DNA from: Microbacterium sp. 4R-513 | Lineage (GTDB): Bacteria; Actinomycetota; Actinomycetes; Actinomycetales; Microbacteriaceae | NCBI RefSeq assembly: GCF_011046485.1 | Contig: NZ_CP049256.1 | Location: 682,001 to 746,000, forward strand | Direction: 5' to 3' | DNA: 64,000 bases | Part shown: positions 1 through 64,000 of the stretch, piece by piece | Numbering within the stretch: position 1 is the stretch's first letter | How the letters are laid out: the number at the start of each line of letters is the position of its first letter | Program-made: the position numbers and the translations under genes | Notes under the pieces: generated by a model | Told to the model about the DNA's origin: nothing | Seen by the model: only the letters and a program-made list of their open reading frames with translations | The model's database searches: none

Positions 1-93
1 CTTGGAGCTCGGCAGCGACACGGAGTCGTGGTGCGCCGAGTTCGCGTTGCGCAGACGGGTCAGCATGTCTGCGACCGGGTCTGTCATTGTCAT
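1..93 (-). CDS. rpsH: 30S ribosomal protein S8, N-terminal fragment
   Basis: The first about 31 residues are present and the rest lies beyond the left edge. The translation begins [18 protein letters not shown], the conserved S8 start. S8 binds the central domain of 16S rRNA in the small subunit. Two in-frame ATGs lie at 93 and 87, and either could be the start. The gene follows rplE by 94 nt. In many bacteria rpsN (S14) lies between rplE and rpsH, but there is no S14 gene here. The identification is firm although the gene is partial. Confidence 0.95.
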
Positions 94-157
94 TTGTTGA
101 TTCCTTCGTTCATGAGGTTTCGGCTGCCGTTACACGACAGACGACCTTCTATGACTG

Positions 158-177
158 CCCCGGCGATGCCGCCGGGG
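158..177 (-). terminator. Hairpin between rplE and rpsH
   Basis: A perfect 8-bp GC-only stem with a 4-nt loop lies 11 nt beyond the rplE stop and 65 nt before rpsH. No strong T-run follows. It may be an attenuator, an mRNA end stabiliser or a partial terminator inside the operon. Confidence 0.4.
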
Positions 178-187
178 ACTTCTTCGA

Positions 188-778
188 TCAGGCCTGGGCG
201 TCGTCCGCGCGGAACGGGAAGCCCAGGTGACGCAGGAGCGCCCGGCCCTCGGCATCCGTCGTCGCCGTGGTGACGATCGTGATGTCGAAACCGCGCACGC
301 GGTCGATCTTGTCCTGGTTGATCTCGTGGAACACCGACTGCTCCTGGAGACCGAAGGTGTAGTTGCCGTGGCCGTCGAACTGCTTGGCCGACAGGCCGCG
401 GAAGTCGCGGATGCGGGGCAGCGCCAGGTTGACGAGACGGTCGATGAACTCCCACGCGCGGTCGCCGCGGAGTGTGACGTGCGCGCCGATGGCCTGCCCC
501 TCGCGCAGCTTGAACTGCGCGATGGACTTGCGGGCCTTGGTCACGACCGGCTTCTGACCGGTGATCTTGGTGAGGTCGTCGACCGCGCCATCGATCACCT
601 TGCTGTCGCGAGCTGCCTCGCCGACACCCGTGTTCACGACGACCTTGACCAGGCCGGGCGTCTGCATGACGTTCGCGTAGCCGAACTCCTCCTGCAGGGC
701 CTTCTTGATCTCGGCGTTGTACTTCTGCTTCAGGCGGGGCTGGATCTTGCCAGCCTCCACGGCAGTGGTGGTGCTCAT
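188..778 (-). CDS. rplE: 50S ribosomal protein L5
   Basis: The product has 196 residues, slightly longer than the usual about 180 because of a short N-terminal extension. L5 binds 5S rRNA and forms part of the central protuberance. Recognisable L5 segments are [10 protein letters not shown] near residue 47, the [19 protein letters not shown] stretch and RDFRGL. The start overlaps nothing and follows rplX by 2 nt, consistent with translational coupling inside the S10/spc operon. The identification is secure. Confidence 0.98.
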
Positions 779-780
779 AT

Positions 781-1140
781 TCAGAGGTCCTTGCCTGACT
801 TCTTCGCGTAGCGCACGCGGACGGTGCGCTTCACGCCGTCCTTGGTCTTCTCCTCGACGCGGTGGCCGACACGCGTCGGCTTCTTGGTCGAGGGGTCGAC
901 GAGCGCGACGTTGGAGATGTGGATCGGGGCCTCGAACGTCTCGATGCCGCCGGTCTTGGTGCCGCGCTGGGTCTGGCCCACGCGGTTGTGCTTGGTGACG
1001 TAGTTCACGCCCTCGACGATGACGCGGTTCTGCTCGGTAAGGACCTCGAGGACCTTGCCCTGCTTGCCGCGGTCACCGCCGCGCTCGGGCTTGGCGCCCG
1101 AGATGACCTGAACGAGGTCGCCCTTCTTGATCTTCGCCAT
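781..1140 (-). CDS. rplX: 50S ribosomal protein L24
   Basis: The product has 119 residues, a little longer than the common 100-105. The N-terminal KOW segment ([13 protein letters not shown]) and the [14 protein letters not shown] region identify L24, an early assembly protein binding the 5' end of 23S rRNA near the exit tunnel. It lies 2 nt after rplN and 2 nt before rplE. The short gaps suggest one polycistronic message. Confidence 0.97.
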
Positions 1141-1142
1141 GA

Positions 1143-1511
1143 CTAAATGACCTCCGGCGCCAGCGAGACGATCTTCATGAACTTCTTGTCACGAAGCTCG
1201 CGGCCGACCGGTCCGAAGATGCGGGTGCCGCGGGGCTCCCCGTCGTTCTTCAGGATGACGGCGGCGTTCTCGTCGAACTTGATGTACGAGCCGTCGGGAC
1301 GGCGCGTCTGCTTGACGGTGCGGACGACGACGGCCTTGACCACGTCGCCCTTCTTGACGTTTCCGCCCGGGATCGCATCCTTGACCGTGGCGACGATGAC
1401 GTCACCCAGGCCGGCGTAGCGCCGGTTGGAGCCGCCGAGCACACGGATCGTGAGCAGCTCCTTGGCGCCGGTGTTGTCGGCGACCTTGAGGCGGGATTCG
1501 TTCTGAATCAC
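1143..1511 (-). CDS. rplN: 50S ribosomal protein L14
   Basis: The product has 122 residues, the standard L14 length. It begins [18 protein letters not shown], which is diagnostic. L14 contacts 16S rRNA across the subunit interface (bridge B5/B8 region) and is the docking site of the silencing factor RsfS. It is preceded by a 34-nt gap after rpsQ. Confidence 0.98.
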
Positions 1512-1545
1512 TTCTTACTCCTTGGGTTCCAAGCAAGCCGAGGGC

Positions 1546-1896
1546 TTACTTGGCCTTCTCGAGGATCTCGACCAGGCGCCAGCGCTTGGTGGCGCTCAGC
1601 GGGCGGGTCTCGTTGATGAGGACGAGGTCGCCGATGCCGGCGGTGTTGCCCTCGTCGTGCGCCTTGACCTTGGAGGTCCGACGGATGACCTTGCCGTAGA
1701 GGGGGTGCTTCACGCGGTCCTCGACCTCGACGACGATCGTCTTGTCCATCTTGTCGCTCACGACGTAGCCGCGGCGCGCCTTGCGGTAGCCGCGGGCGGC
1801 CTCGTCGCGCACGTCGTGCGCGGCCGACTCGTGACCGGCGACCTGGTCCTTGACCTCGGCCTCGGCGGCCGCTGCCTTCTTCGTGTCAGCCATCAC
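1546..1896 (-). CDS. rpsQ: 30S ribosomal protein S17 with long N-terminal extension
   Basis: The product has 116 residues (115 if the second ATG is used), against the usual 84-90. The core begins near residue 36 ([20 protein letters not shown]) and ends with the S17 signature region. The first about 32 residues are Ala/Glu/Asp-rich and have no S17 counterpart. The two ATGs overlap the rpmC stop by 4 nt or 1 nt, so coupling does not decide between them. S17 binds the 5' domain of 16S rRNA. The acidic extension sits next to the equally unusual C-terminal tail of L29. Confidence 0.96.
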
Positions 1897-2207
1897 TCGG
1901 CCTCTTCCTTCGCGGCCTCGTCAGCGGCATCCGCCTTCTTGGCCTTGGTCTTCTTCGCCTTCGTCGCGACCTCGAGCGGCGCGGGCGTGGCACGGATGCC
2001 GAGCTCGCGCTCACGGATCACGGTGTAGAGCCGCGCGATGTCGCGCTTGACCGCACGGATGCGGCCGTGGCTCTCGAGCTGGCCGGTGGCCGACTGGAAG
2101 CGCAGGTTGAACAGCTCTTCCTTGGCCTTGCGCAGCTCCTCGACGAGGCGCTGGTCTTCGAACGTGTCGAGCTCGCTCGGGGCGAGCGTCTTGGTGCCGA
2201 TCGCCAT
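1893..2207 (-). CDS. rpmC: 50S ribosomal protein L29 with long C-terminal tail
   Basis: The product has 104 residues against about 65-75 for typical L29. The N-terminal part holds the two-helix core ([20 protein letters not shown], then a segment ending in [12 protein letters not shown]). From about residue 72 a Lys/Ala/Glu-rich low-complexity tail follows. L29 lies at the peptide exit tunnel, where trigger factor and SRP bind. The start shares one base with the rplP stop (TAATG). Confidence 0.97.
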
Positions 2208-2626
2208 TACGCGTCGCCCTCCTCGCGCTTGATGATGCGTGCCTTGAGAGGCAGCTTGTGGATGGCACGGGTCAGGGCCTCACGAGCGAGCTGCTCGTTG
2301 ACGCCGGCGACCTCGAAGAGGACGCGACCCGGCTTGACGTTTGCGACCCACCACTCCGGCGAACCCTTACCGGAACCCATGCGGGTCTCGGCGGGCTTCT
2401 TCGTGAGCGGACGGTCGGGGTAGATGTTGATCCACACCTTGCCGCCACGCTTGATGTGACGGGTCATCGCGATACGAGCGGACTCGATCTGACGGTTCGT
2501 CACGTAAGCGGGCGTGAGGGCCTGGATGCCGAACTCACCGAACGACACCTTGGTGCCACCGGTGGCCTGGCCCGAACGGCCGGGGTGGTGCTGCTTGCGG
2601 TGCTTGACCTTGCGGGGGATGAGCAT
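2207..2626 (-). CDS. rplP: 50S ribosomal protein L16
   Basis: The product has 139 residues, standard for L16. It begins [17 protein letters not shown] and contains the [12 protein letters not shown] region. L16 organises the A-site and peptidyl transferase centre of 23S rRNA. The start overlaps the rpsC stop by one base (TAATG), and the stop overlaps the rpmC start in the same way. The identification is secure. Confidence 0.98.
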
Positions 2627-3387
2627 TACGCCGACGCTCCTTCTGCCACGGGGGCCTCGTTGCGGGGGCCACGACGACGGTCGCCGCCACGGTCATCGCG
2701 ACCGCGGGACTGCTTCGGCGCGTTGGCCTGCTCGCGCGCGAGCTCCTTGTTGGTGAGATCGCCCTTGTAGATCCAGACCTTCACGCCGATGCGGCCGAAG
2801 GTGGTCTTTGCCTCGTAGAAGCCGTAGTCGATGTTCGCGCGGAGCGTGTGCAGGGGCACACGGCCTTCGCGGTAGAACTCCGAGCGGCTCATCTCGGCGC
2901 CGCCGAGGCGGCCCGACACCTGGATGCGGACACCCTTGGCGCCGGCGCGCTGCGCGCCCTGCAGACCCTTGCGCATCGCGCGGCGGAACGCCACACGAGC
3001 CGAGAGCTGCTCGGCGATGCCCTGCGCGACGAGCTGGGCGTCGGCCTCGGGGTTCTTGACCTCGAGGATGTTGAGCTGGATCTGCTTGCCGGTGAGCTTC
3101 TCGAGGTCGGCGCGGATGCGCTCGGCCTCGGCGCCGCGGCGGCCGATCACGATGCCCGGGCGGGCGGTGTGGATGTCGACGCGGACGCGGTCACGCGTGC
3201 GCTCGATCTCGATGTTGCTCACGCCGGCGCGGTCGAGCTGCGTCTGCAGCAGCTTGCGGATCTTGATGTCCTCGGCGACGTAGTCGGCGTAGCGCTGGCC
3301 CGGCTTCGTCGAGTCCGAGAACCACCGCGACACGTGGTCCGTGGTGATGCCGAGGCGGAAGCCGTACGGGTTTACCTTCTGTCCCAT
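2626..3387 (-). CDS. rpsC: 30S ribosomal protein S3
   Basis: The product has 253 residues. It begins [17 protein letters not shown]-type RNA-binding domain includes [16 protein letters not shown] near residues 78-93, and the S3 C-terminal domain ends with [14 protein letters not shown] basic, Arg/Gly-rich tail of about 35 residues follows. S3 sits at the mRNA entry tunnel and contributes helicase activity there. The start overlaps the rplV stop by one base. Confidence 0.98.
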
Positions 3388-3788
3388 TACTTGCTCGCCT
3401 TCTTGCTGGTCTTGGCCGCGGGAGCCGCCTCAGCGGTCTCCGGCGTCGAGAGCACGACCGTGATGTGGCTCGTGCGCTTCTTGATCTGGAAAGCGCGACC
3501 CTGTGCGCGGGGCTGGAAACGCTTGAGCGTCGTGCCCTCGTCGACGTACGCGTTGGCCACGTACAGGTCCTGCTCGTCCAGGTACTCGTTCACCTGGTCG
3601 GCCTTGACGCGAGCGTTCGCGATGGCCGAGGCGACGAGCTTGTAGATCGGCTCGCTCGCGCTCTGCGGCGCGAACTTCAGGATCGCGAGCGCCTCCTGGG
3701 CCTGCTTGCCCTTGATGAGCGCGACGACACGACGAGCCTTCTGAGGGGTCACGCGGATGTGTCGCACGCGTGCGATGGACTCCACCAT
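3387..3788 (-). CDS. rplV: 50S ribosomal protein L22
   Basis: The product has 133 residues, with the conserved [13 protein letters not shown] start and [16 protein letters not shown], whose hairpin lines the exit tunnel and is the macrolide-resistance hotspot. A Lys/Ala-rich tail of about 20 residues follows the core. A strong ribosome binding site (AGGAGAG) lies just upstream of the ATG. It follows rpsS by 25 nt. Confidence 0.97.
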
Positions 3789-3813
3789 TTCTCTCTCCTC
3801 TTGCGCCCCCGCG

Positions 3814-4095
3814 TCAGCGGCGGCGGCCCTTCTTGTCGTCCTTCACGTGGCCGCGGAAGGTGCGGGTGGGCGCGAACTCGCCCAGCTTGTGGCCGACCAT
3901 GGTCTCGGTCACGAACACGGGGATGTGCTTGCGACCGTCGTGGACGGCGATCGTGTGCCCGAGCATCGCGGGGATGATCATCGAGCGACGCGACCAGGTC
4001 TTGATGACGTTCTTGGTACCGGCTTCGTTCTGGACGACGACCTTGCGAAGCAGGTGCTCGTCGACGAAGGGGCCCTTCTTAAGGCTACGAGGCAT
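3814..4095 (-). CDS. rpsS: 30S ribosomal protein S19
   Basis: The product has 93 residues, the usual length. It begins [16 protein letters not shown] and has [13 protein letters not shown] near the end, both diagnostic of S19, which pairs with S13 in the 30S head. It lies 12 nt after rplB. Confidence 0.98.
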
Positions 4096-4107
4096 CTTCC
4101 TCTACTC

Positions 4108-4947
4108 CTACTTGCGCTTCTTGCCGGCGTTGCGACGACGGACGATGTACTTGTCGCTTTCCTTGTTGGCGTGACGGGTGCGACCCTCAGCCTGGCCCCA
4201 AGGAGTGACGGGGTGACGTCCACCGGAGGTCTTGCCCTCACCACCACCGTGCGGGTGGTCGACCGGGTTCATGGCGACACCGCGGACGGTCGGGCGGATG
4301 CCCTTCCAGCGGTTGCGGCCCGCCTTGCCCCAGTTGATGTTCGACTGCTCGGCGTTGCCGACCTCGCCGATCGTCGCGCGGCAGCGCGCGTCGACGTTGC
4401 GGATCTCGCCCGAGGGGAGACGCAGCTGGGCGTAGGGGCCGTCCTTCGCGACGAGACGCACCGAGGCGCCGGCCGAGCGGGCGAGCTTGGCGCCGCCGCC
4501 GGGACGGAGCTCGATCGCGTGGATGACCGTACCCGTGGGGATGTTGCGCAGCGGCAGGTTGTTGCCCGGCTTGATGTCCGCGCCGGCACCCGACTCGACG
4601 ATGTCGCCCTGCGCCAGCTTGTTCGGCGCGAGGATGTAGCGCTTCTCGCCGTCGAAGTAGTGCAGGAGCGCGATGCGCGCCGTGCGGTTGGGGTCGTACT
4701 CGATGTGCGCGACCTTGGCGTTGATGCCGTCCTTGTCGTTGCGACGGAAGTCGATGACGCGGTACTGACGCTTGTGGCCGCCACCGATGTGACGCGTGGT
4801 GATGCGGCCCTGGTTGTTGCGGCCACCGGTCTTGGCGAGCGGGCGGAGGAGCGACTTCTCGGGCGTCGATCGGGTGATCTCGGCGAAGTCAGCCACCGAC
4901 GAGCCGCGGCGACCCGGGGTCGTGGGCTTGTACTTGCGAATAGCCAT
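4108..4947 (-). CDS. rplB: 50S ribosomal protein L2
   Basis: The product has 279 residues, the normal L2 length. The C-terminal [14 protein letters not shown] segment contains the conserved histidine region linked to peptidyl transferase function and subunit association. The N-terminal [11 protein letters not shown] is also typical. The ATG at 4947 follows the rplW stop by 26 nt. Confidence 0.98.
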
Positions 4948-4973
4948 TGTTCTCTAGTCCTCGTTCCCGACCG

Positions 4974-5273
4974 TCAGCCGACTGCCGTGAAGATGTCGAT
5001 GGTGCCCGACTTGAGCGTCACGATGGCGCGCTTGGTGTCCTTGCGCTTCCCCGTGCCGAAGCGGGTGCGACGGGCCTTGCCGACGCGGTTGAGCGTGTTG
5101 ACCGCTGCCACCTTGACGCCGAAGATCTTCTCGATCGCGAGCTTGATCTCGGACTTCGAAGCGCGGGGGTCCACGAGGAACGTGTACTTGCCCTCGTCGA
5201 TGAGCCCGTAGCTCTTCTCGGAGACGACCGGCTTCAGGATGATGTCGCGCGGGTCCTTGTTGACGGTGGTCAT
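4974..5273 (-). CDS. rplW: 50S ribosomal protein L23
   Basis: The product has 99 residues. [15 protein letters not shown] near the start and [12 protein letters not shown] identify L23, a tunnel-exit protein that docks trigger factor and SRP. The start overlaps the rplD stop by 4 nt (ATGA), so it is probably translationally coupled to L4. Any real break in rplD would therefore also affect L23 synthesis. Confidence 0.98.
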
Positions 5274-5930
5274 GCCGAGACCTCCTCGGTGGCGCCGGTC
5301 TTCGACGCGACGAACGCGTCGTAGGCGGCCTTGGTGAAGACGATGTCGTCGGAGACGAGCACGTCGTAGGCGTTCAGCTGGTCGAACGTCAGCACGTGGA
5401 CGTACGCGAGGTTGCGGACGCTCAGGACGCTGAGGTCGTCGTCGCGGTCGATGACGACCAGGACGTTCTTCGTCGCACCGAGGTCGGTCAGGACCGCCGC
5501 GGCCGCCTTCGTCGAGGGCGCACCCTCGATGCCGAAGGACTCGACGATGTGGAGGCGCTCGCCACGGGCGCGGTCGCTCAGCGAGCCCAGGAGGGCGGCG
5601 GCGATCATCTTCTTGGGCGTGCGCTGCGAGTAGTCGCGCGGCTTCGGGCCGTGGACGATGCCACCGCCGGTCATGTGCGGCGCGCGGATCGAGCCCTGAC
5701 GGGCGTTACCCGTGCCCTTCTGCTTGAAGGGCTTGCGGCCGGCGCCCGAGACCTCACCGCGACGCTTGGTCGAGTGGGTGCCCTGGCGAGCCGCCGCGCT
5801 GCGCGACGACGACCTGGTGGATGAGCGGGATGTTCGTCTTGACGTCGAAGATGGCGGCGGGCAGCTCCACGGAGCCGGCCTTCTTGCCGTCGGCCTTCAG
5901 GACGTCGAGCGCGAGAGTCGAGTCAGCCAT
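5270..5930 (-). CDS. rplD: 50S ribosomal protein L4, reading frame broken by apparent 2-nt deletion
   Basis: The N-terminal part begins [20 protein letters not shown] from the ATG at 5930 and is open to about 5799. After VVVAQ the frame becomes nonsense. In another frame L4 resumes as [20 protein letters not shown] and runs to the stop at 5270. Restoring two bases (a CTC leucine codon reduced to a lone C) next to 5798 rejoins the frames into 220 residues, a normal L4 length. L4 is essential, with an internal loop in the exit tunnel, and in some bacteria it autoregulates the S10 operon. A sequencing or assembly error is the simplest explanation; a true lesion would need a second copy or frameshifting. 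The ATG follows the rplC stop by 4 nt. Confidence 0.9.
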
Positions 5931-5934
5931 GAGA

Positions 5935-6594
5935 TCAGGCACCCTTCACTGCGTTGCGGACGTAGACGATGCGGCCGCGCGCACCGGGGACGGCGCCCTT
6001 GACGAGCAGCAGACCCTTCTCGGCGTCGACGGCGTGCACCGTGAGGTTGAGGACGGTCACGCGCTCGCCACCCATACGGCCGGCCATGCGCATGCCCTTG
6101 AAGACGCGGCTCGGGGTCGACGAGGCGCCGATCGAACCGGGCTTGCGGTGGTTGCGGTGCGCACCGTGCGATGCCGAGACGCCCTTGAAGTTGTGGCGCT
6201 TCATGACACCCGCGGTGCCCTTGCCCTTGCTGGTGCCGACGACGTCGACCAGCTGGCCGGCCTCGAACACGCCGTCCACCGTGAGCTCCTGACCGAGTGA
6301 GTAGTCAGCAGCATCCGCGGTGCGGATCTCGGTGAGGTGACGGCGAGGAGTCACGCCGGCGGCCTCGAAGTGGGCCGTGAGGGGCTTGTTCACCTTGCGG
6401 GGGTCGATCTGGCCGTACGCGATCTGAACGGCGTTGTAGCCGTCCTTCTCGGGCGTGCGAACCTGGGTGACCACGTTCGGGGCGATCTCGATGACGGTGA
6501 CGGGAACGAGCTTGCCGTTCTCGTTCCACACCTGGGTCATGCCGAGCTTGGTGCCGAGCAGACCCTTGGAAGTCTTTTCGTTGATGTGTGCCAT
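5935..6594 (-). CDS. rplC: 50S ribosomal protein L3
   Basis: The product has 219 residues. It begins with [13 protein letters not shown] after a short leader and contains [14 protein letters not shown] and [13 protein letters not shown], typical of L3, whose loop reaches the peptidyl transferase centre. It follows rpsJ by 11 nt. Confidence 0.98.
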
Positions 6595-6605
6595 GGTCGT
6601 CGTCC

Positions 6606-6914
6606 TCAGAGCTTGATCTCGATGTTGACGTCGGCCGGCAGGTCAAGGCGCATCAGCGAGTCGACGGCCTTGGGCGTCGGGTCGATGATGTCGATCAGAC
6701 GCTTGTGGGTGCGCATCTCGAAGTGCTCGCGGCTGTCCTTGTACTTGTGGGGCGACCGGATGACGCACACGACGTTCTTCTCGGTCGGAAGGGGCACGGG
6801 GCCCACGACGGTCGCACCAGCACGGGTCACGGTGTCGACGATCTTGCGCGCCGAGCTGTCGAGGCCGGCGTGGTCGTACGACTTCAGGCGAATGCGGATC
6901 TTCTGTCCCGCCAT
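6606..6914 (-). CDS. rpsJ: 30S ribosomal protein S10
   Basis: The product has 102 residues, starting [20 protein letters not shown] at the ATG at 6914. Longer in-frame starts upstream add residues with no S10 similarity. S10 sits in the 30S head and is also NusE, the NusB partner in rRNA antitermination. It is the first gene of the ribosomal operon, preceded by a leader of about 310 nt. Confidence 0.98.
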
Positions 6915-7230
6915 TGTCTGCTCACTCTCTTTCCGCGTCTTACCTCTGTCGGGCATCGGACGCACGTGGCGCTTCGCGTTCGCGAGGCGCCTGGGCACTT
7001 CCACCGGCTTGCGCCGGTGATGCTGCACCGCTGTTCTGCTGTCAAACCGGATGCCTCGGCATCCGGCTCCTTCCTCGGCCGCACGAGGACGCACGCGTCC
7101 TCGGTGATCAAGGTGTCGGATTTGCTGTTCTGCTGCCCGCGGCCTAGACCCTGCGTAATCGCGTTGCCTATGCACTGCCCTGGCAGTGATCCGGCGCACG
7201 CCAAAAGGGGCACCGGAATGTGGAACCTCA
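6915..7230 (-). promoter_or_regulatory. Structured 5' leader of the S10 operon
   Basis: This non-coding stretch between the promoter and rpsJ holds at least three compact hairpins, at 7002-7019 (7-bp stem), 7047-7066 (8-9 bp) and 7084-7103 (8-9 bp). S10 leaders of some bacteria mediate L4 autoregulation, but I cannot show that these hairpins match a known L4 leader class. Confidence 0.5.
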
Positions 7231-7232
7231 CT

Positions 7233-7261
7233 AGTCTACGGGCAGCCCGGGCGTGTCGCAA
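7233..7261 (-). promoter_or_regulatory. Predicted promoter of the S10 operon
   Basis: On the minus strand, -35 TTGCGA (7256-7261) and -10 TAGACT (7233-7238) are separated by 17 nt. This is a good housekeeping sigma-type promoter for an actinomycete. The start site would be near 7226, giving a leader of about 310 nt before rpsJ. Confidence 0.65.
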
Positions 7262-7372
7262 ACCCGGGCGTGTCGCGCGGTGTATTGCAGGGCGGCTTCA
7301 CAGACAAGAGCACGGAGACGGATGCCGCGGCCCTCGGCAGCCTCCTATTAAGAGGCACGCCGGCAACGCGAA

Positions 7373-7401
7373 GGGGCGGCCGCGCTTCGCGCGACCGCCC
7401 C
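7373..7401 (-). terminator. Rho-independent-type terminator of the 494-residue surface protein gene
   Basis: A GC-rich stem of 12 pairs with one mismatch and a tiny TTC-type loop begins 16 nt past the stop at 7417. Only a weak T stretch follows, as is common in GC-rich actinomycetes. Confidence 0.65.
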
Positions 7402-7416
7402 AGGGGTGTGTGAACG

Positions 7417-8901
7417 TCAGCTCGCGTCGCCGCGGCGACGGCGCGCCGTGTAGACGGTCATCGCGAGACCCGCGAGGAGCGCGATGGCACCTGCCGCGAG
7501 GTAGCCCGCCTGGAACACGCTGCCCGTGACGGCGAGCGTCTCGGGGTCGGACGGGTCGCCGGCCGAGGTCGTGACGGGGACCGACGTCGTCGACGCGGGG
7601 TTGGCGCAGAGCGCGGTGGCCTGCGGGTAGGTGATCGACGTCTCGTACGACGGGTTCACCTCGAAGCGCACCGTGACGCCCTGACGCGTCCACTTGAAGT
7701 TGCCGTCGGTCTCGATGTACTTGCCGTCGACGAGCGCCCAGCCGGGCCACATCTTCGGCTCGGCCGCCGAGGCGCCCGGCCAGAGGATCTTGCCGGTGAG
7801 GGGCTGATCCGCCACGACATAGTCGTCGCCCGACGGGTTCACGAAGCGGATCGTCAGCGGCGTCTGGTCGTCGGTCGTGTAGCCCTCGGGCAGGTCGACG
7901 TCGTACGAGAGGTAGGGGACGTCGCCCTGGCACACCGCGAGGATCTTGCCCGGCACGAGGTCTTCGTCACACGCCTCGCTGTCGGCGGCGAGCTGCGCGA
8001 GGCTGGGCACCTCCCAGACCGTCTTGGCGTCCGCGGCGAAGACTGTGCCCGCGCGCAGCAGCGCCGTCCAGATGGTCGTGCCGTTCGCGCCCGGCTCGGA
8101 CGCCCACTCGACGTCGTCGCTCTTCTCGATCCAGCCGGCGGTGTCGCACGTGCCCGGCTCGAACTCGAGCGCGGGGCTGACGGGAGTCGGCTCGTAATCC
8201 GGAGCGCACCGCTCGTCGGTCGGCAGCAGCTGGGCGAGGCTCTGGATCGTCCACTGCGTCGTCTGGTCGACGGCGAAGATCGTCCCCGGCTTGGGGGTCG
8301 CGGTCCACGTCGTGGTGCCGTCGCTGTTGCTCGTCGGCGTCCACGTCACGTTCTCGCTGAGCGTGAGCGTGCCGGCCGCCTTGCACGTCGGGAGTGTGAG
8401 GTCGAGCTCGGGGATCACCACGGTGGGCTGGACCTCGGGCGTCGTGCCCTTGCAGACGATCCAGTGCGACACCGCGGACTGCTGGCCCCCGTTGTTCTCG
8501 GGCGACGCGTACGCGACTCCGGCGACCGGGTGCACGATGACGTTGTTCCAGTCGCTCCCGCCCTTGACGACGAGGAGCTCCCAGTGGTCGCCGGGCCACG
8601 ACTGGTCGAACGCGTTGAGCGTCACCGTCTTGCCGTCGTCGGTGATGGAGCCGTGGCTCGTGTCGCCCTCGCTCGAGTAGCACGTGGCGTTGTGCGCCGC
8701 GTAGAGGGCCTCCCAATACTCCGGGTGGTTCGAGTCGGGCGTCCACTCCACAAGCGTGCCGACGGTGCCCTTGAGCTCCGCGGGTGAGTCGTCCTTGGCT
8801 GCCGAGGCGCTTCCGGTCACGAGCGGAGCGACGACGAGAGCGGCGGCGAGGACAGCGCCGGCAAGCGCGGAGAGTCGCCGATTGATGCGCACTTCGAGCA
8901 C
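7417..8901 (-). CDS. LAVTG-anchored surface protein, 494 residues
   Basis: I chose the GTG at 8901 because a GGGGAAGGAA ribosome binding site lies 5 nt before it and a clean signal peptide follows (basic start, hydrophobic to about residue 30, cut near SASAA). Earlier starts give non-secretory sequence. Two repeats of about 65 residues, each ending SLAQL, fill the middle. They are followed by a module with CQGDVPYL, WPGA and EVNPSYETSITYPQAT that also occurs before the anchor of the two giant neighbours. The C-terminus has LAVTG (residues 456-460), a membrane helix and RRRR, a sortase signal of the LAxTG class used by class E sortases. It is probably covalently wall-anchored. Its ligand is unknown. 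No sortase gene lies in the window. Confidence 0.85.
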   Translation of the reverse strand: MLEVRINRRLSALAGAVLAAALVVAPLVTGSASAAKDDSPAELKGTVGTLVEWTPDSNHPEYWEALYAAHNATCYSSEGDTSHGSITDDGKTVTLNAFDQSWPGDHWELLVVKGGSDWNNVIVHPVAGVAYASPENNGGQQSAVSHWIVCKGTTPEVQPTVVIPELDLTLPTCKAAGTLTLSENVTWTPTSNSDGTTTWTATPKPGTIFAVDQTTQWTIQSLAQLLPTDERCAPDYEPTPVSPALEFEPGTCDTAGWIEKSDDVEWASEPGANGTTIWTALLRAGTVFAADAKTVWEVPSLAQLAADSEACDEDLVPGKILAVCQGDVPYLSYDVDLPEGYTTDDQTPLTIRFVNPSGDDYVVADQPLTGKILWPGASAAEPKMWPGWALVDGKYIETDGNFKWTRQGVTVRFEVNPSYETSITYPQATALCANPASTTSVPVTTSAGDPSDPETLAVTGSVFQAGYLAAGAIALLAGLAMTVYTARRRRGDAS

Positions 8902-9042
8902 GCGTATTCCTTCCCCAAGACGGCGTGGACAGGCACACCGAAACCTCCAGCGCGTTCGGGTCGACGCTGTAGCGGCTTCCGCACGCCCTCCCGCTCCCCC
9001 AGGGGCGGGCCGAGATTCCACTCTCGGACGGGGTGCGCACAC

Positions 9043-9095
9043 CGCGTTCTCGAACACTATCCGGGAATCGCCCCTGTGCGAAATCGAGTGCCTGC
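9043..9095 (-). promoter_or_regulatory. Possible promoter of the 494-residue surface protein gene
   Basis: Within the gap 8902-9126, a minus-strand TTCGCA and a TAGTGT hexamer 17 nt apart give a moderate sigma-type match about 140-190 nt before the GTG. It does not resemble the promoter motif shared by the two larger surface genes. The rest of this gap holds nothing else I recognise. Confidence 0.35.
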
Positions 9096-9126
9096 ACGGC
9101 GGGGACGCAGTCCAGGCGCGCATGGG

Positions 9127-9160
9127 GAGAGGCCCCCCGACGAGCGTCGGCGGGCCTCTC
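9127..9160 (-). terminator. Terminator of the 2997-residue surface protein gene
   Basis: A 9-bp perfect outer stem (GAGAGGCCC with GGGCCTCTC), one mismatch and a further GC-rich inner stem lie 16 nt beyond the stop at 9176. Confidence 0.7.
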
Positions 9161-9175
9161 CTGGCGGAGTCCGGG

Positions 9176-18169
<8,994 letters not shown>

Positions 18170-18283
18170 GTTTCACCCTCGTCGCCAATGACAACAAGCG
18201 ACCCCGAGTCAGGGTCCCCCAAGGATCACGACCACGCCGGTGAAATCTCCCCAGATCTCAGCGTGGCCTAATGCCCCAAGGCG

Positions 18284-18312
18284 AACGTAGACCGGAGTTC
18301 CTCAAGAAGCAA
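18284..18312 (-). promoter_or_regulatory. Predicted promoter of the 2997-residue adhesin gene
   Basis: TTGCTT (18307-18312) and TACGTT (18284-18289) are 17 nt apart on the minus strand. The extended elements CGTTACTTG and GTCTACGTTCGC recur upstream of the 2501-residue adhesin gene. The leader would be about 105 nt. The rest of 18170-18431 holds no other feature I can support. Confidence 0.6.
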
Positions 18313-18431
18313 GTAACGGGATGACAACATGCCTCGCGCGCCTCTGTGGAGGAGACGTCGGAAAAGAGGATGCCTCGGGCCCGGGAGGCCCGGAAAATCA
18401 TCGGCGGCAGCAGGCTCGCCTCGGAAATGGA

Positions 18432-18463
18432 GCGGGCGCCCCTCCCGGAGGAGAGGCGCCCGC
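18432..18463 (-). terminator. Terminator of the 2501-residue adhesin gene
   Basis: A perfect 9-bp stem (GCGGGCGCC with GGCGCCCGC), extendable inside by CTC/GAG pairing, lies 15 nt past the stop at 18478. Confidence 0.7.
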
Positions 18464-18477
18464 CCTATGGCGAGGGT

Positions 18478-21400
18478 CTAGAGGCGTGCCTTCGGCTCTC
18501 CCCTGCGGCGGCGCACGATCACCAGGGTCGTGACTCCGCCGAGGAGGGCGAGGAAGCCGAGCACGAGCAGCGGCACCGCCGGCGATCCGCCCGTGACGGG
18601 AAGACCCGACAACAGCACCGTCGCATCGTCCGCATCGCGGCCGGTATCCTCCGGGTCGCCGAACGTGTGGTAATCGACCACGCCGACGTTGTTGATGACA
18701 CTCGCCGTCGTGGCCGGGTTCACCAGCACGGTCACCCGCAACTGGGGTGCGACGGACCGGCCCCCGTTCGGGAAATTGGCCGGCATCAGCGGTCCGAACA
18801 GCTCGCACGTGAGAGTTCCGCCGTAACCGGCCGAGTTCTGCCCGGTGACGCCGCATGCGTCCTCGCGCCAGGTCGGGAACAGCAGACCGTTCTCCCGCTC
18901 GGCCCAGGTCACGTTCGTGACCTTGAGGCTGGTCGGGATCGCGTCGGTGACGACGATGCCCTCCGCGGCGGAGTCGTCGCTGACGTTCCGGACGTCCATC
19001 GTGTAGGTGAACGACTTGCCCGGCTCGGTGCGCTCGACGCTCGCCGTCTTCTCGATCTGCACCTCCGTGTGGCGGGCCACGAAGCACTCCGGCGTCGCCG
19101 GCGGGTAGCCCGTCTCGAAGGTCAGCGTCGGGTTGACCTGGATCGTGACGGTCGACGGTCCGCGCCACGCGTAGTCGAGCTCGCTGTTGTCGAGGATCAG
19201 CCCGTTGAAGATGAGGTCGACTCTCTGCTGCGGCGTCATCGGCAGGCCCGTCTCGGGATCCCGGTAGTTGATGGGATCCGACCCCGGCACGATGTCGGTG
19301 AGCCGGATGGGCCGCCAGCCCGGGTAGTCGATGCTGACGCCGTTCGGCGTGAACACGGCTCCCGGCCACGGGATGACGTTCGCCCAGACGAGGTCACCGC
19401 CGGGGTGGGTGAGCGTCACGCTCGCAGGATCGGTCGTGGGGGTCCCGTCGTCCGGCGTCCACGTGAAGTCGATGTCCTCATTCCGCAGGAGCTCGGACTT
19501 CGTGACGACCCAGCCGAGCAGCGGTGCGTCGGCCTGGCAGGTGGCGTACAGCGTCGCCGTCAGGTCGCGCGTCGGCACCTCGTCGTCGTCGCAGTTGTTC
19601 GCGGGATCGCCGTCGAAGTCGGCCGCGACGCAGACGAGGTTCACGATCGAGTCGAGCGGCGGCACGGGAGCCGGCGGCTCGTCTCCCGGCGGCACCTCGG
19701 GATCGGTCGTATGCGGCGCCGGCAGGAACTCCGCCGTCACCCTGATCGTCGCCGATTCCCCGACGCCCAGCTGGTCGATCGTGAGGTCGATCACGTTGCC
19801 GGGGAGGTCGGAGTCGTCGTCATAGGCGAGCCCGGCGGGCTCGACCGACAGCGTTCCGTCGACCAGCTGCACCCGGCCCGCGTACGGCGCCTCGCTCAGC
19901 GAGTCGTCGAACACGATGACGTTCGTGGCGTCCCCGGTGCCGTTGTTGGTGACGGTGATGACGTACTCGAACTGGTCGCCCGGCTCGACGGACGTCTGGT
20001 CGTCGGGAAGCTCGGAGGTCTTCGCGACCCCGACGTCGTCGTAGGTCACCACCTGGCAGGCGTCGTCATCGGCGGTGTATTCGCCCGACGTGACCGTTCC
20101 CGTGTTGAACACCACGATCCCGGCGCTCTCCAGCTCGTCGCACTCCTCGAGCGGTCCGACCGGCGGTCCGGTGACGCTCACGACCGCGGAGATCGTGAAG
20201 ACGTGCGTCGTGATGCCGTCGGCGTCCGGATCGAACCCTGCGTTCACGATCGTCCAGGTGCCGTCGCCGTCGAACGTCGCGTTGTCCGGATCCGGCGTGT
20301 CCGCCGTGGCGGCGATCGCCGTCCAGTCTCCCTGCAGCTCGACATTGTCCGGCAGGTCCGGGACGTCGGTCAGCACGTAGCTCAGGCTCGGGCGGGGATC
20401 GGCAGCCGTCGTCGGGTACGTCACCGTGATGTCGTACTCGAGCGTCCAGTCACCGGTGTCGGGATCCTGGGTGGCGGGACCCGCCGCGGACTTCACGATG
20501 CGCGGGAACACGGGCTCGGCGCAGGCCTCGACGGGTGTCTCCTCTCCACCCGACGAGAGCAGAGCGGTGTTCAGGAACCCGCCGGACTCTCCCTCGCCGG
20601 CGTCGCACGAGGTGGTGCCGCCGTCGATCGCTGCGGCGGTCACCGTCGCGACCGCCGTCACGGTGTAGGTGTGCGTGGCCCCGGCCGCGATCGCCTTGCC
20701 CGAAGCGAGGTCGGCGGGGTCGGTCACCGGATCGAACGATCCCGACGACTCGCCGGACCACGTCGCCTGGTTCACGGTGATGTCACCGCCGAAGTCCAGC
20801 GTGTCGGTCAGGTCGTACTTGGCGGCCAGTCCCTTCGGGTTGCTCGGGCCGGTCGGGGCGAGGTTCACGACGATGTCGTATGTGACCGTCCACCTCCCCG
20901 TGGCGGGGTCCTGCTCGGTGCCGGTCACCGTCTTGGTGATCGTCGGGTACACCCGCTCGTCGACGGGGATGCAGTCCGTCCCGTCGATCGGGATGTCGCC
21001 CACGAGCAGCGTGGCGGTGTTGAAGAAGCCGCTGCCGGGCTCGCCGGTGCACTCGCCGTCGTCCTGGACGAAGGCATCCGTCACCTCGACGGTCCACGTC
21101 ACGCGGTACACGTGCGTCGCACCCGCCGGCAGCGCCACACCGGTGACGAAGTCGGTACCAGGCGTGATGGGCGTGATGGGCGGGCTCGCGATGTCGGTGC
21201 GCTGCGCCGACCCGGTGCCGAGGGTGATCCCGGCCGCGAACGCCGGCGTGTCGGAGAGCGAGTAGAAGGTGTCGTACCCGCCGGACGTCACCGTCACGTC
21301 GTACGACACCGTCCACATGGCCGGGTCGTCGGGATCCTGCGTCGCCGAGACACCCTCCTTCTGCACGGTCGGCAGTTCCGGTGTCGAGCAGTCGTCGGCG

Positions 21401-24400
21401 GGGATGCCGACGCCGTTCACCGTCACCGTCGCGACATTGAGGAATCCGCCGGCCGTCGGAGGCGTCTGGTCGGTGCACGAGACGGTGTCACCGTCCCAGG
21501 CATCCTGATCGATCGTCGCGTGCGCCGTCACGGTGTAGGTCTCCACACCGCTCGCCGCGAGGACGCGGTCGGTCGCGAGCGTCGCGGTCCCCGCGGTGAA
21601 GGTGCCGCTGGTCGGACCCGTCCACGAGGCATCCACCACCGCGATGTCGCCGCCGAACTGGAGCGTGTCTGCGAGCGAGTAGACCGCCGCGAGCGCCGCA
21701 GAGGGGTTCGTCACCACGACGTCGTAGACGATCTCCCACGTCCCGTCGACGAGCTGCTTCGTGCCCGTCACGGTCTTGGCGATCGTCACATCGGGCCGAT
21801 CGATGTCGGCGCAGTCGGACGAGTCCGTCACCGTGATGCCGTTGGTGACGGATGCCGTGTTCCACACGCCGCCTCCCTGACCAACGACCGAGCCGCACGT
21901 CAGCGCCGAGTCGGGGACGGATGCCGCCACCGAGACCGTGCGCGTGACCGTGTAGGTGTGCGTAGCACCAGGTGGCAGGGTGCCGGTGGCGAGCTCACCC
22001 GATCCGGCCCATCCGGCATTCCGCACGAAGGTGCCGCCGCCGACCGGGGTCGGATCGGAGGCCGCCCATGCGCCGCCCGTCACTCCGGCAGGGAGAGCCG
22101 CCGCCGTGTCGCTCAGCGTGTACGCGAGCGGGATCTCGGTCGGGTTGGACACGGTCACGAGATAGCGGAGCGTCCACTCCCCCGTGGTGCCGTTCTGCAC
22201 GGCCGTCTGAGCGATCTTCTGCACGGTCGGGGCGCCGGGGACGGCGCATCCCGTGTCGCTGTCGGTGCCGCCGGGGAAGGTGACGGTCGCGCTGTTGAAG
22301 AAGCCGCCCCCGTTCGTCGGCGAGCAGACGAGAGCCGTCGGCGCCACGGGCGACGTGGTGGCCTCGGCGGTCACGACGTACGTGTACGTGTCGGTGCCGC
22401 CCGCTTCGATCGCAACGTCGGTGACGTCGGGATCGTTCGCCCAGCCCTGCGTCAGCACGGTGAAGCTCGTGTCGAACTGCGGCGTGTCGGTGAGGGAGTA
22501 CGTCGTGGGAAGCGTGGCGCTCCCGTTCGCGACGATGACCTCGTAGGTGATCCGCCACGTGCCGTCGGCGAGCTGCTCGACGGTGCCGTCGGCCTTGTCC
22601 ACCGTCACGGGAACGAGGATGTCGTCGTTGTTGAGCGTGCAGGTGACGTCATCACCGGGGCTCAGCGTCAGCGTGGGATTCGCCGGCGTGGCGCTCGGGA
22701 AGCCCGTGCACTCGAGCGAATTCCACACGTACGCCGCCGGGCCGCCGCTCTCGCCGATCGTGTAGACGACGCCCGCGCGGACCGGCTGATCCGTCACGGC
22801 TGCGGTGTCCGTCTTGCCGCTCAGTTCCGGGCCGCCCGGAGTGGTGGCCGTGAGCGTCCACGCGTCCGAGGTGGCGGTGCCGCCGTTGTCGTTGACGACC
22901 GTCTTGACGAGGGTCAGCCGCGGCGCGATGTCGTCGTTGACGAACCGGTAGACGGCATCGTCGAGCGGACCGACCGTGATCATCCAGTCGCCGTCGCCGT
23001 TCTGCCGCGGGTAGCCCGCGGGGTCGGGATTCGCGACGACATCCACCCAGGTGCCGTTCACCCGCTGCTGCAGCCGTGAGAACTGGTACCCGGGGACGTC
23101 CGACTCCGTCAGCGTGTACACGTGAACGGGACGCACGCCGAAGGTGCTGCTGGGCTGCTCGGTCTCGGATCCGGGCACTGTGGTGGCCGAAAGACCGGCG
23201 AGGGGTGCCGGAGTCGCGGTCAGATCCCACTCCGGCGCCGCCGCCGAGCCGCCGTTGTCATTCACGACGTTCTTGAGCAGCGTCAGAGCTGCCGTCTGGT
23301 TGGTGAACGTGCACGCGACGCGGTAGCCGAGCGGCACGTTGACACCGCCGTTGATGCCGTCCGAGAAGCCGCTGCCGGGCCAGGGGTCGCCGTCCGCCTC
23401 GACCCGGATGCACGTCGCCGATCCGGTCGACAGCGGGTTGGACTGCAGGTTCGTGCGGTTGTCGGTCTGACGGTAGGCGGGGTCGCCGCCCGTCTCGAAC
23501 AGCTGGTAGCGCGCGTCGGGCGTGACGTCATGCGTCACCCCGGTCGTCCCAGGCGCGAAGGGCAGCGGCGCGGGCGTGACCGTGCTCTGCGCGTTCAGCG
23601 TCCACAGGGTCGGGGCGGCGTTCCCGCCCTGCACCTGCTTCACGAGGGTCAGCGTGCTCCGGCACGTCACGGTGTTCGTGATGGTCGCCGTGTTGTGCAC
23701 CTGCGAGAGCGCGAGGTTGTAGCCCGCGCCGAGCGGCGTCGACGTCGGAGCGCCGTTGACGCTCGTCACCGCGGCGGAGTTCGTGCACAGCGTGGGATCG
23801 ATGAGCGAGACCTGCTCGGTCAGCGTCGCGGAGTCGCCCTGCGTGTAGCCGGTCCGCGTGACCCCCCAGCCCTGGTCGGTCGCGCCGGCCGCACCGGGGC
23901 CCGTGATCTGCAGCTGGGAGCTCAGTCCGCCGGGCTGCGCACCGTCGGCGTAGGTGACGCCGTTGACGACCCACGTCTTGCTGACGGTGAGGTCGGCGGG
24001 CGGGTTGGGCGCCCGGTTGTAGATCACGCAGTTCACGGCCTGCGTACTCGGGACCGAGACGGTGAAGCCGAGTGCGGGATTGGCCGTCGGGACGACGGGC
24101 GTGTTGGTGTTGAGGTTCGTGCAGACGGCGTTCTGGCCGCCGACGGGCTGGAGTGCGAACCCGGGCTGCTGGGTCTCGACGACCGTGACCGAGGCGCTCG
24201 TCGTGCCGCCGGGGAAGGTCAGCGGGTAGCTGACGGTGCCGGTGCCGTTGGCGGTCGTCGTCTGGACCTGGTTGGGGGTCGTGACGCCGGCCGTGTTGAC
24301 GGTGCCGGTGAACTGCCAGCCCGCACCGGCCGGGACCGCGCCGGTCGTCTGCCCGACGGGCGTCGTGTTCGGCACGATCTGCTTGGTCACCGTGAGCGTT

Positions 24401-25983
24401 CCCTCGCAGTTGCCCAGCGCGAGGTTGCGGAGGGCCGTGCCCACCGACGAGTAGTCGGCCGTCTGGTAGTAGTCGGCGACGGCGCCGTTGGAACCGTTGT
24501 ACGCCGTCGGTCCCGAGATGGCGCGGAGGTTGAGCGCGTTGTTCGCACCCGTCGCCCCGTCGCCGACGCCGAAGGCCAGCACGCGGGTCGGCGCGGCGCC
24601 CGCCGGGCCGGCCTTCAGCGCGTTCGCCGAGAAGATGCCGTTCTCCGTCTCGCGGAACCGGTTGTCGCTGCCGCTGCCCTGCGCCGGCTGGTTGTACGAC
24701 GTGGGGTTGCCGTCGGTGATGATCACCGCGACGTCGAAGTTGTTTGCGGGGCTGTTGGCCGCCGCCGCGACGCCGAGGCCGCGGTCCCAGTTGGTGCTGT
24801 CCCCGGCGCTCCAGGCGGCGTAGCGGGCCTTGAAGGCCGTGCCCTGTGCCGCCGTGGAAACCGACGTGAGCGCCGGGAAGTTGGCGTTCGCGCCGGTCGC
24901 CGGCGACTGCGAGGAGAACGAGAAGAGCGCCATGCGCGACGGCGTGCCCTGGAGCGAGTCGACGAAGGTGTTCGCTGCGGCCTTCAGCTGGTTCACGGAC
25001 GGGGCGACGGAGCCGGACAGGTCGAGGATCAGCGCGACGTCGAGACCGCAGGATGCCGCCAGCGTCGGGTTGTTGCGCGACTGCTGCCAGATTCCGCCGG
25101 ACGCCGTCGGGGTGATGCCCGACGACAGCATGAAGTCGTTGGCGTTCTGCGAGGAGTAGGTCGTGTTGGCCCGGAGCTGCGTCCCTGTGCGGAAGCGGTA
25201 CGGCGTCGAGTCGCCGGCGCCCGATGAGCCGCCGGTGCGAAGGCTGGGGTTCGCGAAGTAGCCTGCGGGCACGCTGGACGGGATGACCCAATACCGGGCG
25301 TCGCGGTTCGCGCCGCCCGGCTGCGTGTTGGGCACCGTGAACGAGCAGTCGCCCTGCGCGTCCGACGTGCACTTCGCCCAGCCGTCGGCCGTGCCGGCGA
25401 CGCCGTCGGGCCGGGTGCCGCTGGGCGAGTTCGTGCCCGTGTTCAGCAGCAGCACGACGCCGGCGAGATTGGTGACGCCGGTGATGCCGGTGCGGTCGGA
25501 GCCGACCTTGACCGTGATGACGGCCGTCGTCGGACCGGGGTCGGGAACGAGGAGGACCCCGACATCGGCGGCATCCTGCTCGGCGGAGACCGACCGGTCG
25601 CTCGGGATGAGCTCCGGCGTCTTGATGGCCGGCTGCGTCGGAGCCGGATCCGCCGGCGCGGACTCCTCCGGCGTCGGTGCCGGCTGCTGGTCGGCGGGCG
25701 GTGCCGGGTCGTCCGCGGGCGGCGTCGCCTCGCCAGCCGGTGGCGTCGCCTCGCCAGCCGGCGGCGTCGCGCTCTGGGTCGCGGTGTCGTCCGGCGGCGG
25801 CGTCGTCTCGGCCATCGCCGGAGCGACGCCCGAGAAGATGAGCGCACCGGAGAGCAGCGTCGCGATGCCACCGGCGTACCACCGATGCCGCAACGTCAGC
25901 TTGCGCTGCCGCTCCCGCTCCTCCCGCATGTTGCGGCGCAGCCCCCTGCGCCCCGAATGTTGCCCGCCCAGAACACCAGACAT
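18478..25983 (-). CDS. Giant LPVTG-anchored adhesin with von Willebrand A domain, 2501 residues
   Basis: A 58-residue signal peptide has the same layout as the 2997-residue neighbour (RRNMREERERQRKLTLRHR, cut at AMA-ET). A Pro/Ala/Glu linker follows to about residue 115. A von Willebrand A domain around residues 310-530 carries the full MIDAS metal site: DLSGS, Thr in STNWDRGL, and Asp in IITDGNPT. The domain type recalls tip pilins and adhesins of Gram-positive bacteria. Prealbumin-like domains come next, then about six repeat modules, a DUF11 domain, the shared juxta-anchor module and a second DUF11 domain. LPVTG is at 2461-2465, then a helix and RRRR. The ATG at 25983 has only a weak ribosome binding site. 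From its architecture it is a surface adhesin displaying a metal-dependent binding head on a stalk. Confidence 0.88.
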   Translation of the reverse strand: MSGVLGGQHSGRRGLRRNMREERERQRKLTLRHRWYAGGIATLLSGALIFSGVAPAMAETTPPPDDTATQSATPPAGEATPPAGEATPPADDPAPPADQQPAPTPEESAPADPAPTQPAIKTPELIPSDRSVSAEQDAADVGVLLVPDPGPTTAVITVKVGSDRTGITGVTNLAGVVLLLNTGTNSPSGTRPDGVAGTADGWAKCTSDAQGDCSFTVPNTQPGGANRDARYWVIPSSVPAGYFANPSLRTGGSSGAGDSTPYRFRTGTQLRANTTYSSQNANDFMLSSGITPTASGGIWQQSRNNPTLAASCGLDVALILDLSGSVAPSVNQLKAAANTFVDSLQGTPSRMALFSFSSQSPATGANANFPALTSVSTAAQGTAFKARYAAWSAGDSTNWDRGLGVAAAANSPANNFDVAVIITDGNPTSYNQPAQGSGSDNRFRETENGIFSANALKAGPAGAAPTRVLAFGVGDGATGANNALNLRAISGPTAYNGSNGAVADYYQTADYSSVGTALRNLALGNCEGTLTVTKQIVPNTTPVGQTTGAVPAGAGWQFTGTVNTAGVTTPNQVQTTTANGTGTVSYPLTFPGGTTSASVTVVETQQPGFALQPVGGQNAVCTNLNTNTPVVPTANPALGFTVSVPSTQAVNCVIYNRAPNPPADLTVSKTWVVNGVTYADGAQPGGLSSQLQITGPGAAGATDQGWGVTRTGYTQGDSATLTEQVSLIDPTLCTNSAAVTSVNGAPTSTPLGAGYNLALSQVHNTATITNTVTCRSTLTLVKQVQGGNAAPTLWTLNAQSTVTPAPLPFAPGTTGVTHDVTPDARYQLFETGGDPAYRQTDNRTNLQSNPLSTGSATCIRVEADGDPWPGSGFSDGINGGVNVPLGYRVACTFTNQTAALTLLKNVVNDNGGSAAAPEWDLTATPAPLAGLSATTVPGSETEQPSSTFGVRPVHVYTLTESDVPGYQFSRLQQRVNGTWVDVVANPDPAGYPRQNGDGDWMITVGPLDDAVYRFVNDDIAPRLTLVKTVVNDNGGTATSDAWTLTATTPGGPELSGKTDTAAVTDQPVRAGVVYTIGESGGPAAYVWNSLECTGFPSATPANPTLTLSPGDDVTCTLNNDDILVPVTVDKADGTVEQLADGTWRITYEVIVANGSATLPTTYSLTDTPQFDTSFTVLTQGWANDPDVTDVAIEAGGTDTYTYVVTAEATTSPVAPTALVCSPTNGGGFFNSATVTFPGGTDSDTGCAVPGAPTVQKIAQTAVQNGTTGEWTLRYLVTVSNPTEIPLAYTLSDTAAALPAGVTGGAWAASDPTPVGGGTFVRNAGWAGSGELATGTLPPGATHTYTVTRTVSVAASVPDSALTCGSVVGQGGGVWNTASVTNGITVTDSSDCADIDRPDVTIAKTVTGTKQLVDGTWEIVYDVVVTNPSAALAAVYSLADTLQFGGDIAVVDASWTGPTSGTFTAGTATLATDRVLAASGVETYTVTAHATIDQDAWDGDTVSCTDQTPPTAGGFLNVATVTVNGVGIPADDCSTPELPTVQKEGVSATQDPDDPAMWTVSYDVTVTSGGYDTFYSLSDTPAFAAGITLGTGSAQRTDIASPPITPITPGTDFVTGVALPAGATHVYRVTWTVEVTDAFVQDDGECTGEPGSGFFNTATLLVGDIPIDGTDCIPVDERVYPTITKTVTGTEQDPATGRWTVTYDIVVNLAPTGPSNPKGLAAKYDLTDTLDFGGDITVNQATWSGESSGSFDPVTDPADLASGKAIAAGATHTYTVTAVATVTAAAIDGGTTSCDAGEGESGGFLNTALLSSGGEETPVEACAEPVFPRIVKSAAGPATQDPDTGDWTLEYDITVTYPTTAADPRPSLSYVLTDVPDLPDNVELQGDWTAIAATADTPDPDNATFDGDGTWTIVNAGFDPDADGITTHVFTISAVVSVTGPPVGPLEECDELESAGIVVFNTGTVTSGEYTADDDACQVVTYDDVGVAKTSELPDDQTSVEPGDQFEYVITVTNNGTGDATNVIVFDDSLSEAPYAGRVQLVDGTLSVEPAGLAYDDDSDLPGNVIDLTIDQLGVGESATIRVTAEFLPAPHTTDPEVPPGDEPPAPVPPLDSIVNLVCVAADFDGDPANNCDDDEVPTRDLTATLYATCQADAPLLGWVVTKSELLRNEDIDFTWTPDDGTPTTDPASVTLTHPGGDLVWANVIPWPGAVFTPNGVSIDYPGWRPIRLTDIVPGSDPINYRDPETGLPMTPQQRVDLIFNGLILDNSELDYAWRGPSTVTIQVNPTLTFETGYPPATPECFVARHTEVQIEKTASVERTEPGKSFTYTMDVRNVSDDSAAEGIVVTDAIPTSLKVTNVTWAERENGLLFPTWREDACGVTGQNSAGYGGTLTCELFGPLMPANFPNGGRSVAPQLRVTVLVNPATTASVINNVGVVDYHTFGDPEDTGRDADDATVLLSGLPVTGGSPAVPLLVLGFLALLGGVTTLVIVRRRRGEPKARL

Positions 25984-26127
25984 ATTGAGTTACCCGTCGC
26001 CATCGACTCGGCTCCCCCGGAACTGGGAAGCCGTTGGGGGTTCCACGGAACAAGGAACCCCGATGGAAGACGACATCGTCTGCAGCCAGCCCCCATAGCC
26101 GACACAAAGAGAAGCGCTCCCGGTGCG

Positions 26128-26157
26128 AACGTAGACTGCGCCGCGAGTGCGCGTCAA
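26128..26157 (-). promoter_or_regulatory. Predicted promoter of the 2501-residue adhesin gene
   Basis: TTGACG (26152-26157) and TACGTT (26128-26133) are 18 nt apart on the minus strand. The flanks CGTTACTTG and GTCTACGTTCGC are identical to those upstream of the 2997-residue gene. The leader would be about 138 nt. Confidence 0.6.
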
Positions 26158-26221
26158 GTAACGAACGGGAAACGGCCCGCGACTTCGCAGAATGCGGGAT
26201 GCCGCCTCCCACGCATGGCGA

Positions 26222-26248
26222 AGGCCCGGGCGCCATCCACCCGGGCCT
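26222..26248 (-). terminator. Terminator of the antitoxin-like gene
   Basis: A perfect 9-bp stem (AGGCCCGGG with CCCGGGCCT) and a 9-nt loop lie 12 nt past the stop at 26261. No T-run follows. Confidence 0.6.
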
Positions 26249-26260
26249 GCGTCGGAAGCG

Positions 26261-26479
26261 CTACTTCTCGTTGCCGACGGCGCCGTCGGCCTTGTCGCGG
26301 AACTCGTCGACCGTCGCGTCGTACTGGTCCGGCGCGATCTTCTTGGCCAGGTCGGCGGCGCTGTCGAAGACCTGGTCGCTGATCTGCTCGGCCTGGTCGG
26401 ACTTCAGGAATCCGTCGACGTGGTCCTTGTTGTCCGCGTACGCCTTCTTGCCCTGGTTGACGATGTCCTCGATGCCCAT
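26261..26479 (-). CDS. Small MT0933/Rv0909-type antitoxin-like protein, 72 residues
   Basis: The start is MGIEDIVNQGKKAYADNKD at the ATG at 26479, preceded by an AGGGGG ribosome binding site. A longer in-frame start at 26524 adds 15 basic residues and is less likely. The protein is charged, helical-looking and rich in Asp/Lys/Ala, with a pattern (short MGI start, then repeated amphipathic helices ending in a DKADGAVG-like tail) that resembles the actinobacterial MT0933 antitoxin family. There is no adjacent toxin gene, so the antitoxin label rests only on resemblance. It could instead be a small stress or DNA-binding protein. It lies downstream of tuf, beyond a terminator. Confidence 0.6.
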   Translation of the reverse strand: MGIEDIVNQGKKAYADNKDHVDGFLKSDQAEQISDQVFDSAADLAKKIAPDQYDATVDEFRDKADGAVGNEK

Positions 26480-26581
26480 CCGGGCCCCCTTCCGTGCGAA
26501 TCGCGGCGAGCGCCGCCGCTTCATTCTGTCGGCACCCGGCTCAGCGGTAAACCCTGGGCAAGGAGGCTCCGGGCATGCGAA

Positions 26582-26613
26582 AAGGGGCCGGACCCGAAGG
26601 TCCGACCCCTTTC
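26582..26613 (-). terminator. tuf terminator
   Basis: AAAGGGG/CCCCTTT outer pairing and CGGACC/GGTCCG inner pairing, with one mismatch and a CGAA/TTCG tetraloop, form a strong hairpin 17 nt after the tuf stop. A short T-run (TTTT) follows on the transcript. Confidence 0.85.
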
Positions 26614-26629
26614 CCGTAAGTCGAAGGAC

Positions 26630-27823
26630 TTACTTGATGATCTTGGTCACCGTGCCGGCGCCGACGGTGCGGCCACCCTCACGGATCGCGAAGCCGAGGC
26701 CCTCTTCCATGGCGATCGGCTGGATGAGCTCGACCGTCATGTCGGTGGTGTCACCGGGCATGACCATCTCGGTGCCCTCGGGCAGCGTGATGACGCCGGT
26801 GACGTCCGTGGTGCGGAAGTAGAACTGCGGACGGTAGTTCGTGAAGAACGGGTTGTGACGGCCGCCCTCCTCCTTGGACAGGATGTACGCCGTGCCCTCG
26901 AAGTTGGTGTGCGGGGTGACCGAACCGGGCTTCACGACGACCTGGCCGCGCTCGACGTCGTCACGCTTGGTGCCGCGGAGGAGCAGACCACAGTTCTCGC
27001 CGGCCCACGCCTCGTCGAGCTGCTTGTGGAACATCTCGATACCGGTGACGATCGTCTTCTGCGTCGGGCGGATGCCGACGATCTCGACCTCGGAGTTGAT
27101 CGCGAGCGTGCCGCGCTCGGCGCGACCCGTCACGACCGTGCCACGGCCGGTGATGGTGAAGACGTCCTCGATGGGCATGAGGAACGGCTTGTCCTTGTCA
27201 CGCACCGGGTCGGGGATGGACTCGTCGACGGCCTCCATGAGCTCGACGATGGACTGCGTCCACTTCTCGTCGCCCTCGAGGGCCTTGAGGCCCGAGACGC
27301 GGATGACGGGGGCGTTGTCGCCGTCGAAGTCCTGGCTGGAGAGCAGCTCGCGGACCTCGAGCTCGACGAGCTCCAGGATCTCCTCGTCGTCGACCATGTC
27401 GGCCTTGTTCAGCGCGACGAGCAGGTAGGGGACGCCGACCTGCTTGGCGAGCAGAACGTGCTCACGGGTCTGCGCCATGGGGCCGTCGGTGGCCGCCACG
27501 ACCAGGATCGCGCCGTCCATCTGGGCGGCACCCGTGATCATGTTCTTGATGTAGTCAGCGTGACCGGGGGCGTCGACGTGGGCGTAGTGACGCTTCGGGG
27601 TCTCGTACTCGACGTGCGAGATGTTGATCGTGATGCCGCGCTGGCGCTCCTCGGGAGCGGAGTCGATCGACGCGAAGTCGCGCTGAACGTTGGTGGCCGA
27701 CGGGTACTTGTCGGCGAGCACCTTCGAGATCGCAGCGGTGAGCGTGGTCTTGCCGTGGTCGACGTGACCGATCGTTCCGATGTTCACGTGCGGCTTGGTC
27801 CGCTCGAACTTGGCCTTAGCCAC
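26630..27823 (-). CDS. tuf: Elongation factor Tu
   Basis: The product has 397 residues, standard length. GTP-binding motifs are [10 protein letters not shown] (about 19-28), DAPGHADY (about 84-91) and NKAD (about 139-142). EF-Tu delivers aminoacyl-tRNA to the ribosomal A site. The start is a GTG at 27823 with GAGGAGGA upstream. In many bacteria rpsJ follows tuf closely. Here the antitoxin-like gene and the surface-protein island separate them. Confidence 0.99.
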
Positions 27824-27943
27824 TGGGTCCTCCTCAGGACGGTCGTGTAGCGATTCCGGGCACTGGTTTGCGACCGGTTCTCTACGGGGATTTCTCTACC
27901 TTAGTAGAGGGGTTCGGTTTGATTCTGTGAAGTTGTAGGAGCC

Positions 27944-27984
27944 GGGATGCCTCGCCCTTCGACGTTGCTCGGGTGAGGCATCCC
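27944..27984 (-). terminator. Hairpin between fusA and tuf
   Basis: A 14-bp stem (GGGATGCCTCGCCC pairing with GGGTGAGGCATCCC, one G-T) with a 13-nt loop starts 7 nt past the fusA stop. No T-run follows, so partial termination or processing is possible. The remaining gap before tuf contains a 6-bp CTCTAC/GTAGAG hairpin (27894-27909) and no convincing promoter. Confidence 0.55.
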
Positions 27985-27991
27985 GGGACGA

Positions 27992-30106
27992 TCACTCGCC
28001 CTTGTTCTTCTGGACGATCTCGTCCGCGACGTTGCGCGGAACCTCGGCGTAGCTGTCGAACTCCATGGAGTAGACGGCGCGGCCCGACGTCTTCGAACGC
28101 AGGTCGCCGATGTAGCCGAACATCTCGGAGAGCGGCACGAGGGCGCGGACGACCTTGACGCCCGCCGCGTCCTCCATCGACTGGATCTGGCCACGGCGGC
28201 TGTTGAGGTCGCCGATGACGTCGCCCATGTACTCCTCGGGAGTACGCACCTCGACCGCCATGAGCGGCTCGAGGATGACGGGGTTCGCCTTGCGGACGGC
28301 CTCCTTGAAGCCCATCGAGCCGGCGATCTTGAACGCCATCTCGGACGAGTCGACGTCGTGCGACGCGCCGTCCATGAGGGTCGCCTTCACGCCCACCATC
28401 GGGTAGCCGGCGAGCACGCCGACCGCCATCGCGTCCTGGAAGCCCTGGTTGGTGGGCTCGATGTACTCGCGCGGGATGCGGCCACCGGTGACCTTGTTCT
28501 CGAACTCGTACGTCTTGTCGGCCGTGACCTCGAGGGGCTCGATCGCGAACTGGATCTTCGCGAACTGGCCCGACCCGCCGGTCTGCTTCTTGTGCGTGTA
28601 GTCGTGACGCTCGACGGTCTTCTTGATCGTCTCGCGGTACGCCACCTGCGGCTTGCCGACGTTGGCCTCGACCTTGAACTCGCGCTTCATGCGGTCCACC
28701 AGGATGTCGAGGTGCAGCTCGCCCATGCCCTTGATGACGGTCTGGCCGGTCTCGGCGTTCTGCTCGACGCGGAACGTCGGGTCCTCCTCGGCGAGCTTCT
28801 GGATGGCGACACCCAGCTTCTCCTGGTCGGCCTTCGTCTTGGGCTCGATCGCGACCTCGATGACGGGCTCGGGGAACGTCATCGACTCGAGGACGACCTG
28901 GTTCGCCGCGTCGGAGAGCGTGTCACCCGTCGTCGTGTCCTTGAGACCGATGACGGCGTAGATGTGACCCGCGGTGACCGAGTCGACCGGGTTCTCCTTG
29001 TTGGCGTGCATCTGGAAGATCTTCCCGATGCGCTCCTTCTTGCCCTTGGTCGCGTTGACGACCTGCGCACCCGAGTCGAGGTGACCCGAGTAGACGCGGA
29101 TGTAGGTGAGGCGGCCGAAGAAGGGGTGCGACACGATCTTGAACGCGAGCGCCGCGAACGGCTCGTCGCGGTCGGCGTGGCGCTCGATGATGCGCTCCTC
29201 GTCCTTCGGGTCGTGCGCCTCGATCGCGGGCACGTCGAGGGGCGACGGGAGGTAGTCGACGACCGCGTCGAGCATGGGCTGCACGCCGCGGTTCTTGAAC
29301 GCCGAGCCGCACAGGACGGGGTAGATCTCCGAGTTGATCGTGAGCTTGCGGATCGCGCCCTTGATCTCCTCGACGGTCAGTCCCTCGCCGCTGAAGTGCT
29401 TCTCGAGCAGGTGCTCGTCGGTCTCGGCGACCGTCTCGAGCAGGTGCTCGCGGTACTCGGCGACCTTGTCGGCCATGTCGGCCGGGATCTCCTGGATCTC
29501 GTACTTGGCGCCCATGGTCACGTCGCCCTTGGCGTCGCCGGGCCACACCAGAGCGCGCATCTCGACGAGGTCGACGACTCCGATGAAGTCGCTCTCGACG
29601 CCGATGGGCAGCTGGAGCACGAGGGGCTTGGCCTTCAGGCGGTTGACGATCGTGTCGACGGTGAAGTAGAAGTCCGCGCCGAGCTTGTCCATCTTGTTGA
29701 CGAAGCAGATGCGGGGGACGTCGTACTTGTCGGCCTGGCGCCAGACGGTCTCGGACTGGGGCTCGACGCCCTCCTTGCCGTCGAAGACGGCGACCGCGCC
29801 GTCGAGGACGCGGAGCGAGCGCTCCACCTCGACGGTGAAGTCCACGTGGCCGGGGGTGTCGATGATGTTGATCTGGTTCTTGTCCCAGAAGCACGTGACG
29901 GCGGCCGACGTGATCGTGATGCCGCGCTCCTGCTCCTGCTCCATCCAGTCGGTGGTCGCAGCGCCGTCGTGCGTCTCGCCGATCTTGTGGTTGACGCCCG
30001 TGTAGAAGAGGATGCGCTCGGTCGTCGTCGTCTTGCCGGCATCGATGTGCGCCATGATGCCGATGTTGCGGACCTTGTTGAGGTCGGTGAGCACTTCTTG
30101 TGCCAC
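27992..30106 (-). CDS. fusA: Elongation factor G
   Basis: The product has 704 residues. GTPase motifs are [14 protein letters not shown] (about 19-32), DTPGHVDF (about 82-89) and NKMDK (about 136-140), and domains II-V follow in the normal order and length. EF-G drives translocation and, with RRF, ribosome recycling. It is downstream of rpsG in the str operon, separated by a 104-nt gap that contains a large inverted repeat. Confidence 0.99.
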
Positions 30107-30150
30107 GGGGTGTCTTCCTTACTTGTGGTTCGGGATGTCGCGGTGGAGTC

Positions 30151-30208
30151 CTTCGACAGGCTCAGGCACCGGCAAGGCTCTCGCCCCCGGTCCCCGAGCC
30201 TGTCGAGG
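30151..30208. repeat. Inverted repeat of the CTTCGACAGGCTCAG type
   Basis: Two 22-nt arms (30151-30172 and 30187-30208) match at 19 of 22 positions in inverted orientation, around a 14-nt centre. The repeat ends 2 nt before the rpsG stop codon. From memory, this core is a dispersed palindromic intergenic element in Microbacteriaceae and relatives. In RNA it would form a very stable hairpin between the rpsG and fusA cistrons. Confidence 0.7.
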
Positions 30209-30210
30209 GG

Positions 30211-30681
30211 TTACCAGCGGTAGTGCGCGAAGGCGCGGTTCGACTCGGCCATCTTGTGGGTGTCCTCGCGGCGCTTGACCGCGGCACCCAGGCCGTTCGA
30301 GGCATCCAGGATCTCGTTCTGGAGGCGCTCGGTCATGGTCTTCTCACGACGGCCCTTGGCGTAGCTGACGAGCCAGCGGAGGGCGAGCGTGTTGGCGCGG
30401 TGAGGCTTGACCTCGACCGGCACCTGGTAGGTCGAGCCGCCGACGCGGCGCGACTTGACCTCGAGGGTCGGGCGCACGTTGTCGAGGGCCTTCTTGAGCG
30501 TGGCGACGGCGTCCTGGCCGTTCTTCGACTCGACGCCCTTGAGGGCGTTGTAGACGATCGACTCGGCGAGCGACTTCTTGCCGTCGACGAGGATCTTGTT
30601 CACCAGCTGGCTGACGATCGGAGCGCCGTAGACCGGGTCGTTGACGACGGGGCGCTTCGGGGCGGGTCCCTTGCGAGGCAT
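30211..30681 (-). CDS. rpsG: 30S ribosomal protein S7
   Basis: The product has 156 residues, standard. It begins [12 protein letters not shown] and contains [20 protein letters not shown] and [20 protein letters not shown] at the end. S7 initiates assembly of the 30S head and, in other bacteria, represses its own operon. The start is 5 nt after the rpsL stop. Confidence 0.99.
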
Positions 30682-30686
30682 CTAAC

Positions 30687-31055
30687 TCAACCCTTCTTCG
30701 CGCCGTAGCGGCTACGGGCCTGCTTGCGGTTCTTCACGGCCTGCGTGTCGAGCGCGCCGCGGACGATCTTGTAGCGAACACCCGGGAGGTCCTTCACACG
30801 ACCACCGCGGACGAGCACGAGCGAGTGCTCCTGCAGGTTGTGGCCCTCGCCGGGGATGTAGGCGGTGACCTCGGTGCCGTTGCGGAGCTTGACACGGGCG
30901 ACCTTGCGCATCGCCGAGTTCGGCTTCTTGGGCGTGGTCGTGTAGACGCGGGTGCAGACGCCGGCCTGCTGCGGGTTCGACTTCAGAGCGGGAGCCTTGG
31001 TCTTCGAGACCTTCGGCGTACGCCCCTTGCGAACCAACTGCTGAATAGTTGGCAC
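30687..31055 (-). CDS. rpsL: 30S ribosomal protein S12
   Basis: The product has 122 residues from the GTG at 31055, which follows an AAGGAG site. An upstream ATG in frame would add eight unrelated residues. It begins [12 protein letters not shown]. Lys43 (TTPKKPNS) and Lys88 (RVKDLPG) are present, the residues normally altered in streptomycin resistance, so the sequence is of the sensitive type. S12 monitors codon-anticodon fit in the decoding centre. Confidence 0.98.
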
Positions 31056-31303
31056 GTTCTCTCCTTGTAGATGCTGCACGGTGACAGCGTTCGTGGTCTC
31101 CCCCGGGATCTGCCGATCTTGCGATCTGTTTCACCCGGGGCTCACGCGGATCCACCGGCGAGGCATGATGGTGCCGCGCGGTTGTTGTGGTGGATATGCC
31201 GTGGGGGTGGCCTGTTCGCAGGCCGTTCCCTGAGATGCGGCGCCCTCTCGCCGGCTGCCGCGCCGAGGCGCGGCGGACGGCGCGCGTGGGCGCACACCCC
31301 TCT

Positions 31304-31333
31304 ATGATACGCGTGTTTCGGGAGGGTGGTCAA
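31304..31333 (-). promoter_or_regulatory. Predicted promoter of the str operon
   Basis: TTGACC (31328-31333) and TATCAT (31304-31309) are 18 nt apart on the minus strand, close to consensus. Transcription would start near 31297, leaving a leader of about 240 nt before rpsL in which I see no gene. Confidence 0.7.
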
Positions 31334-31393
31334 ACGAGCGGCGTGGCGCCCTTCTGGCGACGGATGCCGCGCCCCGACAGCGGCCGCGGAGGT

Positions 31394-32113
31394 TCAGCCG
31401 GTCAGGGCGATGAACGTGAGGAGCGCGACCGCGCCGATGGCGATGACCGCTCCCACGACGATCCCGAGGGCCAGGCGCCGACGGCTTCTCGAGCGGGCGG
31501 ATGCCTCGGCCGCCGCCGTGTCGAAGAAAGCCTGCGGTGCGCGCTCGGGGCGGGGTGCCCGCTCCACGTGCGCGGGTTCGAAGGCGCGGGGCCGGTAGAT
31601 CGCATCTGCCGCTCGGGGGGCCTGCGCCGTGCGACCTGGGCTCTCGCTTCCGGGCTGCGATGCGCTGGCCACGCTCGCGCCAGCTCCGCCGGAAGGCGCC
31701 GGGGCCGCCCCCTTGCCCTCGGCCACGGCCTCCGGTTCGTGACGGGCGCTCTCCCGTGCCGCGGCGCGGCGGCGGGACTCCCGGCGGACCACCATGGTGG
31801 AGCCGTCGTCGGGCTCGTCCTCGGGGTCGATCCGGTCATCCCCCGATGTCGCCGTGCGGCGCGGTCCCGGGGCCCGCTCGCGGGGCACCGCCGGCTGCGC
31901 GGGAAGCGTCGAGTCGAGGTCGTCCGGCAGCTCCCGTCGGCGCGGCGAGACGGCGGTCGCATCCACGGGCGCCGTGGGTGAGACGAGGGTCGCGTCGTCG
32001 GGCTCCGCTCGGGGGACCCGGACCGTGCGGTCGTCGAGCCCGGAGTCATCGAGGACGGGGTCGTCGACTCCCGGGTCGTCGGGACCCGCGCCCTCGCCGC
32101 CGCCCGCGGTCAC
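31394..32113 (-). CDS. Disordered protein with C-terminal membrane helix, 239 residues
   Basis: I do not recognise a family. About 200 residues are low-complexity and rich in Asp, Pro, Ala and Arg, with many possible Ser/Thr phosphorylation sites. One C-terminal membrane helix follows (near residues 210-238, LALGIVVGAVIAIGAVALLT). A basic RSRSRRR stretch lies just before the helix, so the disordered part probably faces the cytoplasm. The GTG start overlaps the FHA gene stop by 4 nt (GTGA), making it the last gene of the coupled cluster. It could be a substrate of the cluster's kinase; that is inference from context. Confidence 0.7.
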   Translation of the reverse strand: MTAGGGEGAGPDDPGVDDPVLDDSGLDDRTVRVPRAEPDDATLVSPTAPVDATAVSPRRRELPDDLDSTLPAQPAVPRERAPGPRRTATSGDDRIDPEDEPDDGSTMVVRRESRRRAAARESARHEPEAVAEGKGAAPAPSGGAGASVASASQPGSESPGRTAQAPRAADAIYRPRAFEPAHVERAPRPERAPQAFFDTAAAEASARSRSRRRLALGIVVGAVIAIGAVALLTFIALTG

Positions 32114-33747
32114 CCGTCGCTCCGGCTGAGCGACACCTCCGCGTCGCCGAGGAGGAAGGTCTCGCCCGCCTCCGTCTGCTCACCGGGGGTCGCGGCGACC
32201 TCGGTGCCCATGAGCGTCGTGAACAGCACGCCGTTGGTCGAGTCGAGGTCGGTGATGTACCACTTGTCGTCGCGCAGCTCGAGGCGCGCGTGCGTCTTGG
32301 AGATCGTGCGCGTGTCGTCGTCGAGCGACACGAGCTGCGCGCCGGGGAACTCGGGGTCGGCGGCCGGGCGGCGCCCGAGCAGCACGACGTCGGACGTCAG
32401 CGGGATGCGCGTGCCCGAAGCGTCGACGAGCGTCCACGCGGTGCGCTTGCGCCGGGCGACGACCGTCGCCTCGAGCTCGTCCTCCTCCGGGATGTGCGGG
32501 CGGGTGTGCAGCGCCGACACGGAGGACAGGGCCGAACGCGGACCCCCGGCATCCGGCGCACCTGCGATGGCCGACACGGGACCGGAGCTCTCGGGGAAGG
32601 CCTCCCCCTCGGTCGGCACCGGCGACGCCGCCGGCGCCCACGGCTCGCGCATCGCAGCGGCCGGCGTCGGTGCCGTGGGCACACTCGTCACGGGAGGCTC
32701 CGGCGCGGCCTCGTCGGCATCGGCTTCCGGAGACGGCACGGCCCGGCGCGGCATGATGACGGGCTCGTCGTCGGGCTGCACGGCGCGGCGGGGTGCGGCA
32801 CTGATGGGCGCCGGGGCGTTGGTCACGGCATCCGTCACCTCACTCGTCGATGCGGCACCGCCGAAATCCACATCCCACGAGGGCTCGTCGGACGGCGGGT
32901 CGGCGTCGTCCTCGACCTCCCACTCGGGCTCCGGGAGGGGCGTTCGGGTCCGGCGGGGCAGCGATGAGACGGGGATGCCGGATGCCTCGTCGGAGTCGTC
33001 GTCGTCGCCGGGATCGGCCGACCGCACCGGAACGGCAGGGGCCGCCACGGGCGCCTCGAAGACCGGGCGGTCGGTCCCGGCGGTTGACGTGCCCCCACCG
33101 GGGACGCCCGTCACAGCGGCGGAGGCTGCCTGGGGGGGAAGCGGCGGGGGCGTCCATCCGGCGGCCGGCGCGGCCACCGGAGCGGAGGCGGCTGGCGATG
33201 ACGCGGCCGTGCGGACCGCCGCCGGGGCCGCCGAGGCGCCGGCCGGTGACGGGGGCCGCCCGTACGCGGGAGGCGGCGCGACCGGCGAGTAGGCGGTCGT
33301 GGCGCGGCGCCCGTCGCCGGGGAGCGGCGGGGGCGGCGGGACGTCGGGGAGTGCCGTGCGGACGGGGCCGCGCGCCGCCTCTTCGCGGCCGACCCAGCGG
33401 TCGGAGCCGAAGCCCAGGACCGTGGCCCACACCGGGAAGAGGAACCAGGCCAGCACCGTCATCCCACCGCCGTGGCCGAAGGCCACGTTGATGCGATAGA
33501 CGGCGATGATGAGGCAGATCCAGCCGAGGATCGGGATGATGAAGAGCAGGACGAGCCAGCCCGAGAGCCCGCCGAGGCGCAGGAGCACGACGATGTTCAG
33601 GATCGGCACCCACGCCTTCCACCCGGCCTCGCCGCTTTTGCGGAAGACGGCCGACAGTGCGATCGCCGTCCACACGTAGATCAGGAGGACGACGAGCGTC
33701 GATGTGAGCCCGAGCGTGATGCCGGTCCAGGTTTCGAAGTTGCTCAT
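32110..33747 (-). CDS. Membrane protein with C-terminal FHA domain, 545 residues
   Basis: The N-terminus has about four membrane helices in the first 125 residues (DUF5684-like, with WKAWVPILNI). A long Pro/Ala/Asp linker (about 135-440) follows. The FHA domain occupies about 455-545 and shows the expected GRR, SKTHARLEL and DSTNG motifs. FHA domains bind phosphothreonine peptides, so it is a natural partner of the Ser/Thr kinase at the head of the cluster. It overlaps its neighbours by 4 nt at both ends (ATGA and GTGA), indicating translational coupling. Confidence 0.85.
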   Translation of the reverse strand: MSNFETWTGITLGLTSTLVVLLIYVWTAIALSAVFRKSGEAGWKAWVPILNIVVLLRLGGLSGWLVLLFIIPILGWICLIIAVYRINVAFGHGGGMTVLAWFLFPVWATVLGFGSDRWVGREEAARGPVRTALPDVPPPPPLPGDGRRATTAYSPVAPPPAYGRPPSPAGASAAPAAVRTAASSPAASAPVAAPAAGWTPPPLPPQAASAAVTGVPGGGTSTAGTDRPVFEAPVAAPAVPVRSADPGDDDDSDEASGIPVSSLPRRTRTPLPEPEWEVEDDADPPSDEPSWDVDFGGAASTSEVTDAVTNAPAPISAAPRRAVQPDDEPVIMPRRAVPSPEADADEAAPEPPVTSVPTAPTPAAAMREPWAPAASPVPTEGEAFPESSGPVSAIAGAPDAGGPRSALSSVSALHTRPHIPEEDELEATVVARRKRTAWTLVDASGTRIPLTSDVVLLGRRPAADPEFPGAQLVSLDDDTRTISKTHARLELRDDKWYITDLDSTNGVLFTTLMGTEVAATPGEQTEAGETFLLGDAEVSLSRSDG

Positions 33748-36260
33748 GGCGATGTGCGCTCACGCGGAACGGCGCGGCGCTTCCCCCTCTCGGCGGTGCG
33801 TTCCCTGCGCCCCTTCATCGGGGCGAGGGGACGGATGAACGATCTCAACGATACGGTCGCGAGCACCCGTCGCCAGAACCCCTCGCCTCGAGCGAGTCCG
33901 CGGCGCTCCTCGTCGACGATGCGCCAGAACTCCTCTGCCTCGTCGAGCGTGGTCGTTGCGCCCGAGAAGACCGCACGGTCGGCCCGCTCGGCAAGCACGA
34001 GGCCGGAGTCCGTCGCGTACGCCGATGCGACCTCCGAGCGGGTGAGCGCACGGGGGGCGCCGCGGCCCGCATCGACCGCGGCATCCACGTATTCGTCCCA
34101 GCCGCCGGCGACGCGTGCGGCCGGCGGGCCCTGGGTGCGACGCCCCCGACGCCGAACGGCCTTCGCGATGATGACCGCCAGGAACGGCCCGAGGGCGAGC
34201 ACGAGGATCGCGAGCACGACGCCCGAAGTCCGGAGGGTCGACCACAGCCAGGCGAGGTCGGGCCCCGCGTCGTTCCGCACGTCGTCGTCGACGCCCGAGT
34301 CCTCCTGCACCGGGTCGGGCGGAAGCACCTCCTCGACGGAGTCCGGCCGCACCTCCGTGACGTTCTCGGGGTCCCGCTGCTCGGTGACCTCGAGGCTCGG
34401 CGAGTCGGCGTACTGCGGTGTCGCGTCGACCGGGATCCACTCCCCCGCGTCGTCCTGCACCTCGGCCCACGCCGAGAGGTCCTGCGCACGGCAGGCGCCG
34501 TCGTCGCACGTGGCGACTCCGGGGTCGGTTGAATCCAGCCGCGCCCCCACGACGACGCGCGACGGGAAGCCGAGCTGGCGTGCGATGAGTGCGACGGCGA
34601 CCGCGAACTGCTCATCGTCGCCGATGCCCGCGACGAAGTTGCCGGATGCCTCGGCCCGGGGATCCGTCTCGCGCTCGAGGAGCTTCGAGAACAGCGTGTC
34701 GATGCGCGCGAGCGAGTGGCCCGACGCGCTCGCCTGCGGCGCGTAGTCGGGAAGCGACGACGCCCACACCGGCGTCTCTCCTTCCGGCAGGAGCCCGTGG
34801 CTGAGGTACCCCCGCTCGCGGAGCAGCTTCACGAGTCCCTGCAGAGCGACGCCGTCCGACCCTGTCGCATGCCGTTCGACCCAGGTCGCGAGGCTCTCGG
34901 GCACGGCGATCGACGAATCGACGCCGCCCGGCGCCCTGATCGCCGCGAGGTCCGGGAGCCCCGGCTCGATCGAACGGATGAGGTACGAGTCGCCCTTCTT
35001 CAGTCCGTCGCCCGCCGTCTCGACGCCGGCGGCGGCCTCGGCGCTGTAGTAGAAGCTGTCGGCGAGCGCGGCGGCGCGATCCCCCGCGAAGTCGACCGAC
35101 TGCAGACGGCCGACCGTCGGCATCCAGATCCCGTCGAGTCCTTCGATCGAGATCCTCGTGCGCGCCGCCCGCCCGTCGCCGGCGTCGAGGGTCGCGGGGA
35201 CCCGGACGAACTGGGCGTCGTCGACCGCGTCGGCGCCGCCGGCGCGGAAGACCTCACCGTCGTAGCTGTCGAGCGTGGCGAGGCGGATTCGGGAGGGCGA
35301 GCCCGATTCCACGTCGACGGTGAAGAGCACCTCGTCGGCGCGGTCGTCGGCGAAGAGCGCTCGGTAGGACGAGAGCGGGCTGACCTCCGCCGCGAGGTCT
35401 ATCTCGGGCCCGAAGGCCGAGCGGAGGACGTCACGGTCGGCACCCCGCGCGGCGTAGGGCACGACGACGGCTCCGGCGGCGACCGCGATGACGAGCATGC
35501 CCGCGCCGAGTGCTCCCCGGCGACGGTCGGCGCGGGTGGGGCGGCGTGAGATCCGGACCCCGCTGGACGCCGCCGCGCGCTGCAGCGCGCGCACCCGCTC
35601 CTCGCGGTTGCGCCACGCGAGCCAGAGGAGCGTCACGACGAGAGCCGAGATGCCGATCGCCGTCTCGACCGGCGCGTAGAGGGTGACGGGGCCGAGCGGG
35701 AGGGGCGCGCTCGTCTCGGTGCGCCCGAAGAAGAGGCCGAACGACACCATCGCGAGGCCGATCGGCGCGGCGGCGTAGGCCGCCCGGTCCTCGCGCCAGG
35801 AGAGCAGGAGTGTCGCGCACGTGCCGACGAGGAAGACGACGAGCGCCGGAACGAGAAGATTCCGGTACGTGCCGACCGGAAGGTCGACCGTCACCAGGTC
35901 CTTCCACGCGAGGACGAGGCCTGTGCCGAGATCGCCCAGGCCGCGGAGGAGCTCGAGGGGGCCGCCGAGGCGGGACGGCACGGCGAGCGGCACCCCGAGG
36001 ACGAAGAAGGCGGCGGCCACGGAAGCCGTCGTCATCCATCCGTCCCACCGGCGCAGCCGCGCCACGACGGCGAGACCCGCCGCGACGACGGCCGATACGC
36101 CGACGAGGAGCAGGAACCAGCCCGAGCGGTAGATGGGCCAGGCCGCGACCGCGGCGATCACCACGATGGCGGCGACGAACAGCGAGCCGGCGACGAGGCG
36201 CGGCACCGCATCGGGCCGCTCGCGGCGCAAAGGGGTCGGGACGACGACGGGATCGCTCAC
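33744..36260 (-). CDS. Transglutaminase-like membrane protein with degenerate active site, 838 residues
   Basis: I chose the GTG at 36260, which overlaps the DUF58 stop by 4 nt (GTGA). An open frame continues further upstream, but only as sequence overlapping DUF58. The N-terminal half has about seven or eight membrane helices (TgpA/DUF3488-like). An extracellular transglutaminase-fold region follows (about 560-660), then another helix and a cytoplasmic tail. In active relatives the catalytic Cys sits in a GDCEQFA-type motif; here it reads GDDEQFA. The His before AWVEV is Ser (LSAWAEV). Only the Asp of PVDAT remains. The fold is probably kept without protease or transglutaminase chemistry. 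Its partners by context are MoxR and DUF58. Confidence 0.85.
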   Translation of the reverse strand: MSDPVVVPTPLRRERPDAVPRLVAGSLFVAAIVVIAAVAAWPIYRSGWFLLLVGVSAVVAAGLAVVARLRRWDGWMTTASVAAAFFVLGVPLAVPSRLGGPLELLRGLGDLGTGLVLAWKDLVTVDLPVGTYRNLLVPALVVFLVGTCATLLLSWREDRAAYAAAPIGLAMVSFGLFFGRTETSAPLPLGPVTLYAPVETAIGISALVVTLLWLAWRNREERVRALQRAAASSGVRISRRPTRADRRRGALGAGMLVIAVAAGAVVVPYAARGADRDVLRSAFGPEIDLAAEVSPLSSYRALFADDRADEVLFTVDVESGSPSRIRLATLDSYDGEVFRAGGADAVDDAQFVRVPATLDAGDGRAARTRISIEGLDGIWMPTVGRLQSVDFAGDRAAALADSFYYSAEAAAGVETAGDGLKKGDSYLIRSIEPGLPDLAAIRAPGGVDSSIAVPESLATWVERHATGSDGVALQGLVKLLRERGYLSHGLLPEGETPVWASSLPDYAPQASASGHSLARIDTLFSKLLERETDPRAEASGNFVAGIGDDEQFAVAVALIARQLGFPSRVVVGARLDSTDPGVATCDDGACRAQDLSAWAEVQDDAGEWIPVDATPQYADSPSLEVTEQRDPENVTEVRPDSVEEVLPPDPVQEDSGVDDDVRNDAGPDLAWLWSTLRTSGVVLAILVLALGPFLAVIIAKAVRRRGRRTQGPPAARVAGGWDEYVDAAVDAGRGAPRALTRSEVASAYATDSGLVLAERADRAVFSGATTTLDEAEEFWRIVDEERRGLARGEGFWRRVLATVSLRSFIRPLAPMKGRRERTAERGKRRAVPRERTSP

Positions 36261-37657
36261 GACGCGGCCCCGCGCAGCAGCAGTCCGGACAGGTCGTCGA
36301 GCGTGCCGACGGTGAGCACCGTGAGCCCCGCGACAGGTTGCATGCGGGGGTGCGCCCGCTCGTCGCACATGATCGCGACGACGGCGGTGTCGCCCGGGAA
36401 GGCGAGCGCCGCCTGCCGGAGCCGGGTCAGCGACACGCGGGACCCGGCGATGACGAACGCGATCGACAGCCGCTCGTTCGCCTCGGCGGTGAGGCGGCAG
36501 ACGTCCTCGATCGGCATCGTGTTCTCGAGCAGGTCGATGCCGCTGAAGCCGTCCAGCATGGGCCGGGGGGCGGGCGCGGGGATGCGCTGGATGGAGCGCA
36601 GCCGCCCGCGGACGACCCGGGGGACCTCGGAGCCCACGACGATGTCGAAATCGCGGTCGTCGTGGACGGCGCGGAGGCCGAGGGATGCCGCGCACGAGAC
36701 GGCGAGCTCGAACTCGTCGGCGTCGGCGTACTCCGCCTCGGCGATCCCGAGGACGATCGCCATGCGCGAGCGCCGCGACTCCTCGTACTGGCGCACCATG
36801 AGCTGCCCGGTCTTCGCCGTGGACTTCCAGTGGATCTGGCGGCGCGAGTCTCCGGGCGCGTACTCCCGGATCGCGTGGAACGACATGTCGGCGTCGACGA
36901 GCCGCCGCGTCGGGCTGCCCTCGAGGTCACGGATGAGGCCCGCGCTCGTCGACGGCACCGTCGTCGTGCGCGGATGGACGTAGAGGTCGTGGACGTCGTC
37001 GAACGCGTGCTCACGCCGGAGGAGCCCGATGGGATCGCTGCGCACCGTCGTCGCGGGACCGACGGTGACGATGCCGCGACGCAGGTCCGGGATGTCGAGG
37101 GGCTGCGAGATCGTGTGTCCGGGGCGCAGGAGCGGCACGCCGAATTCCACGAGCCCCGAGCCGACGGGGATGTCGATGCGCCCCGGCAGAGCGAGGCGGT
37201 TGCCGTGGTTGCGGACGACGATCTCGCCCACGACGCCCTGCCCCGCGACGACGCGCTCGTGCGCCAGCGTGAGGTCGACGTCGTACGACCGGGCGCCGAA
37301 GAGGAAGGGCACGGCCATCACGAGCAGGACGAGCGCGACCACGCCGGCGACCATCCACTCGACCCAGCCGAAGACGAGGCCCAGGACGAGCCCGACCGAG
37401 GCCGCCGCCGCGATGAGCACCCCGGCGGGGCGGACGGTCCGTGCCGCCGAGCGGGCCGCGACGGAGATCGCAGACGCCGCTGCGCGCGAGGCATCCGTCG
37501 CCCAGACGACGGCGCGCACGAGCGCGCGCCCGCGGGTGACCGGGGCGACGGTGCGGGTCGTCGCCCCCGCTGTCGACGACAGGGTGGAGGCCGACGTGCG
37601 GGTGAGACGGCCCTCGACGGTGTCGACGCCCGCTCGCCGGAGCTCGTCCGTGCTCAT
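36257..37657 (-). CDS. DUF58 domain protein, 466 residues
   Basis: Two membrane helices lie near residues 55-115. The DUF58 signature REYAPGDSRRQIHWKSTAKT is at about 268-287, followed by a von Willebrand-like fold segment (RRSRMAIVLGIAE). DUF58 proteins are nearly always encoded next to MoxR ATPases and are thought to act with them in metal insertion or complex assembly at the membrane. It starts in a 4-nt ATGA overlap with the MoxR stop. Confidence 0.9.
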   Translation of the reverse strand: MSTDELRRAGVDTVEGRLTRTSASTLSSTAGATTRTVAPVTRGRALVRAVVWATDASRAAASAISVAARSAARTVRPAGVLIAAAASVGLVLGLVFGWVEWMVAGVVALVLLVMAVPFLFGARSYDVDLTLAHERVVAGQGVVGEIVVRNHGNRLALPGRIDIPVGSGLVEFGVPLLRPGHTISQPLDIPDLRRGIVTVGPATTVRSDPIGLLRREHAFDDVHDLYVHPRTTTVPSTSAGLIRDLEGSPTRRLVDADMSFHAIREYAPGDSRRQIHWKSTAKTGQLMVRQYEESRRSRMAIVLGIAEAEYADADEFELAVSCAASLGLRAVHDDRDFDIVVGSEVPRVVRGRLRSIQRIPAPAPRPMLDGFSGIDLLENTMPIEDVCRLTAEANERLSIAFVIAGSRVSLTRLRQAALAFPGDTAVVAIMCDERAHPRMQPVAGLTVLTVGTLDDLSGLLLRGAAS

Positions 37658-38619
37658 ACGGCCTCGCGGCGGGTGGGCGGCGGCACGTCGAGGAGCACCT
37701 GCCCGACGACGGCTTCCTGGGTGACCCCGTCGAACTCGGCCTCGGGATGCAGGATCAGGCGGTGCGACAGCACGGGCACGGCGAGCGCCTTGACGTCGTC
37801 GGGCGTCGCGTATGTGCGGCCCTGCGAGGCGGCCCTGGTGCGGCTCGCGCGCGTCAGCGCGAGAGCGCCGCGGATGCTGACGCCCAGGCGCACCTCGTCG
37901 GCCGAGCGCGTGCCGTCGACCAGCCGGGCGATGTAGTCGAGCACGAGCGCGTCGACGTAGACCTCGGCGGCGAGGTCCGCCATGCCGACGAGGGCCTGCG
38001 GCGTGATGATGGGGCTGAGATCCTCGGTCGCGACGGCGGCACCGTCGAGAATGCGGACCGTCGAGGCGTGATCCGGGTAGCCGAGCGAGGCGCGCATCAT
38101 GAAGCGGTCCAGCTGTGCCTCGGGCAAGCGGTAGGTGCCGGCCTGCTCCACCGGGTTCTGCGTCGCGAGGACGAGGAACGGGACGCCAACCTGACGAGAG
38201 ACGCCGTCGATCGTGACGCGGCCCTCCTCCATGACCTCGAGCAGCGCCGACTGCGTCTTGGGGCTCGCGCGGTTGATCTCGTCGGCGAGGACGATGTTCG
38301 CGAAGACGGGCCCCGCGTGGAACTCGAACTGGCCCGTCTTCTGGTCGTAGACGGTGATGCCCGTGATGTCGCCGGGGAGCAGGTCGGGAGTGAACTGGAT
38401 GCGGGTGTTCGTCCCCTGCACGGACTGCCCCATGGCGCGCGCGAGAGAGGTCTTACCGGTGCCCGGGACGTCTTCGAGCAGCACGTGCCCGTCGCTCAGC
38501 ATCGCCGTCAGGACGAGTTCCACGACGTGCCGCTTGCCGAGCACGGCGCGCTCGACGTTGTCGGCGATCTGCGCGAACGTCTGGGCGAACCAGGTCGCCT
38601 GCTCCTGCGTGAGGGTCAT
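37654..38619 (-). CDS. MoxR-family AAA+ ATPase, 321 residues
   Basis: I chose the ATG at 38619 (MTLTQEQATW), with AAGGACAG upstream. The open frame extends further but only as sequence antisense in style to the neighbouring gene. Walker A is EDVPGTGKTSLA (about 46-57) and Walker B is IVLADEINRA (about 108-117), followed by TQNPVEQAGTYRLPEAQLDR. MoxR ATPases are chaperone-like and work with von Willebrand-type partners such as DUF58 proteins. It lies 38 nt after the Ig/FN3 gene. Confidence 0.93.
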   Translation of the reverse strand: MTLTQEQATWFAQTFAQIADNVERAVLGKRHVVELVLTAMLSDGHVLLEDVPGTGKTSLARAMGQSVQGTNTRIQFTPDLLPGDITGITVYDQKTGQFEFHAGPVFANIVLADEINRASPKTQSALLEVMEEGRVTIDGVSRQVGVPFLVLATQNPVEQAGTYRLPEAQLDRFMMRASLGYPDHASTVRILDGAAVATEDLSPIITPQALVGMADLAAEVYVDALVLDYIARLVDGTRSADEVRLGVSIRGALALTRASRTRAASQGRTYATPDDVKALAVPVLSHRLILHPEAEFDGVTQEAVVGQVLLDVPPPTRREAV

Positions 38620-38657
38620 GGATGCTGTCCTTCGGTGGGGCTCGGAGGTCGGTGTCT

Positions 38658-41600
38658 CTAGGGGTTCGGCTGGGGGTCGCCGTCGTTGGGCGTGCAGACG
38701 GCGCTGAAGGTCGCCGACGCGTCGTTCAGCCCCCAGTTCTGCGCGGCCCAGCTGACCGTGACGCGGATGCCGTCGACGCGCACGGCGCCCTTCGGCACGT
38801 CCCACGTGTCGGCGGTGTGCGGCAGGACCTTGCCGTTCTTGTCGTAGTAGGTGAGGTTCCCGTTGCCGAACGAGATAGCCGCCTTGCCCTCCGTCGAGGT
38901 GCCTCGCGGCGACAGCTTCCCGCCGCCCTGGCAGGCGTTGTCGGCGTTCCAGTTCGCCTGCACCTGGTAGGGCGCGCTGCCGGCCGCCGGCGCGACCGTC
39001 GACCACGGCGTCGCGGTCCCCCACCAGTCGTGCACGTACCGCACCTGGATCCCCGGGTCGCGGCCGAAGATGCCCGAGGGGAAGCCGGTCATCTCCACGT
39101 GGTTGCGGTTCGGCACCTTCTCGGTCGACGTCGGCTGAGACTGGATGGTCCATTCGGCACGCCCGTCGCCGACGTTCGGACGGCCGGCGACGACGAAGGT
39201 CCACCCCTTGGGCGGCTTGCCGCTCTGGACGGCCCGCACGCTCGCCGACGTCGAGTTCGACCCGAACGAGCGGCCGTCGAACCACGACTCGACGCACATC
39301 GTGAAGGCGTACTCGTCGCCGTCGGGGAGCCCCGTGAAGGTCGCCGTGGCCCCGTTCGCCGTAGTCTCGCAGCGCTGGCCGTCGCGCACGATGCCGTACC
39401 GGAGGGACGAGCCGTCGCCGTTCACGGCTGCCGAAGCCTGCGCTGTGACGGTCGAGGTGCCGTCGCCCATCGACTCGGAGGTGAGCGCGAGACTCGGGCT
39501 GACGGGGGCGCCGACGCCGTTGCCCCACACGGTGGTCGCGGCGCCGGAGGCGCTGCCGCCGAGGCCCGGCGGGAGCTCGAAGCGCGAATACGGGGTGATG
39601 GTGATGGGCGACGACGAGTTCGTGCCGACCCGGTACGAGCCGACTTCGATCGCGTCCTCACCGGGACGGACCGGGATGCGCGCCGTCTCGCCGTTGGGAC
39701 TCGTGATCTCGACGCCGCCGGTCTGCCCGGAGTCGAGACCCGAGATGGAGAGCGACACGACGCCGCCGTCCCCGTTGGTCACCACGGGAGCCACCACGAC
39801 GCCTGCGGGAGCGCCGGGGGCGTTGTACGCCCACGCGACGGTGCTGACGCTCGAACGCGACTCGCCCACCGCGTTCACCGCGACCGCCTCGTAGGTGCGC
39901 TGCTCGCCGTTCGGTGCCGTGATCGGGGGGCAGGTGCCGTCGGCCGAGCATCGCGCGACCTCCTGGCCGTTGGAGCGGACGATGAAGCCCGAGAGCGCGG
40001 GGTAGGCGAGGCGCGACTCGCCCCCGTCCACCCGCAGGGTGAGCGTGCCGTTCCCGTACGCCGTCTGCCGCAGGCTCGCGGGCGGCTTCGGGTACCCCAG
40101 GAGGTCGAGCAGGATGCGGCCGTCGCGCTCGGCGTTCGTCCGCCGGCCCTGGGCGTCCTCGACGGAGAAGGACGCGGCGCACGTCGCACCCGGGGCATCC
40201 TGGGACCAGGAGGCGACGACGGATGACGCGGAAGCGACCTGGAAGCTGACCCCGACGCACGCGCCGGTCGGGCGCACCTCGATGACCTCGAGCGGCGTGC
40301 GCGGCAGCGGGTTCACCTCGCCGGAGGCGCCGACCACCTGGATCGTGCAGGAGGAGCCGGATGCCTGGGAGCACTGCTGCGTCGCGGAGCCGCCCTGCGG
40401 GAGGGTCGAGGGCGCGGCTCCGACGCGGAGGATCAGGCGTGCCGGGGCGACGGCGTTGTGACTCGTGACGCTGATGACCGCGGCATCCTCGGATCCCGGC
40501 ACCGCCCGGTCCGCGCCGACGATCGTCAGGGTCGAGCCGGACTGCGTGACCTCGAACGCGGAGCCGGAGTAGTCGACCGCGTACTGGATGTCTCCCCATC
40601 CCTCGCGCAGCTGCCATGTCGTCATCTGCTTGAGGTCGAAGGTCGCCGTTTCGCCGGGGCCTACTGTGAGCGAGGCGGGGTGCAGCTCGGGCTGCGGGTC
40701 GAGGGCGAGCACGACGATCGGCACCGACAGATACGTCCAGTCGTCCTGGCCCGCGATGCGCACGGGGACCTGGCAGGCGTCGACCCACGGAGCGCCCGAG
40801 CCGGCGTCGTAGCGCACGGTCGTGCCGGATTCGACGGCGCAGGATGCCTCGCCCCGCGCGCCGGAGGTGCGCAGCTCCGGACCGACCTCGAGCGGGGTCC
40901 CCGGGGGCCGCGCGACGAGCGACGCCATGTCGAACGACACGGACTCGAGCTCTTTGACGTTCGGCGTCTCTGCGCCAGAGCGGAGCACGAGCGACAGGTC
41001 GTCGTCGCCCGGAACACGCAGGAAGGCGTACGTCGTGACGGGTCCCGAGGGGCCTTCGCCGGTCACCGCGAAGGGGATGATCTGCGTCGTCTCGGGGAGG
41101 GCGCCGCTGATCTTGCGGCCCTTCACCGTGACGCCCGGCGGATCCCCCCACAGGCTCACTTCGAGGTCGGCCACCTCGCCGGCCGACCACGTCGCCTTGC
41201 CCGCGAGCACATCGACGCCCTTGCGGAAGTCGTCGCGGTTCTCGACCGTGAGCACCGTGTCGGCCACGAGAGGATAGTCCGGCACGCTCTCGCGTACGAC
41301 CTTGACCACGATCAGTCCGCGGCCGGTGTTGCCCGAGCTCGAGACGACGTCGTAGAGGAACGACATCGTCGTGGGCTCGGTGCCGGCGTCGATGACGACC
41401 GTCGTGTCGGAGTGCGAGCGGATGCGGCTCTTGATCCGGGTGAACTCCGGGTTCGGCGATCCGTCGACGAGGAACTGGGGCAGGTCGGGCCGCACGTCCT
41501 CGAGCGTCAGGTCCCGCATCGTCGGATCGATGTCGTTCGAGAGCGGACTGACCCGTATGCGGCTGTCGGCCCCCGCCTGCACCTGCACATAGTCCGTGAA

Positions 41601-44600
41601 CGTGATGGGGCTCGGGTTGGACTGGCCGTCGAGCACACCGATGCGCACCGTCCCCTCGCCGGTCTCGCCGAACGCGTCGACGACGCGGTAGCGGAACGAG
41701 ACCTGGCCGCGATACCCGGGCACACTGGAGTAGAGGAGGGATGTGCCGTCGGCCGTGATCGTCGCCGCACCGCTCTCGGGCTGGCTCATGATCCGGTCGA
41801 GCGTCACGACGTCGCCGTCGGGGTCCATGCCGAATCCGTCGAACTCGATGACGGTGGACTCGCCGCTCAGCACGCGGCCCTCGAGCGTCTCGGGGAGAGG
41901 AGCCCGGTTGGCGTCGTCGGGAAGCACATGGATCCGGACGTCCGCCGTGTCGGCGAGCACGGGCGCGCCCGTCGTGTAGACCGAGTACTCGATGCCGTAG
42001 TCGCCGGGCTCGCTCGGTGCGAGGTATCGCAGCACGTCGCCCGAGGCGAAGGCCAGCGCGTCCTCGCTCGACGAGACGACCGAGGCGGGGTTGAGGATCG
42101 GCCGCCCGCCGGCGGGCGCGATGTCGTTGTCGAGCACGGGGATGTCGACCTGCGAACCCGCCCGCACGACCACCGTGTCGTCGACGGCGATGGGCGCGAG
42201 CTCCGGCGCGGGCGGGAGCAGATACACGGTCGCCTCGCCCTGCACGCTCGCGCCGCGGTCCTCCGTCCCGTCGCTCACGGTGTACGTGACGGTGCCGAGC
42301 CTGCCGGGCGCGCCCGAGGCGGTCGTGCCGGAGATGCGGAGGTAGTTCTGGCCGACGGCGTCGACCGACAGGGATGCCCCGTCATCGGCGCGGGCCGTCA
42401 CATCGCTCAGCAGCAGCACGCGGCGCGTGGGGTTGGAGACGGCGGCGAAGACGTCGAGCGTCGCGTCCTCCTGCGGACGCACGAACGCCACGACCGGCGA
42501 GGTGGCGAGCTCGGGCGGCGCATCCGCCGGGAGGATCGTGATGCGCGCCGTGCCATCGGCGTCGCTCACGCCGTCGGTCACGGTGAATCCGACCCGGAAG
42601 GTTCCCGGGGTGCGGGCGGCGAAGTCGAAGCCGGTCGTCCCGCCCACGACGGTGGCCGTCGCTGCGGCATCGTCGAGGACGCGCACGGACTCGACCGTCA
42701 CGGCGCCGGCCGTCCCGGTGACGTGCGGTGCGACATCGACGGTGAGCCCGGCGTCGATCGTGTCGACGACGGCGAAGGACTGCACCTCGAGCCGCGGCTC
42801 GGGGGACACGCGGATGACGAGGGGCTTCGTCGCGGTCTGGCCGAGGGTGTCCGACACGGTCACGGCCAGCTCGATGAGCTCTTCGCCCCCCTGTCCGTTG
42901 TCGGCGTGCTGATAGACGACATCGCCCGCCGGTGTGGACGCCACGGTTCCGACCCCGGAGGTGTTCTCGACCGAGAGGAGGAGGAGCGGGTCGCCCTCGG
43001 GGTCGACCCATCCCGGCAGCACGGGCACCGTGACGGTGCCGCCGCGGGCGACCTCGGGCTCGGGCCAGGGGATGAGGCATCCGTCGACAGCGCACCAGGA
43101 CGGGGCGGTGTCGACTCCCGCGGGTGCGACCGTGATGGTCACGGTCGTCGGGTCCGAGCGCAGGCCGTCCGCCGTCGTGCCGTCGGTGACGGCGTACGAG
43201 AAGGTCGCCGAGCCGGTGGCGTCGGGTGCGACGCGGACGGTGAGGCGCTGCCCGTCGTCGGTGATGGATGCCGTGCCGAAGCCGGGGTCGAGGCCCGTGA
43301 CCGACGTCGGGTCGATCGACAGGACGTCCTCGTTCGGGTCGTGGTCGTTCATCAGCACCGGAAGGGTCGCGAGGCTCCCCGCTCGCACGCCGAACGCGTC
43401 GGGCTCTGCGATCGGCGGCTTGGGATCGATCATGATCGTCAGCTGCTCTTCGCTGGGTTGAGAGTCGGGATTCGTCTTCTCGTCGAGAGACCAGTCCTGG
43501 CTCGATGCGACGAGCCGGCCGTCGGGGACGGTCCACACCCAGCCGCTGCGGGTCTCGTTGAGGATGACGGCTTGATCGGTCGCGACGAACATCGGCCGCC
43601 GGTCGTCGCCGAGGTCCTGACCACCGTAGTCGAGGTCGGTGGTCTGATCGGATGCCGAGTCCCACACCACGCCGCCGGTGTCACCCTGCGGCAGCCACCC
43701 GGCGTACACCACGCCGTCCTGGACGGTGGGCTTCGCGGGCGTGCCGAGCACGGTCGATCCCGCGCCGACCTCGTCGGTCACCTCGCCGCCGTCCACGCTG
43801 ACACGCTCCAGGCCCGTCTCATCCGCGAGATAGACGTCCTTGCCGCCGGCATCGGGCTCGCCGACGACGACGGTGCCGGTGGTGCCGGCCGAGATCGAGG
43901 CATCCGCCCCTCTCAGCCATACGTCCCCGTCATCGGTGTCGACGAGGGCCCAGATGTCGCCCGCCGCCGTGATCGCGGGCGTCGTGAGACCGTCGACCTC
44001 GAGCGGGTCGCGCCCCTTCACCTCGGACGCGGCGATGTCGTAGCGGAGGACGGACGAGTCCGCACGCGAGTATGCGAACAGGATGCCGCGAGCGTCGACG
44101 GCGATCGCATCGGCCGTGTACTGCGGCGCGTTCTCGTCCTCGGAGGGGAACGGGTCGAGCTGCGTCGAGTCGCCCGTCGAGAGGCGCCCGACGAAGACCG
44201 CTCCGGAGTCGGTGCGGTAGGCGGCGAAGTCCCCCGCCGTGACGACGTCGGTCGTGCCGGCCGGCGTCGACGGCGAAGCGCGCAGCGACTCCTCGTCGAG
44301 ATCGACCGGCATCGCCGGATCGATCTTCGTGAGCTTGCTGTAGCTGTCCGAGAAGAGGAACGCGCCGTCCGACGTCTGCGCGACCTCGCTCGGGTTGCTG
44401 ACGCTGCGGACGGTGTCCAGCTCGCCGATCGTCGTGTTGACGCGCGCGTAGCGGCGCCCGTCACCGGTCTGCAGCGCCCAGACGGAGGTGTCGACCTCAG
44501 GGGTCTCCTGCGCATCGAGACCCGGCCACACCACGCTCGCCGTGACGATCAGGCCCAGGGCGGCCACCGCCGCCGTGACGCCGGCGATGGTCCGGCGACG

Positions 44601-44603
44601 CAT
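38658..44603 (-). CDS. Very large membrane-anchored Ig-like/FN3 protein, 1981 residues
   Basis: Basic RRR precedes a single N-terminal helix (about 8-28) that may be an uncleaved anchor. Residues about 35-380 form short beta repeats that look like a propeller. From about 395 there are tandem cadherin/Ig-like domains (AEPDAFGVRAGSLATLPVLM and relatives with VLDND/MNDHD motifs). The last about 500 residues are fibronectin-III-like. There is no LPxTG motif. It is likely an extracellular, membrane-tethered stalk. The ATG immediately follows the kinase stop (TGAATG), so the kinase may be its cytoplasmic signalling partner. Relatives are commonly annotated only as Ig-like or fibronectin proteins, and no ligand can be named. 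Confidence 0.85.
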   Translation of the reverse strand: MRRRTIAGVTAAVAALGLIVTASVVWPGLDAQETPEVDTSVWALQTGDGRRYARVNTTIGELDTVRSVSNPSEVAQTSDGAFLFSDSYSKLTKIDPAMPVDLDEESLRASPSTPAGTTDVVTAGDFAAYRTDSGAVFVGRLSTGDSTQLDPFPSEDENAPQYTADAIAVDARGILFAYSRADSSVLRYDIAASEVKGRDPLEVDGLTTPAITAAGDIWALVDTDDGDVWLRGADASISAGTTGTVVVGEPDAGGKDVYLADETGLERVSVDGGEVTDEVGAGSTVLGTPAKPTVQDGVVYAGWLPQGDTGGVVWDSASDQTTDLDYGGQDLGDDRRPMFVATDQAVILNETRSGWVWTVPDGRLVASSQDWSLDEKTNPDSQPSEEQLTIMIDPKPPIAEPDAFGVRAGSLATLPVLMNDHDPNEDVLSIDPTSVTGLDPGFGTASITDDGQRLTVRVAPDATGSATFSYAVTDGTTADGLRSDPTTVTITVAPAGVDTAPSWCAVDGCLIPWPEPEVARGGTVTVPVLPGWVDPEGDPLLLLSVENTSGVGTVASTPAGDVVYQHADNGQGGEELIELAVTVSDTLGQTATKPLVIRVSPEPRLEVQSFAVVDTIDAGLTVDVAPHVTGTAGAVTVESVRVLDDAAATATVVGGTTGFDFAARTPGTFRVGFTVTDGVSDADGTARITILPADAPPELATSPVVAFVRPQEDATLDVFAAVSNPTRRVLLLSDVTARADDGASLSVDAVGQNYLRISGTTASGAPGRLGTVTYTVSDGTEDRGASVQGEATVYLLPPAPELAPIAVDDTVVVRAGSQVDIPVLDNDIAPAGGRPILNPASVVSSSEDALAFASGDVLRYLAPSEPGDYGIEYSVYTTGAPVLADTADVRIHVLPDDANRAPLPETLEGRVLSGESTVIEFDGFGMDPDGDVVTLDRIMSQPESGAATITADGTSLLYSSVPGYRGQVSFRYRVVDAFGETGEGTVRIGVLDGQSNPSPITFTDYVQVQAGADSRIRVSPLSNDIDPTMRDLTLEDVRPDLPQFLVDGSPNPEFTRIKSRIRSHSDTTVVIDAGTEPTTMSFLYDVVSSSGNTGRGLIVVKVVRESVPDYPLVADTVLTVENRDDFRKGVDVLAGKATWSAGEVADLEVSLWGDPPGVTVKGRKISGALPETTQIIPFAVTGEGPSGPVTTYAFLRVPGDDDLSLVLRSGAETPNVKELESVSFDMASLVARPPGTPLEVGPELRTSGARGEASCAVESGTTVRYDAGSGAPWVDACQVPVRIAGQDDWTYLSVPIVVLALDPQPELHPASLTVGPGETATFDLKQMTTWQLREGWGDIQYAVDYSGSAFEVTQSGSTLTIVGADRAVPGSEDAAVISVTSHNAVAPARLILRVGAAPSTLPQGGSATQQCSQASGSSCTIQVVGASGEVNPLPRTPLEVIEVRPTGACVGVSFQVASASSVVASWSQDAPGATCAASFSVEDAQGRRTNAERDGRILLDLLGYPKPPASLRQTAYGNGTLTLRVDGGESRLAYPALSGFIVRSNGQEVARCSADGTCPPITAPNGEQRTYEAVAVNAVGESRSSVSTVAWAYNAPGAPAGVVVAPVVTNGDGGVVSLSISGLDSGQTGGVEITSPNGETARIPVRPGEDAIEVGSYRVGTNSSSPITITPYSRFELPPGLGGSASGAATTVWGNGVGAPVSPSLALTSESMGDGTSTVTAQASAAVNGDGSSLRYGIVRDGQRCETTANGATATFTGLPDGDEYAFTMCVESWFDGRSFGSNSTSASVRAVQSGKPPKGWTFVVAGRPNVGDGRAEWTIQSQPTSTEKVPNRNHVEMTGFPSGIFGRDPGIQVRYVHDWWGTATPWSTVAPAAGSAPYQVQANWNADNACQGGGKLSPRGTSTEGKAAISFGNGNLTYYDKNGKVLPHTADTWDVPKGAVRVDGIRVTVSWAAQNWGLNDASATFSAVCTPNDGDPQPNP

Positions 44604-45737
44604 TCAGAGCACCCCCGCGACGAAGAGCGCGCCGACGACGGCGCCGATCGCGACGACCGCCGCGATGCCCGCGATGACCCAGGGAAGGACGCGGGTGCGG
44701 GGCCGCGGGCTCGCCGAGATGTCGGTGTCCTCATCGCGCGCGAGGCTCGCGACCCCCGTCTCGGGGCGGGTCTTGCGGCGGCCCTCGTGCTCGACGTGGC
44801 TCCGGGCCGCTCCGCGCATCGTGGAGTCGGCGAAGTCGACGGGAGAGGATGCCGCGGCCCACTCCTCCGCCGGCACCTCGAGCGCGGTCGGCGAGATGCC
44901 GAGGTCGCTCTGGACGCTGCGGAGGGCTTCGGCGAAGTCGCGCGCGGAGGGGTAGCGGCGGACGGGCTCGCGAGCCATCGAACGGGCGAGCACGTCCTGC
45001 AGGGCGGCGGGGACGTCGGTGCGCGGGATCGGCGTGTACGTGGCGCGGGCGATGCGCCGCCGCAGCTGCTCCTTCGTGTTCTGGCCGCGCTCGCGGCGCT
45101 CGAAGGGGCTGTGCCCCGCCAGAAGCGAATAGACCGTGGCGCCGAGGCTCCACACCTCGCTCGCGATGGTGCCCGCCGTCTGCTCGGCGACCACTTCAGG
45201 GGCGCTCCACGGGATCGACATCGCGAGCACCTCGTCGGCGGTCGCGCGGGCGAGCGACGACGAGATGCCGAAGTCCGCCAGGACGGGGGCGCCGAAGGTC
45301 GTGACCAGGATGTTGCTCGGCTTGACGTCGCGGTGCACGAGACCGGCGCGGTGCGCCGACTCGAGTGCGCTGGCCATCTTGACGCCGATCTCGAGCACCT
45401 CAGGCACCGGGAGCCGCTCGATGCGGTAGCGCTGCGCGAGAGAGCCCGGGCAGAACTCCATGACGATGTACGGCCGACCGTCGGCCGAGATGCCCGCCTG
45501 ATAGACCGTGACGATGGAGGGATGCGCCGACAGGTGCGCGAGCACATCTGCCTCGGCGTTGAACATGCGGCGCAGCTCGGGGTCGCGCACGTCGCTCGGG
45601 AGGACCTTGACGGCGACATCGCGGCGCGGCATGTCCTGCTCGTAGAGGAAGACGTCGGCGAAGCCGCCCGAGCCGAGCGGGCGGATATATGTCAGCCCGG
45701 GAAGGATAGGAGGGGCCGATGGCAGGCGTGTGGCCAC
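44604..45737 (-). CDS. Serine/threonine protein kinase, 377 residues
   Basis: This is a Hanks-type kinase with glycine loop LGSGGFADV (21-29), Lys44 in VAVK, catalytic HRDVKPSN (135-142) and DFG (155-157). The catalytic domain ends near 270. A disordered juxtamembrane linker and one helix at the very C-terminus (about 350-377) follow, with essentially nothing outside the cell, so PASTA or other sensor domains are absent. The GTG start at 45737 has GGGGGAGGAA upstream at 5-nt spacing. It heads the cluster with the Ig/FN3 protein and FHA protein. No PP2C-type phosphatase is encoded in the window. Confidence 0.93.
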   Translation of the reverse strand: MATRLPSAPPILPGLTYIRPLGSGGFADVFLYEQDMPRRDVAVKVLPSDVRDPELRRMFNAEADVLAHLSAHPSIVTVYQAGISADGRPYIVMEFCPGSLAQRYRIERLPVPEVLEIGVKMASALESAHRAGLVHRDVKPSNILVTTFGAPVLADFGISSSLARATADEVLAMSIPWSAPEVVAEQTAGTIASEVWSLGATVYSLLAGHSPFERRERGQNTKEQLRRRIARATYTPIPRTDVPAALQDVLARSMAREPVRRYPSARDFAEALRSVQSDLGISPTALEVPAEEWAAASSPVDFADSTMRGAARSHVEHEGRRKTRPETGVASLARDEDTDISASPRPRTRVLPWVIAGIAAVVAIGAVVGALFVAGVL

Positions 45738-45805
45738 CCGTTCCTCCCCCGCATCTCACCCGCTCCCGAGCGGGGGCGCAAAGTGCGCTCTCAAACTGGG
45801 CAATG

Positions 45806-46531
45806 CTAACAAACGGTCCTGAGCCGACCCTGGGCCGCCGGCCGCGCCTGTGCAGAGCCGGGACTCAGAGCGGCGGGGGGCTCGTTGGGGTCGAACGGGA
45901 CGTCGAGCGACTTCGTGAGCTCGTGCAGCATGGCCTCGATCTGCGGCTCGACGTACTGCGTGATCGCCGCCTGGATCCGCAGGCGGTGATGCAGCAGGAT
46001 CGTGCAGACCTCCCGGCCGACCATGTTCGCGTAGTCGTCGGCGAGACCGACCTCCTGACGGAGCGCCGCCTTCGCATCGTCGCTCAGCGGCGGGAGGTCG
46101 GGGATGCCCGCCTCCGCCTCCTCGGCGAGGCCCGAGATCGTGAAGAGGAACGGCGCACCGGGGATGGGGTCGGGGTCGAGCGGCAGCCCCTCGTACTCCG
46201 GCTCGAGGCCCTCGGCCGGACGGTAGCTGCGGGCGCGGTTGCGCGCAGCCTGCTGATCGAGCTCGGCCTGCAGCATGGGGAGGTTCCGCGCCGTGTACTC
46301 CGCGACGGCGTGGTCGACGATCGTCTTGATGCGGGTCGAGAGGCCGTGCTGCACGCCGTGCGGCACATCCGAGCCGAGCCCGGCCGCGGAGAGCACGGGG
46401 GACCCGAAGCAGCGCCGGCACGGTGCGACGCGTCCGCGATGCGTCGCGGGCTCCCACCGGGGCAGCCACTTCAGCCAGGCGTCCACCGCCTGGCTGACCT
46501 GGGTCTCGAGCGACCGCTCCACGGCCTCCAC
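45806..46531 (-). CDS. Conserved-looking hypothetical protein, about 241 residues
   Basis: I do not recognise the family. The sequence is soluble-looking, with a PCRRC motif near residue 38, several helical stretches (AVAEYTARNLPMLQAELDQQ) and an acidic, Pro-rich centre. No signal peptide or membrane helix is evident. The start is uncertain: the GTG at 46531 gives the full length, and a second GTG nine bases downstream fits equally well. It lies 68 nt upstream of the kinase in the same orientation and may be co-transcribed. Confidence 0.65.
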   Translation of the reverse strand: MEAVERSLETQVSQAVDAWLKWLPRWEPATHRGRVAPCRRCFGSPVLSAAGLGSDVPHGVQHGLSTRIKTIVDHAVAEYTARNLPMLQAELDQQAARNRARSYRPAEGLEPEYEGLPLDPDPIPGAPFLFTISGLAEEAEAGIPDLPPLSDDAKAALRQEVGLADDYANMVGREVCTILLHHRLRIQAAITQYVEPQIEAMLHELTKSLDVPFDPNEPPAALSPGSAQARPAAQGRLRTVC

Positions 46532-46570
46532 CGTATCCCGCCGAGCGCCGGAACACCCTGGTGTGACGCG

Positions 46571-47056
46571 CTATTCGTCGTCCGGATCCTCCCACGGCCA
46601 CCTCGGCCGCCGGGCGTTCGTGCGTACGAGGGCGACTCCGGCCCACGCGCAGGCGAAGGCCGAGGCGGCGATGACGACGCCGACCCACGAGGTCAGCACA
46701 CCGCCGGCCGCCCCCGCCGCAGCGGCGAGATCGGCCCCGCCGAGGAGTGCGCCGAACCAGACGCCGAGGGGATACGCCATGACTGCGGCGACCGCCGCGA
46801 TCGCCGCACCCCAGTACGACGGATGCGCCCGGCGGATCGTGAGCCAGACCGCCAGCGCGAATGCGCCGATCGCGGAGACGGTGCCAAGCACCCCGGGGAT
46901 CTGACCGAGCCCGGGCACCGCGATGACGTCTTCGTCGAGGAGGAGGCTCGTCACGCCGAGCGCGCAGATGACGAGCGCGCCGAATGCCGCCGTCACGAGT
47001 CCCAGCGCGACGAGCGGACGGACATGCCCGTGCTCGGGCGGTCGATCAGCCGTCAT
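46571..47056 (-). CDS. Four-helix membrane protein, 161 residues
   Basis: Four hydrophobic segments (about 14-40, 48-71, 76-105 and 115-145) span nearly the whole protein, ending in a short acidic WPWEDPDDE tail. I do not recognise a family. The ATG at 47056 has no ribosome binding site, but a -10 element lies just before it, so translation is probably leaderless. Confidence 0.7.
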   Translation of the reverse strand: MTADRPPEHGHVRPLVALGLVTAAFGALVICALGVTSLLLDEDVIAVPGLGQIPGVLGTVSAIGAFALAVWLTIRRAHPSYWGAAIAAVAAVMAYPLGVWFGALLGGADLAAAAGAAGGVLTSWVGVVIAASAFACAWAGVALVRTNARRPRWPWEDPDDE

Positions 47057-47062
47057 CGATCG

Positions 47063-47068
47063 ACGATA
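47063..47068 (-). promoter_or_regulatory. -10 element for probable leaderless transcript
   Basis: The hexamer TATCGT is separated by 6 nt from the ATG of the four-helix membrane protein. This places the transcription start on or next to the start codon, the common leaderless arrangement in actinomycetes. No clear -35 is evident. Confidence 0.4.
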
Positions 47069-47110
47069 CGTCCGCCGCGCGGCGGGCGGGAGGCCCGTTG
47101 ACGCTTCGGA

Positions 47111-48274
47111 CTACTGGCGGTACAGCTGAGGACCGGCCTCGAGCGTGCGCTCGTACTCGCGCTGCGCCTCGGTGTTGAGCTCGGTGACGCGCTTGCCGCG
47201 CGCAGCGACCCACGCGCCGAACCAGATGGTCAGCTCGCGACCGATGATGAACGCGATGACCGCGAGCGGAGCGAACAGGTTGCGCTGCAGCAGCTCGAGG
47301 CCCTCGCTCGAGGTGAGGCTCCAGAAGGGGGCCTGGAAGAGCTCGCCCAGGATGACGCCGAACCAGCTGAACAGGCCGACGAACAGGCCGAAGACGACCC
47401 AGTGCGCCCAGCGCCCGCGATTGATGATCGCACCGAGCAGCCAGAAGCCGATGAAGAACAGCACGACCGGCGTCCAGAACACCCACGATGTGAGGGTCGC
47501 GGTGAGGGCGTCGACGATGCCGGCGGCCTCGACATCCCCTCGGACGAGGCCGATGCCCAGCCACGCGGCGAGGAAGATGACGGCGAAGCTCAGGGCAGCC
47601 AGCAGGCCGATGGCCCCGGCCGCGGCTCGGTTGCCGCGCTGGCGGGGCGGTTCGGGCGCCTGCACGAAGATCGGCTGCGGAGCCGCGGTCGCAGCGCCGG
47701 CACCGGCGGCCGCACCCGCACCGGCGACGTAGGCGCCGTCCGCGGAAGTCGTGTCGGCCACCGGCTCGCTGGGCGCGACGACGGCCGCGGGAGCGGCGCT
47801 GTCGGCTGAGGGCTCATAGGCGCGTGCCGCGACGGAGCTCTCCGACGGCTCGTCGTCGTACGACGCGTTGTACGCCGCCTGGTAGGCCGCGGCATCCGTG
47901 ATCTCATCGTCCGTCGAGTCGGCGACGGGCGACGACGAGACAGGCGCATCGGCGCCTGCGACCGGCTCGGCTGCGACGGGACGCGCGTCGTCGACGGGAC
48001 GCGCCTCGTCGGCGGGACGAACGTCGTCCGCGAAACGAGCGTCCTCCCCAGGGCGGGAGTCGTCCAACGGGCGGGAGTCGTCCACAGGGCGGGAGTCGGC
48101 GGCGCGGGCGTCGGCGACGGATGCCTCGTCTCCTGTGACGGGCTCGGAGTGCGGGGCGGCATCCCGGCCGGCGGCCTCGGCCTCGGCGAGACTCTCGTCG
48201 GCGCTGCCGACGACGTCGTGGACCGGCTTCGGCTCTTCGACGGGCTCGCCGTAAGTCGACTTCGAGTCACTCAT
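47111..48274 (-). CDS. Membrane protein with long acidic repeat region, 387 residues
   Basis: I chose the ATG at 48274 (MSDSKSTYGEP), with GAGGAAG 8 nt upstream, over an earlier in-frame start. Residues about 1-205 are low-complexity and include a run of short units of the type DDSRPxDD/ADxxRPVDD. Four membrane helices follow (about 220-350) and then a charged C-terminal tail (REYERTLEAGPQLYRQ). I do not recognise a family. The repeat units are probably prone to length change. Confidence 0.75.
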   Translation of the reverse strand: MSDSKSTYGEPVEEPKPVHDVVGSADESLAEAEAAGRDAAPHSEPVTGDEASVADARAADSRPVDDSRPLDDSRPGEDARFADDVRPADEARPVDDARPVAAEPVAGADAPVSSSPVADSTDDEITDAAAYQAAYNASYDDEPSESSVAARAYEPSADSAAPAAVVAPSEPVADTTSADGAYVAGAGAAAGAGAATAAPQPIFVQAPEPPRQRGNRAAAGAIGLLAALSFAVIFLAAWLGIGLVRGDVEAAGIVDALTATLTSWVFWTPVVLFFIGFWLLGAIINRGRWAHWVVFGLFVGLFSWFGVILGELFQAPFWSLTSSEGLELLQRNLFAPLAVIAFIIGRELTIWFGAWVAARGKRVTELNTEAQREYERTLEAGPQLYRQ

Positions 48275-48405
48275 CGGATGCACTTCCTCACACGGGGCAC
48301 GCCCCCGCACCAGCGAGGCTAGCGCTCAGTGCCCCCATGCCCGCGGAGGCATGCCGCGGCGATTCGGCACGAATGCCCTTCATGGGCGCGGCTATGGTGA
48401 TCGGC

Positions 48406-49020
48406 ATGTCGCCTCGCACTCCCCTCCTCCGGCTGGCCCTCCCGATCGCGGCGGCGGCGCTCGGTCTCTCCGCGGCGCTCTCGGGGTGTGCGCCCGAGCC
48501 GGGAGCGACTCCCCAGCCGAACGCGTCGGCATCCGCGACGGCTTCCGGTGCGACCGCGTCCGGCACGGCGAGCCCGACGCCGAGCGGCTCCCCCACCGCT
48601 CAGGCGGCGATCCCGGACGACTGTGCGGGCATGCTCTCCTCGAGCGTGGCGTCGCAGCTCGAAGGGGTTCCGCTCAACGACCCCGTCCTCGGCGTTCCCA
48701 CCGGCAAGCAGTCCGACGGCAGCCTCGTCTGCATCTGGCGCGACCCTGCCGCGGACACGACCTACCTCGCGACGGCGATCTCGAAGAAGAACCGCGGCCC
48801 GGCGCTCGACATGCTCAACCAGCTCGCCGACGAGGAGGGCTACACCTGCTACACGCCGGACCTCGGCACGAGGTGCGAGAAGACCTGGCCAGATCCCACA
48901 TATCCCGTGACCGACGGCCGGACGCTCTTCTGGCGCGACGACATCCTCATCGACACGCAGTACTCCAACCTCGCTCCGCCGGGGTTCACCGCCGCGCTCG
49001 TCGCCTCGATCTGGGGCTGA
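48406..49020 (+). CDS. Lipoprotein, 204 residues
   Basis: The signal peptide ends in a lipobox LSGC with Cys28, so it is probably anchored on the outer face of the membrane. A Thr/Ser/Ala/Pro linker follows to about residue 65. The domain after it has four or more cysteines: DDCAGM, VCIWRD, GYTCYT and TRCEK, ending VASIWG. The Cys/Trp pattern recalls DUF3558-like actinobacterial lipoproteins, but I cannot confirm that. I chose the ATG at 48406 because it gives the cleanest signal peptide; ATGs upstream are in frame. It converges on a gene of exactly the same length 16 nt downstream. Confidence 0.8.
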   Translation: MSPRTPLLRLALPIAAAALGLSAALSGCAPEPGATPQPNASASATASGATASGTASPTPSGSPTAQAAIPDDCAGMLSSSVASQLEGVPLNDPVLGVPTGKQSDGSLVCIWRDPAADTTYLATAISKKNRGPALDMLNQLADEEGYTCYTPDLGTRCEKTWPDPTYPVTDGRTLFWRDDILIDTQYSNLAPPGFTAALVASIWG

Positions 49021-49036
49021 CGCCGGCCGGTCGAGG

Positions 49037-49651
49037 TCAGCCCCAGACGAAGGCGGCGAGCCGGCTCCCGTAGTGCTCGGGATGCCACGTCGTCTCGACG
49101 CTCGCGAGCCACAGGCCGTCCCGCACGGCGTGCTCCTCGACGATCCCCGCCGATGACCGCCGGCATGCGACGCCCGATCCCAACGGCCGGCACGAGAAGC
49201 CCTGGCCCAGGAGCGCGGCCTCGGTGACGGTCGAGGCATCCGTCCCCACCGTCGAGAGGGTCGTGATGATCGCGCCCCGCGGCGACCGCCACGCGCATGT
49301 GACGCGCACGGTCGGCTGGAGGGCGTCGACGAGGGCCGTCACGGCGGTCGCGGGCGCAGCGTGCGTCTGCGAGAGAAGGGAGTCGGGGGTCCAGGCGAGC
49401 TCGCCCCACAGCTGCGACGGATAGACGTCGCGGCAGTCGAGCTGCGCGGCGCCGTCCAGCGCGAGCGTCGAGACGGGCCCGGCGGATGCAGCCTGCGGCT
49501 TCGAGGTCGCCGACCGCAGGGTGTCGCCGACGAAGCCGACGGTGCCCGGAACGGCCGGGATCGCGAGCCAGACGAGCGCGCCGACGACGCCGGCGCACAG
49601 CAGCCCCACAGGCCATGCGAGCCAGAGATTGCGACCGCCGATGCGCGCCAT
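49037..49651 (-). CDS. Membrane-anchored exported protein, 204 residues, probable paralogue of the lipoprotein
   Basis: One N-terminal helix (about 9-33) is followed by an extracellular domain. Cysteines sit in the order LDCRDV, VTCAWRSP, GFSCRP and VACRR, and the protein ends AAFVWG. The same order of Cys, CxWR, G-aromatic-xC, C and terminal WG occurs in the convergent lipoprotein, which has the same length. A GAGGGG ribosome binding site precedes the ATG at 49651. No function is recognisable. Confidence 0.75.
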   Translation of the reverse strand: MARIGGRNLWLAWPVGLLCAGVVGALVWLAIPAVPGTVGFVGDTLRSATSKPQAASAGPVSTLALDGAAQLDCRDVYPSQLWGELAWTPDSLLSQTHAAPATAVTALVDALQPTVRVTCAWRSPRGAIITTLSTVGTDASTVTEAALLGQGFSCRPLGSGVACRRSSAGIVEEHAVRDGLWLASVETTWHPEHYGSRLAAFVWG

Positions 49652-49715
49652 GATCTGCCCCTCGTCTCCACGGTAAGCGGCGGCCGCCGGGACGCCGGTT
49701 CGGCACGCGGAGACG

Positions 49716-49747
49716 ACGAAGGCCCCGGCGCGAGCCGGGGCCTTCGT
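49716..49747 (-). terminator. rpoBC terminator
   Basis: A perfect 14-bp stem (ACGAAGGCCCCGGC with GCCGGGGCCTTCGT) and a 4-nt loop lie about 36 nt beyond the rpoC stop. It is the strongest hairpin in the window. Confidence 0.85.
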
Positions 49748-49783
49748 GTGCGGGCGACGGATGCCGAGGCATCCGTCAGCCGA

Positions 49784-53656
<3,873 letters not shown>

Positions 53657-53707
53657 TAGTTCTCCTGTGTCGGAATTCTGTGTGGTGAGTCAGTCGGTCG
53701 CGGAGCG

Positions 53708-57205
<3,498 letters not shown>

Positions 57206-57367
57206 GGGAATTCCTCCGTGGGCCCGTGAGGGCCCGTTTCCTTGTCGTCAGGTGGAGTGCTCGTTCTTCCCCATAGCCCGCATGTCGCACACCGCGATGA
57301 AGCGGGGGCACGCGGGCGCAGCCGACCACCATATGAGGGCAGGGGGAATCCAAGAGCGCAACTACCA

Positions 57368-57396
57368 ACTATACGTCGTTCGACGCGCCATGTCCA
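57368..57396 (-). promoter_or_regulatory. Predicted rpoBC promoter
   Basis: TGGACA (57391-57396) and TATAGT (57368-57373) are exactly 17 nt apart on the minus strand, near consensus. The stretch between it and rpoB (57206-57367) holds no gene. A plus-strand promoter begins only 9 nt away. Confidence 0.75.
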
Positions 57397-57405
57397 GCGC
57401 GATTC

Positions 57406-57434
57406 TTGACGAGGGCCTGATGCTGCGGTATAAC
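57406..57434 (+). promoter_or_regulatory. Predicted promoter of the first STAND gene
   Basis: TTGACG (57406-57411) and TATAAC (57429-57434) are 17 nt apart on the plus strand, near consensus. The start site would be near 57441, about 85 nt before the ATG at 57526. It is back to back with the rpoBC promoter. Confidence 0.7.
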
Positions 57435-57509
57435 CCGGGATTTCGGCCTCGGTTCACGGCCCCGGGATACGGGAACAGGATGCCGGGGCATGACATTCCC
57501 GCCCGGTCC

Positions 57510-58003
57510 GGGCCATGATGTGGTCATGGCTGGGGCCCACCGTCCCGCGATCCGCACGCCCGACCAGCGGATCCGGGTCTTCGTCAGCTCGACCCTCCGC
57601 GAGCTCGCCGACGAGCGCGCCGCCGCGCGCGCCGCGATCGAACGCATGCGCCTGGCACCTGTCATGTTCGAACTCGGCGCCCGCCCGCACCCGCCCCGCG
57701 AGCTGTACCGCTCCTACCTCGAGCAGTCCGACGTGTTCGTCGGCATCTACTGGGAGAGCTACGGCTGGGTCGCCCCTGACGAGCAGATCTCCGGCCTCGA
57801 GGACGAATACGACCTCGCCCCCGCCACGATGCCCAAACTCATCTACATCAAGGCATCCGAGAACCGCGAACCCCGCCTCAAGCAGCTCATCGCCCGCATC
57901 CAGAAAGACGACCACGCCGCCTACCTCCCCTTCCACACCGCCGAAGAACTCCAAGACCGCATCGCCGACGACCTCGCCACCCTCCTCGCCGAACGCTTCG
58001 ACG
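57510..58003 (+). repeat. Direct repeat, copy 1 (5' part of first STAND gene)
   Basis: These 494 bp match 60195-60688 at all but two positions, and both differences are synonymous (CTC/CTG and CCT/CCC). The match begins 16 nt before the ATG and stops abruptly after the DUF4062 region. Confidence 0.95.
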
Positions 58004-60141
58004 CGGCCGGGGCGGGGGCCGAGGCATCCGGAGAGGATCCGGCTCTGGGCAAGGTCCCCGTGCCGTACTCCTCGACGATCGGCAGAGAGGACGACCTGCG
58101 GCGGGTGCGCGAGCTGCTCGTGAAGGGCGGCGACCGCGTCGTGACCCTCGCGGGTCCCGGCGGCATCGGCAAGAGCCGTCTCGCCATCGAGGTCGCCCGC
58201 GCGAGCGGCGACCTCTTCCGCGACGGCGTGTATTTCGTGCTGCTCGAGGGCGTGCACGAGCCCGGCCTGCTCCTGTCGACGATCGCCTACTCGCTCGGCG
58301 TCCGCGACAGCGGCGCCGTCGACCTCGAGGAGCGCATCGCGCACGCGCTCGCCGGCCGCCGCGTGCTCATCGTCCTCGACAACTTCGAGCAGATCGTGGA
58401 TGCCGCGCCCGTCCTCGTCCGCCTCTACACGGCCGCCCCGCTCGCGACCTTCCTCGTCACGAGCCGCGTCCTGCTGCGCATCCGCGGCGAGCAGGTCTAC
58501 GAGGTCGAGGCGCTGTCCGCACCCACGGCGTCCGAGCCCGCCACGATGCATCGCGCCCGGCGGTCGTCCGCCGTCGCGCTCTTCGTCGACCGCGCGCGGG
58601 CGGTCCGGCCCGACTTCGTCCTGACCGACGAGAACGTCGGCCACGTCGTGAGCATCTGCCGGCGCCTCGACGGCCTCCCCCTCGCGATCGAGCTCGCCGC
58701 GGCCAAGGTGCGGGCGCTCAACCCCGCCGCGATCGACCGGCGGCTCGAGCAGAGCCTCCCGATGCTCGCGGCGACCTCGCGGGACCTGCCGGAGCGGCAC
58801 CGCACGATGCGGGCCGCGATCGACTGGAGCGTGAGCCTCCTCCCCGCCGTCCAGCGCGACCTCCTCGAAGACCTCGGGGTCTTCGCGACCCGGTTCTCGC
58901 TCGACGCCGTCGAGGCGGTGAGCGAGGGGCGCAGCTGGCGGGACGAGGTCCTCGACGCGCTCGGCGCGGTGGTCGACGCATCCCTCGTCAAGCAGGTGGA
59001 TGTCGGGGGGCGATCGACCTTCTCTCTGCTCGCCACGGTCCGCGAGTACGCGCTCGGGCGACTGGAGGAGCGCGGCGAGGCCGAGACGATGCGCCGGGCG
59101 CACGCCGACTACTACGCCGATCTCGTCCGCCGCCTCTCACCGGACCTGCGCGGGCCCGCGCAGATCGAGACGGTGCGGCTGCTGAGCCTCGAGCTGTCGA
59201 ACCTCCGCGCGGCGGTGCGGCACCTCGTCGCCAGCGATCGGCTCGACGACGCCGGCGACTTCGCGTGGGAGCTCTTCGTGTACTGGTGGATCTCGGGCTT
59301 CTTCAGCGAAGTGCGGCTGTGGATGCTGGAGCTGCTCGAGAAGCGGTATCCGATCTCCACCCGCACGCGAGCCGTCGCGGTCTTCTTCACGGTGTGGGGC
59401 GAGATGTGGCGGCGTCCGTCGGAGGAGGTCATCGAGCGGCTGGGCGAGTCGTCGCGGCTCTTCCAGGAGAGCGGGGACGCGGATGCCGCGGCCATGGCGC
59501 TGGCCGCGCGGGGCTCGACCCGCATGCGGTTCCCCGACCTCGACATGCCCGCCGCGCAGGCCGAGGTCGAGCAGGCGCGGGAGGTCTTCCACCGCCTCGG
59601 CAACTGGTGGCTCGAGGCGCTGACGGATGTCGCGCTCGGCCTCCTCGCGATGGCCCGTGGCGCCTTCCCCGAGTCGCTCGAGCACTTCGAGCGGGCGACG
59701 GCCACCGGCGTCCGCGAGAAGGACGCCTTCACGCAGGTCGTGGCGGGCAACAATGTCGCGCGCGTGCGGCTGCTCGGCGGCGACGTCGACGGCGCGGTGG
59801 CGATGTACCGGACGACGCTCGAGCTCGCGGCCCTCCTGCACTACGACGAAGGCGCGCAGTACGCCCTCGAGGGGATGAGCGCCGTCGCCGCCCTGCGGGG
59901 CGACGCGTGGCAGGCGGGCGCCCTGTCCGCGGTCGCGGCGGCCATCCGCCAGCGGGTCGGGCAGTACGACGTCGAGGGCTTCGCCGGCCACCGGGAGCAG
60001 CTCGAGGCCGTGCGCGCGTTCCAGCCGGAGGCCGTGGCGGCGGGAGAGCAGGCGGGCGACGACATGAGCATCGCCGAGGCGTACGCGCTGGCCCTTCCCG
60101 ACGCCGACGTCGCCGTTCAGCGCGCGCTCGCGCAGTGGTGA
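57526..60141 (+). CDS. STAND NTPase: DUF4062, NB-ARC and TPR-like domains (copy 1), 871 residues
   Basis: I chose the ATG at 57526 because the sequence shared with copy 2 brackets it; an in-frame ATG at 57490 also exists. DUF4062 spans about 15-115 (RVFVSSTLRELADER, FVGIYWESYGW). The NTPase core has Walker A GPGGIGKS (210-217), Walker B LIVLDN (281-286), VTSR (311-314) and GLPLA (383-387). A winged-helix-like segment and helical TPR-type repeats fill about 500-871. No DNA-binding HTH, membrane helix or known nuclease is visible. The layout is that of NLR-like signal-transducing ATPases: a C-terminal sensor, a nucleotide switch and an N-terminal effector or adaptor. A role in phage or stress response is inference. 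Residues 1-159 are identical to copy 2. Confidence 0.85.
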   Translation: MAGAHRPAIRTPDQRIRVFVSSTLRELADERAAARAAIERMRLAPVMFELGARPHPPRELYRSYLEQSDVFVGIYWESYGWVAPDEQISGLEDEYDLAPATMPKLIYIKASENREPRLKQLIARIQKDDHAAYLPFHTAEELQDRIADDLATLLAERFDAAGAGAEASGEDPALGKVPVPYSSTIGREDDLRRVRELLVKGGDRVVTLAGPGGIGKSRLAIEVARASGDLFRDGVYFVLLEGVHEPGLLLSTIAYSLGVRDSGAVDLEERIAHALAGRRVLIVLDNFEQIVDAAPVLVRLYTAAPLATFLVTSRVLLRIRGEQVYEVEALSAPTASEPATMHRARRSSAVALFVDRARAVRPDFVLTDENVGHVVSICRRLDGLPLAIELAAAKVRALNPAAIDRRLEQSLPMLAATSRDLPERHRTMRAAIDWSVSLLPAVQRDLLEDLGVFATRFSLDAVEAVSEGRSWRDEVLDALGAVVDASLVKQVDVGGRSTFSLLATVREYALGRLEERGEAETMRRAHADYYADLVRRLSPDLRGPAQIETVRLLSLELSNLRAAVRHLVASDRLDDAGDFAWELFVYWWISGFFSEVRLWMLELLEKRYPISTRTRAVAVFFTVWGEMWRRPSEEVIERLGESSRLFQESGDADAAAMALAARGSTRMRFPDLDMPAAQAEVEQAREVFHRLGNWWLEALTDVALGLLAMARGAFPESLEHFERATATGVREKDAFTQVVAGNNVARVRLLGGDVDGAVAMYRTTLELAALLHYDEGAQYALEGMSAVAALRGDAWQAGALSAVAAAIRQRVGQYDVEGFAGHREQLEAVRAFQPEAVAAGEQAGDDMSIAEAYALALPDADVAVQRALAQW

Positions 60142-60158
60142 GCAGGTGACACGCGCCG

Positions 60159-60172
60159 ATCTGCATGCAGAT
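60159..60172. promoter_or_regulatory. Perfect 14-bp palindrome before the second STAND gene
   Basis: ATCTGCATGCAGAT lies in the 69-nt gap between the two STAND genes, just before an alternative in-frame ATG at 60175. It could be an operator or simply a short palindrome. No equivalent is present upstream of the first copy. Confidence 0.35.
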
Positions 60173-60194
60173 GCATGACAGGAGACGGTGCTCG

Positions 60195-60688
60195 GGGCCA
60201 TGATGTGGTCATGGCTGGGGCCCACCGTCCCGCGATCCGCACGCCCGACCAGCGGATCCGGGTCTTCGTCAGCTCGACCCTGCGCGAGCTCGCCGACGAG
60301 CGCGCCGCCGCGCGCGCCGCGATCGAACGCATGCGCCTGGCACCTGTCATGTTCGAACTCGGCGCCCGCCCGCACCCGCCCCGCGAGCTGTACCGCTCCT
60401 ACCTCGAGCAGTCCGACGTGTTCGTCGGCATCTACTGGGAGAGCTACGGCTGGGTCGCCCCCGACGAGCAGATCTCCGGCCTCGAGGACGAATACGACCT
60501 CGCCCCCGCCACGATGCCCAAACTCATCTACATCAAGGCATCCGAGAACCGCGAACCCCGCCTCAAGCAGCTCATCGCCCGCATCCAGAAAGACGACCAC
60601 GCCGCCTACCTCCCCTTCCACACCGCCGAAGAACTCCAAGACCGCATCGCCGACGACCTCGCCACCCTCCTCGCCGAACGCTTCGACG
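60195..60688 (+). repeat. Direct repeat, copy 2 (5' part of second STAND gene)
   Basis: This is the partner of 57510-58003, offset 2685 bp, with two mismatches in 494 bp. Outside it the two genes diverge clearly at both DNA and protein level. Confidence 0.95.
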
Positions 60689-62835
60689 AATCGCGCGAGG
60701 CTCGCGACGACGCCGCGCCGGAGTCCGTCGAGCAGCTCGCGGGGAAGGTGCCCGTGCCCTATACGGCCACGATCGGCCGCGAGCGGGATCTGCAGGGTGT
60801 GCGCGAGCTGCTCGCCGGCGACCACCGGGTCGTGAGCCTCATCGGCCCGGGCGGGATCGGCAAGAGCCGCCTGGCCATCGAGACGGCGCTCGCGACCGCC
60901 GACCTGTTCCCGGACGGCACCTACTTCGTGCCCCTCGAGGGCGTCTTCGAAGCGGGGCTGCTCCTCCCGACGATCGCGTACTTCCTCGGCATCCGCGACA
61001 ACGGCGAAGCGGCGCTCGAGGAGCGCATCGCGCACGCTCTCGCCGGCCGCCGCGTCCTCGTCGTGCTCGACAACTTCGAGCAGATCGTGGATGCCGCGCC
61101 CGTCCTCGTGCGCCTGTACGACCTGGCCCCCCTCGCGACCTTCCTCGTGACGAGCCGGATCGTGCTGCGCATCCGCGGCGAGCAGGTGTACGACGTCGGA
61201 GCGCTCACGACCCCCGACGAAGCCGTGCCGACGTCACTCGAGCGTGCCCGGCGATCGACCGCCTGCGCCCTCTTCGTCGACCGCGCCGAGGCCGCCAAGC
61301 CGGGATTCGAGCTCACCGACGAGAACGCCCAGTCGGTCGCCGACATCTGCCGTCGCCTCGAGGGCCTTCCGCTGGCGATCGAACTCGCCGCCGCCAAGGT
61401 GCGGCTGCTGACGCCCCAGGTGATCGCCGAGCGTCTGCAGCAGAGCCTTCCGCTCCTCACGGCCGCCGTGCGCGATCTGCCCGAGCGCCACCGCACGATG
61501 CGCGCGACGATCGACTGGAGCGTGAGCCTGCTGCCGCCGGAGCAGCGCGACCTCCTCGAGGATCTCGGCGTCTTCGCGCGGCGGTTCACACTCGACGCCG
61601 TCGAGGCGCTGGGCGTCGGGCGATCGTGGGAGGGGCAGGCGCTCGACGGCCTCACGGCGCTCATCGACGGGTCGCTCGTGAGGTCGTTCGAGATGGCGGG
61701 GCAGTCGGTGTACTCGCTGCTCGCGATCGTGCGCGAATACGCGCTCGGGCGCCTGAAGGAGCGGGGCGAGGCCGACCGGATGCGCGCCGCTCACGCCGAC
61801 TACTACGGCACCGTGGTCACGCGGCTGGCCCCGAGTCTCCGCGGTCGCGGCCAGGCCGACGCCGTCGCCCAGCTCGGCCTGGAGCTGCCGAACCTCCGCG
61901 CCGCCGTCCGCCACCTGATCTACACCGACCGGCTGGACGACGCCGGCGACTTCGCCTGGCGCCTGCTCATCTACTGGTGGATCGCCGGATTCTTCGGCGA
62001 GGTGCGCGTCTGGATGCTCGAGCTCCTCGAGAAGGAGCAGCCCATCACGCAGCACACGCGCGCCGTCGCGTGGTTCTTCGCACTGTGGGGCGAGATGTGG
62101 CAGCGGCCGAGCGAGCAGGTCGTCGCGGGTCTCGGCGAGTGCGTGCGGCTGTTCGCGGAGAGCGGGGACGAGGATGCGTCGGCCATGGCCCTCGCGGCCC
62201 GTGCGACGGCACGCATCCAGTACTCGGGCGACGACATCGAGAAGGCCGAGGCCGAGCTCACGGAGGCCGTCGCGAAGCTGCACGACATCGGGAACAACTG
62301 GGCCGAGGCCATCACGCTCGTCTCGCTGGCCCGCCTCGCGTGGGTGCGCGGCGACACCGACCTCGCCCTCCAGCGGTTCGACGAGGCCGCGGGTGTCGCC
62401 CACGCGAGCGGCGACATCTTCACCAGCTCCGTCGCCGGCAACCTGCGCGCCCGCCTCAACTTCCTGAAAGGCAAGGTCGAGGAGGCCGAAGCGGAGTTCG
62501 TCGAGACCCTCCACCTGTCCATCCGGCTGCACTACGACGAGGGCGTCGCCTACGGCCTCGAGGGCGTCTGCGCCATCGCGGCCGCGCGGGGCGACGCCTG
62601 GCGTGCGGGTGCGCTCGCGAAGGCCGCCGAGTCGATCCGCCACCGCATCGGCGTATTCGACGCGGAGGCCTTCACCGTCCACACGCCCTACCTCGAGGCG
62701 CTCCGCGAGAGCGACCCCGACGGCGTCGCGGCGGGCGAGCGGGACGGTGCCGAGCAGAGCCTCGCCGAGGCGGTCTGCGTAGCGCTGCCCGATGCGGATC
62801 AGTCCGCCGTCGCGACGACGCTGGCGCACTGGTAG
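60211..62835 (+). CDS. STAND NTPase: DUF4062, NB-ARC and TPR-like domains (copy 2), 874 residues
   Basis: The architecture is the same as copy 1: DUF4062 (about 15-115), Walker A GPGGIGKS, Walker B LVVLDN, VTSR, GLPLA and a helical TPR-type C-terminus. The first 159 residues are identical to copy 1, while the sensor-like C-terminal half is clearly divergent. It follows copy 1 by 69 nt in the same direction and is probably co-transcribed. The ATG at 60211 is preferred, with an in-frame ATG at 60175 as alternative; neither has a strong ribosome binding site. It ends 9 nt from the convergent PxpB-PxpC gene. Two proteins with one shared effector-like domain and different sensors would fit recognition of two ligands; that is inference. 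Confidence 0.85.
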   Translation: MAGAHRPAIRTPDQRIRVFVSSTLRELADERAAARAAIERMRLAPVMFELGARPHPPRELYRSYLEQSDVFVGIYWESYGWVAPDEQISGLEDEYDLAPATMPKLIYIKASENREPRLKQLIARIQKDDHAAYLPFHTAEELQDRIADDLATLLAERFDESREARDDAAPESVEQLAGKVPVPYTATIGRERDLQGVRELLAGDHRVVSLIGPGGIGKSRLAIETALATADLFPDGTYFVPLEGVFEAGLLLPTIAYFLGIRDNGEAALEERIAHALAGRRVLVVLDNFEQIVDAAPVLVRLYDLAPLATFLVTSRIVLRIRGEQVYDVGALTTPDEAVPTSLERARRSTACALFVDRAEAAKPGFELTDENAQSVADICRRLEGLPLAIELAAAKVRLLTPQVIAERLQQSLPLLTAAVRDLPERHRTMRATIDWSVSLLPPEQRDLLEDLGVFARRFTLDAVEALGVGRSWEGQALDGLTALIDGSLVRSFEMAGQSVYSLLAIVREYALGRLKERGEADRMRAAHADYYGTVVTRLAPSLRGRGQADAVAQLGLELPNLRAAVRHLIYTDRLDDAGDFAWRLLIYWWIAGFFGEVRVWMLELLEKEQPITQHTRAVAWFFALWGEMWQRPSEQVVAGLGECVRLFAESGDEDASAMALAARATARIQYSGDDIEKAEAELTEAVAKLHDIGNNWAEAITLVSLARLAWVRGDTDLALQRFDEAAGVAHASGDIFTSSVAGNLRARLNFLKGKVEEAEAEFVETLHLSIRLHYDEGVAYGLEGVCAIAAARGDAWRAGALAKAAESIRHRIGVFDAEAFTVHTPYLEALRESDPDGVAAGERDGAEQSLAEAVCVALPDADQSAVATTLAHW

Positions 62836-62844
62836 CCGGCGGCG

Positions 62845-64000
62845 TCAGCTCGACGGGCGCGCGTGCCGGAAGCGCAGCCGCGTCCCCGGCCGGGCCTGCG
62901 CGATCGCGTCGAGCGAGGCATCCGTCGCCACGGCGATGACGGGGTAGCCGCCCGTCACCGGACCGTCCGCCAGGAGGATCGTGGGGCGGCCGCTCGGCGG
63001 CACCTGCAGCGCGCCCGGCACCATGCCCTCGCTCGGCAGCTCGCCCTCGCGGGACCGGGCGAGGGCCGGACCGTCGAGCCGGACGCCGACGCGATCGGCG
63101 TCGTTCGTGACGGTCCAGATCGCCTCGAAGAGGTCGCGGTGGGCGGAGGCCGCGAACCAGTCGGCGCGCGGACCGGGCGCGAGCTCCACCTCGAGCAGGT
63201 CGTCGTGCGGCGCTCCCCACGGCGCGATGGCCGAGGTCGGTATGGCGACGGATGCCTCGTCCCGAAGTGCCAGCTCGTCGCCCGCGTGCAGAGGCCCCGC
63301 GCCGAGCCCCGCGAGGAGGTCGGAAGAGCGCGACCCGAGCACCGCCGGGCCGTCGAAGCCCCCGCGGACGGCGAGGTAGGCGCGCGCGCCGTGGGCGAAC
63401 CAGTCGAGATTCAGCTCTGCGCCGCCGGGCCACGGATGAGCCTCGTACGGATCGACCTCGTGGCCGTCGAGGCGGATCGGCCCCCAGGCGCCGGCGACGG
63501 CGAACCAGAGGTCGGCGACGGCGACGGCGCGGAAGCCGCCCATCGTGACCTCGATGCCGGCGGCTCCCTCGTCGTTGCCGACGAGACGGTTGGCGGTGCG
63601 CAGCGCTCCGCGGTCGAGTGCTCCCGACGGCGCGACGCCCAGCGCGGCGGACCCGGGGCGACCCAGGTCCTGGAGGACGGCGAGGAGCCCGGGATCGACC
63701 ACGCGGATGCCGGGGCGGTCGGCCGCTCTTCGGCTCGTGGCCCCCCTCGGCTCTCTGTCGGACGACGGGCTCGAGGCTGCTTCGTGCGCGGGCCGTGCGT
63801 CGCCGTCCGCCGCCCGGACGGCCGCTCGCACCGGCCGGAACCGCACGTGCACGCCCGGCGCGAGGAGCGCGGGGGACGCGGCATCCGGATCGAACAGCGG
63901 CGCGGAGGTCTTCGCGATGAGCCGCCAGCCCCCCGGGGTGTCACGGGGATAGGCACCCGAGAAGACGCCGGCCAGGCCGATCGACCCGGCCGGAACGCGC
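62845..64000 (-). CDS. pxpBC: PxpB-PxpC-type fusion (allophanate hydrolase subunit 1/2 family), 5' end beyond window
   Basis: The frame is open to the right edge. The first about 49 residues (VPAGSIGLAGVFSGAYPRD, then WRLIAKTSAPLFDPD) match the end of subunit 1 (PxpB/AHS1). A low-complexity linker of about 45 residues follows, then a full subunit 2 (PxpC/AHS2) domain starting GIRVVDPGLLAVLQDLGRPG, with PSGALDR and DGPVTGGYPVIAV. In bacteria PxpA, PxpB and PxpC form an ATP-dependent 5-oxoprolinase; related pairs act in urea amidolyase. The two subunits are usually separate genes and are fused here. PxpA is not visible and may lie beyond the edge. Confidence 0.88.
   Translation of the reverse strand, partial: RVPAGSIGLAGVFSGAYPRDTPGGWRLIAKTSAPLFDPDAASPALLAPGVHVRFRPVRAAVRAADGDARPAHEAASSPSSDREPRGATSRRAADRPGIRVVDPGLLAVLQDLGRPGSAALGVAPSGALDRGALRTANRLVGNDEGAAGIEVTMGGFRAVAVADLWFAVAGAWGPIRLDGHEVDPYEAHPWPGGAELNLDWFAHGARAYLAVRGGFDGPAVLGSRSSDLLAGLGAGPLHAGDELALRDEASVAIPTSAIAPWGAPHDDLLEVELAPGPRADWFAASAHRDLFEAIWTVTNDADRVGVRLDGPALARSREGELPSEGMVPGALQVPPSGRPTILLADGPVTGGYPVIAVATDASLDAIAQARPGTRLRFRHARPSS

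What the first reader, a model, noticed from the sequence alone, without database searches (positions are those of the whole stretch)
57510..60688. Tandem NLR-like STAND genes share a 494-bp near-identical 5' block ending at the domain edge
Seen directly: 57510-58003 and 60195-60688 differ at two synonymous positions, while the remaining about 700 codons of each gene diverge strongly. The block covers 16 nt of upstream DNA and the DUF4062 region only. Inference: gene conversion or recent copying keeps the effector/adaptor half identical while the NTPase and TPR sensor halves diversify, as expected for a two-sensor, one-output system.
Basis: partly seen in the sequence, partly recalled or inferred. 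Interest (0 to 1): 0.85.

Follow-up and report, generated by a model that had tools for sequence, protein, structure and literature searches.

The report
Tandem immune genes sharing one effector
Two neighbouring bacterial immune-receptor-like genes keep the DNA of their presumed killing domain almost identical, apparently by copying it from one gene to the other again and again, while their sensing halves stay different, much as mammals do with the Toll-like receptors TLR1 and TLR6.

Summary
Confirmed and extended. The 494-bp blocks differ at two synonymous sites; the rest of the two STAND/NLR-like genes is 71% identical. In 15 of 24 A/B pairs compared, the DUF4062 block is 94.9-100% identical within the genome and less alike to every other fetched species (87-97%); the bodies do the opposite, 69-72% within and 80-96% to the same-type gene elsewhere. 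Trees conflict accordingly. The tract ends at codons 159-162, where a disordered linker begins, in 13 of 15. Of 48 adjacent pairs, 19 hold a near-identical stretch in DUF4062, none in NB-ARC or C-terminus. This is recurrent, domain-limited gene conversion. DUF4062 is a newly reported TIR-like NADase (PMC13174449); E94 aligns with its catalytic position. Best reading: two sensors share one NADase output, probably antiphage. That function is inferred: nine of 24 pairs persist at 80-85% block identity, and neutral homology-driven conversion is a serious rival. The closest analogue is mammalian TLR1/TLR6. Papers listed by eight searches showed no bacterial NLR case.

The parts
57406..57434 (+). 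Sigma70-like promoter TTGACG-N17-TATAAC between rpoB and gene A
   Evidence: Read from the sequence printed; a TTGACG...TATAAC site is also visible upstream of L071 A, and TATAAC upstream of L072. Not tested experimentally.
57490..57519 (+). Promoter-like leader of gene A, ATGACA-N18-CATGAT, 6 nt before the ATG (possible leaderless start)
   Evidence: Exact match, mean 0.05 in shuffles at up to 1 mismatch; similar hexamers before head genes of other species.
57510..58003 (+). Homogenised block, copy 1 (gene A): 16 nt of leader plus codons 1-159
   Evidence: 494 nt, 2 mismatches to copy 2.
57526..60141 (+). Gene A: TIR-like DUF4062 - linker - NB-ARC - helical repeats, 871 aa
   Evidence: Pfam; full-length model pLDDT 85.9, pTM 0.72; closest bodies L070_883, L071_1480, L034_8001.
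57574..58005 (+). TIR-like (DUF4062) domain of gene A, residues 17 to about 160
   Evidence: Secondary structure of the models; Pfam DUF4062 at residues 17-98.
57805..57807 (+). Codon of E94 in gene A, predicted catalytic Glu
   Evidence: Invariant in the 42-row and 48-row alignments; aligns with Ala at chain residue 84 of KpSwz, read here as the E97A mutation of the deposited protein.
58006..58047 (+). Disordered linker (residues 161-174 of A), where the tract stops
   Evidence: pLDDT < 50 at residues 161-174; A and B differ in sequence and length here.
58084..58707 (+). NB-ARC domain of gene A (residues 187-394)
   Evidence: PF00931, E 6.1e-8.
59080..60132 (+). C-terminal helical-repeat (TPR-like) putative sensor of gene A, residues 519-869
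   Evidence: All-helical in the model; no TPR family was matched.
60138..60149 (+). Possible relic of an older coupled start of gene B (GTG AGC AGG TGA, overlapping the stop of A)
   Evidence: In L034, L037, L036 and others a GTG overlaps A's TGA at the start of B. Inference.
60175..60204 (+). Promoter-like leader of gene B, ATGACA-N18-CATGAT, apparently acquired from gene A
   Evidence: Exact match. Of the 18 pairs printed, an A-like leader before B is seen only in the window, L070 (degenerate), L071 and L072.
60195..60688 (+). Homogenised block, copy 2 (gene B)
60211..62835 (+). Gene B: same architecture as A, 874 aa; body 63% identical to A at protein level
   Evidence: Pfam; closest bodies L070_3562, L071_4174; protein identity.
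60490..60492 (+). Codon of E94 in gene B
   Evidence: The 159-residue block is identical to A.
60799..61395 (+). NB-ARC domain of gene B (residues 197-395)
   Evidence: PF00931, E 9.7e-6.

Best explanation
Genes A and B are tandem STAND/NLR-type genes, each with an N-terminal TIR-like domain (DUF4062), an NB-ARC switch and a helical-repeat putative sensor. SHOWN: recurrent ectopic gene conversion between the neighbours rewrites the TIR-like domain, from its first conserved residues (or from the promoter-like leader in the window's own clade) to the disordered linker, while the NTPase and sensor bodies persist as two old, separate lineages. INFERRED: in the window clade the leader-bearing 5' end of A was copied into B, leaving a relic of B's old coupled start; elsewhere the donor may have been B. 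INFERRED: the homogeneity is kept by selection because two sensors with different triggers feed one NADase assembly. TIR-type enzymes act as oligomers, so identical effector domains can co-assemble, whereas slightly different ones could spoil mixed assemblies. Activation would deplete NAD+ and abort phage infection.
For: Block within > between in 15 of 24 compared pairs at 94.9-100%, bodies the reverse. dS within pair 0-0.13 in the block, 0.54-0.78 in the body. Body tree: A1-A15 and B1-B15 in separate groups (SH-aLRT 91; 100 in the 30-row DNA tree). Block tree: 15 of 15 pairs sister, and 3 of the 9 other pairs. AU test: block rejects an A clade (p 2.7e-5), body rejects the window pair as sisters (p 3.6e-56). 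Right edge at codon 158.7-162.0 in 13 of 15, linker disordered at 161-174. Of 48 adjacent pairs, 19 have a 100-nt window >= 97% identical in DUF4062, 0 in NB-ARC, 0 in the C-terminal part. DUF4062 reported as TIR-like NADase and antiphage executioner (PMC13174449); E94 aligns with the KpSwz catalytic position.
Against: Nine of 24 A/B pairs stand at 80-85% block identity with both genes intact, and single-copy species occur, so identity is not required. DUF4062 is the best-conserved part, so homology-driven recombination may favour it without selection, and the non-homologous linker may be a mechanical barrier. NB-ARC alone does not give one A clade: A of the window clade falls beside B of the other clade (p-AU 0.06), so the bodies may hold an older mosaic. 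Nine adjacent pairs in six genomes of other genera are unconverted, as are the NPDC019599 pair and three pairs taken to share a metagenome contig because contig lengths agree (77.5-84.1% block identity at protein level). One NB-ARC patch of the window pair reaches 95 of 100 nt. No activity, phage or oligomer data; no PADLOC hit.
Confidence: 0.78

Rival explanations
1. Neutral hysteresis: conversion is driven by homology alone. DUF4062 evolves slowest and stays above the recombination threshold, the bodies have fallen below it, and the edge is simply where homology ends. No benefit of a shared effector is needed.
For: Tract edges coincide with loss of homology at the linker. Pairs at about 80% keep both genes. 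More divergent neighbours and the third paralogue of the window genome are not converted.
Against: In seven of the nine unconverted pairs NB-ARC is nearly as alike as DUF4062 (73.0-80.2% against 80.1-84.3%; the other two, L072 and L076, 68-69% against 84-85%), with exact runs of similar length, yet 0 of 48 adjacent pairs show a body tract against 19 in DUF4062.
Confidence: 0.35
2. The block is a mobile effector cassette, exchanged between species as well as between neighbours; within-genome identity is partly a by-product of importing one cassette into both genes.
For: At fourfold sites the block differs by 0.07-0.21 and the body by 0.24-0.43 in 8 of 8 chosen comparisons between converted species, but about equally in 6 of 7 other comparisons. 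Microbacterium sp. NPDC019599 A is 96.7% identical to the window in the block, 75.4% in the body, at protein level. One block-tree branch (support 91/97) holds all converted rows plus rows with other bodies.
Against: Among the 15 pairs the block tree largely follows the body tree, as vertical descent with local conversion would give. The NPDC019599 case rests on protein sequence only.
Confidence: 0.25
3. Assembly artefact: a repeat was collapsed or copied during assembly.
For: Near-identical repeats can be mis-assembled; raw reads were not available.
Against: The pattern recurs with species-specific sequence in 15 genomes, some held as one contig; in 11 of 15 pairs the two copies differ at one or more sites.
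Confidence: 0.01
4. Recent whole-gene duplication followed by very fast divergence of the bodies.
For: Tandem layout and shared architecture.
Against: Body dS within pair 0.54-0.78; bodies are closest to the same-type gene of other species; body data reject the window pair as sisters.
Confidence: 0.01

Closest known systems
Mammalian TLR1/TLR6 gene conversion (PMC2077338; abstract and part 1 of 2 of the discussion read)
   Same: Tandem innate-immune paralogues; independent conversions in several species; nearly constant tract edges; most of the TIR domain homogenised while the ligand-recognising part keeps orthologous identity.
   Different: Here bacterial STAND proteins and an N-terminal TIR-like domain that ends at a disordered linker; converted and unconverted pairs coexist in one genus.
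DUF4062 TIR-like NADases: Swarozyc (KpSwz) and TEP1 (PMC13174449, preprint; abstract, part 1 of 6, figure legends and search passages read)
   Same: Same domain family; catalytic Glu position conserved; DUF4062-NTPase-repeat order resembles TEP1, NWD1 and NWD2.
   Different: KpSwz has an auxiliary portal-binding domain instead of NB-ARC; 'gene conversion' and 'paralog' do not occur in its main text.
Long-lasting concerted evolution in prokaryotes, 26 genes such as tuf (PMC6053082; passages only)
   Same: Paralogues more alike than orthologues through recurrent conversion.
   Different: The passages seen describe genes, not one domain of a gene whose remainder diverges.
Bacterial NLR-related / STAND antiphage proteins, for example bNACHT25 and Avs5 (listings and abstract starts only)
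   Same: Central NTPase linked to sensing and defence; the effector-switch-sensor order is recalled.
   Different: The listings seen do not mention homogenised effector domains between neighbours.

Membership tests
DUF4062 (PF13271) TIR-like NADase family | Profile match above the curated cut-off | tested here: met
   72.4 and 72.9 bits against a cut-off of 24.7.
DUF4062 (PF13271) TIR-like NADase family | Conserved catalytic Glu (KpSwz E97) | tested here: met
   E94 aligns with the mutated position of the KpSwz chain and is listed as invariant in 42 and 48 rows.
DUF4062 (PF13271) TIR-like NADase family | TIR/NDT-like fold | tested here: inconclusive
DUF4062 (PF13271) TIR-like NADase family | NAD+ hydrolysis | not testable with these tools
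   Needs purified protein.
Swarozyc defence system | DUF4062 followed by the auxiliary portal-binding domain | tested here: not met
   DUF4062 is followed by NB-ARC in proteins of 871 and 874 residues, against a 326-residue KpSwz chain. The auxiliary domain itself was not searched for.
STAND / NLR-like protein | Effector - NB-ARC/NACHT NTPase - repeat architecture | tested here: met
   PF00931 above cut-off in both; helical repeats in the model of A; GPGGIGKS and GLPL readable in both proteins (motif meaning recalled).
Known antiphage system (PADLOC-DB 2023) | Match to a PADLOC model | tested here: not met
   0 families for either protein at E 0.01.
Concerted evolution by gene conversion | Paralogues within a genome more alike than orthologues between genomes, also at synonymous sites | tested here: met
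Concerted evolution by gene conversion | Discrete tract in phylogenetic conflict with its flank | tested here: met
Concerted evolution by gene conversion | Non-reciprocal transfer rather than crossing over | tested here: inconclusive
   Bodies and gene order are kept, which fits non-reciprocal transfer; no parental DNA can be seen.

The most novel reading that the evidence does not exclude
Bacterial NLR neighbours share one TIR-like NADase effector as a common, recombining cassette. Ectopic conversion, and probably exchange between species, keeps the effector identical across two sensors so that both build the same mixed NADase assembly. This would be bacterial convergence on the TLR1/TLR6 solution, with neutral-site change of the cassette slowed wherever it converts.
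Probability: 0.35. Interest if true: 0.85.

Novelty: new variant of a known kind. Interest (0 to 1): 0.74.

Why it matters
It is a replicated natural experiment on how an immune receptor family can keep different recognition parts while locking its executioner. It predicts that two different bacterial NLR-like sensors act through one NADase assembly, which can be tested directly, and it parallels TLR1/TLR6 in mammals. It also warns that trees built on the DUF4062 domain of these proteins can follow the genome rather than the gene.

Tried and rejected
Assembly artefact and recent whole-gene duplication: rejected as far as sequence allows. RNA structure as the cause of block identity: 150-nt windows against 40 codon-preserving shuffles gave z between -2.5 and +2.3 in four genes; the first window was -1.3, -2.5 and -2.3 in three converted genes and 0.2 in the unconverted one, too weak to build on. 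GC-biased conversion: third-position GC of the block is mostly lower, not higher, than in the bodies of converted genes. Known defence system by profile: no PADLOC hit; NCBIfam hits far below cut-offs (HaaT, AfsR). Fold search: KpSwz is not among the rows shown for the TIR-like model (library up to 8 April 2026); it was found by sequence. Conversion in other genera: 9 adjacent pairs in 6 loci, longest exact DUF4062 run 38 nt, none converted, although two Agromyces pairs, L048 and L054, are among the 19 with a near-identical stretch. Literature: eight searches of open-licence PMC papers; four of the lists were capped (15 of 36, 20 of 66, 15 of 21 and 12 of 43 shown), and none of the papers shown, by title and abstract start, reports gene conversion in DUF4062 or bacterial NLR genes.

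Rows dropped: DUF4062 hits of 140 aligned residues or fewer and frames of 500 residues or fewer (for example the L023 fragments and the 46-residue remnant in L045); 14 gene copies listed as duplicates, of which the two of L070 were put back. The 78 matching genomes include the window's own; I fetched stretches from 36 of them, own included, choosing those with neighbouring matches plus some single-copy ones; a few more are represented by named records. The 24 A/B pairs were picked by me from the table plus L070; the count over 48 adjacent pairs uses all neighbours under 3500 nt apart in the set and does not depend on that pick. The 15 comparisons of fourfold sites were also chosen by me.
Full report
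WHAT IS THERE. Genes A (57526-60141) and B (60211-62835) lie in tandem, divergent from rpoB. Both encode DUF4062 (residues 17-98) followed by NB-ARC; the model of A ends in an all-helical C-terminus. The 494-bp block is confirmed, with two third-position differences. Body identity is 78% over NB-ARC, falling to 66% over the C-terminal part; one NB-ARC patch near codon 267 reaches 95 of 100 nt. The host genome is one 3.91-Mb contig with a third paralogue at 625 kb, 68% identical in the DUF4062 part. The closest named relatives are Microbacterium species.

THE DECISIVE COMPARISON. Of 366 Microbacterium genomes, 78 have a DUF4062 match at E <= 1e-40. I fetched stretches from 36 of these, own included, and pooled them with loci from named records. 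Among 24 pairs compared as A/B, 15 have a block identity within the genome of 94.9-100%, each above its best match in any other species of the set (87.2-96.7%). Two more, L072 (85.2%) and L073 (84.3%), exceed theirs narrowly; seven do not. In the 15, bodies are 69-72% identical within the genome but 80-96% identical to the same-type gene elsewhere. Example: window and L070 blocks are 99.6% and 100% alike within, 95-96% between; bodies 70-71% within, 86% between. If the block is not moved between species, this needs at least one conversion per lineage, so at least 15. Synonymous divergence in the 15 pairs is 0-0.13 in the block and 0.54-0.78 in the body.

TREES. In the 67-row body tree A1-A15 and B1-B15 lie in separate groups (quick tree, SH-aLRT 91 for each); in the 30-row DNA tree the A clade has support 100. 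In the block tree all 15 pairs are sisters, as are L072, L073 and L076 among the nine others. The block data reject an A clade (p-AU 2.7e-5); the body data reject the window pair as sisters (3.6e-56). Against a clean picture, NB-ARC alone does not give one A clade (p-AU 0.06): A of the window clade falls beside B of the other clade.

WHERE THE TRACT STARTS AND ENDS. The right edge is at codon 158.7-162.0 in 13 of 15; L037 (136) and L091 (135) end earlier. The left edge lies 12-24 nt after the first codon in 12 of 15, and 11-35 nt upstream of it in the window, L070 and L071. The models place the TIR-like fold at residues 17 to about 160 and a disordered linker at 161-174. Over 48 adjacent pairs, 19 hold a 100-nt stretch at least 97% identical in the DUF4062 part: the 15, plus L072, L076 and the Agromyces pairs L048 and L054. 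None holds one in NB-ARC or the C-terminal part. Nine adjacent pairs in six loci of other genera show none. The pair of Microbacterium sp. NPDC019599 (90.1% at protein level) and three pairs taken to share a metagenome contig (77.5-84.1%) are not converted.

THE UPSTREAM PIECE. The 16 upstream bases belong to a promoter-like leader, ATGACA-N18-CATGAT-N6-ATG, exact before both A and B; similar hexamers precede head genes of other species. In most other pairs printed, a GTG overlapping A's stop, or a start soon after it, opens B. A short GTG frame across A's stop in the window looks like the relic of such a start. So in the window's clade the A-type 5' end seems to have been copied into B and may give B its own transcription (inference).

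MECHANISM. Shown: recurrent conversion confined to one domain. Inferred: it is kept because A and B feed one NADase assembly. For: place, recurrence, edges, enzyme type, and the TLR1/TLR6 precedent (PMC2077338; abstract and part of the discussion), where independent conversions homogenise most of the TIR domain and leave the recognition part alone. Against: 9 of 24 pairs stand at 80-85% with both genes intact, single-copy species exist, and homology-driven recombination may prefer the most conserved segment anyway.

AN UNEXPECTED EXTRA. At fourfold sites the block differs 2 to 4 times less than the body between converted species (8 of 8 chosen comparisons), but about equally in 6 of 7 others; the seventh has ratio 0.54. 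Unbiased conversion between two copies should not slow neutral change (general knowledge), so exchange between species or another bias is suspected. Microbacterium sp. NPDC019599 A has a block 96.7% identical to the window at protein level but a body only 75.4% identical. A wider binning points the same way, but body sites there are near saturation.

CONTEXT. rpoB lies in the flank of 32 distinct loci including the window (38 rows, six of them repeats of the same genome). For seven converted loci (L083, L084, L086, L088, L090, L091, L092) the short fetched flank shows no rpoB, so their position is unknown.

NOVELTY. The parts are known kinds (DUF4062, STAND architecture, conversion in tandem immune genes). 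The combination, effector-limited homogenisation in bacterial NLR-like neighbours, does not appear among the papers listed by eight searches, several of whose lists were capped.

Noticed in passing
window 57406-57434: TTGACG-N17-TATAAC promoter-like site pointing to gene A; a similar site lies before L071 A.
   Followed up: partly
L045:8001-8135 and 8231-10846: In Microbacterium sp. CFH 31415 a stretch matching only the first 46 residues of DUF4062 lies upstream of a B-type gene, suggesting loss of A.
   Followed up: no
G000:C1:1559029-1560206: A further relative in the host genome is matched as two neighbouring pieces in different frames, so it may be broken.
   Followed up: no
L094:3501 (G019:C25:13497-16107): The middle gene of a three-gene cluster is matched as two overlapping pieces in different frames, so it may be broken.
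   Followed up: no
codons about 267-300 of A and B (near 58324 and 61015): A 100-nt stretch of NB-ARC is 95% identical between A and B, higher than elsewhere in the bodies; conservation or a small second tract.
   Followed up: partly
window 57205-62845: In many Microbacterium loci the stretch between rpoB and a KipA-like gene (name recalled) holds one to four DUF4062-NB-ARC genes: a variable cluster at a fixed place.
   Followed up: partly
codons 61-160 of the block in converted species: Codon choice is unusually conserved between converted species (consensus codon share 0.89-0.96 against a mean of 0.75 in the body), with no clear RNA-folding signal there.
   Followed up: partly
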